Below are positions 1-64,000 of a DNA stretch of 64,000 bases, one piece after another. A program made the position numbers and the translations under genes. The stretch covers positions 2,294,001 to 2,358,000 of the forward strand of contig NZ_CP070501.1 in the NCBI RefSeq assembly GCF_018308945.1. The letters run 5' to 3'. The notes under the pieces were generated by a model. It was not told the origin of the DNA. It searched no databases and saw nothing but the letters and a program-made list of their open reading frames with translations. Position 1 is the first letter of the stretch, and each line of letters begins with the position of its first letter. Source of the stretch: Agrococcus sp. Marseille-Q4369. Lineage in GTDB: Bacteria > Actinomycetota > Actinomycetes > Actinomycetales > Microbacteriaceae.

Positions 1-1
1 C

Positions 2-361
2 TTCGACGCCGCCGTCGCGAGCCCCGAGCTCATGGGCAAGGTCGGCCGACTCGGCAAGGTGCTCGGCCCCCGCGGCCTCATGCCGAACCCGAAGACCGGC
101 ACGGTCACCCCGAACGTCGCGCAGGCCGTGACCGACATCAAGGGCGGCCGCATCGAGTTCCGCGTCGACAAGCACGCCAACGTGCACTTCATCGTCGGCA
201 AGGCCTCGTTCTCGGAGGAGCAGCTGAACGACAACATCAGCGCCGCGCTCGAGGAGGTCGTCCGCCTCAAGCCGTCGTCCTCCAAGGGCCGCTACATCCA
301 GAAGGCCACGGTCTCGACGACCTTCGGCCCCGGCATCCCGGTGGACGTCACGTCCATCTGA
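2..361 (+). CDS. rplA: 50S ribosomal protein L1, C-terminal part (5' end outside window)
   Basis: This is the last 119 codons of ribosomal protein L1, which forms the mobile L1 stalk of the 50S subunit, binds 23S rRNA at the E site and helps release deacylated tRNA; in many bacteria it also represses its own operon. The conserved segment [17 protein letters not shown] lies near the start of the visible part and is diagnostic. The reading frame is open to the left edge, so the gene enters from outside, presumably preceded by rplK. It ends in TGA and is followed closely by a hairpin. Identification is very secure; only the N-terminus is missing. Confidence 0.97.
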
Positions 362-375
362 GATCCGTCTCGCTC

Positions 376-401
376 GAGAGCCCTGCTTCGGCGGGGCTCT
401 C
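376..401 (+). terminator. Hairpin after rplA
   Basis: GAGAGCCC and GGGCTCTC form a perfect 8-bp stem around a 10-nt loop, 14 nt after the rplA stop. There is no clear T run, as is usual for high-GC actinobacteria. It probably ends the rplKA transcript before the next gene. Confidence 0.7.
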
Positions 402-467
402 GTCGTCTCCCGGCACTTCCTCCCGCTCACGGCCAGGCGTAGGGTGCGGGCGGATGCGGGAGGCGGC

Positions 468-1106
468 ATGGCAGCGCACGGATCGATCGCGATCCACGAG
501 AGCCGCGGCGCGAGCGACCTGCAGGGCCTCGCGCTCGGCGCAGCCGCGGGCTTCGCCTGGATCGGTGCGCTCCGCGCCTGGATGGCGCTGCTCGCTGGCT
601 CCGAATCGAAGGTGACCTGGCGCACCGGCCCCTTCGTGCTGCTGCCCGGCACGGTCGTCGGCGCGGCGCACGGCCTCGCGGCGAGCCGGCGCTCGCGCGG
701 CGAGCCCGTGCCGCTCGCCGCTCGCTGGAGCCCGCTCGCGTTCGCCGCGCCGCTGCTGCTTCCGGGCGCGGTGCGCGAGCTCGTCACGACCGGCATCGGC
801 AGCGGCGCGCTCGTCCCGCCGATCGTCATGGCGGTGTCGGGCTCGGCGCTGCGGCCCTCGCTCGTCGCGGGCCGACCGCGGGCTCGGCGGGCGGCGGCCG
901 CGGTCGGAGCGCTCGCAGTGGTCGGCGGCGCGGTCGGCGGGGCGATGACGCGAACGCTCGGCCGCGCTCGCCGCGGCGCTCTGATCGGCTTCCTCGGCAC
1001 CGGCCTCATCGTGCTCGCGGGTGCGGCAGCGCCGCTCGCCTACGACGGGGATGCGAGCGGCGGCCTCACACCTCGACGAGGTGGTGCTCGTAGGCGAGAG
1101 CGATGA
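468..1106 (+). CDS. Hypothetical multi-pass membrane protein
   Basis: A 212-residue Ala/Gly/Leu-rich protein with about four or five hydrophobic segments (for example around LGTGLIVLAGAAAPLAY near the C-terminus) separated by short Arg-rich loops. I do not recognise the family and assign no function. The ATG at 468 is chosen because GGGAGG lies just upstream and a TAGGGT -10-like box at 440-445 would put the transcript start after the alternative GTG at 444. The last 41 bases overlap the 3' end of the convergent response regulator gene, so the very basic C-terminal tail is written over that coding sequence. It could be a lineage-specific membrane protein. Confidence 0.6.
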   Translation: MAAHGSIAIHESRGASDLQGLALGAAAGFAWIGALRAWMALLAGSESKVTWRTGPFVLLPGTVVGAAHGLAASRRSRGEPVPLAARWSPLAFAAPLLLPGAVRELVTTGIGSGALVPPIVMAVSGSALRPSLVAGRPRARRAAAAVGALAVVGGAVGGAMTRTLGRARRGALIGFLGTGLIVLAGAAAPLAYDGDASGGLTPRRGGARRRER

Positions 1107-1716
1107 GCTGCACCCGGCTCGGGACGCCGAGCTTGGCGAGGATCGCGCGCATGTGCGTCTTCACCGTCGTCTCGGCGACCCAGAGCCGCTGCGCGATCTC
1201 GGCGTTCGACAGCCCTCGCGCTGCGAGCGCGAACAGCTCGCGCTCGCGCTCGGTGAGCCCGTCGAGCACGCTCGTGTCGGGTGCGGGCCGCACGGGTGCG
1301 AACGCGCGCAGCAGGTCGAAGGTCTCGGCCGGCGCGATGACCTGCTGCCCGTCGACGACCGCGCGGACCGACTGGACGAGGAACTCGGGGCGGGCATCCT
1401 TGAGCAGGAACCCGCTCGCCCCCGCGCGCAGCGCATCCACCACTGCCCGATCGTGCCGGACAGTCGTGAGCACGATGACGTGCGGCGGCGGCTCCGGCGA
1501 CTCGCGCCTGATCGCGGCGGTCGCCGCGACGCCGTCGAGCACGGGCATCCGGATGTCCATGAGCGCGACGTCCGGCCGCAGCTCGCGCGTGAGCTCGATC
1601 GCCTGCCGGCCGTCGCGAGCGGCGCCCACGACCTCGATGCCGTCCTGGCTCTCGAGGATCATCGAGAGCCCTTCCAGGAACAGCTCCTGGTCGTCGACGA
1701 GCAGCAGTCGGATCAC
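1066..1716 (-). CDS. NarL/LuxR-family response regulator
   Basis: A 216-residue DNA-binding response regulator. The receiver domain (about residues 1-120) has the acidic pair D8-D9, the phospho-acceptor D54 in LMDIRMP, T84 and K106 (GFLLKD). A LuxR-type helix-turn-helix follows at about 150-200 (LTERERELFALAARGLSNAE). It should be phosphorylated by the histidine kinase encoded just upstream; the two genes overlap as ATGA (1713-1716), so they are translationally coupled. Targets cannot be read from the sequence. Family assignment is firm. Confidence 0.95.
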   Translation of the reverse strand: MIRLLLVDDQELFLEGLSMILESQDGIEVVGAARDGRQAIELTRELRPDVALMDIRMPVLDGVAATAAIRRESPEPPPHVIVLTTVRHDRAVVDALRAGASGFLLKDARPEFLVQSVRAVVDGQQVIAPAETFDLLRAFAPVRPAPDTSVLDGLTERERELFALAARGLSNAEIAQRLWVAETTVKTHMRAILAKLGVPSRVQLIALAYEHHLVEV

Positions 1717-3083
1717 CGGGGCGCCATGGGGTTGCGGATGCTTCCGTCAGCCTCACGCGCCGGCGTCAGGTCTACCGTGGTCGCCTGCGACCAGCCGGTC
1801 GGCGGACTCGCTCTGTCTGCCGCGGAGCTCCACCGTGCGATCCAGGGTGCGACGGCATCCTCGGGCCCGGCGGGCGGGGGCTGCTGCGGCACCGGGAGCG
1901 TCGCGAGCTGATCCTCCGTGAGCGGCAGCGTCGGCGCGTCGCTGACCGGCTCGTACGGCAGGTGCGCGCTCACCACGAAGCGCTCGCCCTCGGCGTCGAT
2001 CTCGAGCGTGCCGCCGGCGAGCCGGACGCGCTCGCGCATGCCGGCGATGCCGCGGCCGGTGGGGCGCAGCGACTCGCGGTCGCGGATCGGGGACGAGACG
2101 GCGAGCGTCAGCCCGGGACCGGTCCAGGTGAGCGCCACGACGATGTCGACGTCTGCGCCACCGTGTCGCAGCGCGTTCGTCAGGCTCTCCTGGACGACGC
2201 GGTAGGCCGCGATGTCGGCGACGCGGCTCAAGTGCCCGCGCGTGCCGACGTCGAGCAGCTGCACGTCGGGCCCAGCCGAGCGGGTCTGCGCCACGAGGCC
2301 CGGGATGTCGGCGCTCGTCGGCTGGGGCCGACGCGCGTCGTCGTCGACGCGCTCGAGCAGCTGCCGCACCTCCACGAGCGCGAGCCGCGCGGTGTCGCTG
2401 ATCGTCGTCAGGACCGGCTCGATGCGCTCCGGATGCGCCTGGTGCGTCAAGCGGAGTCCCTCCGCCTGCGCGGCGAGCACGGCGAGCGAGTGCGCCATCA
2501 CGTCGTGGAAGTCGTGGGTGAGGTCGGCTCGGAGCCGCTCGTCCCGCAGCTCGCTCTCGACGACGGTCGTGCGGGCGACGGCCTGCTCCTTCGTCTGCTC
2601 GGCCCGCACATGGTCCCTCAGCGCGCGAGCGCCGACAGCGGCGCCCCAGACCAGCATCGCCGTGAACCAGTTGCCGAAGCCGTTCGCCGTCCACGACCCG
2701 TTCGAGGAGACCGAGACCGCGGTCTCGTGCATCGACAGGCTGACGCCGCCGATGACGGCGACCGGCAAGCCGCTCAGCAGTCGCGCGCGGAGCGGGTCGA
2801 TGCTGAACGTCGCGACCGCGACGGTCAGGAGGGCAACGACCAGCATGGACCCGGAGTAGTTCGGATCGGTCGGAGAGATGAGCAGCCCTCCGACGAGCGC
2901 GGTTCCGAGCGCGACCCGAGGGAACTTCACGGAGCTCGCGAGCGCCGCGAGCACGAACAGCGTCGCGACGACTCCCTGCACGCCGTCCATCTGACGGCTG
3001 ATCGTCACGGACAGCAGCACACTCACGGCGATGACGACCGGCAGCAGCCGGATGCCTTGCGCGAGCGCTTGTCGGATGGTCAT
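1713..3083 (-). CDS. Sensor histidine kinase, HisKA_3 (NarX/DesK-like) type
   Basis: A 456-residue membrane histidine kinase. The N-terminal 155 residues are hydrophobic with several membrane spans and no large extracellular domain. The dimerisation/phospho-acceptor motif FHDVMAHSL has the likely phospho-His at residue 193. A short HATPase_c domain follows (VVQESLTNALRHGG as N-box, GRGIAGMRERV as G-box). After it comes a Pro-rich tail of about 80 residues with no recognised domain. It pairs with the regulator at 1066-1716 by a 4-base overlap. A TAGCGT box ends 6 nt before the ATG, which suggests a leaderless mRNA. The stimulus is unknown. Confidence 0.93.
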   Translation of the reverse strand: MTIRQALAQGIRLLPVVIAVSVLLSVTISRQMDGVQGVVATLFVLAALASSVKFPRVALGTALVGGLLISPTDPNYSGSMLVVALLTVAVATFSIDPLRARLLSGLPVAVIGGVSLSMHETAVSVSSNGSWTANGFGNWFTAMLVWGAAVGARALRDHVRAEQTKEQAVARTTVVESELRDERLRADLTHDFHDVMAHSLAVLAAQAEGLRLTHQAHPERIEPVLTTISDTARLALVEVRQLLERVDDDARRPQPTSADIPGLVAQTRSAGPDVQLLDVGTRGHLSRVADIAAYRVVQESLTNALRHGGADVDIVVALTWTGPGLTLAVSSPIRDRESLRPTGRGIAGMRERVRLAGGTLEIDAEGERFVVSAHLPYEPVSDAPTLPLTEDQLATLPVPQQPPPAGPEDAVAPWIARWSSAADRASPPTGWSQATTVDLTPAREADGSIRNPMAPR

Positions 3084-3089
3084 GCGCTC

Positions 3090-3095
3090 ACGCTA
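3090..3095 (-). promoter_or_regulatory. -10 box TAGCGT for the histidine kinase operon (leaderless layout)
   Basis: On the minus strand TAGCGT is followed by 6 nt and then the ATG at 3083, so initiation about 7 nt downstream of the box would start at the AUG itself. Confidence 0.55.
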
Positions 3096-3219
3096 CGTCT
3101 CCTCGCGGCGCGTGCGCGCCGCATCCGTGCCGATCTCGTCCCGGAGGACGAGACGCGCGCAGGCGAGGTCGTCGCGCAATCGTGACCGCGCCGTGACATC
3201 GTTCGCGCTGTCCAGCGGC

Positions 3220-3225
3220 TAGGTT
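3220..3225 (+). promoter_or_regulatory. -10 box TAGGTT upstream of the peptide-binding lipoprotein
   Basis: TAGGTT sits 70 nt before the GTG start at 3295 in the 211-nt gap between divergent genes. No convincing -35 hexamer was found at 16-18 nt. It would give a leader of about 60 nt. Confidence 0.45.
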
Positions 3226-3294
3226 GGCCCTACGCATGCTCGTGGCCGAGCCGCGCGCGATGCGATCAGTCCCTCCCACGAAAGGTCCAAGATC

Positions 3295-4965
3295 GTGAAT
3301 CGATCCGCTAAGCGGCGCCTCCTCGCAGGCCTCGCGGGTGGCGCGGCGATGACGCTCGCGCTCACCGGCTGCGTGCAGTCGCAGCGCGACGCCGGCACCG
3401 ACGACAGCGCTGCCCCCGAGAGCGACGTCAACTCGACGTTCATCTTCGGCGCCTCGTCCGACCCGTCAGGCCTCGACCCGGCCTTCGCCTCCGACGGCGA
3501 GACGTTCCGCATCTCCCGCAACATCTTCGAGGGCCTCGTCGGGGTCGAGCCCGGCACCGCCGACCCGGCGCCGCTGCTCGCGACCGAGTGGGAGTCCGAC
3601 GAGTCGGGCACCTCCTACACGTTCCAGCTGCAGGAGGGCGTGACCTTCCACGACGGCACCGAGTTCAACGCCGAGGCCGTCTGCGCCAACTTCGACCGCT
3701 GGTACAACTGGACCGGCCTCACGGCGACCGAGAGCCTCTCGTACTACTACGGCTCGCTCTACGGCGGGTTCGCCGGCGACGAGAACGCGCTCTACGAGTC
3801 GTGCTCGGCCGACGACGACATGACGGCCACCGTCAACCTCACGCGCCCGTTCTCGGGCTTCATCGCCTCGCTCTCGCTGCCCGCGTTCGCGATGCAGAGC
3901 CCGACGGCCCTCGAGGAGTACGGCGCCGACGAGGTCGGCGGCTCCGAGGAGGCGCCCGAGTACAGCGAGTACGGCGAGGCCCACCCGACCGGCACCGGCC
4001 CGTTCGTCTTCGACTCCTGGTCGCCCGGCAGCGAGGTCGTCCTGCAGGCGAACCCCGACTACTGGGGTGAGCAGGGACAGGTGCAGGAGATCGTCTTCCG
4101 CGTGATCGACGACCCGACCGCTCGCCGCCAGGCGCTCGAGTCGGGCGACATCGACGGCTACGACCTCGTCGCGCCCGCCGACACGGCGGCGCTCGAGGAG
4201 GCGGGCTTCAACGTCATGCAGCGCGACCCGTTCACGGTCCTCTACCTCGGCTTCAACCAGCAGATCCCCGAGCTGCAGGACGTCCGGGTGCGCCAGGCGA
4301 TCGCCCACGCGATCGACCGCGAGGCGCTCGTGACGCAGGTGCTCCCCGAGGGCACCGAGGTCGCGTCGCAGTTCATCCCGCCGGTCGTCAACGGCTACAA
4401 CGAGGACGTCACCGACTACGAGTACGACCCGGCGCGTGCGCAGGAGCTGCTCGCGGAGGCCGGCTTCGCCGATGGCATGACGCTCCAGTTCAACTACCCG
4501 GTCAACGTCTCGCGCCCGTACATGCCCAACCCCGAGCAGATCTTCACGGCGCTGTCGTCGCAGCTCGAGGCGGTCGGCATCACGGTCGAGCCCGTCGCCG
4601 ACGAGTGGACGGACTACCTCGACCGCATGCGCGGCACGGCCGACCACGGCATCCACCTGCTCGGCTGGACCGGTGACTACAACGACACCGACAACTTCGT
4701 CGGCGTCTTCTTCAACGGCTACTCCAACGAGTGGGGCTTCGAGAACGCCGAGCTGTTCGGCGCGCTGACCGAGGCGCGGCAGATCCCGCAGCCGGAGGAC
4801 GCGACCGAGGCGTACCAGGAGATCAACGAGCAGATCGCGCAGTTCGTGCCGGGCGTCCCGCTCGCGCACCCGGCGCCGTCGCTCGCGTTCGCAGAGCGCG
4901 TGACCTCCTACCCGGCCAGCCCCGTCAACGACGAGGTGTTCAACATGATCGAGCTGAGCGAGTAG
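3295..4965 (+). CDS. Peptide ABC transporter substrate-binding lipoprotein (SBP family 5)
   Basis: A 556-residue extracytoplasmic binding protein of the DppA/OppA class. The signal peptide ends in a lipobox LALTGC with C26 as the lipidation site, so it should be anchored to the outer face of the membrane. The mature part has SBP_bac_5 hallmarks such as GASSDPSGLDPAF, RQALESGDIDGYD and VRQAIAHAIDREALV. It delivers oligopeptides or similar solutes to the permeases encoded immediately downstream. The start is a GTG preceded by GAAAGG. A strong hairpin separates it from the permease gene. The substrate (di- or oligopeptide, or nickel chelate) cannot be decided from sequence alone. Confidence 0.93.
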   Translation: MNRSAKRRLLAGLAGGAAMTLALTGCVQSQRDAGTDDSAAPESDVNSTFIFGASSDPSGLDPAFASDGETFRISRNIFEGLVGVEPGTADPAPLLATEWESDESGTSYTFQLQEGVTFHDGTEFNAEAVCANFDRWYNWTGLTATESLSYYYGSLYGGFAGDENALYESCSADDDMTATVNLTRPFSGFIASLSLPAFAMQSPTALEEYGADEVGGSEEAPEYSEYGEAHPTGTGPFVFDSWSPGSEVVLQANPDYWGEQGQVQEIVFRVIDDPTARRQALESGDIDGYDLVAPADTAALEEAGFNVMQRDPFTVLYLGFNQQIPELQDVRVRQAIAHAIDREALVTQVLPEGTEVASQFIPPVVNGYNEDVTDYEYDPARAQELLAEAGFADGMTLQFNYPVNVSRPYMPNPEQIFTALSSQLEAVGITVEPVADEWTDYLDRMRGTADHGIHLLGWTGDYNDTDNFVGVFFNGYSNEWGFENAELFGALTEARQIPQPEDATEAYQEINEQIAQFVPGVPLAHPAPSLAFAERVTSYPASPVNDEVFNMIELSE

Positions 4966-4981
4966 CCTCGATCGGTCCACC

Positions 4982-5019
4982 CCGGATGCCGCGGGCCCTC
5001 ACCGGCCCGCGGCATCCGG
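4982..5019 (+). terminator. Strong intra-operon hairpin between binding protein and permease genes
   Basis: CCGGATGCCGCGGGCC pairs perfectly with GGCCCGCGGCATCCGG (16 bp, 6-nt loop), 16 nt after the binding-protein stop. It probably acts as a partial terminator or 3'-end stabiliser, so that the binding protein is made in excess over the membrane components. Confidence 0.75.
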
Positions 5020-5074
5020 CACGAACGGCCCACCCGCGCCGCCCCGCCACGACGGACGACCAGGAGACCTCCAC

Positions 5075-6079
5075 GTGCTGAGAACCATCGGCAAGCGACT
5101 GCTGCTGCTGATCCCGACCCTGTTCGGCCTGACCGTGCTGCTGTTCTTCTGGGTGCGAGCGCTGCCCGGCGGCCCCGCGGCCGCGCTGCTCGGCGAGCGC
5201 GCGACGCCCGAGGCGATCGAGCGCATCAACGAGGCCTACGGCTTCAACCGGCCGCTGCCCGAGCAGTACATCACCTGGCTCGGGCGACTGCTGCAGGGCG
5301 ACTTCGGCAACTCGATCGAGACGCGCCGGCCGGTGCTCGAGGAGTTCGCGAACCGGTTCCCCGCCACGGTCGAGCTCGCCATCATGGCGCTCATCATCGC
5401 GGTCGGCATCGGCATCCCGCTCGGCTACTGGGCCGCTCGCCACCACGGCCGCCTCATCGACCACGTCTCGGTCGCCGGCAGCCTCGTCGGCATCACGATC
5501 CCGGTGTTCTTCCTCGCGTTCATCCTCAAGTGGATCTTCGCCGTCCAGCTCGGCTGGCTGCCCTCGACCGGCCGCCAGGACAGGGGAGTGGATGCGACGC
5601 ACGTGACGGGCTTCTACGTGCTCGACGGGCTCCTCACGGGTGAGCTCGACGCATCCCTCAACGCGATCGTGCACCTGCTGCTGCCCGCCGTCGCGCTCGC
5701 GACGATCCCGCTCGCGATCATCGTGCGCATCACGCGCGCCTCCGTGCTCGAGGTCGTCAACGCCGACTACGTGCGCACGGGCCGCGCGAAGGGCATCGCG
5801 CAGTCGACGATCCGCAACCGCTTCGTGCTGCGGAACGCCATGCTCCCCGTCGTCACGACGATCGGCCTGCAGGCGGGCCTGCTCATCTCGGGGGCGGTGC
5901 TCACCGAGACGGTGTTCGCCTTCCCGGGCATCGGCGCGTTCCTCGCCGGCGCGATCTTCGCGCGCGACTTCCCGGTGCTGCAGGGCTTCGTGCTCTTCAT
6001 CGCCTTCTCCTACGCGATCATCAACCTGCTCGTCGACATCTCCTACTCGTTCATCGACCCGAGGGTGAGGATCCAGTGA
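5075..6079 (+). CDS. Peptide ABC transporter permease (DppB-like)
   Basis: A 334-residue inner-membrane permease with an N-terminal membrane helix (LLLLIPTLFGLTVLLFFWV) and the BPD_transp_1 core with about five more spans. The EAA-type cytoplasmic loop is visible around GRAKGIAQSTIRNRFVLRNA. Together with the DppC-like protein it forms the translocation channel. The GTG start at 5075 has AGGAG 8 nt upstream. The gene overlaps the next permease as GTGA, indicating coupled translation. Length matches the family. Confidence 0.93.
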   Translation: MLRTIGKRLLLLIPTLFGLTVLLFFWVRALPGGPAAALLGERATPEAIERINEAYGFNRPLPEQYITWLGRLLQGDFGNSIETRRPVLEEFANRFPATVELAIMALIIAVGIGIPLGYWAARHHGRLIDHVSVAGSLVGITIPVFFLAFILKWIFAVQLGWLPSTGRQDRGVDATHVTGFYVLDGLLTGELDASLNAIVHLLLPAVALATIPLAIIVRITRASVLEVVNADYVRTGRAKGIAQSTIRNRFVLRNAMLPVVTTIGLQAGLLISGAVLTETVFAFPGIGAFLAGAIFARDFPVLQGFVLFIAFSYAIINLLVDISYSFIDPRVRIQ

Positions 6080-7014
6080 GCGCCGCAGAAGCCATCCCGA
6101 CCCTCCCCACGCCGGAGGGCGGCGACCAGACGCACGCACGCCGCAGCGGCAGCTTCTGGGGCGACGTCCTCCGCCGCGTCCGCAAGAACCCCGCCGCGTG
6201 GGTCGGCGCGGTCGTCGTTGCGGCGTTCATCCTCGTCGCGGTGCTCGCACCGCTGCTCGCGCCCTACCCGGAACTCGCGACCCCCGGCCGCGAGTACCTG
6301 CGGCCGACGTCGCTGCCCGGCATCGGCGAGATCCCGGAGTTCCCGCTCGGCATCGACCGCTTCGGCGGCGATGTCGTCTCGAAGCTCATCTGGGGCGCAC
6401 AGGCGTCGCTCATCATCGGCGTCGTCTCGACGTTCTTCGGGCTGCTGGGCGGCATGGTGCTCGGCGCGATCGCGGGCGCGTTCGGCGGATGGGTCGACAC
6501 CATCATCATGCGGTTCGTCGACATCCTGCTCTCGGTGCCGCACCTCCTGCTCGCGGTCTCGATCGCGGCCATCCTCGGCCGCACGCCGCTCGCGGTCATG
6601 ATCGCCATCGGCGTCGCGCAGATCCCGATCTTCGCGCGCCTGCTGCGCTCGTCGATGCTGCAGCAGCGCGAGTCGGACTACGTGCTCGCGGCGCGCACGC
6701 TCGGTCTCGGCACGGGCCGCATCACGATGTCGCACCTGCTGCCGAACTCGGTCGGGCCGGTCATCGTGCAGGCGACGCTCACGCTCGCGACGGCCGTCAT
6801 CGACGCGGCCGCGCTGTCGTTCCTCGGCCTCGGCGGCGGGCGCCCGGAGACGGCGGAGTGGGGCCGCATGCTCACGTATGCGCAAGCGGAGCTCGCGATC
6901 GCCCCGCAGCTCGCGTTCCTCCCGGGCATCTGCATCATGATCACGGCGCTCGGCTTCACGCTGCTCGGCGAGGCGCTGCGCGAGGCGATGGACCCCCGCA
7001 CGCGCAAGCGCTGA
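6076..7014 (+). CDS. Peptide ABC transporter permease (DppC-like)
   Basis: A 312-residue second permease of the importer. A cytoplasmic N-terminus (WGDVLRRVRKNPAAW) precedes a first membrane helix, then the BPD_transp_1 domain with the EAA loop YVLAARTLGLGTGRI. The motif FPLGIDRFGGDVVSKLIWGA is typical of DppC/OppC. The GTG start overlaps the dppB-like stop codon. It should pair with the fused ATPase encoded on the opposite strand just beyond a palindromic repeat, so the transporter is split over two convergent transcripts. Confidence 0.93.
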   Translation: MSAAEAIPTLPTPEGGDQTHARRSGSFWGDVLRRVRKNPAAWVGAVVVAAFILVAVLAPLLAPYPELATPGREYLRPTSLPGIGEIPEFPLGIDRFGGDVVSKLIWGAQASLIIGVVSTFFGLLGGMVLGAIAGAFGGWVDTIIMRFVDILLSVPHLLLAVSIAAILGRTPLAVMIAIGVAQIPIFARLLRSSMLQQRESDYVLAARTLGLGTGRITMSHLLPNSVGPVIVQATLTLATAVIDAAALSFLGLGGGRPETAEWGRMLTYAQAELAIAPQLAFLPGICIMITALGFTLLGEALREAMDPRTRKR

Positions 7015-7023
7015 GCGCGCCGC

Positions 7024-7104
7024 CCGCTCCTCGAACGTCGAACTTCCCCGAACGCTCGGTTCCACGCCCGGATCCCCGCGGTTCGGGGAAGTTCGACGGA
7101 GCGG
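7024..7104. repeat. Dispersed palindrome family A, copy 1
   Basis: Arms GTCGAACTTCCCCGAAC (7037-7053) and GTTCGGGGAAGTTCGAC (7081-7097) are perfect 17-bp inverted repeats around a 27-nt spacer. CCGCTCC/GGAGCGG extend the pairing outward with a small bulge. It lies between the convergent dppC-like and ATPase genes and can act as a bidirectional terminator. The arm sequence recurs at 54811-54869 and 55866-55924, so this is a repeat family rather than a lone terminator. The spacers are also related: read as the reverse complement, both this one and copy 3 contain GGATCCGGG. Confidence 0.85.
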
Positions 7105-7114
7105 GGGCGGAGCG

Positions 7115-8761
7115 TCAGCTCGCGATCTTCAGCTCGTTGCCCGGGATCGAGGCGAGCAGCTTCCGCGTGTACGGGTCGCGCGGGTTCGTGAAGATCTCCT
7201 CGCTCGTCGCGGCCTCGACGAGCCTGCCGTTCTGCATGACGGCGACGTAGTCGCTGATGAGCCGCACGACGGCGAGGTCGTGCGAGATGAAGAGGTAGCT
7301 GAGGCCGAGCTCCCGCTGCAGGTCGCCGAGCAGCCGCAGGATCTGGTCCTGCACGAGCACGTCGAGCGCCGAGACCGGCTCGTCGCAGACGATCACGTCG
7401 GGGGAGAGGGCGAGGGCTCGCGCGATCGCGACGCGCTGCCGCTGGCCGCCCGAGAGCTCCGAGGGGTAGCGGCGCGCCATGTCGGTCGGCAGCGACACCT
7501 GGTCGAGCAGCTCGCGCACGCGCTGCTCCCGCTCGCGCTTCGAGCCCTTGCCGTAGAACGACAGCGGCTCCTCGATGATCCGCTCGATCGTGAACATCGG
7601 GTTGAGCGACGAGTACGGGTCCTGGAAGACCGGCTGCACGCGCTGCCGGAACTGCTTCTGCTCCTCGCGCGAGAGCGCGAAGACGTCCTTGCCCTCGAAG
7701 CGGATCGTGCCGCTCGTCGGCTCGAAGGCCTTCAGCAGCATCCGCGCGGTCGTCGTCTTGCCCGAGCCGGACTCGCCGACGATCGAGACGGTCTTGCCGC
7801 GCGGCACCGAGAGCGACACGTCGTCGACGGCCTTGAACGGCTCGCGCCGGCCGCGCACGTGGAACTCCTTCGTCACGTTCTCGAACTCGACGATGACGTC
7901 GGGCGTGCCCGACGCATCCGCCGCGCCGTGCGCGATGAGGTCCTCGGGGCGCAGGCGCGCCATCGCGACCGACGGCGCCGCCTTGACGAGCGACTGCGTG
8001 TAGGGGTGCTGGGGCGACTCGAGGATCTGCCGCGCGGGGCCCTGCTCGACGACGCGTCCGCGGTGCATGACGACGACGCGCTGCGCGCGCTCCGCCGCGA
8101 GGCCGAGGTCGTGCGTGATGAGCAGCACGGCGGTGCCGAGCTCCTGCGTCATCTGGCCGATCTGGTCGAGGATCGTGCGCTGCACCGTGACGTCGAGGGC
8201 GCTCGTGGGCTCGTCGGCGATGAGCAACGCCGGCCGGCACGCGAGGCCGATCGCGATGAGCGCGCGCTGGCGCATGCCGCCCGAGAATTCGTGCGGGTAG
8301 GACTTCGCGCGCTCGGCGGCATCGGGGAGCCCCGCGGCCTCGAGCGTCTCGACGACCTTCCGGTCGACGTCCTTGCGATCGGCGAGGCCGTGCGCGAGCA
8401 GCGTCTCGGCGACCTGCGAGCCGATGCGGGCGACCGGGTTGAGGTTCGACATCGGATCCTGCGGCACGAGGCCGATGCGACGGCCGCGGATGCTGCGCAT
8501 CGTCGACTCGCTCGCGCCCACGAGCTCCTCGCCGTCGAGCTTGATGCTGCCGGCGCTCACGCGGCCGTTGCCCTGCAGCAGGCCGATGATCGCCATCGCG
8601 GTCGTCGACTTGCCGGAGCCCGACTCGCCGACGATCGCGAGCGTCTCGCCCGCCGCGAGCGACAGGCTCGCCTCGTGCACGGCCGTGACCGTGCCGTCCT
8701 GGGTCGTGAACTCTACCTTGAGGCCCGAGACCTCCAGCAGCGGCTTCTTCGCGTCGCTCAT
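7115..8761 (-). CDS. Fused double ATPase of a peptide ABC importer (DppD-DppF fusion)
   Basis: A 548-residue protein carrying two complete ABC ATPase domains in tandem. Domain 1 has Walker A GESGSGKSTT (K51) and signature SGGMRQRALIAIG. Domain 2 has a second GESGSGKTTT near residue 330 and signature LSGGQRQRVAIARAL, with Walker B VIVCDEPVSALD. Both carry the C-terminal extension typical of oligopeptide/dipeptide ATPases. It should power the importer at 3295-7014. The ATG at 8761 is preferred over the GTG at 8776, since a CAAGAT box ends 6 nt before the ATG, matching the leaderless layout seen elsewhere in the window. Confidence 0.92.
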   Translation of the reverse strand: MSDAKKPLLEVSGLKVEFTTQDGTVTAVHEASLSLAAGETLAIVGESGSGKSTTAMAIIGLLQGNGRVSAGSIKLDGEELVGASESTMRSIRGRRIGLVPQDPMSNLNPVARIGSQVAETLLAHGLADRKDVDRKVVETLEAAGLPDAAERAKSYPHEFSGGMRQRALIAIGLACRPALLIADEPTSALDVTVQRTILDQIGQMTQELGTAVLLITHDLGLAAERAQRVVVMHRGRVVEQGPARQILESPQHPYTQSLVKAAPSVAMARLRPEDLIAHGAADASGTPDVIVEFENVTKEFHVRGRREPFKAVDDVSLSVPRGKTVSIVGESGSGKTTTARMLLKAFEPTSGTIRFEGKDVFALSREEQKQFRQRVQPVFQDPYSSLNPMFTIERIIEEPLSFYGKGSKREREQRVRELLDQVSLPTDMARRYPSELSGGQRQRVAIARALALSPDVIVCDEPVSALDVLVQDQILRLLGDLQRELGLSYLFISHDLAVVRLISDYVAVMQNGRLVEAATSEEIFTNPRDPYTRKLLASIPGNELKIAS

Positions 8762-8798
8762 CCGACCATCTTGCACCGTCGAGGGCCGGTTCGGCGGA

Positions 8799-9752
8799 TC
8801 AGCGCACCGTGAGCACGAGCTTGCCGCGCACGTGGCCGCCCTGCAGCTCGGCGAACGCCTCGCGCACGCGCTCGAGGGGGTAGGCGTGCTGCACCTCGAC
8901 GCGCACGTCGCCCGCGTCGATGAGGCGTCCGATGATGCCGAGGTTGGAGCCGTCGGACTCGACCTTGACCGCCGAGGCGCGCAGGCCCCGCTCGGCGGCC
9001 GCGGAGGCGTACTCGGGCCACGAGCCGGTGGGCACGTTGAGGTAGAGGCCGCCGTGCTTGAGCACGTCGAGCGAGCGCGTGCCGGTGTCGTCGGCGACGT
9101 TGCCGATGAGGTCGACGACGACGTCGACCTTCTGCAGCGCGTCCTCGAACCTGGCCTGCGTGTAGTCGACGACCTCGTCGGCGCCGAGCGAGCGCGCGAA
9201 GTCGACGTTGCGCGTCGAGACGGTCGTCGCGACGGTCGCGCCGAAGTACTTCGCGAACTGCACGGCGAAGTGGCCGACGCCGCCCGCGCCGGCGTGGATG
9301 AGGATGCGCTGCCCGGCGCGCGCCTTCGCGATGCGCACGACCGCGTCCCACGCGGTGAGCGCCGCGCACGGCACCGCCGCGGCCTCCTCGAAGCTGAGCG
9401 ACTCGGGCTTCGGCGCGAGCGCGAGGCTCGGCACGACGACCTGCTCGGCGTAGGTGCCGCGCGTGCGCCAGTGGTTCGCGATGCCGTAGACGGCGTCGCC
9501 CGGCTGTAGGTCGTGCGCCTCGTAGGGCGCCTCGGCGACGGTGCCGGCGACGTCGCCGCCCGGCACCCACGGCAGCAGCGGCTCGACCGCCTTCGCCGCG
9601 CCCTTGCCGAGCACGGTCTTGAAGTCGATCGGGTTCATGCCCGCGGCGTGCACGTCGACGATCACCTCGGTGCCCAGCCCCCGCGGCGCATCCACCTCGC
9701 CGATCTCCACGCCGTCGGTCGGGCCGAACTCCCGCACCAGCACTGCTCGCAT
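8799..9752 (-). CDS. NADP-dependent MDR oxidoreductase (quinone oxidoreductase-like)
   Basis: A 317-residue medium-chain dehydrogenase/reductase without the structural-zinc cysteine lobe, so closer to NADPH:quinone reductases than to true alcohol dehydrogenases. The N-terminal GroES-like part begins MRAVLVREFGPTDGVEIG. The Rossmann motif GAGGVGHFAVQFAKYFGA marks the NADP(H)-binding domain. The ATG at 9752 has GGAGGGGG upstream and is better supported than upstream codons. It is co-directional with the ATPase gene 38 nt downstream, but functional linkage is doubtful. The physiological substrate is unknown. Confidence 0.9.
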   Translation of the reverse strand: MRAVLVREFGPTDGVEIGEVDAPRGLGTEVIVDVHAAGMNPIDFKTVLGKGAAKAVEPLLPWVPGGDVAGTVAEAPYEAHDLQPGDAVYGIANHWRTRGTYAEQVVVPSLALAPKPESLSFEEAAAVPCAALTAWDAVVRIAKARAGQRILIHAGAGGVGHFAVQFAKYFGATVATTVSTRNVDFARSLGADEVVDYTQARFEDALQKVDVVVDLIGNVADDTGTRSLDVLKHGGLYLNVPTGSWPEYASAAAERGLRASAVKVESDGSNLGIIGRLIDAGDVRVEVQHAYPLERVREAFAELQGGHVRGKLVLTVR

Positions 9753-9831
9753 GACTGCCCCCTCCAGGTCGCCTCGACGGTACTCCACCCGTGTGACGAG
9801 CGGATGTCCGGATGACGTCGGGTGACGGCGC

Positions 9832-9837
9832 TACAGT
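9832..9837 (+). promoter_or_regulatory. -10 box TACAGT for the DUF998 gene (leaderless layout)
   Basis: TACAGT is followed by 7 nt and then the GTG at 9845. Confidence 0.5.
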
Positions 9838-9844
9838 CGGGACC

Positions 9845-10567
9845 GTGCCGCCGCACCGCCGCCTGGACGCCGTCGTCGCGATGCTCGCCGTCGCGAGCCT
9901 CGTCGCGGGCGCGGTCGTGATCGGCGACGCCCGCGCGATGTACGAGCGGTTCCTCTACATCTCCGAGCTCGGCGCCCAGTACATGCACTCCGCCGGGCAG
10001 TTCCAGATCGGCTTCGGGCTCGTCGTGGCCGGCATCCTGCTCGTCGCGGTCGTCGTGCGCGACGTGCGCACGCGGCTCCCGGTGCTGCGCCGCTGGGCGC
10101 CCGCCGCCTCCCTCGTCGTGGCGGGGGCGCTGTTCGGCTTCGCGGCCGCCGTGCCGTGCTCGCCGGGCTGCCCGACGCTCCTCGGGCCCGAGGCCGAGCT
10201 GCGCGACTGGGCGCACATCGTCGCCGCCGTGCTCGCCTTCGCGGCGGGCTGCACCGCGATGCTGCAGTTCGCGACCGCCGACGATCGCTGGGTCGCGCGG
10301 CTCTCGATCGTCGGCGGCCTCGCCGTCGGCATCATCGCCGCGACCGGCGGCCTGCTCTCGCTCACGGGCGGCAACACCGACGTCGGCTCGACGCTCGAGT
10401 TCGTCGCCGCGGGCATCGGCGTGCTCTGGCTCATCGCGGTGGCGGTCGTGCACTCCGTGCCCGTGAACAGGGCGGATGCGTCGGCGCCGCCCGTGCGGAG
10501 GGCCGGCGGTGCCGTGCCGGCCGGTGCCGCGGCGCTGCGGCTCGGCGGCGAGCTCGCGCGCGACTGA
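9845..10567 (+). CDS. DUF998-type membrane protein
   Basis: A 240-residue integral membrane protein with six hydrophobic segments and conserved-looking loops such as YISELGAQYMHSAG and CSPGCPTLLGPEAELRDWAH. These resemble the DUF998 family of small six-span proteins, whose function is unknown. The GTG at 9845 is chosen because the TACAGT box ends 7 nt upstream. The C-terminal 40 residues are Ala/Pro/Arg-rich and probably cytoplasmic. It ends 4 bp from the convergent hydrolase gene with no obvious terminator between them. Confidence 0.75.
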   Translation: MPPHRRLDAVVAMLAVASLVAGAVVIGDARAMYERFLYISELGAQYMHSAGQFQIGFGLVVAGILLVAVVVRDVRTRLPVLRRWAPAASLVVAGALFGFAAAVPCSPGCPTLLGPEAELRDWAHIVAAVLAFAAGCTAMLQFATADDRWVARLSIVGGLAVGIIAATGGLLSLTGGNTDVGSTLEFVAAGIGVLWLIAVAVVHSVPVNRADASAPPVRRAGGAVPAGAAALRLGGELARD

Positions 10568-10571
10568 GCCG

Positions 10572-11315
10572 TCAGCGGATGCCGACGAGGAAGCTCCCGA
10601 GCTGCTCGCGGAACCACGCGTGCATCGCGGCCTCGCCGTCGTCGCGCGCGGGAGAGACGAGCATCCGGGTGCCGAGCTCGTCGCGCCACGCCTCGGCGAC
10701 GTGCAGCGGATGCACGGGGTCGCGCTCGCTCGCGAGCACGACCGTGGGGGCCGGGATGCGCAGCTCACCGGGGCGGTAGGCGGCGTTCCGCGGGATCTCG
10801 AGCAGGCGGATCCGTCGCTCGGCGGCGCGCGGCTGGGTGAGCTGCGCCTCGAGCCCCCGCGCGTGCGCGAGCGACTCGAGCGCGATCGCGCGCCACGCAC
10901 CGGCGCGGTGCAGCTCGGCGAGCGCTCGCCGCGGCCGGTGCGACTCGAGCAGTCGGCCGATGACGGGGAAGATGGCGAGGTTCGCGGGCAGCGGCTCGTG
11001 CGTGAACGCAGGCCGCACGAGCGCGACCCGGTCGAGCGGGAAGCGGCCGGAGCGGGCGATCATCGCCGCGAGTGCCGCGCCGAGCGAGACGCCCACGATC
11101 GTCACCGGCGAGCCGTCGCCGAAGCGGACGAGCTCGTCGCCCACCTCAGCGGCGAGCGCTTCGAGCGCGAAGTCGGCCGGCTCGCCGATGAGCGGATTCG
11201 CGCCGTGCGCCCGCAGGTCGGGTGCCAGCACGCGCACGCCCGGCGGCACGGCGCCCCCGAGGTAGTCGCGCATCGCGCTCGAGTCCGACCCGAGCCCGTG
11301 GATGGCGAGGAGCAT
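10572..11315 (-). CDS. Alpha/beta-fold hydrolase
   Basis: A 247-residue cytoplasmic hydrolase. The N-terminus starts directly with the oxyanion-hole strand LLAIHGLGSD. The nucleophile elbow is GVSLG with S77. A likely acid lies in ASERDPVHP and a catalytic His in the C-terminal AMHAWF segment. The family covers esterases, lipases and C-C hydrolases, and the substrate cannot be predicted. It lies 16 bp downstream of the YqaJ-type gene on the same strand and may be co-transcribed with it. Length (about 250) is normal for the family. Confidence 0.88.
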   Translation of the reverse strand: MLLAIHGLGSDSSAMRDYLGGAVPPGVRVLAPDLRAHGANPLIGEPADFALEALAAEVGDELVRFGDGSPVTIVGVSLGAALAAMIARSGRFPLDRVALVRPAFTHEPLPANLAIFPVIGRLLESHRPRRALAELHRAGAWRAIALESLAHARGLEAQLTQPRAAERRIRLLEIPRNAAYRPGELRIPAPTVVLASERDPVHPLHVAEAWRDELGTRMLVSPARDDGEAAMHAWFREQLGSFLVGIR

Positions 11316-11331
11316 CAGCGCGCGAGCAGCA

Positions 11332-11928
11332 TCAGCGCGCCAGCAGCTGCAGCAGCTGGTCGGCGCGATCGACGAGCATCGCGATCTCGTCCTCGTCGCG
11401 CTCGACCCACTGGTGCCGGGGCGGCCCGACGGGCACGAAGTCGACGTGGTGCTCCCACACGAACAGCGTGCGGTCGGCGCCGAGCACGTACTGCTGCCAC
11501 CAGATCTGCCGCAAGTAGCTCCTCGGGATCTTCTCGAACGGCCGCGAGGTCGTCTTGATCTCGGCGAGCACCGCGCCGTCGTCGCTCACGCAGTCGGGCG
11601 TCGCGAGGTGGCGGCGATCCGGCGCGGCGTGGAAGAGCGCATCCGAGGGCAGCAGCGAGAAGTGGTCGTGCACCCAGCGCGCGATGTGGGGCTCGCGCGC
11701 GCGGCCGTGATCGGTGAACGCGTTGCCGCTGAAGCCGCGCAGGCTCGTCTTCTCGCGTGCGACGGCGGTGATCGAGCGCTGCGTGCTGAGCCGCGCCGCG
11801 TCGGTCGCGGTCACGCCGCCCGAGCGCGCGCGGAGCCACGCGATGCGGTCGCTCGAGTAGGCGAGGATGCGGCTCGTGTGCGACGCGAGGCGGGCCTCGT
11901 CGCCGAAGATGTCGAGCTGCAGATCCAC
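11332..11928 (-). CDS. YqaJ-like viral recombinase family protein
   Basis: A 198-residue protein of the YqaJ/lambda-exonuclease-like nuclease fold. Recognisable parts are the N-terminal SRILAYSSDRIAWLRAR region, the central GNAFTDHGRAREPHIARW with the conserved G-x-x-x-E position, and the catalytic segment ATPDCVSDDG...AEIKTTSRPF, which supplies the D...E-x-K metal-binding residues. Many such proteins are phage recombinases, but stand-alone chromosomal copies are common in actinobacteria. The GTG at 11928 is inferred from where family similarity begins, since the codons further upstream read antisense through the divergent kinase gene. No other phage genes are nearby. Confidence 0.82.
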   Translation of the reverse strand: MDLQLDIFGDEARLASHTSRILAYSSDRIAWLRARSGGVTATDAARLSTQRSITAVAREKTSLRGFSGNAFTDHGRAREPHIARWVHDHFSLLPSDALFHAAPDRRHLATPDCVSDDGAVLAEIKTTSRPFEKIPRSYLRQIWWQQYVLGADRTLFVWEHHVDFVPVGPPRHQWVERDEDEIAMLVDRADQLLQLLAR

Positions 11929-12754
11929 CTCTCCATCGTCCCACGCGCGGACCGCTCCGGATGCCCGGCTCGCTGGCGAGCAGGCGTGGATCGCCGCGAT
12001 CGCGGCGGAGACCGACGTCTGCGTCCCCGAGCCGGTGCGCGCGCCGGATGGGCGGTGGTGCGTCGAGGTGGACGCGCCCGCGGTCGGACGGTCGCTGCTC
12101 GTCACCGCCGCATCCTGGCTCGACGGCCGGGACGCCGAGCCGCTCGAGCCCGCGTCGGCGCGTGCGCTCGGCCGCACCATGGCGACGCTGCACCTGCACG
12201 CCGAGACGTGGCAACCGCCGCGCGACGGCGCGCTCCCGCCGCTCACCGAGCCGCTCTTCGGCGATGAGGACGCGCTGGATTCCGCCCCGGACCTGCGGCC
12301 GCAGGAGCGTGCCGTGCTCGCTGAGGCCCGCGAGCGGACGGGCGAGGCATTCGCGCGCCTGCACGAGGGCGCGTCGTTGCGAGCCCTCCACGCCGACCTG
12401 CACGGCGGCAACCTCAAGTGGCACGACGGCAGCCTCGCGGTGTTCGACTTCGATGACGCGGGCATCGGCCTGCCCGTGCTCGGCCTGGCGATCTCGACCT
12501 ACTACCTGCGCGGCGAGGACCCTGCGCTGGAGGCGGCGCTCCGCGACAGCTACGCGCAGGTCGCTCCCGTGCCTCCGGTCGCGCATGCCGATCTCGAGGC
12601 GCTCGTGGCGGCACGCCAGCTGCTGCTCGCGAACGCGCTGCTCATCACGACGACAGCGGGTTGGCGAGCCGAGGCGGAGCGCTACGCGCACACGGCGGCG
12701 GCGCGGCTCGAGCACTGGCTGCGCACCGGCACCTTCACGTGCGCGCTCGCATGA
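11909..12754 (+). CDS. APH-like phosphotransferase, apparently N-terminally truncated
   Basis: About 281 residues of the aminoglycoside phosphotransferase / homoserine kinase-like fold. The catalytic loop ALHADLHGGNLKWH and the metal-binding VFDFDDAGIG are intact, so the C-lobe looks complete. The N-lobe is short: similarity starts at LAGEQAWIAAIAAETDV, where family members normally have 50-60 more residues carrying the nucleotide-clamping beta strands and Lys. The only in-frame ATG upstream is 11909, which overlaps the divergent YqaJ gene by 20 bp, and the bases further upstream are coding sequence of that gene. It may be a degraded or re-started kinase. The substrate is unknown. Confidence 0.7.
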   Translation: MSSCRSTSPSSHARTAPDARLAGEQAWIAAIAAETDVCVPEPVRAPDGRWCVEVDAPAVGRSLLVTAASWLDGRDAEPLEPASARALGRTMATLHLHAETWQPPRDGALPPLTEPLFGDEDALDSAPDLRPQERAVLAEARERTGEAFARLHEGASLRALHADLHGGNLKWHDGSLAVFDFDDAGIGLPVLGLAISTYYLRGEDPALEAALRDSYAQVAPVPPVAHADLEALVAARQLLLANALLITTTAGWRAEAERYAHTAAARLEHWLRTGTFTCALA

Positions 12755-12798
12755 GCGCGCAGACGCTCGGTGGGGAAAGGCGACGCACAGGGACCGCA

Positions 12799-12804
12799 TA
12801 GCCT
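12799..12804 (+). promoter_or_regulatory. -10 box TAGCCT for the OmpR-type two-component operon
   Basis: TAGCCT immediately precedes an ATG at 12805. Transcription would begin near 12811, after that ATG, which argues for the downstream start at 12838 or 12847. Confidence 0.5.
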
Positions 12805-12837
12805 ATGAGGCACCGATGCACAGGGGGATGTGGCGCA

Positions 12838-13590
12838 ATGGTTGGCATGACCGACACCGCTCAGCAGAAGCTGCGGGCGCAGCCCCGCCTCACCCGCCAG
12901 GACGGCTCGCCCATCCGCATCGTGGTCGTCGACGACGAGCAGAGCCTCGCCGACCTCGTCGCGATGGGCCTCAAGTACGAGGGCTGGGACGTCAAGACCG
13001 CCGCCAACGGCCAGCAGGCCCTGCAAGCGGTGCGCGAGTTCCGCCCCGACGCCGTCGTGCTCGACATCATGCTCCCCGACATCGACGGGCTCACCGTGCT
13101 CCAGCGCCTGCGCTCGGCGGGCTTCGACGTGCCCGTGCTCTTCCTCACCGCGAAGGACTCGCTCGACGACCGCGTCGCGGGGCTCACCGCCGGCGGCGAC
13201 GACTACGTGACGAAGCCCTTCGGCCTCGAGGAGGTCGTCGCGCGCCTCCGCGGCCTCATCCGCCGCACCGCGACGGCCGCCGAGGAGTCGAGCGTGCTCT
13301 GGGTCGGCGACCTCATGATGGACGAGGACTCCTACGAGGTGCGCCGCGGCGGCAAGCAGATCGACCTCACCGCGACCGAGTTCGAGCTGCTGCGCTACCT
13401 CATGCGCAACCCGCGCCGCGTGCTCTCGAAGGCGCAGATCCTCGACCGCGTGTGGTCGTACGACTTCGGCGGCCGCGCGAGCGTCGTCGAGCTCTACATC
13501 TCCTACCTCCGCAAGAAGATCGACACCCTCGGCCCGCCCATGATCCACACGGTGCGCGGCGTCGGCTACCAGCTGCGCGCGGCCGAGTGA
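12838..13590 (+). CDS. OmpR-family response regulator
   Basis: A 250-residue regulator with a receiver domain (IRIVVVDDEQSL as acidic pocket, phospho-Asp in VVLDIMLPDIDG, Lys in YVTKPFGLEE) and a C-terminal winged-helix DNA-binding domain (LTATEFELLRYLMRNPRRVL, ELYISYLRKKID, TVRGVGYQLR). It resembles the MprA/TcrA group of actinobacterial regulators. Its partner kinase starts 16 nt downstream. A start at ATG 12847 is equally possible; AGGGGG at 12822-12827 favours 12838. Regulon unknown. Confidence 0.93.
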   Translation: MVGMTDTAQQKLRAQPRLTRQDGSPIRIVVVDDEQSLADLVAMGLKYEGWDVKTAANGQQALQAVREFRPDAVVLDIMLPDIDGLTVLQRLRSAGFDVPVLFLTAKDSLDDRVAGLTAGGDDYVTKPFGLEEVVARLRGLIRRTATAAEESSVLWVGDLMMDEDSYEVRRGGKQIDLTATEFELLRYLMRNPRRVLSKAQILDRVWSYDFGGRASVVELYISYLRKKIDTLGPPMIHTVRGVGYQLRAAE

Positions 13591-13606
13591 CGGAGGCCTG
13601 CTCGAG

Positions 13607-15118
13607 GTGAGCCAGTCGGCGCCCGCGTCCGTGGCTCAGCTGGGCAGACGCATCCAGAACCCGTCGTCGTGGTCGCTGCGACGGCGGCTGCTGGTCGTGG
13701 TCGTCGCGCTCTTCGCGCTGCTCACGGCCGCGGTCGCGATCGCGAGCGTCATGACGATGCGCGTCGTGCTCGAGACGCGCATCGACGAGCAGCTGCGCGA
13801 GTTCTCGGAGCGCACGAGCGTGTCCGTCGCCCGCGCGCTCTCGACCGGCGAGCGGCCGACGGTCGACCCGAGCGCGACGCCCACCGGGGCCCTGCTCGCG
13901 ATCGAGGAGCAGTCTGGCGAGCTCGGCGACAACTTCATCATGAACCGGCTCGGGCAGCGCTTCGCGCTCTCGGAGCGCGATCAGCGCGTGGTGCTCGGGG
14001 CGGAGACGGACGTCGTCACGAGCGCGAGCCTGCCGAGCTACGGCTCCTACCGCACGGTCGCGACCCAGGTCGGGCAGGTGCGCGTCATCGTCGGACTGTC
14101 GATGGCGGAGGCGAACCAGACCCTCGCGGCGCTCGCGTTCGTCATCGCTGTCGCGGCCGCCGCCGCGCTCGCGATCGTGCTCGTGCTCGCCGACTCGATC
14201 ATCCGGCGCGCGCTGCGTCCGCTCACGGCCGTCATCTCGACCGCCGAGCGCATCTCGCAGCTGCCGCTCGCCTCGGGCGACGCGCAGCTGACGAACCGCG
14301 TGCACATCGACGACCCGGCTTCCGAGGTCGACCGCGTGCAGGAGTCGATGAACCGGATGCTCGCGCACATCCAGGAGGCCTTCGACGCGCGGGCGCTCAG
14401 CGAGCGGCGCGTGCGGCAGTTCGTCGCGGATGCGTCGCACGAGCTGCGCACGCCGCTCGCGGCCGTGCGGGGCTACGCCGAGATCACGCGCAAGCACGAC
14501 GGCGAGCTGCGGCCCGACAGCAAGGAGTCGCTCGAGCGCATCGAGGCGGCCGCGCGCCGCATGCAGGCGCTCGTCGACGACCTGCTGCTGCTCGCGCGGC
14601 TCGACGAGGGCCGCGAGCTGCAGCGCGCCGAGGTCGACCTGTCGCTGCTCGTCGTCGAGGCCGTCGCCGATGCGCAGGCGGCCGGCCCCGCGCATCCGAT
14701 CTCCCTCATGCTCCCCGACGAGCCCGTCGCGGTCACGGGCGATGCGCTGCGGCTGCAGCAAGTGGTGGCGAACCTGCTCGCGAACGCGCGGGTCCACACG
14801 CCCGACGGCACCGCGATCGACGTCACGCTGCGCACCGAGCCGGGGGAGGCGGTGATTGAGATCGTCGACGCCGGCCCCGGCATCCCCGAGGAGCAGCAGC
14901 GCACGGTCTTCGAGCGCTTCGCGCGCGGCGACCGGTCGCGGTCGCGCGAGACCGGCTCGTCGGGGCTCGGGCTCGCGATCGTGCAAGCCCTCGTCGACGC
15001 GCACCAGGGCTCGATCGCGCTCGAGAGCCGGCCGGGCCGCACGGCGTTCACGGTGCGGCTGCCGCTCATGGAGGCGGCTGACGCGGCGGGCTTGCGCGAC
15101 GCATCCGTCGTGCCGTAG
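13607..15118 (+). CDS. HAMP-domain sensor histidine kinase
   Basis: A 503-residue classical membrane kinase. A first membrane helix near residues 28-50 (LLVVVVALFALLTAAVAI) and a second near 170-195 enclose a sensor domain of about 120 residues outside the cell. A HAMP linker follows (RALRPLTAVISTAERIS), then the phospho-His box DASHELRTPLAAVRG (H278), the N-box ANLLANARVHTP, and G-boxes DAGPGIPEEQ and SGLGLAIVQALVD. It should phosphorylate the OmpR-type regulator just upstream. The GTG start has GGAGG about 10 nt before it. The TAG stop also forms part of the -10 box of the downstream rplJL promoter. Confidence 0.94.
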   Translation: MSQSAPASVAQLGRRIQNPSSWSLRRRLLVVVVALFALLTAAVAIASVMTMRVVLETRIDEQLREFSERTSVSVARALSTGERPTVDPSATPTGALLAIEEQSGELGDNFIMNRLGQRFALSERDQRVVLGAETDVVTSASLPSYGSYRTVATQVGQVRVIVGLSMAEANQTLAALAFVIAVAAAAALAIVLVLADSIIRRALRPLTAVISTAERISQLPLASGDAQLTNRVHIDDPASEVDRVQESMNRMLAHIQEAFDARALSERRVRQFVADASHELRTPLAAVRGYAEITRKHDGELRPDSKESLERIEAAARRMQALVDDLLLLARLDEGRELQRAEVDLSLLVVEAVADAQAAGPAHPISLMLPDEPVAVTGDALRLQQVVANLLANARVHTPDGTAIDVTLRTEPGEAVIEIVDAGPGIPEEQQRTVFERFARGDRSRSRETGSSGLGLAIVQALVDAHQGSIALESRPGRTAFTVRLPLMEAADAAGLRDASVVP

Positions 15119-15121
15119 TCT
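15092..15121 (+). promoter_or_regulatory. rplJL promoter (TTGCGC - 18 bp - TAGTCT)
   Basis: A -35 TTGCGC (15092-15097) and -10 TAGTCT (15116-15121) are 18 bp apart and lie over the last codons and stop of the kinase gene. Transcription would begin just before the conserved L10 leader. Confidence 0.65.
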
Positions 15122-15130
15122 GATCCCATA

Positions 15131-15234
15131 CCAAAGACCGCTGGTCGTTGGCGCGTGCCCGCAAGGGTGTGCGGCAACCGAAGGCTCGCTCGAGGAGCGT
15201 CGTCCCGCGCAGGTGTGAAGTCCCGTCGAGGACC
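15131..15234 (+). ncRNA. Ribosomal protein L10 leader (autoregulatory mRNA element)
   Basis: The segment containing CCAAAGACCGCTGGTCG, GCCCGCAAGGGTG and GGCAACCGAAGGCTCGC matches the conserved core of the actinobacterial L10 leader. That structure is bound by the L10-(L7/L12)4 complex to repress rplJL when the proteins exceed rRNA. It lies between the rplJ promoter and gene in the expected orientation. The 3' boundary is approximate. Recognition is from memory of the motif and a covariance search would settle it. Confidence 0.8.
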
Positions 15235-15261
15235 GAGCTCCGTGCGCGTGCGCCGGAGCTC
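15235..15261 (+). terminator. Hairpin in the rplJ 5' leader (possible attenuator)
   Basis: GAGCTCC and GGAGCTC form a 7-bp stem with a 13-nt loop, followed by a T-rich stretch (CACTTTCATGTT). It lies just after the L10 leader and before rplJ, where it could be an attenuator linked to the leader fold. Confidence 0.45.
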
Positions 15262-15308
15262 ACTTTCATGTTCGGGCCAGGGCAGCCAGCAATGACGCAA
15301 GGAGCACC

Positions 15309-15827
15309 ATGGCGAACAAGGAAGCTGCGGTCGCCGAGCTCTCGAACCTCTTCGAGACCTCGAACGCCGTTCTGCTGACCGAGTACCGCGGTCTCACCGT
15401 CGGCCAGCTGAAGACGCTGCGCCGATCGATCAGTGAGCACGCGACGTACGCCGTGGTGAAGAACACGCTCACCAAGATCGCTGCCAACAAGGCTGGCATC
15501 GACGCGTTCGACGACTCGCTCGTCGGCCCGTCGGCGATCGCATTCGTGCACGGCGACCCTGTCGCCGTCGCGAAGGAGCTGCGTGCCTTCGCCAAGGCGA
15601 ACCCGGCGCTCGTGGTCAAGAACGGTTTCTTCGACGGGAACCCGCTCTCGACCGACGACGTCAACAAGCTCGCCGATCTCGAGTCGCGGGAGGTGCTGCT
15701 GGCCAAGCTGGCCGGTGCCTTCAAGGCCTCGCTGTTCGGCGCTGCGTACATGTTCAACGCCCCGCTCGCCCAGGCCGCTCGCGCGGTCGACGCGCTGCGG
15801 GTCAAGCAGGAGTCCGCGGCCGAGTAA
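15309..15827 (+). CDS. rplJ: 50S ribosomal protein L10
   Basis: A 172-residue L10, the base of the L7/L12 stalk, which binds 23S rRNA together with L11 and carries the L7/L12 dimers on its C-terminal helix. The N-terminal segment [21 protein letters not shown] and the central [18 protein letters not shown] are typical, and the C-terminal helix ([18 protein letters not shown]) is present. CAAGGAGCACC precedes the ATG. It is co-transcribed with rplL 33 nt downstream under the L10 leader. Confidence 0.97.
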
Positions 15828-15860
15828 GGCCCGGTCAGTTCCAGAAACAAGGAGAAGACG

Positions 15861-16250
15861 ATGGCAAAGCTGTCGACTGACGAGCTGCTCGAGCAGTTCA
15901 AGGAGCTCACCCTCATCGAGCTCAGCGAGTTCGTGAAGGCCTTCGAGGAGACCTTCGAGGTCACCGCTGCGGCTCCGGTCGCGGTCGCCGCGGCCCCCGC
16001 CGCGGGTGGCGCTGGCGCCGAGGAGGAGGCCGAGGAGAAGGATTCCTTCGACGTCGTCCTCGAGGCTGCCGGCTCGGCCAAGATCCAGGTCATCAAGGTC
16101 GTCCGTGCGCTCACGTCGCTCGGCCTCGGCGAGGCCAAGGCGCTCGTCGACGGTGCTCCCGCCAACGTGCTCGAGGGCGCGAAGAAGGAGGACGCCGAGA
16201 AGGCGAAGGCCGACCTCGAGGAGGCCGGCGCGACGGTGACGCTCAAGTAG
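15861..16250 (+). CDS. rplL: 50S ribosomal protein L7/L12
   Basis: A 129-residue stalk protein that recruits translational GTPases. The N-terminal dimerisation helices ([20 protein letters not shown]), an Ala/Gly-rich hinge (residues about 38-55) and the C-terminal factor-binding domain ([37 protein letters not shown]) are all present. AAGGAGA lies ahead of the ATG. It is followed by a strong terminator. Confidence 0.98.
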
Positions 16251-16266
16251 CGTTCCCCGCTCCAGC

Positions 16267-16302
16267 ACGAAGGGCCGCATCCGAGAGGGTGCGGCCCTTC
16301 GT
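16267..16302 (+). terminator. Terminator of rplJL
   Basis: ACGAAGGGCCGCA pairs perfectly with TGCGGCCCTTCGT (13 bp, 10-nt loop) 16 nt after the rplL stop. Confidence 0.85.
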
Positions 16303-16337
16303 CGTGCGTGGGGATGCGCTTCGCGAGCGGGCGGGCG

Positions 16338-16642
16338 TCAGCGCTCGGGTCGTGGCCAGTCCGCGACAGCCCGCCGCACGGCGTCGGTCCATGACTCGGC
16401 CACCGCGACGACGTCCTCGTCGCACGCGTCGCAGCCGGAGACGGGCGCCGCCTCGGGCACGTCTCCGCCGAGCTCGGCGGTCACGCCCGGGAAGTCGGTC
16501 CATGCAAGCCGGATCGACGCGAGCCGCGGGTCACGCTCGGCGTGCGCACCCGCTCGGAGCGTGATCGCACGCAGCTCCGCGGCATCGCGAAGGGCTCATC
16601 GACGCTCACGGCCACCACCTCCTCGTCGTCGCCTGCGAGCAT
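16338..16642 (-). pseudogene. Frameshifted remnant with a CGCDACDE-like motif (DUF6226-like)
   Basis: Read on the minus strand, one frame gives AGDDEEVVAVSVDEPFA. After a single-base shift near 16588 the next frame continues DAAELRAITLRAG and then LAWTDFPGVTAELGGDVPEA and VSGCDACDEDVVAVAESW before a TGA at 16338. The two parts join smoothly only if one base is added, and the second frame has no usable start upstream of the conserved region. The Cys-rich CDACDED segment and DFPG resemble, from memory, the C-terminus of actinobacterial DUF6226 proteins, which are longer. So this is probably a truncated and frameshifted gene, or one hit by a sequencing error. Function unknown. Confidence 0.5.
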
Positions 16643-16686
16643 CGCACACCGATGGGCTCGCGGGCGGAGCCGTCAGCGAGCGCCGA

Positions 16687-16692
16687 TAGCGT
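16687..16692 (+). promoter_or_regulatory. -10 box TAGCGT for the ABC exporter
   Basis: TAGCGT is followed by 6 nt (GGAGGC) and the ATG at 16699. The spacing fits a leaderless transcript, although GGAGG also resembles a ribosome binding site that is too close to the start. Confidence 0.5.
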
Positions 16693-16698
16693 GGAGGC

Positions 16699-18552
16699 AT
16701 GACCATGATGCGGGGCGGCGGGGGTCGCGTGGCGATGCGCGACGAGGCCGCCCAGCGCGCCGCGAACGCGGACGCGCCCCGCGTGCCGAACCTCGGCCGA
16801 CGCATCCTCGCCCTCTTCGAGCCCCACCGCGCGCAGATCGTGCTGACGATCGTGCTCGTGCTCGTCGTCGCCACGATCGCGGTGTTCCCGCCGCTGCTGA
16901 CGCAGCGCGTCTTCGACGAGGCGCTCTTCCCCCTCGACGGCTCGGGGCCCGACCTGCGGCTGCTGTGGATCCTCGTCGGCATCATGGTGGCGCTGTGGGT
17001 CTCGTCGAGCCTGCTCGGCATCTGGCAGACGCTCATCACCTCGAAGGTCGGCAACCGGGTGATGGGGCAGCTGCGGGTGTCGCTGTTCGACAAGCTGCAG
17101 AGCATGGAGCTCGCGTTCTTCACGCGCACGAAGACGGGCGTCATCCAGTCGCGGCTGCAGAACGACGTCGGCGGCGTCGCGAGCGTGCTCTCCAACACCG
17201 TCTCGTCGGTCGTCGGCAACACCGTCACCGTCATCGCGAGCCTCGTGACGATGCTCATCCTGTCGTGGCAGCTGACGATCATGGCGGTGCTGCTCACTCC
17301 GGTGCTCGTGCTGCTGCAGCGCCGCGTCGGGCAGGTGCGCGCGCGCATCGCGACGCAGACGCAGGAGTCGCTGAGCGAGATGACCGCGATCACGCAGGAG
17401 GCGCTGTCGGTCTCGGGCATCCTGCTCGCGAAGGCGTTCGGCCGCCAGCGCGACGAGTCGCGCCGCTACCAGGACGAGAACGACCGGCAGGTCGGGCTGC
17501 AGGTGCGCCTGACGATGAGCGGCCAGACGTTCTTCGCACTCGTGTCGATCTTCATCTCGGTGCTGCCCGCGGTCGTCTACGTGCTCGCCGGCTACCTCAT
17601 CGTCGGGGGCGACACCGGCATCACCGCCGGCACGCTCGTCGCGTTCACGACCGTGCAGGCGCGACTGCTCATGCCGCTCATGGGCCTGCTGCGCGTCGGC
17701 CTCGACCTGCAGACCTCTGGCGCGCTCTTCGCCCGCATCTTCGAGTACCTCGACCTGCAGCCGGCGATCACGCCGCCCGCGACGCCCAAGCCGATCGAGC
17801 CCGCGCGGCTCGGCGAGGTGCAGTTCGACGACGTGCGCTTCCGCTACCCCGACGCGAAGGCGGATGAGCCGAACACGCTCGACGGCATCTCGTTCACGCT
17901 CGAGCCCGGCACGTTCGCCGCGTTCGTCGGGCCATCGGGCGCGGGCAAGACGACGATCGGCTACCTGCTGCCCCGGCTCCACGAAGTCACCGGGGGAGCG
18001 GTGCGCTTCGCCGGCACCGACGTGCGCGAGATCGACCCGGCGGTGCTCACCGACAACATCGGCATCGTGAGCCAGGAGCCCTACCTCTTCCACGCATCCA
18101 TCGCCGAGAACCTCCGCTACGCCAAACCCGACGCGACCGAGGAGGAGCTCGACGCCGCGACGCGCGCGGCGAGCATCTACGACACGATCCACCGCTTCCC
18201 CGACGGCTACGACACGATCGTCGGCGAGCGCGGCTACCGGCTCTCGGGCGGCGAGAAGCAGCGCATCGCCATCGCGCGCGTGCTGCTCAAGGACCCGGCG
18301 GTGCTCGTGCTCGACGAGGCGACGAGCGCGCTCGACACCGTCTCGGAGCGCGTCGTGCAAGCGGCGCTCGACGAGGCCGCGCGCGGCCGCACGACGCTCG
18401 CGATCGCCCACCGGCTCTCGACCATCCGGCACGCCGACGTCATCTTCGTCATCGATCGCGGCCGCATCGTCGAGCGCGGCACGCACGAGGCGCTGCTCGC
18501 GGCGGACGGCACCTACGCGACGCTCTTCGCCCAGCAGTCGACGCACGCGTAG
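16699..18552 (+). CDS. ABC exporter, fused permease and ATPase
   Basis: A 617-residue half-transporter of the MsbA/LmrA type. The N-terminal part (about residues 35-330) is a six-helix ABC transmembrane domain, and the C-terminal 240 residues are an ABC ATPase. Visible motifs are Walker A VGPSGAGKTT, Q-loop NIGIVSQEPYLFHASI, signature YRLSGGEKQRIAIARVLL, Walker B VLVLDEATSALD and switch AIAHRLSTI. It should work as a homodimer and export lipids, drugs or peptides, but no substrate can be named. ATG 16705 is an alternative start. It is transcribed alone. Confidence 0.93.
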   Translation: MTMMRGGGGRVAMRDEAAQRAANADAPRVPNLGRRILALFEPHRAQIVLTIVLVLVVATIAVFPPLLTQRVFDEALFPLDGSGPDLRLLWILVGIMVALWVSSSLLGIWQTLITSKVGNRVMGQLRVSLFDKLQSMELAFFTRTKTGVIQSRLQNDVGGVASVLSNTVSSVVGNTVTVIASLVTMLILSWQLTIMAVLLTPVLVLLQRRVGQVRARIATQTQESLSEMTAITQEALSVSGILLAKAFGRQRDESRRYQDENDRQVGLQVRLTMSGQTFFALVSIFISVLPAVVYVLAGYLIVGGDTGITAGTLVAFTTVQARLLMPLMGLLRVGLDLQTSGALFARIFEYLDLQPAITPPATPKPIEPARLGEVQFDDVRFRYPDAKADEPNTLDGISFTLEPGTFAAFVGPSGAGKTTIGYLLPRLHEVTGGAVRFAGTDVREIDPAVLTDNIGIVSQEPYLFHASIAENLRYAKPDATEEELDAATRAASIYDTIHRFPDGYDTIVGERGYRLSGGEKQRIAIARVLLKDPAVLVLDEATSALDTVSERVVQAALDEAARGRTTLAIAHRLSTIRHADVIFVIDRGRIVERGTHEALLAADGTYATLFAQQSTHA

Positions 18553-18682
18553 GGGACGTCGCGCGCGACAGGTGCGCACCTGCGCGCCGGGTGGCGGCAT
18601 TCCCGCACCCCCGTGGCGGGAGCGCACCCGCTGATGCGGGGTGGCCGGAGCGCGGCGGCCGGAGCGCGGCGGCGCGGGCGCG

Positions 18683-19060
18683 TCAGGCGGATGCGTCGAG
18701 GTCGACCGCGTCGGGGTCCGGCAGGTCTGCGACCGCCTCCCGCCAGCGCCGCTCGAGCTCGGCCATGTCGGCGGCGTAGTCGGCGTAGCGGCAGCCGAGC
18801 CCGTTCGGCTTGAGCTCGATGCCCTCGTCCGTCCAGATCGGGCGCGCCGCATCGTGGTGGTCACCGCCGATGTCGCCCGCGTGGCTCGTGATCCGCCACC
18901 ACGGGACGCCCGAGCCGTAGTGCCGCATGATCGAGCCGACCTGCCGCGGGCCGATGCCGCAGATCGCCGCGATGGCGCCGTAGGAGGCGACGCGGCCGCG
19001 CGGCACGAGCTCGACGCAGCGCAGCACCCGCTCGACGATGAGCTCGCGACGGGCGTCCAT
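18683..19060 (-). CDS. Alkyltransferase-like (ATL) DNA-repair protein
   Basis: A 125-residue protein of the methylguanine-DNA methyltransferase fold. The DNA-binding helix region RGRVASYGAIAAICG and the Arg-finger helix PRQVGSIMRHYG are clear. In the active-site loop the PCHR motif of true methyltransferases is replaced by PWWR (W54-W55), so the acceptor cysteine is absent. In ATL proteins this marks binding of O6-alkylguanine lesions and hand-over to nucleotide excision repair instead of direct reversal. ATG 19060 is preferred over the GTG at 19078, with AGGA about 8 nt upstream. Confidence 0.88.
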   Translation of the reverse strand: MDARRELIVERVLRCVELVPRGRVASYGAIAAICGIGPRQVGSIMRHYGSGVPWWRITSHAGDIGGDHHDAARPIWTDEGIELKPNGLGCRYADYAADMAELERRWREAVADLPDPDAVDLDASA

Positions 19061-19106
19061 GCGGCCATCCTGCCGCACCGCTCCCGGCAGGACTTGTCTT
19101 CATTCC

Positions 19107-19135
19107 TTGACAGCAACCGGGCGGCTGGACACGAT
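19107..19135 (+). promoter_or_regulatory. Near-consensus promoter TTGACA - 17 bp - CACGAT (leaderless)
   Basis: A perfect -35 TTGACA (19107-19112) is 17 bp from CACGAT (19130-19135), which is 6 nt from the ATG at 19142. This is the closest match to the consensus housekeeping promoter that I found in the window. Confidence 0.7.
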
Positions 19136-19141
19136 GGCCGC

Positions 19142-19326
19142 ATGGCGAAGCGAGCCCGCCCCGGCTCCCAGGGGGCGCCGGTGAGGAGCCGGAGACGACC
19201 GCGACGTCGGACAACGGCGCGATCGAGGTGCCGTCGAACCTGCTCGAGCCGGTGATCGTCACGCAGGAGAACGCGGCGGAGGCGTACGCCGACAACCCGG
19301 ATCTCGCGCCCCTCACCGAGGGCTGA
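19142..19326 (+). pseudogene. Small hypothetical protein (about 61 aa) split by a frameshift at a G run
   Basis: Starting at the ATG 6 nt after a strong promoter, the frame reads MAKRARPGSQG and then becomes Arg-rich nonsense. One frame over, from the same point, a protein-like sequence runs to TGA at 19326 (EEPETTATSDNGAIEVPS, then LLEPVIVTQENAAEAYADNP). Adding one G to the GGGGG at 19171-19175 joins the two into a 61-residue protein. So this is a real small gene with a one-base deletion, a sequencing error at the homopolymer, or a phase-variable tract. The acidic C-terminal part lacks known motifs and I assign no function. Confidence 0.6.
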
Positions 19327-19331
19327 GCGAC

Positions 19332-19368
19332 CGCGGCGGGCGGCTCCCTCGAGGGGCCGCCCGCCGCG
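19332..19368 (+). terminator. GC-rich terminator hairpin
   Basis: CGCGGCGGGCGGC (19332-19344) pairs perfectly with GCCGCCCGCCGCG (19356-19368), with further CCC/GGG pairing inside the loop. It follows the small gene by 6 nt. Confidence 0.8.
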
Positions 19369-19410
19369 CTGCGCTCGGGGCCGCCCGCATGCCGCCGTGG
19401 CCGCGCTCGC

Positions 19411-19416
19411 TAGGCT
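19411..19416 (+). promoter_or_regulatory. -10 box TAGGCT for cbs-metB
   Basis: TAGGCT lies 23 nt before the cbs ATG at 19440, and GGAGG (19430-19434) provides a normal ribosome binding site, so this operon has a short leader. Confidence 0.5.
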
Positions 19417-19439
19417 GGAGCGCCGACCTGGAGGAGCAC

Positions 19440-20810
<1,371 letters not shown>

Positions 20811-20811
20811 C

Positions 20812-21978
20812 ATGAACAACGACCACCACGCATCCCACGGCTTCTCGACCCGCGCGATCCACGACGGCCAGCCCTTCGACCCGCGCACGGGCGCCGTCAT
20901 CCCGCCGATCTTCATGACCTCGACGTTCGTGCAGGACGGCGTGGGCGGGTTCCGCGACGGCTACGAGTACTCGCGCGGCGGCAACCCCTCGCGCGACGCG
21001 CTGCAGCAGCAGCTCACGAGCCTCGAGGGCGGCACGCACGCGTTCGCGTTCGGCTCCGGGCTCGCCGCGGAGGACGCGATCCTGCGCGCCGTGCTGCAGC
21101 CGGGCGACCACGTGCTCATGGGCAACGACGTGTACGGCGGCACGCACCGGCTCGTCTCGCAGATCCACTCCCGCTGGGGCGTCGAGATCTCCACCGCCGA
21201 CGCATCCGACCTCGACGCCGTGCGCGCGGGGCTCCGGCGGAACACGAAGATCCTGTGGGTCGAGACGCCCTCGAACCCGCTCATGAAGGTCGCCGACATC
21301 GCCGGGCTCGCCGAGCTCGGTCACTCCGCCGGCGCGATCGTCGTCGCCGACAACACCTTCGCGACGCCCTACCTGCAGCAGCCGCTCGGGCTCGGCGCCG
21401 ACGTCGTCGTGCACTCGACGACGAAGTACATCGGCGGGCACTCCGACCTCGTCGGCGGCGCGGTCGTGACGGCGGATGCGTCGCTCGCCGAGCGCATCGG
21501 CTTCCAGCAGTTCGCGGTCGGCGCGGTCAACAGCCCGTTCGACGCGTGGCTCACGAGCCGCTCGCTCAAGACGCTCGCCGTGCGCGTCGAGCGGCACTGC
21601 CAGAACGCGCAGCTGGTCGCCGAGTCGCTCGTCGGCCACCCGGCCGTCACTGCGGTGCACTACCCGGGCCTCGCCGATCACCCGCAGCACGAGCTCGCGG
21701 CGCGGCAGATGCGCGGCTTCGGCGGCATGGTGTCGCTGCAGCTCGCGGGCGGGAAGGCCGCGGCGCTCGAGCTCGTGCGGCACACCGGGGTCTTCCAGCT
21801 CGCCGAGTCGCTCGGCGGCATCGAGTCGCTCGTCTGCTTCCCCTCCGAGATGACCCACGCATCCGTCAAGGGCACCGAGCTCGCCGTGCCGGAGGACCTG
21901 CTGCGGCTCTCGGTCGGCCTCGAGGATGCCGGCGACCTCGTCGCCGACCTGCAGCAGGCGCTCGGGAAGCTGGCGTAG
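20812..21978 (+). CDS. metB: Cystathionine gamma-synthase / gamma-lyase family PLP enzyme
   Basis: A 388-residue member of the Cys/Met metabolism PLP family. The start FSTRAIHDGQPFDPRTGAV, the active-site region VVVHSTTKYIGGHSD (PLP lysine K205) and SRGGNPSRDALQQ are diagnostic. Next to cbs it either makes cystathionine from an acyl-homoserine and cysteine (MetB) or cleaves cystathionine to cysteine (gamma-lyase, MccB/CTH), and the two activities cannot be separated by eye. Pairing with a cbs gene makes a role in reverse transsulfuration plausible. GAAGGA upstream serves the ATG at 20812. Confidence 0.9.
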   Translation: MNNDHHASHGFSTRAIHDGQPFDPRTGAVIPPIFMTSTFVQDGVGGFRDGYEYSRGGNPSRDALQQQLTSLEGGTHAFAFGSGLAAEDAILRAVLQPGDHVLMGNDVYGGTHRLVSQIHSRWGVEISTADASDLDAVRAGLRRNTKILWVETPSNPLMKVADIAGLAELGHSAGAIVVADNTFATPYLQQPLGLGADVVVHSTTKYIGGHSDLVGGAVVTADASLAERIGFQQFAVGAVNSPFDAWLTSRSLKTLAVRVERHCQNAQLVAESLVGHPAVTAVHYPGLADHPQHELAARQMRGFGGMVSLQLAGGKAAALELVRHTGVFQLAESLGGIESLVCFPSEMTHASVKGTELAVPEDLLRLSVGLEDAGDLVADLQQALGKLA

Positions 21979-22007
21979 CGGGGAGGCGTGCGCTCGTGCG
22001 ACGGTGA

Positions 22008-22030
22008 CCGGGGCCCGGGACGGGCCCCGG
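22008..22030 (+). terminator. Terminator of cbs-metB
   Basis: CCGGGGCCC and GGGCCCCGG form a 9-bp stem with a 5-nt loop, 30 nt after the metB stop. Confidence 0.75.
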
Positions 22031-22044
22031 CGCTGGCGTCGCGA

Positions 22045-22064
22045 GGAGGCCCGAAAGGGCCTCC
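22045..22064 (-). terminator. Terminator hairpin with GAAA loop for the MFS gene
   Basis: GGAGGCCC-GAAA-GGGCCTCC read on the plus strand lies 18 nt beyond the stop of the minus-strand MFS gene. As a palindrome it could also back up the metB terminator. Confidence 0.65.
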
Positions 22065-22081
22065 GCATCAGCTCCAGCGCG

Positions 22082-23449
22082 CTACTCGAGCGCGGCGCCG
22101 CGCCGCTCGGGGAGCGTCCACGCGGCGACCGCCGCGATCGCGAACGCCGCCGCGAACACCGCGAACAGCAGCAGCGGGCCCCCGAGGCCGAGCAGCGGCG
22201 GCACGGCGAGCGGCGCGATGATCGAGGCGATGCGGCCGAAGCCCGCCGCGGCGCCCGTGCCGGTGCCTCGCACGTTCGTCGGGTAGAGCTCGGGCCCGAT
22301 CGCGTAGAGCGCGCCCCATGCGCCGAGGTTGCAGAACGAGAGGGCGCAGCCGGCGGCGATGATCATGCCCTCGGTCGACGCGGTGCCGAACCACGCGGCG
22401 GCGAGCGCCGAGCCGGCGAGGAAGGCCGTGAGCGTCGGGCGTCGTCCCCAGCGCTCGATGAGGAACGCTGCCGTCGCGTAGCCGGGCAGCTGCGCGAGCG
22501 TGATGATGAGCGTGAACCCGAACGAGCGCACGAGCGGGAAGCCGGCCTCGACGAGCAGCGACGGGATCCAGATGAACGCGCCGTAGTACGAGAAGTTGAT
22601 GCAGAACCAGACCGCCCACAGCGCGATGGTGCGGCGGCGGAGCGCGGGCGACCAGATCGAGACGCGATCGGCGTCGGCGACGGGGGCCGACGCGACCGAG
22701 GCGTGCGCCGACGGCCGCGCCGACGCATCCGTCGTCTCGTCGTCGAGCGGCGCGGCGACCCCCGCCGCCTGCTCGAAGCGCCGCACGGTGCGCTCTGCCT
22801 CCGTGATGCGCCGCTTCGACTCGAGGAAGCGCACCGACTCCGGCATGCCCCAGCGCACGACGATCGAGAAGATCGCCGGCGCCATGCCGATCGCGAGCCC
22901 CCAGCGCCAGCCGTCGTCGTCGGCGCCGACGACGAAGGTGCCGATGACCGCGGCGGCGATCCAGCCGAGCGCCCAGAACGCCTCGAGCCAGACGACGACG
23001 CGACCGCGGATGCGCTTGGGCGCGAACTCGCTGATGAGCGTCGAGGCGACCGGCAGCTCGGCGCCGAGGCCGAGCCCGACGACGAAGCGCAGCACGAGCA
23101 GGGCCGCGAGCGAGCCGACGAGCGCCGAGGCGCCCGTCGCGAGCCCGTAGACCAGCAGCGTGAGCGCGAAGACGCTGCGGCGGCCGATCCGGTCGGCGAG
23201 CAGGCCGCCGACCGTCGCGCCGATCGCCATGCCGACGAAGCCGATCGAGGCGATCCAGCTCGACTCGGTCGCCGTGAGGCTCCACTGCTGCGCGAGCGCC
23301 GCGATGACGAACGAGATGAGGCCGACGTCCATCGCGTCCAGCGCCCAGCCGATGCCGCTCGTACCGAGCAGGCGGCCGTGGGCGCGAGTGAAGGGCAGCC
23401 GGTCGAGCCGCTCGGAGCGGCTGAGGCCTTCGGCGGTCGGGAGGGTCAC
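22082..23449 (-). CDS. MFS transporter
   Basis: A 455-residue major facilitator with 12 predicted spans in two halves. The loop 2-3 motif GGLLADRIGRRSVFAL and its counterpart LIERWGRRPTLTAF are visible, as is GRVVVWLEAFWALGW. The central cytoplasmic loop (about residues 200-245) is Ala/Asp-rich. The overall pattern resembles the sugar-porter/aromatic-acid symporter (SP/AAHS) branch, but no substrate can be named. The GTG at 23449 is the best start; an in-frame GTG 39 nt upstream lies too close to a TATCGT box. It is divergent from the SRPBCC gene. Confidence 0.88.
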   Translation of the reverse strand: MTLPTAEGLSRSERLDRLPFTRAHGRLLGTSGIGWALDAMDVGLISFVIAALAQQWSLTATESSWIASIGFVGMAIGATVGGLLADRIGRRSVFALTLLVYGLATGASALVGSLAALLVLRFVVGLGLGAELPVASTLISEFAPKRIRGRVVVWLEAFWALGWIAAAVIGTFVVGADDDGWRWGLAIGMAPAIFSIVVRWGMPESVRFLESKRRITEAERTVRRFEQAAGVAAPLDDETTDASARPSAHASVASAPVADADRVSIWSPALRRRTIALWAVWFCINFSYYGAFIWIPSLLVEAGFPLVRSFGFTLIITLAQLPGYATAAFLIERWGRRPTLTAFLAGSALAAAWFGTASTEGMIIAAGCALSFCNLGAWGALYAIGPELYPTNVRGTGTGAAAGFGRIASIIAPLAVPPLLGLGGPLLLFAVFAAAFAIAAVAAWTLPERRGAALE

Positions 23450-23521
23450 GGCGATCGCTCTCGTCTGCGGCGCACGGTCGCCGGTCGGCACCACGATAGT
23501 GCGGGTGCGGGCGGGCGCGGC

Positions 23522-23527
23522 TAGCGT
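23522..23527 (+). promoter_or_regulatory. -10 box TAGCGT for the SRPBCC gene (leaderless layout)
   Basis: TAGCGT, 6 nt, then the ATG at 23534; there is no room for a ribosome binding site. Confidence 0.55.
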
Positions 23528-23533
23528 GGCGGC

Positions 23534-23977
23534 ATGAGCGAGCAGCTGCGGATCCCCGACGACGTCGAGCACGCGGAGGTCATCGGCTTCGTCGAGATGA
23601 CGACGGATGCGCTGTGGCCGCTGTGGACGACGGCCGAGGGCCTCGAGCGCTGGTGGTGGCCGATGTTCGACGACACCCGCTACGAGATCGACGGCCGGGA
23701 GGGCGGCTCGTACCGGATCCAGACGGGCGACGGCGGCTTCGGTGTGCAGGGGCGCTACCTGCAGCTCGACGAGGGCGAGCGCATCGCGCAGTCGTGGATC
23801 TGGCTCTCCGGCGACGAGCAGGGCGCGCGCGAGGAGCTCGTGACGGTCGACTTCGCCGAGGTCGAGGGCGGCGTGCGGATCGTCGTGCGGCAGACAGCGC
23901 CGATCGATGAGGTCGACGACTTCCAGCAGGGATGGCAGGACTGCTTGACGCGGCTCGAGGAGCTCGTCGACGACTGA
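23534..23977 (+). CDS. SRPBCC / AHSA1-like domain protein
   Basis: A 147-residue protein with the START/SRPBCC helix-grip fold. AEVIGFVEMTTDALWPLWTT at the start and GLERWWWPMFDDTRYEIDGR are typical of activator of Hsp90 ATPase homologue 1-like proteins, which in bacteria often act as small-molecule-binding or heat-shock accessory proteins. The C-terminal helix is QGWQDCLTRLEEL. It is a single-gene unit with a leaderless-type promoter. No ligand can be inferred. Confidence 0.85.
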   Translation: MSEQLRIPDDVEHAEVIGFVEMTTDALWPLWTTAEGLERWWWPMFDDTRYEIDGREGGSYRIQTGDGGFGVQGRYLQLDEGERIAQSWIWLSGDEQGAREELVTVDFAEVEGGVRIVVRQTAPIDEVDDFQQGWQDCLTRLEELVDD

Positions 23978-24115
23978 GCGCCGCGCCGCGTCGGGACTCG
24001 CGGCGGGCTCGCGCCGCCGCGACGGCATGGCTCGCGCGCATCGCGACGAGGGCGAGCGGGAGCAGCGCTCCGAGGGTGGCCATGAGCACAAGTCGTTCGT
24101 TCGGCTAATCAGGCG

Positions 24116-24121
24116 TAGGCT
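24116..24121 (+). promoter_or_regulatory. -10 box TAGGCT for the amidohydrolase operon
   Basis: TAGGCT is 31 nt before the ATG at 24153; AGAGGA (24142-24147) is a good ribosome binding site. The 175-nt gap before 24153 contains no other convincing gene. Confidence 0.5.
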
Positions 24122-24152
24122 GGGCGACGATCCCGATCTGAAGAGGAACCGC

Positions 24153-25370
24153 ATGCTGCTCGCCATCGTCAACGCCCAGGTCGTGCCCGTCGAGGGCCAG
24201 GAGTTCGAGGGCACGGTGCTCGTGCGCGACGGTCGGATCGCCGAGCTCGGTACCGACGTCGCGGTGCCCGAGGGAGCGACCGTCATCGACGCGGCTGGCG
24301 CGCAGGTGACGCCCGGTCTCGTCGACGCGCACGTGCACCTCGGCGTGCACCCCGAGGGCGACGGGCCGACGGGGAGCGACACGAACGAGATGACGAACCC
24401 GAACACCGCGGGCGTGCGCACGATCGACGCGATCGACCCCTTCGACGAGGGCTTCGACCTCGCGCTCGCGGGCGGTGTGACGACCGTGAACGTCAACCCG
24501 GGCTCCGGCAACCCCATCGGCGGCCAGGCCACGACCCTCCACACCCACGGCCGCATCGTCGACCACATGGTGCTGCGCGAGCCGGCGGGCCTCAAGAGCG
24601 CGCTCGGCGAGAACCCGAAGCGCGTGTACGGCGACAAGAAGCAGACGCCGTCGACCAGGCTCGGCACCGCGAAGATCATCCGCGACGCCTTCGTCGCCGC
24701 GCAGAACTACCAGCGCAAGCACAACGACGTCGACGCCGGCGCGACCGCCGAGGTCGACCTCACGATGGAGGCGCTCGGCAAGGTGCTCCGCCGCGAGATC
24801 CCGTGGCGCCAGCACGCCCACCGCGCCGACGACATCGTCACGGCGCTGCGCCTGCAGGCCGAGTTCGGCTACGACCTCATCATCGACCACGGCACCGAGG
24901 CGCACGTCGTCGCCGACCTGCTCGCCGAGCGCGGCGTGCCCGTGCTCATCGGCCCGCTCTTCACGACGAAGTCGAAGATGGAGCTGCGGAAGCGATCGAT
25001 CGCGAACCCCGGCAAGCTCGCGAAGGCCGGCGTCGAGCTCTCGATCATCACCGACCACCCGGTGATCCCCATCTCCTTCCTCGTGCACCAGGCATCCCTC
25101 GCCGTGCGTGAGGGGCTCGACCGCGAGACCGCCCTGCGCGCGATCACGATCAACCCCGCGAAGACGCTCGGCGTCGCGCACGAGGTCGGCTCGATCGAGG
25201 TCGGCAAGCGCGCCGACCTCGTGGTGTGGGGTGGCGATTGGATGGACCCGATGGCCCGCCCCCGCACCGTCCTGATCGACGGACGAGTCGTCTTCGAGCA
25301 CGACGCCGCCACGGGCGAGGAGCGCGTCGCGCCGCGCGACGAGGTGCCGCTGGCGCTGCCCGCCGCGTGA
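24153..25370 (+). CDS. Imidazolonepropionase-like amidohydrolase
   Basis: A 405-residue metal-dependent hydrolase of the amidohydrolase superfamily. The metal-binding strand is TPGLVDAHVHLGVHP. The central region has RQHAHRADDI and LIIDHGTEAH, which supply further metal-binding histidines, and SIITDHPVIP supplies the catalytic Asp. The C-terminal composite domain ends with VGKRADLVVWGGDW. Family members hydrolyse cyclic amides, dipeptides or imidazolonepropionate. No hut genes are nearby, so the substrate is open. It is coupled to the downstream MFS gene by a GTGA overlap, suggesting joint uptake/efflux and breakdown of one compound. Confidence 0.87.
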   Translation: MLLAIVNAQVVPVEGQEFEGTVLVRDGRIAELGTDVAVPEGATVIDAAGAQVTPGLVDAHVHLGVHPEGDGPTGSDTNEMTNPNTAGVRTIDAIDPFDEGFDLALAGGVTTVNVNPGSGNPIGGQATTLHTHGRIVDHMVLREPAGLKSALGENPKRVYGDKKQTPSTRLGTAKIIRDAFVAAQNYQRKHNDVDAGATAEVDLTMEALGKVLRREIPWRQHAHRADDIVTALRLQAEFGYDLIIDHGTEAHVVADLLAERGVPVLIGPLFTTKSKMELRKRSIANPGKLAKAGVELSIITDHPVIPISFLVHQASLAVREGLDRETALRAITINPAKTLGVAHEVGSIEVGKRADLVVWGGDWMDPMARPRTVLIDGRVVFEHDAATGEERVAPRDEVPLALPAA

Positions 25371-26587
25371 CGGGGGCGCCCGGCGAGTCGATGTCGCGGG
25401 GCCGGCGCTTCCGGGTGCTGCTCGTGCTCGGCCTGCTCGCCGGGCTCGGACCCTTCACGATCGACCTCTACCTCCCGGCGTTCCCGGCCGTGAAGGACAC
25501 CTTCGCGACGACGGATGCGATGGTGCAGCTGACCCTGTCGGCAACGACCCTGGGCTTCGCGCTCGGCCAGCTCGTCGTCGGTCCGCTCTCTGACCGCGTC
25601 GGCCGGCGGGGGCCGCTGCTCGTCGCGACGAGCGTGCACGCGGTCGCGAGCGTCGGTGTCGCGATCGCGCCCGACATCGCGACGCTCCTCGCGCTGCGTG
25701 TTGTGCAGGGGTTCGGCGCCGCCGCCGGCACGGCGGTCGCGATCGCGATGGTGCGCGACCTCTTCGGCGGACGGCGGCTCACGACGGCGCTGTCGCGGCT
25801 CGCGCTCGTCATCGGCATCGCCCCGATCGCGGCCCCCGTCATCGGCTCGTGGCTCATGGGGGTCATGGAGTGGCGAGGACTGTTCTGGGTGCTCGCCGCC
25901 TACGCGGTGGCCGTGATCGGCCTGCAGCTGCTCGTGCTGCGCGAGACGCTGCCCGCGCACCTGCGGCAGCCGGGTACCCGGGTGCCGCTGCGGCAGCAGT
26001 ACCGCGCGGTGCTGACCGACCGCGTGTTCGTCGGCGTCGCGATCATCGGCGCGAGCATCTTCGGCGGCATGTTCGCGTACCTCTCGACCTCGTCGCTGCT
26101 GCTGCAGGAGGTCTACGGCTTCACGCCCGGCCAGTTCGGGCTCGTCTTCGCGATCTGCTCGGTCGCCGTGCTGTGCGGCACGCAGTCGGCGGGTGTGGCC
26201 GCGAACCGCTGGGGCGCGCAGTGGGTGCTCGCGGTGTCGACCGCTCTGCTCATCGTGGGCGCGACGCTCATCGTCGTGCTCGACGTCGCAGGGGCGGGAG
26301 TGCCGGGCCTCGTGCCGCCGCTCGCGCTGTTCGCCTTCGCGTTCGGGCTCTCGATGCCGTGCGTGCAGACGCTCGCGCTCGCGAACCACAGCCGGGAGGC
26401 AGGCACCGCCGCGTCGCTGCTCGGGGCGCTCAACATGTCGATCGCCGGGCTCGTGAGCCCGATCGTCGGCCTCTTCCGCGTCGAGAGCGCCGTGCCGATG
26501 GGCGTGATCATGCTCGCGTGCGGCGTGCTCGCAACGCTGTCCCTGTGGCTCGTCGTGCGACCGCGCGAGGTGCCTCCGATCGAGTGA
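25367..26587 (+). CDS. Bcr/CflA-family MFS drug-efflux transporter
   Basis: A 406-residue 12-span transporter. The first helix GPFTIDLYLPAFPAVKDTFA and the loop VVGPLSDRVGRRGPLL are characteristic of the Bcr/CflA (DHA1) group, proton-driven exporters of bicyclomycin, chloramphenicol or other compounds. The GTG at 25367 overlaps the amidohydrolase stop; ATG 25391 (MSRGRRF) is an alternative start and would give an equally complete first helix. The substrate is not predictable. Confidence 0.9.
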   Translation: MTGAPGESMSRGRRFRVLLVLGLLAGLGPFTIDLYLPAFPAVKDTFATTDAMVQLTLSATTLGFALGQLVVGPLSDRVGRRGPLLVATSVHAVASVGVAIAPDIATLLALRVVQGFGAAAGTAVAIAMVRDLFGGRRLTTALSRLALVIGIAPIAAPVIGSWLMGVMEWRGLFWVLAAYAVAVIGLQLLVLRETLPAHLRQPGTRVPLRQQYRAVLTDRVFVGVAIIGASIFGGMFAYLSTSSLLLQEVYGFTPGQFGLVFAICSVAVLCGTQSAGVAANRWGAQWVLAVSTALLIVGATLIVVLDVAGAGVPGLVPPLALFAFAFGLSMPCVQTLALANHSREAGTAASLLGALNMSIAGLVSPIVGLFRVESAVPMGVIMLACGVLATLSLWLVVRPREVPPIE

Positions 26588-26642
26588 ATCGTCTCGCGCC
26601 CGAGCGCGGGGAGCGCGGAGGCCTGCGTGCAAGGATGGCTCC

Positions 26643-28349
26643 ATGAGCGACGAGCTGGCGCAGGCGCAGGCGGCACTCGAGGCGGCGCGGAAGGCGCAAG
26701 CCGAGGCGGAGGCGCGCATCGCCGCGTTCGAGGCGGAGCGGCAGCGCGCAGCGGCGGCGGCGAGTCCGGAGACCGTCGCGTCGACCGCGGCGCCGCTCGA
26801 TGAGGTCGCGGTCGACGCCGTGCGCGCGGGCTACGCGTTCGACGGCCCCGCGCTCGAGCTCGGCGCGCTCCTCAACGGCGACCCGGATCCGGAAGCCCGG
26901 GTGCGCATCCCGCTCGCGATGCTCAATCGGCACGCACTCATCGCCGGGGCCACCGGCACCGGCAAGACCAAGACGCTGCAGCTGCTCGCCGAGCAGCTCT
27001 CCTCGGCGGGCGTGCCCGTCTTCGCCGCCGACATCAAGGGCGACCTCTCGGGCGTCGCGACGCCCGGCGAGCCCGACAGCACCCTGCTCGCGCGCACCGC
27101 CGGCATCGGTCAGGCGTGGGAGCCGCGTGCGTTCCCCGTCGAGTGCTTCTCGCTCGGCGGGCGGGGGATCGGTGTGCCGATCCGCGCGACCGTGCTCTCG
27201 TTCGGACCGACGCTGCTCGCGAAGGTGCTCGGCCTCAACGCGACCCAGGAGTCGAGCCTCGCGGTCGTCTTCGCGTACGCGGACGAGCAGCAGCTGCCGC
27301 TGCTCGACCTCGAGGACCTGCGCGAGCTGCTGCTGTGGCTCACCGGCGACGGCAAGCCGGAGCTGCGGAGGCTCGGCGGCGTCTCGACCCAGACGGCGGG
27401 CGTCATCCTGCGGGAGCTCACCGCCTTCAGCGAGCAGGGCGCCGATGTCTTCTTCGGCGAGCCGGAGTTCGACCCGCAGGACCTGCTGCGCACGAGCCCC
27501 GACGGCAGCGGAGTGATCAGCCTCCTCGAGCTGCCCGACGTCGCGAGTCAGCCCGCGCTGTTCTCGACCTTCCTCATGTGGCTCCTCGCCGACCTCTTCG
27601 AGGACCTCCCCGAGGTCGGCGATCTCGACAAGCCGAAGCTCGTGTTCTTCTTCGACGAGGCGCACCTGCTGTTCCGGGATGCGTCGAAGGACTTCCTGGC
27701 TGCCATCGTCCAGACCGTGCGGCTCATCCGCTCGAAGGGCGTGGGCATCGTCTTCGTCACCCAGTCGCCGAAGGACCTGCCCGCCGATGTGCTCGCCCAG
27801 CTCGGCTCGCGCATCCAGCATCAGCTGCGCGCGCACACGCCGGACGACGCGAAGGCACTGCGCGCCGCGGTGCGCACCTACCCGACGAGCGGCTACGACC
27901 TCGAAGCGGTGCTCACGAGCCTCGGCATCGGCGAGGCCGTCGTGACCGTCATGGGCGAGCGCGGCGCGCCCACGCCCGTCGCCTGGACGCGGATGCGCGC
28001 CCCGCAGGGATCGATGGACCCGAGTCCGGAAGCCGCGCTGCGGCGGGCGGTCGAGTCGTCGAGCCTCCTCGGGCGCTACGGCACCGCCGTCGACCGCGAG
28101 TCGGCGCGCGAGATCCTCCAGGTGCGGCTGCGCAGCGCCGAGGAGGCTGCGCAGCGTGCGCGCGAGCTCGCCGAGGCAGAGGCGGAGGCCGCGCGACTCG
28201 AGCGCGAGGCGGCATCGCAGCGCGGTCGCTCGCGGGGGCGCTCGAGCGACCGCAGCGGCAGCCCGGTCACCGACTTCATCGGCTCGCGCACCGGCCAGAC
28301 CATCCTCCGCGAGATCGTGCGCGGCGTCTTCGGCAACCGGCGCCGGTGA
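26643..28349 (+). CDS. HerA-like helicase / DUF853 ATPase
   Basis: A 568-residue ATPase. It begins with a charged coiled-coil-like segment (residues 1-40, rich in Ala, Glu, Gln and Arg). Walker A is AGATGTGKTKTLQLLAEQLS, Walker B is LVFFFDEAHLLF, and GIVFVTQSPKDLPADV forms a sensor-like strand. It belongs to the DUF853/HerA-like group, hexameric DNA-translocase-like ATPases whose role outside archaea is poorly defined. A second Glu/Arg-rich helix follows near residues 490-530. AAGGAT before the ATG could be a ribosome binding site or a weak -10 box. It is coupled to the PAS kinase by a GTGA overlap. Confidence 0.87.
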   Translation: MSDELAQAQAALEAARKAQAEAEARIAAFEAERQRAAAAASPETVASTAAPLDEVAVDAVRAGYAFDGPALELGALLNGDPDPEARVRIPLAMLNRHALIAGATGTGKTKTLQLLAEQLSSAGVPVFAADIKGDLSGVATPGEPDSTLLARTAGIGQAWEPRAFPVECFSLGGRGIGVPIRATVLSFGPTLLAKVLGLNATQESSLAVVFAYADEQQLPLLDLEDLRELLLWLTGDGKPELRRLGGVSTQTAGVILRELTAFSEQGADVFFGEPEFDPQDLLRTSPDGSGVISLLELPDVASQPALFSTFLMWLLADLFEDLPEVGDLDKPKLVFFFDEAHLLFRDASKDFLAAIVQTVRLIRSKGVGIVFVTQSPKDLPADVLAQLGSRIQHQLRAHTPDDAKALRAAVRTYPTSGYDLEAVLTSLGIGEAVVTVMGERGAPTPVAWTRMRAPQGSMDPSPEAALRRAVESSSLLGRYGTAVDRESAREILQVRLRSAEEAAQRARELAEAEAEAARLEREAASQRGRSRGRSSDRSGSPVTDFIGSRTGQTILREIVRGVFGNRRR

Positions 28350-29986
28350 GCGCGCTGGAGCCGGGAGAGCGCTCCGACGCCGCGCTCTCCCCGCAGACCC
28401 GCAAGCTGCAGGTGCCCTACGCCCTGCTCGCCGCGACGGTCCTCCTCGTCATGGGGATCGCCGATCCGAGGGTGTGGTCGAATCCGTGGGCGTGGACGGC
28501 CGTCGGCATCCTCGCCGTCGCGACCATCATCGCCCTGATCGCGACGCGGCTGCCCGCCGGGAGCGGACGAGCGAGATCCGTCGTGCCGATGCTCGACCTC
28601 GCCGCGATCGCGGTGCTGCTCGTCGCCGCCAGCGCGCCGCGCACGCTCGCGCTCCTCGCCGTGCTGCCCGCCTTCTGGATCGGCATCGTCGCGGGCAGGC
28701 GGGGCATCGCGATCGTCGCAGCCGTGAGCGCGGTGATCGCCGCGATCCTCGGGGTGCACCTGGCCGGCGCGACGGGCACGCTGCTCACGGCGAACGCGGT
28801 CGGCACCGTGCTCATCCCGGCCTCGCTCATGGCCGCGGCGTGGTCTGCGCACTACTACGCTCGCCTCCTCGAGCGGCAGCAGCGCACGCTGCTCGAGCGA
28901 GAGCGCGAGCGCACCGAGGTCGCCCGGAAGGCCGCGGCCGACGCGACGCTCATCGACGCGGTGTTCGAGACCGCGCGCATCGGGCTCATGCTGCTCGACC
29001 CCGAGGGTCGCGTCGAGCGCGTCAATCCGACGATGCGCGACCATCCCGCGATGGCGGGAGGATCCGTCACGACGATGCTCGACGGCGCCCGGTTCCTCGA
29101 GATCGACACGCGACGACGCATCCGTCACTCGCGCACCCCGCTCGTGCGCGCCGCGCGCGGCGAGGCGTTCGACAACGTCGACTGCTGGATCGACCGGCCC
29201 GGCAGCGATCCCGTCGCCGTGCGGATGTCGTCCCGGCCGATCATGCTCGACGGCGAGTTCCGGGGCTCGATCGCCTCGATCGACGACGTCACGAACTACA
29301 TGCGCATGCTCGAGGACCGCGACGACTTCGTCGCGCTCGTCTCGCACGAGCTGCGCACGCCGCTCACGTCGATCGCGGGCTACCTGGAGATCGCGCTCGA
29401 CGAGGACCTGCCCGACGACCTCCGCGAGTGGCTCGAGACCGCGCAGCGCAACTCGAACCGATTGCGCGCGCTCGTCGAAGACCTGCTCGTGGTCGGCGAG
29501 ATGAGCCGCGGCGAGGTGCAGCTGCAGGCGACCGAGGTCGACCTCCGCGCGCTCGCGACCGACGCCGTCGCCCTGCTCGACCACCGCGCGCGGCGCAAGC
29601 GCGTCTCGTTGCGGCTCGCCGACGGGGTCGGTGCGATGGTCGAGGGCGACGCTCGCCGGCTCAGCCAGGTCATCGAGAACCTCATCTCCAACGGCATCAA
29701 GTACACGCACGACGATGGCGACGTCGAGGTGCGGGTCGAGGTCGACGGGCAGGATGCCGTGCTCTCGGTGCGCGACGACGGTCCCGGCGTGCGGCCGGAG
29801 GAGGTGGAGCGGGTCTTCGAGCGCTTCTACCGCTCCGCCTCGGCGCGCGCGTCGCAGCTGCCCGGCGCGGGGCTCGGCCTGTGGATCTGCCGCATGATCG
29901 TGCACGCGCACGGCGGCTCGATCGCGTTCTCGAGCGAGCAGGGCGTCGGCTCAGTCGCTTCGTTCCGCTTGCCCCGGCGCGCTTGA
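28346..29986 (+). CDS. PAS-containing membrane sensor histidine kinase
   Basis: A 546-residue kinase. The first 170 residues hold about six membrane helices without a large periplasmic loop. A coiled-coil linker (RLLERQQRTLLERERERTEV) leads to a PAS-like domain at about 205-320 (FETARIGLMLLDPEGRVERV). The kinase core has the phospho-His box VSHELRTPLTSIAGYLE (H334), N-box ENLISNGIKYTHDDG and G-boxes DDGPGVRPEE and GAGLGLWICRMI. Its GTG start overlaps the HerA-like gene. Its 3' end overlaps by 36 bp the convergent glycosyltransferase, whose operon begins with a CheY-like regulator that is a natural partner candidate. Confidence 0.92.
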   Translation: MSALEPGERSDAALSPQTRKLQVPYALLAATVLLVMGIADPRVWSNPWAWTAVGILAVATIIALIATRLPAGSGRARSVVPMLDLAAIAVLLVAASAPRTLALLAVLPAFWIGIVAGRRGIAIVAAVSAVIAAILGVHLAGATGTLLTANAVGTVLIPASLMAAAWSAHYYARLLERQQRTLLERERERTEVARKAAADATLIDAVFETARIGLMLLDPEGRVERVNPTMRDHPAMAGGSVTTMLDGARFLEIDTRRRIRHSRTPLVRAARGEAFDNVDCWIDRPGSDPVAVRMSSRPIMLDGEFRGSIASIDDVTNYMRMLEDRDDFVALVSHELRTPLTSIAGYLEIALDEDLPDDLREWLETAQRNSNRLRALVEDLLVVGEMSRGEVQLQATEVDLRALATDAVALLDHRARRKRVSLRLADGVGAMVEGDARRLSQVIENLISNGIKYTHDDGDVEVRVEVDGQDAVLSVRDDGPGVRPEEVERVFERFYRSASARASQLPGAGLGLWICRMIVHAHGGSIAFSSEQGVGSVASFRLPRRA

Positions 29987-31426
29987 GATGCTCGGCGTCG
30001 CACCGGCGAAGCCGGTGCGCGTCATCTCGCCCCAGACCTGCTTGCGCCCGGTGAGCGCCGCCCACCAGCCCTGGATGCGCCAGACCGCGGTCAGCTGACG
30101 GTAGCCGAGGCTCTCGGCGAGCACCGCCCAGAGGACGGCCGCGAGATCCCGCCAGCGCTCGTAGCGGTGGAAGCTCGCTTCCTCGACGACGACCGCAGCG
30201 AGGGTGACGATCGTCCCGTAGCCGTAGGAGACGAGCAGCAGGAGGAGCGCGGCACCCGGGTCGACCGCGCCCACGAGCAGGCCGAGCACGACGATGACGA
30301 TGCCCACGAGCTCGATGAGCGGAGCGAGCAGCTCGAAGAGCCAGTAGTAGGGGAGCGCGAGCATGCCCACCCGGCCGTAGCGCGGGTTGAGCAGCATGCC
30401 GCGGAACTTCCACAGCACCTCCCACAGCCCGCGGTGCCAGCGGCGGCGCTGGCGCGCGAGCACCTTGAGCGTCGAGGGCGCCTCGGTCCAGCTCACCGGC
30501 TCGGCGACGAAGCGCACCCGCGCGTCGCGACGGCCGTCGCGGATCCAGCGCTGGATGCGCATGACGAGCTCGAAGTCCTCGCCGATCGAGTCGGGGTCGA
30601 GGCCGCCGAGCTCGACGAGCACGTCGCGGCGGAACATGCCGAAGGCGCCGGAGATGAGGATGAGCGCGCCCAGGTCCGACCACGCCGTGCGGCCCAGCAG
30701 GAACGCGCGCAAGTACTCGACCACCTGGATGCGCGTGATGAGCTGCTTCGGCATCCGGAGCTCGACGATGCGACCGCCCAGCACGCGCGAGTTGTTGACG
30801 ATGCGGACGACGCCGCCCGTGGCGACGACGCGGTCCGGGTCGTCGGCGAACGGCTTCGACACCGACAGGAGCGCATCCGGCTCGAGGATCGAGTCGGCGT
30901 CGACCATGACCACGAGCTCCTTGCTCGCGAGGTCGAGACCGGCGTTCACGGAGTCTGAGCGGCCCGAGTTCTCCTTGTCGACGACGACGAGCGGCACCGC
31001 GCCCTCCGGCGCGCGCCAGACGCCGCGCAGTCGACCTCGCACCGGGATCCGCCCCGGCAGGTCGCGGTCGTCCTCCACGAGGCCGAACTCCTGCCTGAGC
31101 AGCTGCATCGTCTCGTCGGCGCTGCCGTCGTTGACGACGATCACCTCGTGATCCGGGTAGCGCAGGTCGAGCATCGAGCGCACGCTCGTGAGGATGACGG
31201 CGCCCTCGTTGTAGGCCGGGACGATGACGGTGACGCCGAGGCTCACGGGCGAGCCGGCCATCGCGTCCTCTCCGCGATGCTCGCTGCGACGCAGGTAGCG
31301 CGCGAAGTGGCGCGAGGCGACGAGGATGAGCACGAGCATCGAGGTGTTCGCGATGACGAAGTAGACCGCCGACGGCCAGGCGAGCACCGCGAAGATCGCC
31401 TCGAGCGCGTCGTGGAGCCAGCTCAT
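29951..31426 (-). CDS. Membrane-bound family 2 glycosyltransferase
   Basis: A 491-residue processive-type GT2. One N-terminal membrane helix precedes the catalytic domain (VTVIVPAYNEGAVIL, VIVVNDGSADET, VDADSILEPDAL as the DxD motif, GAFGMFRRDVL, and QRRRWHRGLWEV as the Q-x-x-RW motif). Three or four C-terminal helices follow (PYYWLFELLAPLIELVGIVI). The architecture matches BcsA/PgaC-like polymer synthases and N-glycosyltransferases exporting a polysaccharide, though no PilZ domain is seen. It is the last gene of a CheY-HEAT-GT2 operon; its ATG overlaps the HEAT stop (ATGA at 31423-31426). Product polymer unknown. Confidence 0.92.
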   Translation of the reverse strand: MSWLHDALEAIFAVLAWPSAVYFVIANTSMLVLILVASRHFARYLRRSEHRGEDAMAGSPVSLGVTVIVPAYNEGAVILTSVRSMLDLRYPDHEVIVVNDGSADETMQLLRQEFGLVEDDRDLPGRIPVRGRLRGVWRAPEGAVPLVVVDKENSGRSDSVNAGLDLASKELVVMVDADSILEPDALLSVSKPFADDPDRVVATGGVVRIVNNSRVLGGRIVELRMPKQLITRIQVVEYLRAFLLGRTAWSDLGALILISGAFGMFRRDVLVELGGLDPDSIGEDFELVMRIQRWIRDGRRDARVRFVAEPVSWTEAPSTLKVLARQRRRWHRGLWEVLWKFRGMLLNPRYGRVGMLALPYYWLFELLAPLIELVGIVIVVLGLLVGAVDPGAALLLLLVSYGYGTIVTLAAVVVEEASFHRYERWRDLAAVLWAVLAESLGYRQLTAVWRIQGWWAALTGRKQVWGEMTRTGFAGATPSISSAPGQAERSD

Positions 31427-32389
31427 GCCGTCGCCTCCCGTCGCCGGAGGCCCGCCGCGCGGCGCACGCCGGGCTCTGCGTCGTCGAGGGCCTCGAGGGC
31501 CGGCGCGCTCCAGGCGAGCGGCATCGCGGCGATCGTGCGCGCCGCCGCCTCACCGGTCGTGCCACCCGCGATCGCGATCGCGACGAGCGGCTCGATCGCC
31601 TCGCGCACCGGCAGGCGCTCGAGCGAGCGCATCGCGGCGAGCCGCACCGACTCGTGGTCGTCCTGGAGCAGCGCGACGAGCTCGTCGCCCCGCCCCCGGC
31701 ACCTGCAGCAGGCCGGCGACGCGAGCTGCTCCACGGCGGATGCCGGCATCCGGGTCGCGCAGCGCGAGCCGCACGTGGTCGCTCGCGGCCTGCCCCTGCT
31801 GCAGCAGGGCCGTCGCGGCGACGGTCGACGGCACACCGCTGCCCGACGCGAGGGCTTGCACGACGCGCGCGACCGCGGCGGGCTCCTCGAACCCGCCGAG
31901 CGCGCGCACGGCGACCGTGCGCACCTCCGGGTCGCGATCCTCCGAGAGCCCGAGCAGCAGCTCGAGCGCACCCTCCGGCGCGAGCCGCCCGAGGGCTTCT
32001 GCACCATCGGCACGGGACACCGCGCTCCGGCGGCGCGCGGCCGCCATCGCGATCGGCGCGAGACCCGAGGCGGCTGCGACCTGCCGCAAGCGATCGGCGG
32101 CCTCGCCCGTGACGTCCTGCAGCATCATGAAGACGGTCCGACTGATGTGGGCACGCTCGGCACCGCTCAGGGCGCGCACTCGCGCCAGGAGCCGTGGAAG
32201 CTCGTCGTCCTCGGCAATCGTGGACTCGAGCACGAGCCGACGGTGGACGGCGTCCAGCTCGGCGCGCCGCCGCTCGCGGCCGCGGCGAGTCGTGCGCTGC
32301 ACGAGGAGGGTGACGAGCATCGCGAGCGTCGCGAGCGCGGCTGCCAGGAGCAGCATCCGCAGCAGCTCCGGCGGCAGCAGCTCGTTCAT
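31423..32389 (-). pseudogene. HEAT-repeat membrane protein, frameshifted at a C/G run
   Basis: The N-terminal frame starts with one membrane helix (LLPPELLRMLLLAAALATLA) and continues through HEAT-like helical repeats (DRDPEVRTVAVRALGGFEEP, LRDPDAGIRRGAARVAGLLQ). It then runs into Arg-rich nonsense. The HEAT pattern resumes one frame over as DELVALLQDDHESVRLAAMR and continues to the stop overlapping the glycosyltransferase start. Removing one G from the runs at 31688-31691 or 31693-31697 restores an intact protein of about 321 residues. Given the tight operon overlaps on both sides, a sequencing error or very recent mutation is more likely than old decay. HEAT repeats usually mediate protein contacts. 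Confidence 0.75.
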
Positions 32390-32745
32390 CCCAGCGCGGC
32401 GGTGACCCGCGCGAGCAGGGCCCGCGGGCTGAAGGGCTTCGTGACGTAGTGGTCGGCACCGGCGGCGAAGCCGGCCTCGATGTCCTTCTCCTGCCCGCGC
32501 GCGGTCAGCAGGATCACGGGGGTCTCGACGCCGCGGTCACGCAGCGCGCGGAGCACGTCGATGCCCGACATGCCAGGCATCATGACGTCGAGCACGATGA
32601 CGTCCCAGCCGCCCTCCATGCCGGCCTCGAGCGCTTGCGCCCCGTCCGCCCTCGTGACGACGTCGTGCCCTGCGGACTCCAGCTTGATCGCGACGAGGTC
32701 GCGGATGTCGCGGTCGTCATCGACGACGAGGATGCGGCCGCTCAT
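32386..32745 (-). CDS. CheY-like single-domain response regulator
   Basis: A 119-residue receiver-only regulator with no output domain: acidic pocket ILVVDDDRD, phospho-Asp in VIVLDVMMPGMSG, Thr in PVILLTARG, Lys in HYVTKPFSPRAL. Such proteins act by protein contact, for example on an enzyme. It heads the operon with the HEAT protein and glycosyltransferase (ATGA overlap at 32386-32389), so control of that enzyme is a reasonable inference. The PAS kinase converging from the other side is the obvious kinase candidate. Confidence 0.92.
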   Translation of the reverse strand: MSGRILVVDDDRDIRDLVAIKLESAGHDVVTRADGAQALEAGMEGGWDVIVLDVMMPGMSGIDVLRALRDRGVETPVILLTARGQEKDIEAGFAAGADHYVTKPFSPRALLARVTAALG

Positions 32746-32833
32746 CGTGCTGCGCTCACGCCGCGCGATCGTGGGCGAGGACTGCTCTGGCGCATGCTGC
32801 TCCAACGTGACGAGTCGTACTGGCCGAGCCCTC

Positions 32834-32839
32834 AATCTA
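32834..32839 (-). promoter_or_regulatory. -10 box TAGATT upstream of the CheY-HEAT-GT2 operon
   Basis: TAGATT on the minus strand lies 88 nt before the ATG at 32745 and downstream of the tRNA-Ser gene, so the operon can be transcribed apart from the tRNA. The leader of about 80 nt shows nothing else I recognise. Confidence 0.35.
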
Positions 32840-32898
32840 CAGGGCCGGGCTGCGCGAAGGAGGATGCACGACGGCGGCCCCGGCGGGCATCGATCGGC

Positions 32899-32982
32899 GG
32901 AGGATAGGGGATTCGAACCCCTGAGGGCTTGCACCCAACACGCTTTCCAAGCGTGCGCCATAGGCCACTAGGCGAATCCTCC
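32899..32982 (-). tRNA. tRNA-Ser (GGA anticodon)
   Basis: An 84-nt class II tRNA on the minus strand. The acceptor stem is GGAGGAT/ATCCTCC. The anticodon arm ACGC-TTGGAAA-GCGT has anticodon GGA, decoding UCC/UCU serine codons. There is a long variable arm, and the T arm is AGGGG-TTCGAAT-CCCCT. CCA is not encoded. A TAGGAT -10-like box lies upstream at 33010-33015. Confidence 0.93.
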
Positions 32983-33009
32983 AGGAGGCCGCGAGCGGCC
33001 AACCCTGCG

Positions 33010-33015
33010 ATCCTA
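33010..33015 (-). promoter_or_regulatory. -10 box TAGGAT for tRNA-Ser
   Basis: TAGGAT on the minus strand, 27 nt before the tRNA 5' end. No clear -35 was seen. Confidence 0.35.
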
Positions 33016-33027
33016 CCGGACACGCGA

Positions 33028-33059
33028 GAGGGGGCGAGGACCTCGGTCCCCGCCCCCTC
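33028..33059 (-). terminator. Terminator of the surface subtilase gene
   Basis: GAGGGGGCG (33028-33036) pairs perfectly with CGCCCCCTC (33051-33059). It lies 15 nt beyond the subtilase stop. Confidence 0.75.
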
Positions 33060-33073
33060 CGTTCATCCACCCG

Positions 33074-36000
33074 CTACGGGCAGATGGCGTACTCCGCGAC
33101 CTCGGCCGAGAGCGTCGCCTCGTCGCCGAGCAGGGTCACCGGCGGCTGACCCAGCCGCAGGCTCTCCGTCACGATCGACGAGTTGATGCAGCTCGACGTG
33201 GCCAGGTACAGCGGCGAGCCCTCGGCGGCCGCGAGCGCCGAGGCGCTCAGGGCATCCGGGAACTTCATGCCGCTCGCGATGAACATCCGGGGCACGGGGC
33301 CCTGGAAGATCGCCTGGTTCACGAGCACCGCCGTCTGGAAGCGGTCGGAGCCGGCGAAGCGGTGGACGACGAGGCCCTCGTTGTCGAAGTCCAGCTCGAT
33401 GCCGTTCGACATCGAGGCCTGGTCTCCGAGGAGGTACACGTTCCCCGCACCGAGGCGGTCGAGCTCAGCGAGCGTGCCCGCGTCGGCGTCGTTCGCCTTG
33501 CCGTCCACGAGCAGGATCGGAGCGTTCATCGAACCGGCTGCCGCGCCCGCCGACAGTGCGTCGGGGAAGTTGCGGCCGGTGGCGATGAAGGCGCTCTCCG
33601 AGCCCTCGAAGGCGTACTGCGCGATGAGACGGCTCGTCTCGAAGCGGTCGACGCCGCCGATGCGGACGACCTCGGTCGCAAGCCCCTCGAGCTCGGCGGC
33701 GACCGCCGGGCTCACCGAGGGCTCGCCGCCGACGATCACGACGAGCTCGGGCGACAGGCGCTCGATCTCCTCGGCGATCGATGCAGGCAGCACATCCGGT
33801 CGCGTCAGCAGCAGCGGAGCGTCGTCCGACGCTGCCGCGGGAGCCGCCGCGAGACCATCGGGGAACAGCACGCCGCTCGCGACGTAGACCGTGTCCGCGC
33901 CCTCCGGGAAGCCCTGCTGCGAGATGGCGACAGCCGTCTCGAAGCGGTCCTCGCCGGCGAGGCGGTCGGGCGTCGGCATGGTCACATCACCGGTCGTCAC
34001 GCGGACGATCGTGCGCACGTCGGTGCCGCCGTAGCCGACGACGCCGAGGTACTGGGAGTCGACCGCGAGGCCGTTCCACTTGGCGGTGTAGGTCGCCGAC
34101 TCGCCGCGCTCGCCCGCGATCGCCGCCGGCTCCGTGCGGAACGAGCCCTGCTGCTGTCCCGCGCTGACGCCGACGTGGTCGAGCGAGAACGCAGTCGCGC
34201 CCTGCTCACCGGTCGCGTACGCGTCGACGAGTGCCACGTAGTCCCCGGGCGTCGGCGACTCGAGGAGGAGCTCCTCGTCCGCCGAGCCGGTCCCAGCCGT
34301 GAACTGCTCGACGAACTGCCCGGCTGCGTTGAGGCGCAGCACGTACAGGTCGAAGTCGGCCGTGTCATCCGCGACGTCGAGCGAGAAGTAGTGCACGAGC
34401 TCGCCGGCAGGGATCGAGAAGGGGTAGAACTCCCCGTCGCCCTGCTCGTAGGTGTCGGACGCCAGCTGCGAGAACGGCGCGAGGCCGTTCGCCGCGAGCG
34501 GGATCGACCCGTCGATGCCCGAGACGACCGTGATGGGCGTCTCGCCGACCGTGCCGGTGCCCTCGACCCACTCCGGAGCGGCGACTGCGACCGGCTGCAC
34601 CGCGAGCGGCGAGCGGACGGCGTGCTCTGAGCTGTTCCAGGTGAGGAAGCCCGACGACCAGGTCGACAGCGGCGCCGTGGTGACGTCGAACGTCACCTCG
34701 AACGTCGCGGTGTCGCCTGCCTCGGCGAACGACAGCGTGTCCGGCGAGACCGTCACGTCGACGCCCGGGACACCGGAGACCGATGCCGTGTACTCGCCGG
34801 GCTCGAGCGCGGTGACCGTGCGGGTCACCGTCTGCGAGCCGGCGAGGGCGCCGATCGCGATCGACGCGATGTTCACGTCGCTCGGGTCGATCGGGCTGCC
34901 CACCCACTCGTCGGGGAGCACGTAGCCGAGGCCACGCAGGTACCCGAACCAGTCGGTGGTGCCGTTCTGGTAGATGAGGCCCGGGTCGAGCATCGACTGC
35001 GTGTTCACGAAGCCGGCGCCCTGCGCCCACGGGTCGGTCGAGACGGCGCCGTCGGCGGTGACCACGTCGGTCGCCGTCGTCATGAGCGCCGACTTGACCT
35101 CGGCGGGCGTCGCCAGCGGCTTCGCGCCGAGGTAGATCGCCGCGAGGCCGGCGACGTGCGGAGCGGCCATCGACGTGCCGGAGAGGAACGAGAAGGTCGG
35201 CTCGCCGTCCTCCGGGTTCGCGGTCGCGGCGATGATGCCGACGCCCGGGGCAGCGATGTCCGGCTTCAGGACGTCACCGCCGTCGGCGAGGGCAGGGCCG
35301 CGCGACGAGAATCCGGCGACGACAGGAGCGGGCGTCTCGATGCCCGAGCTGTTGCCGTCCTCGAGCGTGATGACCGTGCCGGGCGTGCGCGCTGCAGCGA
35401 GCAGCTCGTCGCGGTACTGCGCGTCAGCGTGCACCGTCGGCACCGCGTGATCGTCGAGGTCGATCGAGCCCGGCGTCACGTTCACGAGCACGCTCGCGAT
35501 GCCACCGGCGTCCGCGACGACCTGCGACTTCTCGGCGCGCGCGTTCTCGCCGCGGTCGCAGAGCACGATCATGCCCGCGGCGCGCTCGGCGTCGAGCGTG
35601 CCGGGGAGGCAGAGCGCCGCACGCGCGGCCTGCTGGCCTGCGGCGGGGATGTCGCCCGCGTAGATGAACTCGCCCGTCACCGGGTCGGCGCCGTCACCCA
35701 TCGGCACGGTGATCGAGGCACCGGGGATGCGCTCGTCGCCGGGCAGGATGATGGTCGCCTCGTAGTTCGGGACGGTCGTGGCCGCCACCGTGGTGTACCA
35801 GGGCGAGGCGTGGTCGAGCGTCGATGCGCCGGGGCCGGCGTTGCCCGCGGAGGCCGAGACGAAGACGCCGGCCGCGGCAGCCCCGAGGAACGCGATGTCC
35901 GTCGGCGTCGCCACCGACGTGGCAGCGCCGCCGCCGATCGAGTAGTTGATGACGTCGACGCCGTCGATCGTCGCCTGCTCGATCGCCTGGATCGAGTCGC

Positions 36001-37009
36001 TCGTCGCGCAGCCGTCGTCGGTGGTCACCGAGGGGTCGGGTCCAGTCCAGCAGACCTTGTACGCGGCGATGCGCGCCTCGGGCGCGACACCGCTCATCGT
36101 GCCGAGGTCGGCGCCGCCGGCCGAGCTGATCGGCACGTCGGCGTTGCCGGCCGCCGTCGAGGCGGTGTGCGAGCCGTGGCCGTCGCCGTCGCGCGGCGAG
36201 ACGTACTCGCCGACCGATGCGTCGCCGAGGTCGGCCTGGCCGAAGCCGTCGACGTAGTAGCGCGCGGAGATGATCTTCGTCGAGCAGTCGTCAGCCGAGA
36301 ACTGCTCGCCCTCCTCGCAGAAGCCGGTGAACGTCGTGCCGTCGCCCTTCTCGAAGACGATGGTGTCGCCGTCGAGATAGGGCTCGGCGCCGGGCGTGGT
36401 GCCGAGCGCGTCGCCCGCGAAGAGCGGGTTCTCGGGCGCGATGCCCGTGTCGAGGATGCCGACGACGACACCGGCGCCCGCCTCCTCCTGGCCGCCGACC
36501 TCGTTCCAGAGGTTCTCGAGCTCGAGGTACTCGTTCGCGGGGCTCTGCGTGATCTGCAGCAGCTCGTCCGGGAAGATCTGCGAGACGCGGCCGTCGCGCG
36601 CGAGCTCGAGCGCCTGCTCGGTGCTGAGGTCAGCGATGAAGCCGTTCATCGTCACCGTCAGGCTCGCGTCGATCTCGGCGCCGATCGAGGTCGCGACCTG
36701 CGACTGCGTCGACTCGAGGTGCGCGGCGTACGCGTTGGCGGCCGGGGAATCGACGTCGATGCTCCGGGTGCCGACGGGCGCCGTGCGCGCGAGGCCCTGC
36801 AGACCGCCGCGGTACGTGGCCATCGAATCGTCCTTCAGGACGACGATGTAGCGGCCGCTCTCGAAGCCGCTCGTGTCGATCGATGGTGGTTGAGGCGCGG
36901 CACCCGCCGCGGCTGCACCAAGCACCGACGCCCCCGCGCTGAGCGCGAGGGCGGTGGTGAGTGCGATGCCGCGACGAAGGCGCACACGCTTCGAGTTGGG
37001 TGTGCTCAC
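33074..37009 (-). CDS. Secreted S8 subtilisin-like protease with PA domain and three cell-wall-binding (CWB2) repeats
   Basis: A 1311-residue exported protease. The signal peptide runs to about residue 38 (LRRGIALTTALALSAG, then an AAGAA cleavage region). An inhibitor-I9-like propeptide with YIVVLKDDSM follows. The S8 catalytic triad is D187 (GILDTG), H278 (DGHGSHTAS) and S613 (SGTSMAAPHVAG). A PA domain is inserted between His and Ser (about 440-550, CDRGENARAEK). Beta-rich domains come next, and from about residue 1013 three CWB2 repeats (for example RLAGEDRFETAVAISQQGF and RIGGVDRFETSRLIAQYAF), which attach proteins to the envelope. The GTG at 37009 has GAAGGA upstream. Likely a wall-held peptidase feeding peptide uptake. 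Confidence 0.92.
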   Translation of the reverse strand: MSTPNSKRVRLRRGIALTTALALSAGASVLGAAAAGAAPQPPSIDTSGFESGRYIVVLKDDSMATYRGGLQGLARTAPVGTRSIDVDSPAANAYAAHLESTQSQVATSIGAEIDASLTVTMNGFIADLSTEQALELARDGRVSQIFPDELLQITQSPANEYLELENLWNEVGGQEEAGAGVVVGILDTGIAPENPLFAGDALGTTPGAEPYLDGDTIVFEKGDGTTFTGFCEEGEQFSADDCSTKIISARYYVDGFGQADLGDASVGEYVSPRDGDGHGSHTASTAAGNADVPISSAGGADLGTMSGVAPEARIAAYKVCWTGPDPSVTTDDGCATSDSIQAIEQATIDGVDVINYSIGGGAATSVATPTDIAFLGAAAAGVFVSASAGNAGPGASTLDHASPWYTTVAATTVPNYEATIILPGDERIPGASITVPMGDGADPVTGEFIYAGDIPAAGQQAARAALCLPGTLDAERAAGMIVLCDRGENARAEKSQVVADAGGIASVLVNVTPGSIDLDDHAVPTVHADAQYRDELLAAARTPGTVITLEDGNSSGIETPAPVVAGFSSRGPALADGGDVLKPDIAAPGVGIIAATANPEDGEPTFSFLSGTSMAAPHVAGLAAIYLGAKPLATPAEVKSALMTTATDVVTADGAVSTDPWAQGAGFVNTQSMLDPGLIYQNGTTDWFGYLRGLGYVLPDEWVGSPIDPSDVNIASIAIGALAGSQTVTRTVTALEPGEYTASVSGVPGVDVTVSPDTLSFAEAGDTATFEVTFDVTTAPLSTWSSGFLTWNSSEHAVRSPLAVQPVAVAAPEWVEGTGTVGETPITVVSGIDGSIPLAANGLAPFSQLASDTYEQGDGEFYPFSIPAGELVHYFSLDVADDTADFDLYVLRLNAAGQFVEQFTAGTGSADEELLLESPTPGDYVALVDAYATGEQGATAFSLDHVGVSAGQQQGSFRTEPAAIAGERGESATYTAKWNGLAVDSQYLGVVGYGGTDVRTIVRVTTGDVTMPTPDRLAGEDRFETAVAISQQGFPEGADTVYVASGVLFPDGLAAAPAAASDDAPLLLTRPDVLPASIAEEIERLSPELVVIVGGEPSVSPAVAAELEGLATEVVRIGGVDRFETSRLIAQYAFEGSESAFIATGRNFPDALSAGAAAGSMNAPILLVDGKANDADAGTLAELDRLGAGNVYLLGDQASMSNGIELDFDNEGLVVHRFAGSDRFQTAVLVNQAIFQGPVPRMFIASGMKFPDALSASALAAAEGSPLYLATSSCINSSIVTESLRLGQPPVTLLGDEATLSAEVAEYAICP

Positions 37010-37063
37010 AGAGTGATCCTTCGTTCAGGACGAAGCCCCCGACATTGGGGACGGATGCGGTCA

Positions 37064-37090
37064 AACCTAAGCCTGAGCAAAGGTTCGCAA
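37064..37090 (-). promoter_or_regulatory. Subtilase promoter (TTGCGA - 15 bp - TAGGTT)
   Basis: On the minus strand TTGCGA (37085-37090) and TAGGTT (37064-37069) are 15 bp apart, a little short. The leader of about 50 nt contains a small hairpin TTCGT/ACGAA directly ahead of the GGATC ribosome-binding region. Confidence 0.45.
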
Positions 37091-37140
37091 CAGGGTCGGG
37101 GACAAGCGTTACCGTTTCGTGACCTCCAGCCGCGTGGCGC

Positions 37141-37146
37141 TAGCCT
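37141..37146 (+). promoter_or_regulatory. -10 box TAGCCT for pta-ackA (leaderless layout)
   Basis: TAGCCT, 6 nt, then GTG at 37153. Confidence 0.55.
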
Positions 37147-37152
37147 GGGCCG

Positions 37153-39303
37153 GTGCCGACCCGCATCGTGATCGCATCCCCCGAGGGCCACGCAGGCAAG
37201 TCGATCGTCGCGCTGGGGCTCGTCGAAGCCCTGAGCCGGCGCGTCGAGCGCGTCGGCGTCTTCCGCCCGATCGCGCGGTCCTCCGCGGAGTCGGACGCGG
37301 TGCTCGAGCTGCTGCTCGCGCACGACGCGGTCGACCTCGCATACGAGGACGCGATCGGCACGACCTACGCCGCGGTGCACGACGACGCCGACGCGGCGCT
37401 CGCCACCATCGTCGACCGTTACCACCGCATCGACGAGCGCTTCGACGCGCTCGTGATCGTCGGCTCCGACTACACCGACGTCGGCAGCCCGACCGAGCTC
37501 GGCTTCAACGCGCGGGTCGCGGCGAACCTCGGCGCCTCGGTGCTCCTCGTGCTCGGCGGCCACCACCCCGAGACCGACGCGCCCCGCTCGGCCGACGACC
37601 TGCGGCAGCTCGCGGAGGTCACGACGGCAGAGCTCGCCGCCTCCCACGCATCCCTCGCGGGCGTCATCGTCAACCGAGCCGACGCATCCGCGATCGACGG
37701 CATCCCCGCCGCGATCGCCGACGCCGTGCCGACGGGCGTGCCCGTGTGGTCGATCCCGGAGGATGCGCTGCTGAGCGCGCCGAGCGTCGGCACGCTCTTC
37801 CGCGCGACCGAGGCCGAGCTCGTGCGCGGCGACGCCGCGCTGCTCGCGCGCGAGTCGCTCGGCACCGTCGTGGCCGGCATGTCGATGGAGAACGTGCTCG
37901 ACCGGCTCATCGAGGGCGGCATCCTCGTCACGCCGGGCGACCGCTCCGACGTGCTCGTCGGCACCCTGCTCGCGCAGCAGTCGGGCACCTTCCCCTCGAT
38001 CGCCGGCATCGTGCTCAACGGCGGCTTCGACCTGCACCCCGCGGTGCAGCGCCTGCTCGACGGCCTCGACCTCGACGTGCCGATCGGCCGCAGCCCGCAC
38101 GGCACGTACGAGACCGCGCGGCGCATCGCCGTCACGCGCGGCTCGCTCATCGACGGCACGCAGCGCAAGCGCGACGCTGCGCTCGCGCTCTTCGAGCAGC
38201 ACGTCGACGCCGAGGCGCTCCTCGAGCGGCTCGAGGTCGCGACGACCGATGTCGTCACGCCGCTCATCTTCGAGCACCGACTCGTCGAGCGAGCGCGGGC
38301 AGACGTGCGCCACATCGTGCTCCCCGAGGGCGACGACGACCGCATCCTGCAGGCTGCGTCGACCGTGCTCGCGCGCGGCATCGCGCGGCTCACGATCCTG
38401 GGCGACGAGACGTCCATCCGCCAGCGCGCGGCGCGGCTCGGGCTCGACCTCGCCGACGCGCGCATCGTCGCGACCGACGACGCCGAGCTGCGGCCGAAGT
38501 ACGCGGCGGAGTACCAGCGGCTGCGCGCCCACAAGGGCGTGACGATCGAGCAGGCGATGGAGCGGCTACTCGACGTCAGCTACTTCGGCACCCTCATGGT
38601 GCACACGGGCGACGCCGACGGGATGGTGTCGGGTGCGGCGCACACGACCGCACACACCATCAAGCCGTCGTTCGAGACGATCAAGACGAAGCCCGGCGTC
38701 TCGGTGGTCTCGAGCGTGTTCCTCATGGCGCTCGCCGATCGCGTGCTCGTCTACGGCGACTGCGCCGTCATCCCCGAGCCGACCGTCGAGGAGCTCGCCG
38801 ACATCGCCATCTCGTCGGCGCAGACGGCGCGCGACTTCGGCATCGAGCCGCGCGTCGCGATGCTCTCCTACTCGACGGGGGAGTCGGGCACGGGTGCAGA
38901 GGTCGATCGCGTGCGGCAGGCCACGGCGCTCGTGCGCGAGCGCGCGCCGGAGCTGCCGGTCGAGGGACCGATCCAGTACGACGCGGCGGCGGATGCGGCG
39001 GTCGCGAGCAAGAAGATGCCCGGCAGCGCGGTGGCCGGGCGGGCGACGGTGTTCGTCTTCCCCGACCTCAACACCGGCAACAACACCTACAAGGCGGTGC
39101 AGCGCTCCGCGGGCGCGCTCGCCATCGGACCGGTGCTGCAGGGCCTCAACAAGCCCGTGAACGACCTCTCGCGCGGCGCGCTCGTGAGCGACATCGTCAA
39201 CACCATCGCGATCACCGCGATCCAGGCTCAGGGGGCGGATGCGCGGGGTGCGGATGCGCGGGGTGCGGCTGTGCAGGGCGCGGCCCCGGAGGCGAGCGCA
39301 TGA
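37153..39303 (+). CDS. pta: Phosphate acetyltransferase (long form with DRTGG domain)
   Basis: A 716-residue enzyme interconverting acetyl-CoA and acetyl phosphate. The N-terminal BioD-like NTPase-type domain starts IVIASPEGHAGKSIVALGLV, a DRTGG domain lies in the middle, and the catalytic PTA_PTB domain covers the C-terminal 330 residues (VRHIVLPEGDDDRILQAAS, GMVSGAAHTTAHTIKPSF, FPDLNTGNNTYKAVQRSA). Length matches the E. coli-type long Pta. The GTG start follows a leaderless-type -10 box. It overlaps ackA by ATGA. The last 25 residues are a degenerate GADAR repeat encoded by a 15-bp minisatellite. Confidence 0.95.
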   Translation: MPTRIVIASPEGHAGKSIVALGLVEALSRRVERVGVFRPIARSSAESDAVLELLLAHDAVDLAYEDAIGTTYAAVHDDADAALATIVDRYHRIDERFDALVIVGSDYTDVGSPTELGFNARVAANLGASVLLVLGGHHPETDAPRSADDLRQLAEVTTAELAASHASLAGVIVNRADASAIDGIPAAIADAVPTGVPVWSIPEDALLSAPSVGTLFRATEAELVRGDAALLARESLGTVVAGMSMENVLDRLIEGGILVTPGDRSDVLVGTLLAQQSGTFPSIAGIVLNGGFDLHPAVQRLLDGLDLDVPIGRSPHGTYETARRIAVTRGSLIDGTQRKRDAALALFEQHVDAEALLERLEVATTDVVTPLIFEHRLVERARADVRHIVLPEGDDDRILQAASTVLARGIARLTILGDETSIRQRAARLGLDLADARIVATDDAELRPKYAAEYQRLRAHKGVTIEQAMERLLDVSYFGTLMVHTGDADGMVSGAAHTTAHTIKPSFETIKTKPGVSVVSSVFLMALADRVLVYGDCAVIPEPTVEELADIAISSAQTARDFGIEPRVAMLSYSTGESGTGAEVDRVRQATALVRERAPELPVEGPIQYDAAADAAVASKKMPGSAVAGRATVFVFPDLNTGNNTYKAVQRSAGALAIGPVLQGLNKPVNDLSRGALVSDIVNTIAITAIQAQGADARGADARGAAVQGAAPEASA
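39235..39279 (+). repeat. 15-bp minisatellite in the 3' end of pta
   Basis: GCGGATGCGCGGGGT occurs twice in direct succession (39235-39249 and 39250-39264), followed by a diverged third unit. It encodes GADAR-GADAR-GAAVQ just before the pta stop codon. Confidence 0.85.
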
Positions 39304-40505
39304 CCCGCTCGGTGTTCGTCATCAACGCCGGCTCGTCGAGCCTCAAGTACCAGCTCGTCGACGTCGACTCCGGGGCGGCGCTCGCGAGCGGGCTCATCGA
39401 GCGCATCGGCGAGACGTCGAGCGACGCGAAGCACGAGGTGCCGGGCCGCGATGCCGTCGTCGAGCGGCGCATGATCCCCGACCACGAGAAGGCGTTCGGA
39501 TGGGTGCTGCACCAGTTCACGGAGCACGGGCCCGACCTCGATGCCGCGCGGCTGCTCGGCATCGGGCACCGCGTCGTGCAGGGCGGCGCGCGCTTCGACC
39601 GCGCGGTGCGCATCGACGACGACGTCGCGCAGCAGATCGATGACCTCGCCCCGCTCGCGCCGCTCCACAACCCGGCCAACCTGCAGGGCATCCGCTCCGC
39701 TCGGGCGACCTTCGCCGGCTACCCGCACGTCGCCGTCTTCGACACGGCCTTCCACCTCACGATCCCGCCGGCCGCGCACCGCTACGCGATCGAGCAGCGC
39801 ATCGCCGCCGAGCACCGCGTGCGGAAGTACGGCTTCCACGGCACGAGCCACCAGTTCGTCTCGCGCCGCCTGGCCGAGCTGCTCGAGCGCCCGCTCGAGG
39901 ACGTCAACTCGATCGTGCTGCACCTCGGCAACGGCGCGTCGGCGACCGCGGTGCGGGGCGGGCGCAGCGTCGAGACGTCGATGGGCATGACGCCGCTCGC
40001 CGGCCTCGTGATGGGCACGCGCTCGGGCGACATCGATCCCGGCGTCATCTTCCACCTGCACCGCGTGGCGGGACTCTCGGTCGATGAGATCGACACCCTG
40101 CTCAACAAGCGCTCGGGCCTGCTCGGCCTCACCGGCACGGGCGACATGCGCGACGTGCTGCAGGCGGCCGACGCTGGCATCCCGCGCGCCGTCGAGGCGC
40201 TCGAGATCGTCGGCCACCGGTTGCGCGGCACCATCGGCGCCTACCTCGCGCACCTCGGTCGCACCGACGCGATCGCGTTCACCGGCGGCATCGGCGAGAA
40301 CGCCGCGAAGGTGCGCGAGGTCGCGCTCGCGGGGCTCGAAGGCCTCGGCATCGTGCTCGACCCCGCGCGGAACGCCGGCCGCGGCGAGCGCCGCATCTCG
40401 GCCGACGGCTCGCCGATCGAGGTGTGGGTCGTGCCGACGAACGAGGAGCTCGAGATCGCGCGGCAGGTCGCCGCGCTCGTCGACCCGGCCCCGCCGGTCG
40501 AGTAG
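39300..40505 (+). CDS. ackA: Acetate kinase
   Basis: A 401-residue ASKHA-fold kinase converting acetyl phosphate and ADP to acetate and ATP. Motifs are FVINAGSSSLKYQL at the N-terminus, HRVVQGGARF, VFDTAFHLTIPP, YGFHGTSHQFVSRR and the adenosine/glycine motif IAFTGGIGENAAKVRE. The ATG overlaps the pta stop (ATGA). With Pta it gives ATP from acetyl-CoA overflow or allows acetate assimilation. It ends next to a tandem palindromic repeat. Confidence 0.97.
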   Translation: MTRSVFVINAGSSSLKYQLVDVDSGAALASGLIERIGETSSDAKHEVPGRDAVVERRMIPDHEKAFGWVLHQFTEHGPDLDAARLLGIGHRVVQGGARFDRAVRIDDDVAQQIDDLAPLAPLHNPANLQGIRSARATFAGYPHVAVFDTAFHLTIPPAAHRYAIEQRIAAEHRVRKYGFHGTSHQFVSRRLAELLERPLEDVNSIVLHLGNGASATAVRGGRSVETSMGMTPLAGLVMGTRSGDIDPGVIFHLHRVAGLSVDEIDTLLNKRSGLLGLTGTGDMRDVLQAADAGIPRAVEALEIVGHRLRGTIGAYLAHLGRTDAIAFTGGIGENAAKVREVALAGLEGLGIVLDPARNAGRGERRISADGSPIEVWVVPTNEELEIARQVAALVDPAPPVE

Positions 40506-40534
40506 CCGCGGCCCGCCGCCCGCCGCCCCCCCAG

Positions 40535-40556
40535 CGCAGAGTGTCGGCACTCCGCG
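40535..40556. repeat. Palindrome family B, unit 1
   Basis: An imperfect 22-bp palindrome with core GCAGAGTGTCGGCACTCCGC, between the convergent ackA and DUF2231 genes. Confidence 0.75.
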
Positions 40557-40574
40557 GTCCTGGAGCGCGAAGAT

Positions 40575-40596
40575 CGCAGAGTGCCGGCACTCTGCG
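40575..40596. repeat. Palindrome family B, unit 2
   Basis: A perfect 22-bp palindrome whose core is GCAGAGTGCCGGCACTCTGC, 18 nt after unit 1 and in direct succession with it. It likely serves as a bidirectional terminator for ackA and the DUF2231 gene, and looks like a REP-type element. Confidence 0.8.
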
Positions 40597-40602
40597 CGGC
40601 GA

Positions 40603-41388
40603 TCAGCGCTCCGCGAGCTCCCCGATCGCGAACTGGCTCAGCTGCTCGGTCGGGAGCGCCTGGCCGGCGTGCTCCTCGCCGAAGTCCTCCGACGCATCCG
40701 TGCCGCAGATGGCGAGGATGCGGTCGGGCCCGCCCGGGTGCCGCGCCACCCACGAGGTGACGTCGTAGACGGTGCCCTCGATCGCCACCCAGCACGATGC
40801 CGAGTCGTCGTGGCTCGCGACCTCGGCGATCGAGATGTCGTCGTCGCCGTCGCCCTCGTTGTCGGATGCGTCCGGGGACGGCGACGACGGCGTCTGCGCC
40901 GGGGGAGCAGCGACGCGGTCGCTCCACACGGAGGTCGCGCCCGAGTGGCCGGTGAGCACCGCGATGATGACCGCGCCGAGCGCGAGCGCGCCGAGCAGCA
41001 TGCCGGCGAGCACGCCCATGACGCCGGTCGAGCGGCGGGCGCGAGCGCTCCGGCGCTGCCACAGCCACCACGCGAGCGCCGCGACGAAGAGCACCGCCGA
41101 GGTCGCGAGCAGCCAGTTGCCGAGCTGCTCGTGCTGGCCGGGGGAGCCGACGCGCTCGGCGAGGGCCTCGCCCGAGAGCTTCGCGACGAGCGCGCCGACC
41201 ATCGCGACGCCGAGGATGCCGACGACCGGCCAGGCGAGCGGGGCGCGCCAGCGCGGCACGACGATGAGCACGAGCAGGCCCAGCGCGCCGAGCGGCAGCA
41301 GCACGACGGGCACGTGCACCGCGAGCGGATGCAGCGGCAGGCCGGCGAACAGGTCGAAGGGTCTGCCCGTTGCGGCGAGCGGATGCAT
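40603..41388 (-). CDS. DUF2231 membrane protein fused to a cytochrome b5-like heme domain
   Basis: A 261-residue protein. Residues 1-160 carry four hydrophobic segments of the DUF2231 type (starting LPLHPLAVHVPVVLLPLGAL). A linker rich in Ser, Pro and Asp follows. The C-terminal 75 residues form a cytochrome b5-like fold with the first heme-ligand motif ARHPGGPDRIL and a second His in EEHAGQ. The linker may place the heme domain outside the membrane. DUF2231 proteins are often found with heme or redox partners, so a membrane electron-transfer role is plausible. ATG 41388 is chosen because a TAGCGT box ends 7 nt upstream. Confidence 0.85.
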   Translation of the reverse strand: MHPLAATGRPFDLFAGLPLHPLAVHVPVVLLPLGALGLLVLIVVPRWRAPLAWPVVGILGVAMVGALVAKLSGEALAERVGSPGQHEQLGNWLLATSAVLFVAALAWWLWQRRSARARRSTGVMGVLAGMLLGALALGAVIIAVLTGHSGATSVWSDRVAAPPAQTPSSPSPDASDNEGDGDDDISIAEVASHDDSASCWVAIEGTVYDVTSWVARHPGGPDRILAICGTDASEDFGEEHAGQALPTEQLSQFAIGELAER

Positions 41389-41395
41389 GCGGCAC

Positions 41396-41401
41396 ACGCT
41401 A
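41396..41401 (-). promoter_or_regulatory. -10 box TAGCGT for the DUF2231-b5 gene (leaderless layout)
   Basis: TAGCGT on the minus strand, 7 nt, then ATG at 41388. Confidence 0.55.
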
Positions 41402-41475
41402 CAGCCGCCCCGCTCGCTGAACCGCTCCGTCGCCGCAGGCGGCAGAGCGTGTCGAAGCGCCGCCGGTCGATCGCG

Positions 41476-41481
41476 CTACGA
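41476..41481 (+). promoter_or_regulatory. -10 box TACGAT for SRP RNA
   Basis: TACGAT ends 6 nt before the predicted 5' end of SRP RNA at 41488. No strong -35 was recognised. Confidence 0.5.
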
Positions 41482-41487
41482 TGGATG

Positions 41488-41578
41488 CGGCTCCCCGCGT
41501 GGCGCCATCCAGGCCAACTCCCCCAGGTCGGAGACGAAGCAAGGGCAACCGGGCTCTGGCGGGTGCGCGGGGGGTCCT
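41488..41578 (+). ncRNA. ffs: Signal recognition particle RNA (4.5S, small bacterial type)
   Basis: About 91 nt folding into one long hairpin. GGCTCCCCGCG at the 5' end pairs with CGCGGGGGGTCC at the 3' end. The apical domain IV has the conserved asymmetric loop AGG...AGCAAGGG and a UCG-GAGA-CGA hairpin, that is a GNRA tetraloop, matching actinobacterial SRP RNAs (compare GGGCTCTGGCGGGTGCG on the 3' side). It binds Ffh for co-translational protein targeting. Position just upstream of dnaX is typical of actinobacteria. The ends are inferred from base pairing. Confidence 0.88.
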
Positions 41579-41586
41579 TCGTGTCC
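41561..41586 (+). repeat. Direct repeat, unit 1 (3' strand of SRP RNA)
   Basis: This 26-bp segment begins CGGGTGCGCGGGGGG and recurs at 41636-41661 with one mismatch (G41575 versus A41650). Unit 1 includes the 3' strand of the SRP RNA stem. Confidence 0.9.
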
Positions 41587-41635
41587 GGGGACGCTGTCGG
41601 TCGCCTTGGGCTTGCGCCGCGACGCGGTGCGTCGC

Positions 41636-41661
41636 GGGTGCGCGGGGAGTCCTTCGTGTCT
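41636..41661 (+). repeat. Direct repeat, unit 2 (extra copy of SRP RNA 3' strand)
   Basis: This unit begins CGGGTGCGCGGGGAG and lies 75 bp downstream of unit 1. Its A pairs with U where unit 1 has a G-U wobble against the SRP 5' end, so it could form an alternative, slightly stronger closing stem. The 140 nt between ffs and dnaX hold nothing else I recognise. Confidence 0.85.
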
Positions 41662-41708
41662 GCGCACGGATGCCGACTGCCCCGGCTCGGCGAGTCACCG
41701 GCGGGAAG

Positions 41709-41714
41709 TAGCCT
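41709..41714 (+). promoter_or_regulatory. -10 box TAGCCT for dnaX (leaderless layout)
   Basis: TAGCCT, 7 nt, then ATG at 41722. Confidence 0.55.
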
Positions 41715-41721
41715 GGATCCC

Positions 41722-43953
41722 ATGGTCGCCGCCCTCTACCGCCGCTATCGGCCGGAGTCGTTCTCCGAGCTCATCGGGCAGGCGCACGTGACCGATCCGC
41801 TGCGCACCGCGCTGCGCGCCGACCGCGTCAACCACGCCTACCTCTTCTCCGGCCCGCGCGGCTGCGGCAAGACGACGAGCGCCCGCATCCTCGCGCGCTG
41901 CCTGAACTGCGCCGAGGGCCCGACCCCCGAGCCGTGCGGGAAGTGCGACTCGTGCGTCGAGCTCGGCCGCGACGGCGGCGGCTCGCTCGACGTCGTCGAG
42001 ATCGACGCGGCGAGCCACGGCGGCGTCGACGACGCCCGCGATCTGCGCGAGCGCGCGACCTTCGCGCCCAGCCGCGACCGCTTCAAGGTCTTCATCATCG
42101 ACGAGGCCCACATGGTGACCTCCGGCGGCTTCAACGCGCTGCTGAAGATCGTCGAGGAGCCGCCCGAGCACATCAAGTTCATCTTCGCGACGACCGAGCC
42201 CGAGAAGGTCATCGGCACGATCCGCTCGCGCACGCACCACTACCCGTTCCGCCTCATCGCGCCCGCGCCGATGCTCGAGTACGTGCAGCAGCTGTGCGCC
42301 GAAGAGGGCGTCGAGGCCGACCCCGGCGTGCTGCCGCTCGTGGTGCGCGCCGGCGGCGGATCCGCGCGCGACACCCTGAGCCTGCTCGACCAGCTCATCG
42401 CGGGCTCCGACGGGCCGGTCACCTACGCGCACGCGGTCGCCCTGCTGGGCTTCACGCACGGCGAGCTGCTCGACGAGATCGTCGCGGCGCTCTCGGCGAC
42501 GGATGCGGCGAGCCTGTTCGCGTCGATCGATCGCGTCGTGCAGTCGGGCCAGGATCCCCGCCGCTTCGTCGAGGACCTCCTCGAGCGGCTCCGCGACCTC
42601 ATCGTCGCGCGCGCCGCGAAGGACCCGGCGGCGATCCTGCACGGCGTGCCCGCCGAGGAGCTCGAGACGCTCGTCGCGCAAGCGCGCGGCTTCGGCGGGG
42701 CGGAGCTCTCGCGCGCGGCCGACATCGTCGCGAAGTCGCTCACCGACATGGCGGGCGCCACGAGCCCCAGGCTCCACCTCGAGCTCATGGCAGCGCGGCT
42801 GCTCGTGCCCGAGTCGGGCGACCCCGAGGTCGGCACGATCGCGCGCGTCGAGCGGATCGAGCAGCGGCTCGACGGCGCGGCGCCCGCGCCCCCCTCCGCT
42901 GCGTCGGCGACCTCCGCGCCTGCTCCCGCGAAGTCGGCCCCCGCTCCGGTGAAGCGTGCTGCTGCTCCGACGCAGTCCCCTCCCGCCGCGGCGCCTTCCG
43001 CCCCAGCAGTGGCGCAGTCCGCCCCGGCTGCATCCGCCGCTTCTGCGCCCGCGCCCGCCCCGCAGCCTGTTCCGCGACCCGAAGCGGACCCGATCGCGGC
43101 GAGCGGACCCGAGATCTCGGGTCCCCTTCCCGGAACGGGGTCCGCGAAGGCAGACAAGGCTGCAGCGCCGGCGACGGCGCCCGTGGCGGCACCCGCCGAG
43201 CCGATCACGTTCCAGCAGCTGCGCGACTCGTGGGACGAGGTGCTGCAGAAGCTCGCCGACCAGCAGCGCTCCGCGTGGATGGTCGCGACCGCGATCACGC
43301 CCAAGGAGCTGCGGCCCGGCGACGTGCTCGTCCTCGGATTCCAGTCCGAGGCCGACATCCAGCACTTCCGCGAGTCGCAGGGCGCGAAGCCGAGCGTCGC
43401 CGACCTCCTCCGAGCGGCGATCAAGTCGCTGCTCGGCATCGAGGTGAAGTACATCGCCCGAGCCGAGGCCGCGCCGCGCGGCGCGAAGGAGCAGCCCTCC
43501 GACGCGGGCGACGACGTGCACCGAGGCGCCCCGCCCACGACCCCGCCGGCGCGTGCCACCGCGCCCGCGCCGACCACGGCATGCGTCTCGAACCGGCCCG
43601 CCGCGACCGCGGCGCCCGGCCCCGTGACGGGCTGGGCCGTCGCGGCGATCCCGAGCGACGCCGAGGCGCCGCCGGAGGACATGCCCGAGCCGCCGCTGCC
43701 CGACGAGCCGGAGCCCGACCCGTTCTCGTTCGTGTCGGCGCCTGACGCGCCGGCACCGGCGATGCCCGCGCCGATCGTCGAGGAGCGACCCGCGCCCACC
43801 GGGCCGTCGCTCGACGAGCTCGCGCGCTCGGCGCCCGCGCCGGAGCCCGCGCTCAGCGCATCGCAGGTCGCGCGCTACGGAGAGGCCGTGGTGCGGGAGG
43901 AGCTCGGAGCCGAGCTCATCGAGGAGCGCCCGCGGGTGCGAGGGGAGCGCTAG
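41722..43953 (+). CDS. dnaX: DNA polymerase III subunits gamma and tau
   Basis: A 743-residue clamp-loader ATPase. The AAA+ core (residues 1-370) has YRRYRPESFSELIGQ, Walker A GPRGCGKTT (K50), zinc ligands C63, C72, C75 and C78, Walker B FIIDEAHMVT and sensor 1 FATTEPEKV. A long Ala/Pro-rich linker (about 390-490) leads to a C-terminal domain (FQQLRDSWDEVLQKLADQQR) and another Pro/Glu-rich tail. It loads the beta clamp at the replication fork. recR starts 3 nt after the stop. I saw no clear slippery heptamer for a programmed gamma frameshift. Confidence 0.95.
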   Translation: MVAALYRRYRPESFSELIGQAHVTDPLRTALRADRVNHAYLFSGPRGCGKTTSARILARCLNCAEGPTPEPCGKCDSCVELGRDGGGSLDVVEIDAASHGGVDDARDLRERATFAPSRDRFKVFIIDEAHMVTSGGFNALLKIVEEPPEHIKFIFATTEPEKVIGTIRSRTHHYPFRLIAPAPMLEYVQQLCAEEGVEADPGVLPLVVRAGGGSARDTLSLLDQLIAGSDGPVTYAHAVALLGFTHGELLDEIVAALSATDAASLFASIDRVVQSGQDPRRFVEDLLERLRDLIVARAAKDPAAILHGVPAEELETLVAQARGFGGAELSRAADIVAKSLTDMAGATSPRLHLELMAARLLVPESGDPEVGTIARVERIEQRLDGAAPAPPSAASATSAPAPAKSAPAPVKRAAAPTQSPPAAAPSAPAVAQSAPAASAASAPAPAPQPVPRPEADPIAASGPEISGPLPGTGSAKADKAAAPATAPVAAPAEPITFQQLRDSWDEVLQKLADQQRSAWMVATAITPKELRPGDVLVLGFQSEADIQHFRESQGAKPSVADLLRAAIKSLLGIEVKYIARAEAAPRGAKEQPSDAGDDVHRGAPPTTPPARATAPAPTTACVSNRPAATAAPGPVTGWAVAAIPSDAEAPPEDMPEPPLPDEPEPDPFSFVSAPDAPAPAMPAPIVEERPAPTGPSLDELARSAPAPEPALSASQVARYGEAVVREELGAELIEERPRVRGER

Positions 43954-43956
43954 CGC

Positions 43957-44556
43957 GTGTACGACGGCATCGTCCAGGACCTCATCGACGAGCTCGGCCG
44001 GCTCCCGGGCGTCGGCCCGAAGTCGGCGCAGCGCATCGCGTTCCACATCATCCAGACCGAGTCGTTCGACGTCGACCGACTCGCGACGATCCTGCAGACC
44101 GTGCGGCAGCGGGTGCGCTTCTGCGTCATCTGCGGCAACATCGGCGAGGAGGAGCGCTGCGCGATCTGCCGCGACCCGCGCCGCGTGCCCACCGCGATCT
44201 GCGTCGTCGAGGAGGCGAAGGACGTCGTCGCGATCGAGCGCACGCGCGAGTACCGCGGGCTCTACCACGTGCTCGGCGGCGCCCTGAACCCCATGCAGGG
44301 CGTCGGTCCCGACCAGCTGCGCGTCGCGTCGCTCATGACCCGGCTGCAGGACGCCTCGGTCGAGGAGGTCATCATCGCCACCGATCCCAACGTCGAGGGC
44401 GAGGCCACCGCGACCTACCTCATCCGCACTCTCCTGCCGCTCGGCATGCGGGTGTCGCGACTCGCGAGCGGGCTGCCGGTCGGCGGCGACCTCGAGTTCG
44501 CCGACGAGATGACCCTCGGTCGCGCGTTCGAGGGACGCCGCACCGTCGAGCGCTGA
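43957..44556 (+). CDS. recR: Recombination mediator protein RecR
   Basis: A 199-residue RecR: N-terminal helix-hairpin-helix ([20 protein letters not shown]), four-cysteine zinc finger ([18 protein letters not shown]), Toprim domain ([29 protein letters not shown]) and C-terminal Walker B-like tail. It acts with RecO to load RecA on gapped DNA. The GTG start, three bases after the dnaX stop, has GGGGAG upstream. The ybaB gene usually found between dnaX and recR is absent here. Confidence 0.96.
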
Positions 44557-46971
<2,415 letters not shown>

Positions 46972-46975
46972 CGAG

Positions 46976-46995
46976 GCGCGGGCCGGAGCCCGCGC
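46976..46995. terminator. Bidirectional terminator between asd and the small helical protein gene
   Basis: GCGCGGGC-CGGA-GCCCGCGC is a perfect 8-bp stem with a tetraloop, 4 nt after the asd stop and 8 nt beyond the convergent gene's stop. Confidence 0.75.
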
Positions 46996-47003
46996 ATCGC
47001 GCG

Positions 47004-47384
47004 TCAGAGCGGGTTCTGCGGGCCGTCGACGGGCTCGTCGCCGTCCTCGGCGACCGTCGCGTCGTCGGCCTGCGGCCCGCTCGCGTCGGGATCGGTCGCG
47101 ACGTCGACCCACTCGTTCGCGAAGACGCCGCCCCCGCCCGAGTGCGACGCGGTCGCCGCGTCGCCGTCATGCGCGGGCTCGTCGCGGTCGGCGTCGCCGG
47201 GAGCGGCGCCGATGCCGTCGGCCTCGGCGCCCTTGGCGCCGGCGACCCGGTGCCGAGCCTCGGCCGCCCGCTCGCCGAGCGCGCGACCGGCGCCCTGCGT
47301 CGACTCGCCCAGGTGCGATGCCGTGTCCTTGACCCACTCGGCCGCCTCGCCGAGCCGACCCTTCGCCTCATCCAGGATTCCCAT
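47004..47384 (-). CDS. Small hypothetical protein with amphipathic N-terminal helix
   Basis: A 126-residue protein. The first 50 residues (MGILDEAKGRLGEAAEWVKD and on through GERAAEARHRVAG) form a strongly amphipathic Lys/Glu/Ala helix like those of CsbD-type stress proteins or the short MT0933-like antitoxin family. The rest is acidic, Gly/Asp-rich and probably disordered. AAGGAG 6 nt before the ATG at 47384 supports the start. No partner toxin gene is adjacent, so a toxin-antitoxin role is not supported. Function unknown. Confidence 0.7.
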   Translation of the reverse strand: MGILDEAKGRLGEAAEWVKDTASHLGESTQGAGRALGERAAEARHRVAGAKGAEADGIGAAPGDADRDEPAHDGDAATASHSGGGGVFANEWVDVATDPDASGPQADDATVAEDGDEPVDGPQNPL

Positions 47385-47474
47385 GGGGGCTCCTTCCGCC
47401 GTCGGATGGCTCAGGCTAGGCCGAGGATGCTGGACGCCAGCACGGCGTGAGGCGTGCTTCATGGGCGAACGTCC

Positions 47475-47480
47475 TAGAAT
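47475..47480 (+). promoter_or_regulatory. -10 box TAGAAT for mqo (leaderless layout)
   Basis: TAGAAT, 6 nt, then GTG at 47487. Confidence 0.6.
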
Positions 47481-47486
47481 CTCGGT

Positions 47487-49007
47487 GTGACCAAGACCAT
47501 CGACGTCGCCCTCATCGGCGGAGGCATCATGAGCGCCACGCTCGGTGCCCTCCTCCACCGCCTCGAGCCCTCCTGGAGGATCGAGGTGTTCGAGCGGCTG
47601 CCGAAGGTCGGCATGGAGTCCTCCGACCCGTGGAACAACGCGGGCACGGGTCACGCGGCGCTCTGCGAGCTCAACTACATGCCCGAGGGCCCCGACGGCT
47701 CGATGACCGCCGCGAAGGCGATCGACATCAACGAGCAGTTCCAGCTCTCCCGCCAGCTGTGGGCGTCGTTCGTCGAGGACGGCACGCTGCCCGACCCCAA
47801 GGGCTTCATCTCGCCCACGCCGCACATGACCTTCGTGTGGGGCGACGCGAACGTCGACTACCTGCGCCGCCGCTGGGAGCTGCTGAAGGACGAGCCGCTC
47901 TTCGCAGGCATCGAGTTCTCCGAGGACCCAGAGGTCATCCGCGAGTGGGCGCCCACGCTCATCCCGGGCCGGAAGAAGTCGCAGCGCATCGCCGCGACCC
48001 GCTCGACCGACGGCACCGACGTCGACTTCGGCGCGCTCACGCGGATGCTGCTCGCGAAGCTCGTCGAGGACGGCGCGAAGGTCTACACCGACACGACCGT
48101 CACGGGGCTCAAGCGCCGCTCCGATGGGCTGTGGCGCTTGAAGCTGCGCCATGAGGTGGGCCAGAACAGCACCGAGATCCACGCGCGCTTCGTCTTCGTC
48201 GGCGGCGGCGGCGGCGCGCTCAAGCTGCTGCAGAAGTCGCGCATCCCCGAGGCCAAGGGCTTCGCCGGGTTCCCGATCACGGGCGCGTTCCTCCGCACCG
48301 ACAACCCCGAGGTGGTCGCGCGCCACAACGCGAAGGTCTACGGCAAGGCGAGCGTCGGCGCCCCGCCGATGTCGGTGCCGCACCTCGACACGCGCGTCGT
48401 CGACGGCGAGGCGAGCCTGCTCTTCGGCCCCTATGCGGGCTGGAGCCCGAAGTACCTCAAGACCGGCTCGTACACCGACATGTTCGAGACGATCAAGGGC
48501 CACAACCTCTACCCGATGATCCGGGCCGGCCTCGCGAACCTCGACCTCGTCGGCTACCTGATGGGCGAGGTGTTCGCGACCCGGACGCAGCGGCTCGAGG
48601 CCCTCCGCGAGTTCATGCCCAACGCGAAGGACGAGGACTGGCGCCTCATCACGGCCGGGCAGAGGGTGCAGGTCATGAAGAAGGACCCGGAGAAGGGCGG
48701 AGTGCTGCAGTTCGGCACCGAGGTGGTCACCGGCGCCGACGGCACGATCGCCGGCCTGCTCGGGGCCTCCCCGGGCGCCTCCACTGCCGTGCACATCATG
48801 CTCACGATCTTCGAGCGCTGCTTCCCCGAGCGGCTGCCCGCATGGCGCCCGAAGCTCCAGCAGCTCATCCCGAGCTACGGGAGCAAGCTCAACGACGACC
48901 CCGAGGCCGCGCGCGAGACGCTCGAGCGCACCGCGCGCGTGCTGCGGCTCGTCGATGCCCCGAGCGCCGAGCTCGAGGCCGCGGGCGCGTCCCGCGCGAT
49001 CGCCTGA
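47487..49007 (+). CDS. mqo: Malate:quinone oxidoreductase
   Basis: A 506-residue FAD-dependent membrane-associated enzyme oxidising malate to oxaloacetate and passing electrons to quinone. The FAD-binding start is IDVALIGGGIMSATLGALLH. Further family hallmarks are EVFERLPKVGMESSDPWNNA, GTGHAALCELNYMPEGPDG, FVFVGGGGGALKLLQKSRI and GLLGASPGASTAVHIMLTIF. In actinobacteria Mqo is a main TCA-cycle malate oxidase. The GTG start is placed 6 nt after TAGAAT. The regulator gene downstream starts 10 nt after the stop and may be in the same transcript. Confidence 0.96.
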   Translation: MTKTIDVALIGGGIMSATLGALLHRLEPSWRIEVFERLPKVGMESSDPWNNAGTGHAALCELNYMPEGPDGSMTAAKAIDINEQFQLSRQLWASFVEDGTLPDPKGFISPTPHMTFVWGDANVDYLRRRWELLKDEPLFAGIEFSEDPEVIREWAPTLIPGRKKSQRIAATRSTDGTDVDFGALTRMLLAKLVEDGAKVYTDTTVTGLKRRSDGLWRLKLRHEVGQNSTEIHARFVFVGGGGGALKLLQKSRIPEAKGFAGFPITGAFLRTDNPEVVARHNAKVYGKASVGAPPMSVPHLDTRVVDGEASLLFGPYAGWSPKYLKTGSYTDMFETIKGHNLYPMIRAGLANLDLVGYLMGEVFATRTQRLEALREFMPNAKDEDWRLITAGQRVQVMKKDPEKGGVLQFGTEVVTGADGTIAGLLGASPGASTAVHIMLTIFERCFPERLPAWRPKLQQLIPSYGSKLNDDPEAARETLERTARVLRLVDAPSAELEAAGASRAIA

Positions 49008-49017
49008 CAGGATCACC

Positions 49018-49638
49018 ATGAGCACCACCGGCGCGCCTCCCCAGCGGCGCAGGGTCAGCGTCGTCGCCCCGCCGACGACCGCTGCCAGTCTGCGGGCTGC
49101 GATCGCAGCCGAGCCCCGGCTCGAGCTCGTCGCGGCCGCCGAGCGATTCGTCGACCTGGTGCGGGCGAAGGAGTTCCCCGGCGACGTCGTGCTCCTCGTC
49201 GAGCCCGCCGGCGCCCCGCTGCTCGCGCACGCGCGCACCGCGATCACCGCTGGCGCGGCCGTCGTCGTCCACAGCGACGCCGACCGCGCGCTGCGCGAGT
49301 CGCTCGAGACCACGGGAGCCATCATCGTGACCGAGGGCGCCTCCCCGGCCGAGGTCGCGCGCTCGTGCGCCGGGGTGGACCGGGCGGCCCGCAGGCGACG
49401 ACCGCGGGCGATCGACGCTGCCGACCGCCGTCCGCGCCTCTCGCACAGCGAGCGCCGCGCGCTCGCGCACTACGTGCAGGGGCACTCGACCGTGCAGGTC
49501 GCGGCCGAGATGGGTGTCGGCTACGAGACCGCGAAGACGTTCCTCCGCCGGGTGCGCGCGAAGTACGCCGCGCTGGACCGCCCGGCCGGCAAGCGCGCCG
49601 AGCTCATCTCGCGCGCCGAAGAGGACGGCATCCTGTAG
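49018..49638 (+). CDS. LuxR-HTH regulator with degenerate receiver-like domain
   Basis: A 206-residue protein. The C-terminal 65 residues are a LuxR-type helix-turn-helix (LSHSERRALAHYVQGHSTVQ, EMGVGYETAKTFLRRVRAKY). The N-terminal 110 residues read like a receiver fold (RVSVVAPPTTAASLRAAIAA, DVVLLVEPAG, AAVVVHSD) but lack the acidic pair and have Glu where the phospho-Asp would be, so phosphorylation is unlikely. AGGA precedes the ATG at 49018. It lies between mqo and tdk with 10- and 2-nt gaps, so it may be co-transcribed with either. Ligand and targets unknown. Confidence 0.78.
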   Translation: MSTTGAPPQRRRVSVVAPPTTAASLRAAIAAEPRLELVAAAERFVDLVRAKEFPGDVVLLVEPAGAPLLAHARTAITAGAAVVVHSDADRALRESLETTGAIIVTEGASPAEVARSCAGVDRAARRRRPRAIDAADRRPRLSHSERRALAHYVQGHSTVQVAAEMGVGYETAKTFLRRVRAKYAALDRPAGKRAELISRAEEDGIL

Positions 49639-49640
49639 GG

Positions 49641-50267
49641 GTGGCGAAGCTCTACTTCCGGTACGGGGCGATGAACTCCGGCAAGTCCACCGGCCTCCTG
49701 CAGGCGGCGTTCAACTACGAGGAGCGCGGCCAGCGCGTGCTGCTCGCGAAGCCCGCGACCGACACGAAGGGCGCGCGCGAGATCGTCTCGCGGCTCGGGG
49801 TGACGCGCGAGGTCGACTTCCTCGTCGCGCACGACGAGTCGGTGATGGATGCGTTCGACGCCGCGGCCGCGCGGGACGACGCCCGCGTCGCGTGCCTGCT
49901 CGTCGACGAGGCCCAGTTCTTCCGCCCCGAGCAGGTCGACGAGCTGCTCCGCATCGCGGTCGAGCGAGGCGTGCCGGTGCTCGCCTACGGCATCCGCACC
50001 GACTTCCTCACGCGCGCGTTCCCCGGCTCGGCGCGGCTGCTCGAGCTCGCGCACTCGCTCGAGGAGCTCAAGACCATCTGCCGCTGCGGACGCAAGGCGC
50101 TCTTCAACGGCCGCAAGGTGGGGGAGCGGTTCGTCTTCGACGGCGACCAGGTCGCGATCGACGGCGAGACGGTCACCTACGAGTCGCTGTGTGCGTCGTG
50201 CTACCTCGAGGAGTCGGGCGGGCGGTTGGGGGGGCTCCGCTCGTTGAGCCGCGATTCCGCTCGTTGA
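49641..50267 (+). CDS. tdk: Thymidine kinase
   Basis: A 208-residue type II thymidine kinase salvaging thymidine to dTMP. Walker A is YFRYGAMNSGKSTGLLQAAF, Walker B CLLVDEAQFF, lasso/substrate region YGIRTDFLTRAFPGSARLLE, and zinc ligands lie in CRCGRKA and CASCY. The GTG at 49641 follows the previous stop by 2 nt. The last 12 codons (GLRSLSRDSAR, stop) are read from an extragenic direct repeat, and the stop codon lies inside the second repeat unit, so the original C-terminus may have been shorter. Confidence 0.94.
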   Translation: MAKLYFRYGAMNSGKSTGLLQAAFNYEERGQRVLLAKPATDTKGAREIVSRLGVTREVDFLVAHDESVMDAFDAAAARDDARVACLLVDEAQFFRPEQVDELLRIAVERGVPVLAYGIRTDFLTRAFPGSARLLELAHSLEELKTICRCGRKALFNGRKVGERFVFDGDQVAIDGETVTYESLCASCYLEESGGRLGGLRSLSRDSAR

Positions 50268-50310
50268 GCCCCTCCGGGCGCGAAGCGCTCTGAGGGAGTC
50301 GAAACGGGTG
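50236..50310. repeat. Direct-repeat / palindrome element, family C
   Basis: TCCGCTCGTTGAGCC occurs at 50236-50250 and again at 50256-50270. The second unit continues through CCCTC and GAGGG inverted arms to GGAGTCGAAACG. The TTGAG...GTCGAAACG pattern is like extragenic repeats I recall from other Microbacteriaceae. It overlaps the last codons of tdk. Confidence 0.7.
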
Positions 50311-50377
50311 TGCGCGGATGCGGTGGTCGGGGCCGGCGGAGCGGTGCTCCGCCGGGAGGCAGGGGACCGGTGACAGC

Positions 50378-50429
50378 GGAATCCGCGCGGCTCGCGACCG
50401 CTTCGCGGTCGCTCGAACCGGCGGATTCC
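50378..50429. repeat. Long nested inverted repeat
   Basis: GGAATCCGC (50378-50386) pairs with GCGGATTCC (50421-50429), and inside it CGACCGC-TTC-GCGGTCG forms a second 7-bp hairpin. It is part of the gene-free stretch 50268-50514, which is made almost entirely of repeats. Confidence 0.7.
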
Positions 50430-50441
50430 GTATGAACCTAC

Positions 50442-50456
50442 GGTTCAAATCCTGCC
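50442..50456 (+). other. tRNA-Pro T-arm-like relic in inverted orientation
   Basis: GGTTCAAATCCTG on the plus strand is the exact reverse complement of the T-arm region of the tRNA-Pro gene at 50524-50536. It is followed within a few bases by the copy of the sequence that forms one arm of the tRNA terminator. No acceptor or anticodon stem can be built around it, so it is a fragment and not a second tRNA. Confidence 0.55.
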
Positions 50457-50469
50457 AGGACAGCACCGG

Positions 50470-50588
<119 letters not shown>

Positions 50589-50633
50589 GTGCTACCGACT
50601 CGAGCCTAGGCTCGCGCGTGCAACCGCACCAGT

Positions 50634-51596
50634 CTACCCGACGTCGCGGGGCACGAGCGACATCACGACCGCCTCCGGCGGAGTGCCGAGCCGGAACGGC
50701 GCGAAGATCGACGCACCGATGCCCTGCGAGACGCCGAGCGGCACCGAGCGACCCTCGTGGCTCCACGTGCTGAGCCCCGACGCCTGCTCGCGCGGGATGT
50801 CGCAGTTCGTGACGATCGCGTGCCCGCCCGGCACCCGCACCTGGCCGCCGTGCGTGTGCCCCGCGAGGATCGCATCAGCCCCGAGGTCGACGAAGGCGTC
50901 GAGGATGCGGCGGTAGGGCGCGTGCGTGATGCCGAGCGTCGTGCGCGGCGCGTCGCCGAGCGCCTTCCGCATGCGCGAGATCGCAGCCTCCGTCTCGTCG
51001 AGCCGATCCCACGAGCGGTGCGGGTCGGCGACGCCGAAGGCCGCGATCGTCGTGCCCTTGACCTCGATCGCGCGCGCCGAGTTGTTGACGTCGAGCCAGC
51101 CGAGGCCCTCGTAGGCGCGCTCGAGCGCCGCGAGGTCGAGACGCTCGGGGCCGCTGCCCGCGGGCTCCTTCGACGGCCCGGCGAAGTAGCGCAACGGGTT
51201 CTTCAGCTGCGGCCCGAACACGTCGTTCGAGCCGTGCACGAAGAATCCGGGCACGCCCTGGAAGACGCGCAGCGCATCCGCCAGCACCGGCACGGCCGCG
51301 CTGTGGCCGAGGCTGTCGCCGGTGTTGACGACGAGGTCGGGCTCGACCGAGCTCAGCCCCTCGAGCCACTCGAGCTTCGCCCGCTGCCACGGCGCGAGGT
51401 GGATGTCGGCGAGGTGGAGGAGCGTGAGGGGGCGGGCACCCGTCGGCAGGATCCGGAGCTCTTCACGACGGATGCGGAAGGCTCGCGGCTCGATCGCGGT
51501 CGCGTAGGCGCCCACGGCGGCGCCGGCGGCGAGCACGCCGCCGACGACCGCGCCGAGGGCCCGCGGGCTAGCAGCCAGGGTCGCCTCCGGAGGCAT
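50634..51596 (-). CDS. Membrane-anchored metallophosphoesterase
   Basis: A 320-residue calcineurin-like phosphoesterase. One N-terminal hydrophobic segment (ALGAVVGGVLAAGAAVGAYA) is a signal anchor. Metal-binding motifs are LLHLADIHLAPWQ, LVVNTGDSLG, FFVHGSNDVFG (GNHD-like with Ser for Asn's partner), TLGITHAPYRR and ILAGHTHGGQVRVPGG. Such proteins include YkuE-like enzymes, some acting on UDP-sugars or lipids at the membrane. Its ATG lies inside the last 29 bp of the upstream PBP gene, so the two are likely co-transcribed and possibly linked in cell-wall metabolism. Confidence 0.88.
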   Translation of the reverse strand: MPPEATLAASPRALGAVVGGVLAAGAAVGAYATAIEPRAFRIRREELRILPTGARPLTLLHLADIHLAPWQRAKLEWLEGLSSVEPDLVVNTGDSLGHSAAVPVLADALRVFQGVPGFFVHGSNDVFGPQLKNPLRYFAGPSKEPAGSGPERLDLAALERAYEGLGWLDVNNSARAIEVKGTTIAAFGVADPHRSWDRLDETEAAISRMRKALGDAPRTTLGITHAPYRRILDAFVDLGADAILAGHTHGGQVRVPGGHAIVTNCDIPREQASGLSTWSHEGRSVPLGVSQGIGASIFAPFRLGTPPEAVVMSLVPRDVG

Positions 51597-54126
51597 TCGA
51601 GCCCACGACGAGCGAGACCGGGTCGGTCGGCTCGCCTGGGGTGTCCGCGAGGGGGTTCTGCGCCAGCACGGTGCAGAGGTTGCCCTCGCCGTGGTCCTGC
51701 CACGTCACCTGCACGAGTGCGGGATCGAACCCCGCGTCGGCGAGCGTCGCCCTCGCGTCGGCGAGCGACTGCGCGACCACGTTCGGCCACGTCTGCGCTC
51801 CCTCCGGCGCCTGCGACGGGTCGGATGCCGGGGCCCCGCTCGAGGGGTAGATGATGATGGGCGTCGAAGTTGTCACGAGCGCGCCGGCGCCCGGGGCGGT
51901 GTACTCCACGCTGCCCTCGGCCTGCGAGCCCGCGACCGGGTCGGCGACCTGCACCGTGAAGCCCGCGGCCTCGAGCGCAGCCTGCGCGTCGGCCACCGGC
52001 CGGCCGCTCACGTCGGGCAGCTCGCTCGCGTTGCCGCGCAGCGTGTCGGCGTCGGGCGCGAGGAACTGCCCGCCGGGGTAGCGGGCGATCGCCTCGCCCA
52101 TGGCGGCGCGGAAGATCGTCGATCGCACGTTCCAGCGCGGCTGGAGCGAGTAGTTGCCCACGATGTTGCCGACCCAGACCGCCGTCGCGACGGTCGGGCT
52201 CGCGCCGTTGACCCAGGTCTGCACCACCCCGTTCGTCGTTCCCGTCTTCGAGATCACCGGCGTCGAGCCGGGCGGGTTGTTGATGGGGTTGCGCTCGGTG
52301 ACGGTCGTCAGGACTGACTGCAGGACCGACGCGACCTGGGGCGAGATGGCCTCCTCGCACTCCTGGACCGGCGGCTGCACCTCGGTGCCGTCGCGCGCGA
52401 CGATGCGGTCGATCGCGAGCGGCTTGCAGTAGATGCCGCCGTTCGCGATCGTCGCGAATGCCGACGCCATGCCCATCGGTGTGACATTGGATCCCGAGCC
52501 GATGACGGCCGGGGCGAAGATGTTCCACTCCCCGTCGGCCTCGGCGGGGTACGCACCCATGCGCTCGGCGGTCTCGTGGATGTCGCACAGGTCGAGCTCG
52601 CTCGCCATCCGCGCGATGCCGGTGTTGACGGAGTTCACCATGATCTCCGTCGGCGTCATGCGCGTGTACTCGTTGCCCTCGTTGTTCTGCGGGTTCCACG
52701 CCTCGGAGCGCAGACCCGTGCACTCCGCGCGGAACGAGCCCGCCGGCCACTCGGAGCGCGTCGCATCGAGCTGCTGGTTGACCGAGTGCCCGTCGATGAC
52801 CCACTGCGCGAGCGTGAAGACCTTGAACCCCGACCCGGGCTGGAAGCCGCTCGAGCGCCCGTGCTCGAAGTCGGCGTTGAAGTTGACCGCCGTGCCGGTG
52901 GGCGCGTGCTCGGTGCGGTTGTCGAAGTCCTTGTTCTGCACCATCGTCAGGATGCGGCCCGTGCCGACCTCGAGCTGCGTGACGGCGGCGCCCGACTGCC
53001 AGCGGGTCTCGTCGTTCGGCACCTGCGCATCGACGACCTGCTGCACCGAGTCGTTGAGGTCGAGGTCGATCGACGTGAAGATCTGGTAGCCGCCCTGCGC
53101 GAGCGCGCGCGCGTTGTCCTCCGGGGTCGCGCCGAGGATGTGCTGGCCGTCGACCTGGTCGACCGCGAGCACGCGCTGCACGTAGTCGCAGAAGAAGCGC
53201 GCGGAGTCGTAGCCGGCGATGCAACCGTTGTTCGGGGGCTGGATGTTGACGAACGCCTCGTCGACCGGGATCGCGAGCGCGGCGTCGCGCTCCTCGGCCG
53301 TGATGAACCCCTCGGACGCCATCTGGCGGATGATGAAGTCGCGCCGCTCCTGATTGCGGGCGAAGTTGTCGGCGTTGAAGAGGTTGCGGATCGAGGGGTT
53401 CTGCACCGTCGCGATGAGCGCCGCAGACTCCGCGACCGAGAGCTCCGCGGCGGGCTTGCCGAAGATGCGCTGCGCACCCGACTCGATGCCGTAGACGTTG
53501 CCGCCGAAGTTCGCGATGTTGAGGTAGGCCAGCAGGATCTCGTTCTTCGTGTAGCGCTGCTCGAGGCTGATCGAGAGCCGCATCTCGGCGAGCTTGCGCT
53601 GGTACGACTCGGTGTACTGCTGGTCGCACACCGCTTGCGCGGCCTCGTCGTCCGAGAGGCACGCGTCGATCGCGATCTGCTGGCGCACGAGCTGCATCGT
53701 GAGCGTCGATGCGCCCGAATCGCCGCCGAAGCCGAGCTGCGAGAGGCCCGCGCGCACGACCGAGGGGGCGTCGACACCGCTGTGCGAGTAGTAGCGACGG
53801 TCCTCCCCGGCGACGAGCGCGTCGACCGCGGTGCGCGGCACCTGCTGCCACTGCAAGACCTGCCGGTCCTGGCTGTAGAACTGGGCGATCTCCACGGGCT
53901 GCCCGTCGCGGAGCCCATAGATGCGGTTGCGCTCGGCCTGCTGGGTGATCTGCGAGTACGTCGGCAGGCTCTCGAAGAGGTCGAGGCCGCTGTTCGCGGT
54001 GCTCGACGCGACCGCCAGGGCCGGGGTCAGCGTTGCCGAGACGAGGATGCCGGCGATCGCGCTGAACCCGATGAGACCCAGGAGGGAACCGAGCAGGCTT
54101 CCTGGCTTGTGACGTGAAGCGGCCAT
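51568..54126 (-). CDS. Class A penicillin-binding protein with two PASTA domains
   Basis: An 852-residue bifunctional peptidoglycan synthase. After a short cytoplasmic part and one membrane helix (LIGFSAIAGILVSATLTPAL), the GT51 glycosyltransferase shows EDRRYYSHSGVDAPSVVRAG and STLTMQLVRQQ. The transpeptidase has SxxK in GSGFKVFTLAQ, SxN in NSVNTG and KTG in KTGTTNGVVQ. Two PASTA domains end the protein (LPDVSGRPVADAQAALEAAG, WPNVVAQSLADARATLADAG). It is of the PonA type and makes septal or side-wall peptidoglycan. A TACCCT box ends 8 nt before the ATG. Confidence 0.94.
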   Translation of the reverse strand: MAASRHKPGSLLGSLLGLIGFSAIAGILVSATLTPALAVASSTANSGLDLFESLPTYSQITQQAERNRIYGLRDGQPVEIAQFYSQDRQVLQWQQVPRTAVDALVAGEDRRYYSHSGVDAPSVVRAGLSQLGFGGDSGASTLTMQLVRQQIAIDACLSDDEAAQAVCDQQYTESYQRKLAEMRLSISLEQRYTKNEILLAYLNIANFGGNVYGIESGAQRIFGKPAAELSVAESAALIATVQNPSIRNLFNADNFARNQERRDFIIRQMASEGFITAEERDAALAIPVDEAFVNIQPPNNGCIAGYDSARFFCDYVQRVLAVDQVDGQHILGATPEDNARALAQGGYQIFTSIDLDLNDSVQQVVDAQVPNDETRWQSGAAVTQLEVGTGRILTMVQNKDFDNRTEHAPTGTAVNFNADFEHGRSSGFQPGSGFKVFTLAQWVIDGHSVNQQLDATRSEWPAGSFRAECTGLRSEAWNPQNNEGNEYTRMTPTEIMVNSVNTGIARMASELDLCDIHETAERMGAYPAEADGEWNIFAPAVIGSGSNVTPMGMASAFATIANGGIYCKPLAIDRIVARDGTEVQPPVQECEEAISPQVASVLQSVLTTVTERNPINNPPGSTPVISKTGTTNGVVQTWVNGASPTVATAVWVGNIVGNYSLQPRWNVRSTIFRAAMGEAIARYPGGQFLAPDADTLRGNASELPDVSGRPVADAQAALEAAGFTVQVADPVAGSQAEGSVEYTAPGAGALVTTSTPIIIYPSSGAPASDPSQAPEGAQTWPNVVAQSLADARATLADAGFDPALVQVTWQDHGEGNLCTVLAQNPLADTPGEPTDPVSLVVGSNASGGDPGC

Positions 54127-54134
54127 AGCCTACG

Positions 54135-54140
54135 AGGGTA
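54135..54140 (-). promoter_or_regulatory. -10 box TACCCT for the PBP gene
   Basis: TACCCT on the minus strand is 8 nt from the ATG at 54126; a second box TAGGCT abuts the ATG. The first fits a leaderless start. Confidence 0.4.
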
Positions 54141-54176
54141 CGGCACCGACCTATGAGAGCTGAGGGCTGCAGAACG

Positions 54177-54344
54177 ATGGCGACCACGACTTGGGAGTAC
54201 GCGACGACGCCGCTGCTCATCCACCGCGAGACGGCGATCCTCAACACGTGGGGAGCCGACGGATGGGAGCTCGTGCACGTCGCGAACGGTCCCGAGGGCG
54301 GGCTCGTCGCGTTCCTGAAGCGCCCGATCGAGGCCGGCGCGTGA
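54177..54344 (+). CDS. DUF4177-like small protein
   Basis: A 55-residue protein, TTTWEYATTPLLIHRETAIL then NTWGADGWELVHVANGPEGG, with the W-EY...WELV pattern of DUF4177 proteins. These are small single-domain proteins of unknown role, often encoded beside RidA-family genes in actinobacteria. The ATG at 54177 is chosen as the first start giving only conserved-looking sequence. It overlaps the next gene as GTGA, indicating co-translation. Confidence 0.8.
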   Translation: MATTTWEYATTPLLIHRETAILNTWGADGWELVHVANGPEGGLVAFLKRPIEAGA

Positions 54345-54799
54345 GCATCGCGCAGCGGCTCGAGGAGCTCGGGTTCGAGCTGCCCGCGGTCGTCCCGCCG
54401 GTCGCCTCGTACGTTCCGGCGGTGTCTGCGAACGGCTTCGTCTACACCTCCGGCCAGCTGCCGATGGTCGACGGGCAGCTGCCCCGCACCGGCAAGGTCG
54501 GCGCCGAGGTCTCGGCCGACGAGGCGATGCTCGACGCGAAGCAGTGCGCGCTCAACGCGCTCGCGGCGATCGCCGCCGAGATCGGCTCGCTCGACCGCAT
54601 CACGCGCATCGTGAAGGTCGTCGGCTTCGTCGCGTCGGCGGATGGGTTCCACGGCCAGCCGGGCGTCGTCAACGGCGCGAGCAACGTGCTCGGCGAGATC
54701 TTCGGCGATGCCGGCAAGCACGCGCGGAGCGCCGTCGGCGTCGCGGAGCTGCCGCTCGGCGCGCCCGTCGAGGTCGAGGTCATCGCCGCCTTCGCCTAA
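54341..54799 (+). CDS. RidA-family (YjgF/YER057c/UK114) protein
   Basis: A 152-residue Rid-superfamily protein. The start (SIAQRLEELGFELPAVVPPV), the core VYTSGQLPMVDGQLPRTGKV and the C-terminal VAELPLGAPVEVEVIAAFA place it in the YjgF_endoribonc-like subgroup of about 150 residues. Classic RidA deaminates reactive enamine/imine intermediates using an Arg near the C-terminus. That Arg is not in the usual place here, so this may be another Rid subgroup with a different substrate. It ends overlapping by 3 bp the stop of the convergent DUF559 gene. Confidence 0.88.
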   Translation: MSIAQRLEELGFELPAVVPPVASYVPAVSANGFVYTSGQLPMVDGQLPRTGKVGAEVSADEAMLDAKQCALNALAAIAAEIGSLDRITRIVKVVGFVASADGFHGQPGVVNGASNVLGEIFGDAGKHARSAVGVAELPLGAPVEVEVIAAFA

Positions 54800-55764
54800 C
54801 CCTCCCACCATCGAACTTCCCCGAACTCCGGGATTCCGTCGAAGAAATCCGCGATTCGGGGAAGTTCGACGTCATCGCGGTGGCGGGCGCGGATGCGTTC
54901 CACGATGGGGGCGAGGTCGTGCGCGGTTCTGGTCGGGGTTGAGACGGTGAGCCGGTACTGCTCCAGGCCGAGCCGCTGCGTCACGTTGTACCGGTCGAGG
55001 TCGATGAGCCACTGCCTCCGGTCGGTGCGGTGCTGGTCGCCCTCGACCTCGATGAGCACGCCGGAGCGCCAGAACGCGATGTCGGGCGCCATCGTGACGC
55101 CGCCGAGCACCACGGGCACGTTGCACCAGGGCTCCGCGACGCCGAAGGTCTCGAGCGCGAGCCGCACGACGGTCTCGGGGCGCGACCACGCCCGCGGGTG
55201 CAGCGCGTGCGCAGCGGCGAGCAGGCGCCGATGCCCTCGCTGCCCGGCGTGAGCGGTGACCGCGGCGCGGAGCTCGTCGCGCTCCGCGAGCGGCTCGCGC
55301 AGCTTGACGATCGAATCCCCGAGCGCGACGAGATCCTCGAAGCCGAGGTAGTCCGCGCCGTCGACGAAGGCTTGCGCGGGGCTCGAGACGCGCAGTCCGG
55401 CGTGCACGCGGATGGCTGCCGGATCAAGCGAGCGCTGGCGCCCGCGCAGGCCTTCGCCACGCGGCGCGTGCTGAGGGCTCGGCACCGTGACGTCGATGCG
55501 ATCGAGCTCACGCAGCCGGGGCGGCAGCGCGAGCCGGTAGAGCGAGGCCGCCGTGGCGTGGCTGAGCCAGGCGTTCCCGTCTACCGAGCGCAGCGCCGCC
55601 GCCGCTCGCAGCTCGAGATCGATCGGCTGCTTCGCGTCGACGTACGCGTCTCGCGCGAGCCGCACCGCGCGGCCACTGCGAAGTCGAGCTGCGCCGACTC
55701 CCGCATCCCGCGCCTCCGCACTCGAGAAGAGCCCGCTTCGAAGCGGATCCGGCAGCGCCCCCAC
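54796..55764 (-). CDS. DUF559 / AbiEi-like protein with Vsr-type endonuclease fold
   Basis: A 322-residue protein. The N-terminus (SGLFSSAEARDAGVGAARLR) resembles the AbiEi-type winged-helix start. The middle is variable. The C-terminal part has the DUF559 pattern (VLIEVEGDQHRTDRRQWLID then LDRYNVTQRLGLEQYRLTVS), related to Vsr and very-short-patch endonucleases. The GTG at 55764 fits where similarity begins. The final codons (VELPRIADFFDGIPEFGEVR) are read from a copy of palindrome family A, and another copy lies upstream of the start. Related genes are common and often multicopy in Microbacteriaceae. Biological role unknown; defence and selfish-element roles have been suggested for relatives. 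Confidence 0.75.
   Translation of the reverse strand: MGALPDPLRSGLFSSAEARDAGVGAARLRSGRAVRLARDAYVDAKQPIDLELRAAAALRSVDGNAWLSHATAASLYRLALPPRLRELDRIDVTVPSPQHAPRGEGLRGRQRSLDPAAIRVHAGLRVSSPAQAFVDGADYLGFEDLVALGDSIVKLREPLAERDELRAAVTAHAGQRGHRRLLAAAHALHPRAWSRPETVVRLALETFGVAEPWCNVPVVLGGVTMAPDIAFWRSGVLIEVEGDQHRTDRRQWLIDLDRYNVTQRLGLEQYRLTVSTPTRTAHDLAPIVERIRARHRDDVELPRIADFFDGIPEFGEVRWWEG
54811..54869. repeat. Dispersed palindrome family A, copy 2
   Basis: TCGAACTTCCCCGAA (54811-54825) and TTCGGGGAAGTTCGA (54855-54869) are perfect arms around a 29-nt spacer. The copy forms the last coding codons of the DUF559 gene and would also act as a terminator between it and the convergent RidA-like gene. The spacer aligns with copy 1 in the same orientation. 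Confidence 0.85.
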
Positions 55765-55865
55765 GCGTCGTCCATGCGCCGCATCCTGCACGCGTCGAGC
55801 CGCGCTCGCCCCGCCGAAGTGGACGCCCTGTGGATGCGCGCCGGTCCCAAGCCCGTACGCCGCGC

Positions 55866-55924
55866 GGCGAACTTCCCTCGAGCGCGAGGATCCGGGGCGG
55901 AGACCCGCCGTTCGGGGAAGTTCG
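55866..55924. repeat. Dispersed palindrome family A, copy 3
   Basis: CGAACTTCCC (55866-55875) and GGGAAGTTCG (55913-55922) form the inner arms; the left arm has diverged (CTCGAG in place of CCGAA). The spacer contains GGATCCGGG and aligns with copy 1 only in inverse orientation. It lies 19 nt after the acsA stop and upstream of the DUF559 gene. With copy 2 it brackets that gene as an inverted pair. Confidence 0.8.
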
Positions 55925-55942
55925 ACGCTGAGGAGGAGGCGG

Positions 55943-57886
<1,944 letters not shown>

Positions 57887-57918
57887 TGGCGTTCTCCTGA
57901 CTTCTTCGTCCGCGGTCG

Positions 57919-57924
57919 AGTCTA
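57919..57924 (-). promoter_or_regulatory. -10 box TAGACT for acsA
   Basis: TAGACT on the minus strand is 32 nt before the acsA GTG, giving a leader of about 26 nt with AGGAG. Confidence 0.45.
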
Positions 57925-58048
57925 TGCACGCGCCGATGCGCGCGCCGCCGTGTTGCTCCCGGTTGCGCATGATTGCGTGCCTAGCATTGCGTCGTCGGCC
58001 CTGCCGACGCGAGCAGGTGACCGACGAAGCCCCCATTCGTCCCCCTGC

Positions 58049-58081
58049 GGCGGCGCCCTCCTCCCCCCGGTGGGCGCCGCC
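58049..58081. other. Hairpin in the acsA-tad divergent region
   Basis: GGCGGCGCCC (58049-58058) and GGGCGCCGCC (58072-58081) are perfect 10-bp inverted repeats with a 13-nt spacer. They lie within the 264-nt gap between acsA and the Tad ATPase gene. It could be an operator or an RNA structure. The rest of the gap shows only promoter-like boxes. Confidence 0.5.
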
Positions 58082-58136
58082 TCGCTCGTCCTCCACAGGC
58101 GGATGCGTCGGGCCGGCGGGGTCGCGGTCGCGCGGC

Positions 58137-58142
58137 TACCGT
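58137..58142 (+). promoter_or_regulatory. -10 box TACCGT for the Tad operon
   Basis: TACCGT, 8 nt, then the GTG at 58151. It supports this start over the in-frame ATG at 58101. Confidence 0.4.
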
Positions 58143-58150
58143 GCGCTCTC

Positions 58151-59155
58151 GTGCAGGCTCGATCGCGGGGCGTCCCCTTCGTCGCCGGTGCTCAGCGCGC
58201 GGGCGACGTGGGGCCGGCGCGGACGAGCGCGGCCGGCGCGCCGCTGCGCGAGTTCGCCGAGCTCGCACCGCTCGTGGCGGAGGCGGCGGTGACGGATGTG
58301 TTCGTCACCGGCGGGCAGGTGTGGGTCGACCGCGGCGCGGGCGCTGAGCGCGCGCCGCTGCGGCTCGCGCCGGAGCGGGCACGGGCACTCGCGGTCGCCC
58401 TCGTCGCGGCGGGCGGCCGGCACGTCGACGAGGCGACGCCGTGCGTCGACGTGCGACTGCACGACGGCATCCGCGTGCACGCCGTGCTGCCGCCGATCGC
58501 GGTGGCCGGCGCGCAGCTCTCGATCCGGCTGCCGAGAGTGCAGCCGCTCTCGCTCGACGAGCTCGATGCGAGCGGCTGCTTCGCGGCCGTGCCGCTCGAT
58601 CGGGTGCGCGAGCTCGTCGAGCGCCGCGCGAACGTGCTCGTGACGGGTGCGGCGGGCTCGGGCAAGACGACGCTGCTCGGCGCGATGCTCTCGAGCGCCT
58701 CGCCGGCCGAGCGCATCGTGACGATCGAGGACGTCGCCGAGCTGCGCATCCGCCACCCGCACGTCGTCGCGCTCGAGGCACGGCAGGCGAACGCCGAGGG
58801 CGCCGGCGCGATCGGCCTCGAGCAGCTCGTGCGCGAGGCGCTGCGGATGCGGCCCGATCGGCTCGTGCTGGGCGAGTGCCGCGGCGCGGAGGTGCGCGAG
58901 CTGCTCTCGGCGCTCAACACCGGGCACGACGGCGGCGCGGGCACCCTGCACGCCAACTCGCTCGACGACGTCCCCGCGCGGCTCGAGGCGCTCGGCGCGC
59001 TCGCGGGGCTCTCGCCGCCGGCGCTCGCACGACAGGCGGTGAGCGCGCTCGACGCGGTGCTGCACGTCGCGCGCGACGCGCGGGGGCGCCGCGGGGTCGA
59101 CGCGATCGGGGAGCTCGCGCTCGACGGTGAGCGGCTCGTGGTGCGCGAGCGATGA
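58151..59155 (+). CDS. tadA: TadA/CpaF-family pilus assembly ATPase
   Basis: A 334-residue secretion ATPase powering Flp/Tad pilus assembly. The N-terminal domain (LREFAELAPLVAEAAVTDVF) precedes the RecA-like core with Walker A LVTGAAGSGKTTLLGAML, Asp box RIVTIEDVAELRI, Walker B LVLGECRGAEVRELLSALNT and the His box DGGAGTLHANS. It matches the short actinobacterial form (Rv3659c-like). An upstream in-frame ATG at 58101 would add 17 residues. It overlaps the TadB-like gene by ATGA. Confidence 0.91.
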   Translation: MQARSRGVPFVAGAQRAGDVGPARTSAAGAPLREFAELAPLVAEAAVTDVFVTGGQVWVDRGAGAERAPLRLAPERARALAVALVAAGGRHVDEATPCVDVRLHDGIRVHAVLPPIAVAGAQLSIRLPRVQPLSLDELDASGCFAAVPLDRVRELVERRANVLVTGAAGSGKTTLLGAMLSSASPAERIVTIEDVAELRIRHPHVVALEARQANAEGAGAIGLEQLVREALRMRPDRLVLGECRGAEVRELLSALNTGHDGGAGTLHANSLDDVPARLEALGALAGLSPPALARQAVSALDAVLHVARDARGRRGVDAIGELALDGERLVVRER

Positions 59156-59985
59156 GCGGCGAGGCCGCCGGGCTCGACGAGACCGCCACGACCGTGCACC
59201 GGCTCGCCGCGCTCGTGGCGGGCGGCTTGCCGCTCGCGCGTGCGTGGACGGAGCTCGGCACGGATGCGTCGGCGCTCGATGCGCGGTCCGGCGCGCTCGT
59301 GCGCGCGGTGCTCGCCGTCGCCGGCGAGTCGGGCGCACCGATGGCACCGACGCTCGAGCGGCTCGCTGGACTGCTGCGCGAGCAGGCGGCGCAGCGTCGC
59401 GCGCTCGAGGCGGCGCTCGCGGGGCCGCGCGCGACCGCGCGGCTCGTCATGCTGCTGCCGGTCGTCGGGCTCGGCTTCGGGCTCGCGCTCGGGCTCGACG
59501 TGCTGGGCGCCGCGACCGGTGGCGGGGTCGGTTCTTGGTCGGTCGCCGCCGGCGGGCTGCTCATGGTCGGAGCGTGGGGATGGTCGCGGGCGATCGTGCG
59601 TCGCGCCGCGCACGGCGATCCAGCGCCCGGGCTCGCGCTCGACCTCGTCGCGGTGGCGCTCGCGGGCGGTGGCGCCTCCGATCGCGCTCGGTCGAGCGCC
59701 GCTCGAGCGCTGCGGGACGCGCGGCTCGAGGCGAGCGGCTGGGACGACGTCGACGCGACGCTCGCGCTCGCCGAGCGCGCCGGGGTGCCGGTGCGCGGAC
59801 TGCTGCTCGCCGAGGCGACCGCGGCCCGCACGCGGGCGCGGCTCGACGGCGAGGCGCGTGCGCAGCGCGCGGCGGTGCAGCTCGCGCTGCCGCTCGGCGC
59901 GTGCGTGCTGCCCGCCTTCACGCTGCTCGTCATCGTGCCGCTCGTGGTCTCGATGCTCGACGGGGCGCTCGCGCCGCTCGGGTGA
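59152..59985 (+). CDS. TadB/TadC-like type II secretion F-domain protein
   Basis: A 277-residue membrane platform protein for the Tad pilus. T2SSF-like helical regions (VHRLAALVAGGLPLARAWTE, RAVLAVAGESGAPMAPTLER) alternate with membrane helices (RLVMLLPVVGLGFGLALGLD, ACVLPAFTLLVIVPLVVSML). It looks like the single fused TadB/TadC protein seen in actinobacteria (Rv3658c-like). The ATG overlaps the ATPase stop. Confidence 0.88.
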   Translation: MSGEAAGLDETATTVHRLAALVAGGLPLARAWTELGTDASALDARSGALVRAVLAVAGESGAPMAPTLERLAGLLREQAAQRRALEAALAGPRATARLVMLLPVVGLGFGLALGLDVLGAATGGGVGSWSVAAGGLLMVGAWGWSRAIVRRAAHGDPAPGLALDLVAVALAGGGASDRARSSAARALRDARLEASGWDDVDATLALAERAGVPVRGLLLAEATAARTRARLDGEARAQRAAVQLALPLGACVLPAFTLLVIVPLVVSMLDGALAPLG

Positions 59986-60002
59986 GCGCCGGCCGCGTCG
60001 GC

Positions 60003-60008
60003 TACGTT
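60003..60008 (+). promoter_or_regulatory. -10 box TACGTT inside the Tad locus (leaderless layout)
   Basis: TACGTT, 6 nt, then GTG at 60015. Confidence 0.5.
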
Positions 60009-60014
60009 CGGGTC

Positions 60015-60143
60015 GTGCGCAACGCCTGGAACGCCGTCGTCAACTGGATCGCTGCGCTCTTCGCGAGCTCCGCCGGTGCTCCGCACCCCATGGTCGCGAC
60101 GGACGACATCGGTCCCTCGGACGAGCGCTCGCTCGAGCGCTGA
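60015..60143 (+). CDS. 42-residue hypothetical peptide in the Tad locus
   Basis: The frame runs from the GTG at 60015 to TGA at 60143: VRNAWNAVVNWIAALFASSA, then a polar tail APHPMVATDDIGPSDERSLE. The first 18 residues form a Trp/Ala-rich amphipathic or membrane helix. It sits between the TadB/C-like gene and the pilin gene, with its own TACGTT box ending 6 nt before the start. I know no family for it. It might be a small membrane peptide modulating the pilus machine, or a spurious frame; the promoter spacing is the main argument for a real gene. Confidence 0.5.
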   Translation: MRNAWNAVVNWIAALFASSAGAPHPMVATDDIGPSDERSLER

Positions 60144-60216
60144 GCACTTCGGCTCGGCGCTCTCCACAGGCGCGCCCGCGCGCCGCTCGCGCTCACCGGC
60201 TCCTGCCGCACCCTTG

Positions 60217-60236
60217 GCCTCCTGAGGGAAGGAGGC
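60217..60236 (+). promoter_or_regulatory. Hairpin covering the pilin ribosome binding site
   Basis: GCCTCC (60217-60222) can pair with GGAGGC (60231-60236), which contains the GGAGG ribosome binding site 4 nt before the pilin ATG, with an 8-nt loop. Translation of the abundant pilin could thus be gated by structure. Confidence 0.5.
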
Positions 60237-60240
60237 GAGC

Positions 60241-60414
60241 ATGCGGATGCTCGAGAGGCTCGTGCACGAGGAGGACGGCGCGGCGACCGCCGAGTACGTC
60301 ATCGCCACGATGGCCGCGGTCGGGTTCGCGGGGCTGCTGGTGGTGATCCTGCGCTCCGACGAGGTGCGAGCGGTGCTGACCGACATGGTCCAGCGTGCGC
60401 TCACCGTGCAGTAG
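60241..60414 (+). CDS. DUF4244 / Flp-like pilin
   Basis: A 57-residue prepilin-like protein: a charged leader (LERLVHEEDGAATAEYVIAT) with the Glu that sits at position +5 in Flp pilins, then the hydrophobic core MAAVGFAGLLVVIL and a short polar tail. DUF4244 proteins are the presumed major pilin of actinobacterial Tad loci (Rv3656c-like). AAGGAGG lies just upstream within a hairpin. No prepilin peptidase gene is seen in the window. Confidence 0.88.
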   Translation: MRMLERLVHEEDGAATAEYVIATMAAVGFAGLLVVILRSDEVRAVLTDMVQRALTVQ

Positions 60415-60721
60415 CGCGCGGCGCGGCGAGCTCGGCGCGGTCACGGCCGAGCTCGCCGCGGCGCTCCCGGCGGCAGTGCTGGCCATCGGACTCGCGGTCG
60501 CTGCCGTCGCCGCGGCGGCGACGCAGGTCGGGCTCGAGCAGTCGGCGGGTGCCGCGGCGAGGGCGGCGGGACGAGGCGACGATCCTGCGGCCTACGCCGG
60601 CGGGGCAGCGCTGCAGCTCGAGGGGGAGGGCGAACTCGTATGCGCCGTGCTCCAGCAGCCTGCGCTCGGGGGAGCCCTGACGCTCGTCGCGCGGAGCTGC
60701 GCGCACGGTGCAGGGCGGTAG
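60395..60721 (+). CDS. TadE-like minor pilin
   Basis: A 108-residue protein with an Arg-rich leader, then GAVTAELAAALPAAVLAIGL and a hydrophobic helix typical of TadE-family pseudopilins, followed by a small Ala/Gly-rich domain with one Cys pair (CAVLQQ...ARSCAHG). The GTG at 60395 lies 20 nt inside the pilin gene; no better start exists. It corresponds to the Rv3655c position in mycobacterial loci. Confidence 0.8.
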   Translation: MRSPCSSARRGELGAVTAELAAALPAAVLAIGLAVAAVAAAATQVGLEQSAGAAARAAGRGDDPAAYAGGAALQLEGEGELVCAVLQQPALGGALTLVARSCAHGAGR

Positions 60722-60723
60722 CG

Positions 60724-61131
60724 GTGGCGTCTCGACATGGCCCTTCGGGCCTGCTCGACGAACGGGCGCGGGGACGACTCGACCACCGGGAGGGGGAGTG
60801 GGGCGACGAGCGGGGGAGCGGCGCCGTGCTCGCGCTGGCGATCGCGATGGTGGCGCTGCTGCTCGGGATGCTCGTCGTGGGCGCGGGCACCGCATCCATC
60901 GCGCAAGCGCGGGCGGCCGCGGCGGCCGACGCCGGCGCGCTCGCGGCCGCGGATGCGCTCTCCGGCTACGCCGACGGCGCGCCGTGCGGGCTCGCGCAAG
61001 CGGTCGTGGGAACGAGCGGCGCACGGCTCGAGCGATGCTCGCTGCGCGGTCTCGAGGCGAGCGTGACGGCCGTGATCCCGGTCGGTCCGTGGCACGCATC
61101 CGCCACAGCTCGGGCCGGTCCGCCGCCGTGA
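60724..61131 (+). CDS. Rv3654c-family TadE-like protein
   Basis: A 135-residue protein beginning 2 nt after the TadE stop. After a charged start comes ERGSGAVLALAIAMVALLLG, a membrane helix, and the SIAQARAAAAADAGALAAADAL region typical of TadG/Rv3654c-like proteins, with Cys residues in GAPCGLAQA and LERCSLRG. It is probably a minor subunit or assembly factor of the Tad pilus. The GTG at 60724 fits the tight spacing of the operon. Confidence 0.82.
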   Translation: MASRHGPSGLLDERARGRLDHREGEWGDERGSGAVLALAIAMVALLLGMLVVGAGTASIAQARAAAAADAGALAAADALSGYADGAPCGLAQAVVGTSGARLERCSLRGLEASVTAVIPVGPWHASATARAGPPP

Positions 61132-61212
61132 GAGCGCAATGACTCCATGTGTATTGTGTCGAGGTGATCCTCTCGGATCGATCCCCCTACCTATAGAGCA
61201 GTGAGCGTGAGC

Positions 61213-63930
61213 ATGGGCAAGAAGCTCGTCATCGTCGAGTCCCCGGCGAAGGGAAAGACGATCGAGCGGTACCTCGGCGAGGGCTACCAGGTGCTGGCCT
61301 CCGTCGGCCACATCCGCGACCTCGTGAGCCCCCGAGACCTGCCCGCCGACCTCAAGAAGGGCGCCTTCGGCAAGTTCGCCGTCGACGTCGACAACGGCTT
61401 CGCGCCCTACTACGTCGTGAGCGACGAGAAGAAGAAGACCGTCTCCGAGCTCAAGAAGGCGCTCAAGGACGCCGACGAGCTCATCCTCGCGACGGATGAG
61501 GACCGCGAGGGCGAGGCCATCGCGTGGCATCTGCTCGAGGTGCTCAAGCCCAAGGTGCCGGTGAAGCGAATGGTGTTCCACGAGATCACCAAGGACGCGA
61601 TCGAGCAGGCCAAGGACCAGATGCGCGAGCTCAACATGCCGCTCGTCGACGCGCAGGAGACGCGCCGCATCCTCGACCGGCTCTACGGCTACGAGGTGAG
61701 CCCCGTGCTGTGGCGCAAGGTGCGGCAGGGCCTGTCGGCCGGTCGCGTGCAGTCGCCGACCGCGCGCCTCATCGTCGATCGCGAGCGCGAGCGCATGGCG
61801 TTCGTGCCCGCCGCCTACTGGAGCCTCGCGGCGCAGTTCGAAGCCCCTCAGTCGACGACGCAGGGATCGCGCTTCGGCGCCCGGCTCGTACGGCTCGACG
61901 GCGCGCGCGTCGCGACCGGCAGCGACTTCGACGACCGCGGCCAGATCAAGGGCGTCCGCACGATCCTCGACCAGGAGGCCGCCGAGTCGCTCGCGAGCGA
62001 GCTCGAGCGGGCCGCCTTCCAGGTCGCGAGCGTCGAGTCGAAGCCCTACCGCCGTCGCCCCTCGGCGCCCTTCACGACCTCGACCCTCCAGCAGGAGGCC
62101 GGCCGCAAGCTCAAGCTCTCGGCGAAGCAGACGATGTCGGTCGCGCAGTCGCTGTACGAGCAGGGCTACATCACCTACATGCGCACCGACTCGCCCTCGC
62201 TCTCGGCGCAGGCGATCAAGGCGGCGCGCGAGCAGGCGACGGCGCTCTACGGCAAGGGATCGATCCCGCAGGCCGCGCGCCACTACTCGGGCAAGTCGAA
62301 GTCGGCGCAGGAGGCGCACGAGGCGATCCGCCCCTCGGGCGACGCCTTCCGCACCCCGGCCGAGGTCAAGGCATCCCTCACCCCGAACGAGCACCGCCTC
62401 TACGAGCTCATCTGGAAGCGCACCGTCGCGAGCCAGATGATCGATGCGACGGGTCAGACCGCGACCATCACGATCGCCTCGGAGAAGACGAGCCGCGGGG
62501 TCGCCGAGTTCACCGCGTCCGGCACCGTCATCACCGAGCCCGGCTTCCTGCACGCCTACGAGGAGGGCAAGGACGCCTCGCGCTACGCAGAGGACGCCGA
62601 GGGCGACGGGAACCTGCCGGACGTCAAGCAGTCCGACCCCGTCTCGCTCGTCGAGCTCGAGCGCAAGGACCACGTCACGACGCCCCCGCCGCGCTACACC
62701 GAGGCGAGCCTCGTCAAGGCGCTCGAGGAGCTCGAGATCGGCCGCCCGTCGACCTACGCCTCGATCATCGACACCATCGTGCGGCGCGGCTTCGTCACGC
62801 AGCGCGGCGGCGCGCTCGTGCCGAACTGGATCGCGTTCTCGACCATCAAGCTGCTCGAGGACAACCTCGGCGACTACGTCGACTACGACTTCACGGCCGA
62901 GATGCTCGCCGACCTCGACCGCATCGCCGACGGTGACCTCGACCGGCAGGAGTGGCTGCGCCGCTTCTACTTCGGCAGCGAGGAGCGGCCGGGCCTCAAG
63001 AGCACGGTCGAGAACCTCGGCGACATCGACGCGCGCGCCGTCAACTCGATCCCGGTGGCCGAGGGCGTCACGCTGCGCGTCGGCCAGTACGGGCCCTACC
63101 TCGAGGGCACAGGGCCCGACGGCGAGGTCAAGCGCGCCAACATCCCCGAGGACCTCACGCCCGACCAGCTCACGCCCGAGAAGGCGGCGGAGCTCTTCGC
63201 GGCCGAGCCCGCGGAGGACCGCGTGCTCGGGCAGCACCCCGAGACGGGGCTCGACGTCGTCGTCAAGAACGGCCGCTTCGGCCCGTACATCGAGGAGGCG
63301 CTGCCGGTCGAGCTCGACGACGAGGGCAAGCCCGTCGCGCCCAAGAAGGGCAAGGCCGCGCCGAAGCCGCGCCGCGCCTCGCTCTTCAAGTCGATGGAGC
63401 CCGAGTCGGTCGACCTGCCGACGGCGCTCAAGTTGCTCTCGCTCCCGCGCGTCGTGGGCGTCGACCCCGAGTCGGGCGAGGAGATCTCGGCCCGCCCGGG
63501 TCGCTACGGCCCGTTCCTCTCGAAGGGCACCGACACCCGCTCGCTCGAGGACGAGGACCAGATCTTCTCGATCACGCTCGAGCAGGCGCTCGAGCGCTTC
63601 GCGCAGCCGAAGTACGGGGCGCGGAAGGCCGCGAGCGCGCTCAAGGAGTTCGACGCCGACCCGGTCTCGGGCAAGCCCGTGAAGGTGCGCGACGGCCGCT
63701 TCGGGCCCTACGTCACCGACGGCGAGACGAACGCGACCATCCCGCGCGGCGAGGACGTCGAGGGCATCACCTTCGAGCGCGCGATCGAGCTGCTGCAGCT
63801 CAAGCGCGAGAAGGGCCCGGCGAAGAAGCCCGCGCGCAAGCCCGCCGCGAAGAAGCCGGCCGCCAAGAAGCCGGCCGCGAAGAAGGCGCCCGCGAAGAAG
63901 CCCGCGGCGAAGAAGCCCACCGAGTCGTGA
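61213..63930 (+). CDS. topA: DNA topoisomerase I
   Basis: A 905-residue type IA topoisomerase relaxing negative supercoils. The Toprim domain starts KKLVIVESPAKGKTIERYLG and has ATDEDREGEAIAWHLLEVL. The active-site Tyr is Y322 in YITYMRTDSPSLS. The strand-gate region (RPSTYASIIDTIVRRGFV) and the non-zinc C-terminal repeats with RFGPYV/RYGPFL motifs follow. The protein ends in a Lys/Ala/Pro-rich tail (PAAKKPAAKKPAAKKAPAKK) expected to bind DNA non-specifically, as in other actinobacterial TopA proteins. An in-frame GTG at 61201 would add four residues. It overlaps tmk by GTGA. Confidence 0.96.
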   Translation: MGKKLVIVESPAKGKTIERYLGEGYQVLASVGHIRDLVSPRDLPADLKKGAFGKFAVDVDNGFAPYYVVSDEKKKTVSELKKALKDADELILATDEDREGEAIAWHLLEVLKPKVPVKRMVFHEITKDAIEQAKDQMRELNMPLVDAQETRRILDRLYGYEVSPVLWRKVRQGLSAGRVQSPTARLIVDRERERMAFVPAAYWSLAAQFEAPQSTTQGSRFGARLVRLDGARVATGSDFDDRGQIKGVRTILDQEAAESLASELERAAFQVASVESKPYRRRPSAPFTTSTLQQEAGRKLKLSAKQTMSVAQSLYEQGYITYMRTDSPSLSAQAIKAAREQATALYGKGSIPQAARHYSGKSKSAQEAHEAIRPSGDAFRTPAEVKASLTPNEHRLYELIWKRTVASQMIDATGQTATITIASEKTSRGVAEFTASGTVITEPGFLHAYEEGKDASRYAEDAEGDGNLPDVKQSDPVSLVELERKDHVTTPPPRYTEASLVKALEELEIGRPSTYASIIDTIVRRGFVTQRGGALVPNWIAFSTIKLLEDNLGDYVDYDFTAEMLADLDRIADGDLDRQEWLRRFYFGSEERPGLKSTVENLGDIDARAVNSIPVAEGVTLRVGQYGPYLEGTGPDGEVKRANIPEDLTPDQLTPEKAAELFAAEPAEDRVLGQHPETGLDVVVKNGRFGPYIEEALPVELDDEGKPVAPKKGKAAPKPRRASLFKSMEPESVDLPTALKLLSLPRVVGVDPESGEEISARPGRYGPFLSKGTDTRSLEDEDQIFSITLEQALERFAQPKYGARKAASALKEFDADPVSGKPVKVRDGRFGPYVTDGETNATIPRGEDVEGITFERAIELLQLKREKGPAKKPARKPAAKKPAAKKPAAKKAPAKKPAAKKPTES

Positions 63931-64000
63931 CCGGCGCGTTCATCACCCTCGAGGGCGGCGACGGCTCCGGCAAGTCGACGCAAGCGGGGATGCTCGTGGC
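63927..64000 (+). CDS. tmk: Thymidylate kinase, N-terminal part (3' end outside window)
   Basis: Only the first 24 codons are visible: the GTG overlaps the topA stop and reads TGAFITLEGGDGSGKSTQAG, the P-loop start of dTMP kinase. It phosphorylates dTMP to dTDP, downstream of the thymidine kinase also encoded in this window. The gene runs off the right edge. Confidence 0.93.
   Translation, partial: MTGAFITLEGGDGSGKSTQAGMLV

Follow-up and report, generated by a model that had tools for sequence, protein, structure and literature searches.

In the genome of Agrococcus sp. Marseille-Q4369, a gene for a predicted nuclease lies between two copies of a palindrome that recurs elsewhere in the same genome, which raises the question whether gene and palindrome belong together or share this place by chance. 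Here, this question was followed from the window, i.e., the whole stretch of 64,000 nt that was analyzed, to the genome it comes from (G000, one contig of 2,737,735 bases, in which the window occupies 2294001-2358000) and to related genomes, which carry the other G-numbers below.

The palindrome and the gene between its copies

The features concerned are listed with their coordinates in the window; no strand is assigned to the palindromes.

7038..7096, no strand: palindrome copy 1, 59 bp, dispersed, between two convergent gene ends
54341..54799, plus strand: ridA (endoribonuclease L-PSP family), neighbour, its stop overlapping the nuclease gene stop
54796..55764, minus strand: AbiEi-like/Vsr-like (DUF559, MTES_1575 kin) predicted nuclease gene, 322 aa, an open frame with orthologs
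54811..54869, no strand: palindrome copy 2, 59 bp, downstream bracket, where the ends of ridA and of the nuclease gene converge
55829..55834, minus strand: TCCACA element upstream of the nuclease gene
55867..55925, no strand: palindrome copy 3, 59 bp, upstream bracket, 18 nt from the acs end
55943..57886, minus strand: acs (acetyl-CoA synthetase), neighbour

The nuclease gene is located on the minus strand between copies 2 and 3; its stop codon occupies 54796-54798, and it probably starts with the GTG at 55764, the GTG at 55791 being possible as well. A preliminary description of this DNA had the gene bracketed by two palindrome copies, and this was confirmed: copy 2 was found at exactly 54811-54869, and copy 3 at 55867-55925, one base off the earlier 55866-55924. 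Likewise, copy 2 does supply codons near the C-terminus of the nuclease, as had been claimed, encoding the residues VELPRIADFFDGIPEFGEVR, then WWEG. Repeat-coded C-terminal residues of this kind occur only in G000 and G407, and in the other four orthologs the bracket lies outside the frame. The further claim that the spacers of the two copies align in opposite orientations was not borne out: copies 2 and 3 match at 41/59 positions in direct as compared to 42/59 in inverted alignment, and their inner 29 bases at 15 as compared to 16. These matches favour neither orientation, and the argument from an inverted pair is without weight; with direct and inverted matches nearly equal, pair orientation was rejected as evidence.

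Over the 15 pairs formed by the six orthologs of the gene, dN/dS was 0.23-0.53, and the nuclease gene is therefore under purifying selection. The word TCCACA/TGTGGA, seen upstream of it, occurs within 250 nt upstream of 55/64 family members and in the downstream flanks of 5/64; in some members it sits inside TGTGGATAAC, which we take to be DnaA-box-like.

The 59-bp palindrome is composed of 15-nt arms, TCGAACTTCCCCGAA and TTCGGGGAAGTTCGA, and of 29 bases between them, which are variable and for the most part complementary; the left arm of copy 3 has four mismatches. It was read at 10 dispersed or bracketing places in G000, and the 22 two-strand matches of a covariance model suggest an eleventh copy, i.e., about 11 in this genome. 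The palindrome is more than chance, namely a fixed 59-bp element with covarying stems: an alignment of 18 copies, taken from three species, had 84.8% of its stem cells paired as compared to at most 59.4% when the pairing was slid, and two-sided changes were found in 26 stem cells, with 0/500 shuffles as high. The exact pattern with a 29-base spacer was present in 1/398 genomes of the family, namely the window's own, and a search of 84,980 species genomes, which may leave out the window's own record, matched the exact palindrome only in an Agrococcus MAG and in A. terreus. No credible Rfam family was found near the gene, where one chance miRNA match had an E-value of 0.61.

With gene ends taken from our own ORF calling, seven of the 10 copies in G000 lie between convergent gene 3' ends and three between tandem genes; six of these seven are 4-37 nt from both stops, and the seventh, copy 2, overlaps the end of the nuclease gene. 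Convergent pairs account for 10/51 adjacent gene pairs in the window, which against 7/10 copies gives a binomial p of 0.0008. The nuclease gene adjoins only the bracketing pair among the 10 copies. This preference for convergent ends would suit a regulatory role, in which the AbiEi-like half of the protein autoregulates via a palindrome operator, the dispersed copies act as sequence-specific bidirectional terminators or make up a regulon, and the nuclease is secondary. Moreover, AbiEi antitoxins have been described to bind promoter inverted repeats (PMC7319586), and some of these places are occupied in relatives by an ordinary G+C-rich hairpin. Nevertheless, we consider regulation or termination unlikely: the palindromes flank the gene on both sides and mostly occupy 3' ends rather than promoters, none of the 10 hairpins read in G000 is followed by a run of T, the catalytic-type residues of the protein are invariant, and palindrome turnover tracks gene presence more than kinship, as set out below.

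Gene and palindrome across Agrococcus

At E<=1e-90, the gene is present in 6/24 Agrococcus genomes, the window's own counted, and G265 has only a 35% relative. Its locus is acs-ridA in G000, G401, G407 and G411 and purK-purE in G119 and G398, the neighbours having been named by Pfam in the window and in G398. The palindrome family was found on both sides of the gene in 6/6 orthologs, with one to three copies per side, at acs-ridA as well as at purK-purE; therefore, the same gene has the same bracket at two loci. Palindromes near the gene are often paired, with a 72-nt period (L086, L088, L089). Bracketing copies were compared with the dispersed copies in the loci that were read, and in most lineages they match: the bracket is closest to the dispersed copies of its own genome in G407, G411, G119 and G398, and G000 gives a tie. 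In G401, the bracketing copies (58 nt) fit the dispersed copies of that genome (59 nt) poorly, and its dispersed copies fit the bracketing copies of G000 as well as G000's own do.

The abundance of the palindrome follows the gene. Covariance-model matches, which cover both strands and 150 scored candidates per genome and are not site counts, numbered 22 (G000), 57, 51, 37, 40 and 20 in the six carriers, as compared to 12 (G174), 4, 3, 2, 2, 2, 1, 1, 1 and nine zeros in the 18 genomes without the gene. The six carriers are the most palindrome-rich of the 24 genomes, and one of the other 18 (G174) is moderately rich. The model was trained on copies from G000, G407 and G411 only, and G398, G119 and G401 are therefore independent of it. 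Fisher's test of gene presence against abundance, which ignores kinship, gave p 5e-5, and 5e-4 once five genomes with low completeness or high contamination are set aside. On a tree of ridA and purE from 23 genomes (G403 left out), gene presence changes at least six times; the well-supported branches yield three independent pairs, concordant in 2.9/3 on average, which are too few to reach p 0.05. The preliminary description had proposed that gene and palindrome are associated and would have ascribed this to coincidence had orthologs lacked the repeats; with all six orthologs bracketed and abundance tracking the gene, the association stands.

The nearest relatives of the window's genome, G402 and G265, share 99% identity in ridA and 93-98% DNA identity in eight coding segments; the gene is absent from both, and nearly all palindrome copies are absent as well. 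At the eight other palindrome sites of G000, a copy is shared by carriers in 18/39 cases (G407 5/7, G401 3/8, G411 2/8, G119 5/8 and G398 3/8) as compared to 2/24 for the three nearest gene-less relatives, G402, G265 and G405, which hold a copy at 0, 1 and 1 of the eight sites; gene-less G174 has a copy at 2/8. In this comparison, 71/72 places were found, and three stretches fell short of the 600 nt scanned, two of which (~120 nt) were counted as having no copy. Hence, as observed, palindrome sites track the gene more than kinship: either loss of the gene is followed by loss of its palindromes, or carriers gain palindromes repeatedly at the same gene ends.

At acs-ridA, the comparison of junctions lacking the gene covers those genomes in which the end of acs as well as the stop of ridA can be clearly placed (G402, G265, G119, G398, G404, G384, G406, G302, G400, G359 and G410). 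In G402 (L093) and G265 (L094), the junction holds two copies of another palindrome, GTCGAGTAGGCCCGCAGGGCCGTATCGAGAC ... GTCTCGATACG ... CTACTCGAC; G119, G398 and G404 have other long hairpins there, and the spacer of G384, G406, G302, G400 and G359 measures 58-75 nt and holds a single ordinary hairpin. Where no gene is inserted at purK-purE, the spacer is ~50-340 nt long in most species, and G332, G411 and G406 carry a different member of the superfamily with one palindrome family on both sides, the G332 member being split over two frames. The purK-purE junction is a hot spot for at least two subfamilies with different palindromes (L121, L132, L133). Neither of the marks of a mobile cassette, a precise empty site or a target duplication, was found at acs-ridA, purK-purE or the eight dispersed sites, where junctions are either diverged or occupied by other hairpins or repeats; intergenic sequence diverges too fast for this. 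At the site of G402 matching 1073777 (L139), what appears by eye to be an insertion-sequence-like stretch directly follows the end of the gene.

Other subfamilies and other genera

With a 315-aa relative from A. terreus as query, members of the wider family were detected in 24/24 Agrococcus genomes at E<=1e-10. Their flanks were compared by a word test, i.e., the longest word common to the upstream and downstream 350-nt flanks with a pass at >=14, for the best-match loci from the searches; loci with short flanks were dropped (3/40 in Agrococcus, 1/30 in Microbacteriaceae). The test was passed by 25/37 Agrococcus members with full flanks, as compared to 1/42 mispaired flanks from the same genome, 1/44 for ridA/purE and 1/41 for the genes of the window. 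Pairs across genomes passed in 28/418 cases, some of them with a common palindrome family. It was failed by 12/37 Agrococcus and 15/29 Microbacteriaceae genes, and it misses visibly bracketed genes such as the window gene and L341.

Dispersal together with the gene is seen in another subfamily as well. A third palindrome family is built from inverted arrays of a 20-nt unit with GAGTGGCGCCTCCCGC as its core. Its word was counted 24-86 times in 9/9 genomes that have it in the gene flank, with 12-64 matches outside the gene's own locus, and at most three times in 14/15 other genomes. The exception, G405, has 54 copies, yet another word beside its gene. In G384 (L215), 20-nt arrays with the GAGTGGCGCCTCCCGC core were noted at at least 10 places besides the gene bracket, with 86 unit matches genome-wide. 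Of the six members that were looked at in G000 itself, four have four different palindrome families, each flanking its gene on both sides; the remaining two, a member and a short DUF559 match, show a hairpin on the downstream side alone.

Beyond Agrococcus, 61/90 Microbacteriaceae genomes have members at E<=1e-25. The bracketed layout was found there with other palindromes, the word test being passed by 14/29 full-flank loci as compared to 7/812 mispaired ones (12/27 without the two Agrococcus rows). Eight of these loci, picked for long common words, have one hairpin family on both sides, and the family differs between genomes. Sampling 400 kb of G007 and of G021 turned up a single full palindrome per genome, located apart from the members detected there. 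In Arthrobacter (Micrococcaceae), two plasmids, 0.75 and 1.0 Mb in size, carry bracketed members; one of them fails the exact-word test, its hairpins being plainly alike. Probes made from the bracketing palindromes of Arthrobacter matched 1 and 2 of 72,556 plasmid records, all from gene-carrying strains. The other replicon of Arthrobacter sp. StoSoilB13 has five matching places; at one that was read, there was no credible member within 2 kb.

These data bear on whether the palindromes and the nuclease genes gather independently in tolerant intergenic spots, with another transposase moving the palindromes. Support comes from acs-ridA as a hot spot, at which gene-less G402 and G265 carry another palindrome family, and from purK-purE, at which other family members reside. 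However, the flank words are gene-specific (1/42 for mispaired flanks of the same genome), the plasmid records matched by the bracket-palindrome probes (1 and 2 of 72,556) all come from gene-carrying strains, and palindrome abundance tracks the gene, so that we regard independent gathering as very unlikely. Plain coincidence was rejected on the abundance that tracks the gene, the word tests as compared to their controls, and the sharing of sites among carriers.

The protein, its possible action and known systems

For the window protein itself, Pfam and NCBIfam gave no match, and a PADLOC AbiEi profile matches residues 10-138 at 8.6e-11; judged from sequence, its N-terminus is AbiEi-like and of a DNA-binding type. 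Among 16 aligned members, the window protein counted, nine match DUF559, nine match REase_MTES_1575 and two match AbiEi_4 of Pfam, and the Pfam scan of these 16 at E<=0.01 returned nothing else and no HUH/Y1 transposase. Thus, the DUF559 assignment made in the preliminary description fails as a direct match and is retained by kinship, through 9/16 relatives: the C-terminus is predicted to be a Vsr/DUF559-like nuclease, an assignment that rests on the relatives. Five residues of catalytic type (D228, E239, H245, D255 and R258) are invariant in 16/16 aligned members. MTES_1575 has been described as a novel Vsr-REase (PMC3710099), and a Caulobacter DUF559 protein (VsrA) as Vsr-like with PD-(D/E)XK (PMC12907096). 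Structure models were poor (pLDDT 33 from a single sequence and 52 from three sequences), a fold search gave nothing at E <= 0.001, and a PDB sequence search with the six-ortholog profile gave no match.

The AbiEi match of the window protein to PADLOC, together with mREase_II matches of PADLOC in 6/16 members, is what would be expected of an anti-phage nuclease for which the palindromes are self-marks, decoys or mobilisation sites. The surroundings of the gene argue against such a defence function. Eight neighbours, four in the window and four in G398, are L-PSP, acetyl-CoA synthetase, a penicillin-binding protein, PurK, PurE, LytR, a UDP-sugar dehydrogenase and one without match, i.e., housekeeping neighbours at both loci, and no DUF1814, toxin or methylase domain was found by Pfam in any of the eight. 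Additionally, viral contigs scanned with one peptide pattern had no confirmed relative, and of 72,556 plasmid records, just 2 gave matches. A role in defence is therefore quite improbable in our view.

The explanation we find rather probable is that gene and palindrome are a cognate pair, which would work as RAYTs and REPs do but with an unrelated enzyme. In the mechanism we propose, each palindrome family would be read by the AbiEi-like N-terminal half of its own protein, through the conserved arms, and the predicted Vsr-like C-terminal nuclease (PD-(D/E)XK, DUF559/MTES_1575) would nick or cut the element, perhaps as an extruded hairpin or cruciform; during repair, the element would then be copied or retained at the 3' ends of genes. 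The bracketed gene would act as the source of its family, a part that RAYT genes play for REPs. Paralogs differ in their palindrome families, and genomes without the gene lack its palindromes entirely or almost so. Binding, cleavage and copying of the palindrome, as well as the direction of cause, we infer by analogy: arm-reading and palindrome-cutting are proposed because AbiEi proteins bind inverted repeats (PMC7319586) and because processing of cognate REPs by RAYTs, with co-evolution of the two, has been described (PMC8266576).

The nearest analogy is the RAYT/TnpA-REP pair, or REPtron, although its enzyme is unrelated. As described in PMC3733652 and PMC8266576, REPtrons share with the present pair a gene flanked by a dispersed palindrome (here in 6/6 orthologs, on both sides), several palindrome families per genome with family-specific enzymes, monomeric or dimeric copies near the 3' ends of convergent genes, and co-evolution of enzyme and palindrome. 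By contrast, the enzyme here is AbiEi plus Vsr/DUF559-like and that of the REPtron is a HUH tyrosine transposase, and the elements here are 59 bp long, in tens of copies, as compared to 20-40 bp for REPs (PMC3733652). The GTAG tag is missing too: GTAG/CTAC was absent from 18 aligned copies and from the 10 nt on either side of the 10 copies in G000. Membership in RAYT-REP was rejected, as there is no HUH transposase among the 16 aligned members and no GTAG tag in the copies checked.

Similarly, the N-terminal half matches AbiEi profiles, and AbiEi proteins of the AbiE type IV toxin-antitoxin system bind inverted repeats (PMC7319586). In contrast to AbiE, the C-terminus here is nuclease-like and the repeats lie on both sides of the gene and are dispersed; an AbiE pair was rejected, as no DUF1814 toxin is among the eight neighbours scanned. 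EDxHD homing endonucleases, e.g., I-Bth0305I, use a Vsr-fold nuclease for homing and reside in phage introns or inteins, whereas the gene here is chromosomal, free-standing and bracketed by palindromes. With Vsr-like/DUF559 endonucleases, such as Vsr of E. coli and VsrA of Caulobacter (described in PMC12907096), the protein would share a Vsr-type core by kinship (PF04480, PF18741), and it differs from them in that its gene is linked to palindromes.

By layout alone, the pair could also be named a REPtron variant. It is counted here as a new category because the enzyme fails the test that defines REPtrons and because, to our knowledge, no other system pairs such a nuclease with palindromes. A search of the open-access literature, with most subscription papers outside it, found no paper in which DUF559/Vsr-like genes are connected with dispersed palindromes. 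We give about even chances to a broader view, namely that there is a class of actinobacterial chromosomal nuclease-palindrome replicators, a non-homologous counterpart of RAYT-REP, in which each palindrome family is seeded and maintained by its own nuclease of AbiEi-Vsr type, several such pairs coexist in a genome, and palindromes vanish when the nuclease is lost. No mobiliser is known for some dispersed bacterial palindromes, such as the CGTC-tagged REPs, for which PMC3733652 reports no dedicated transposase. Should palindromes be maintained by their own Vsr/AbiEi-type nuclease, this would be a second, non-homologous route to REP-like elements, and a common gene family of unassigned role would thereby gain a directly testable substrate.
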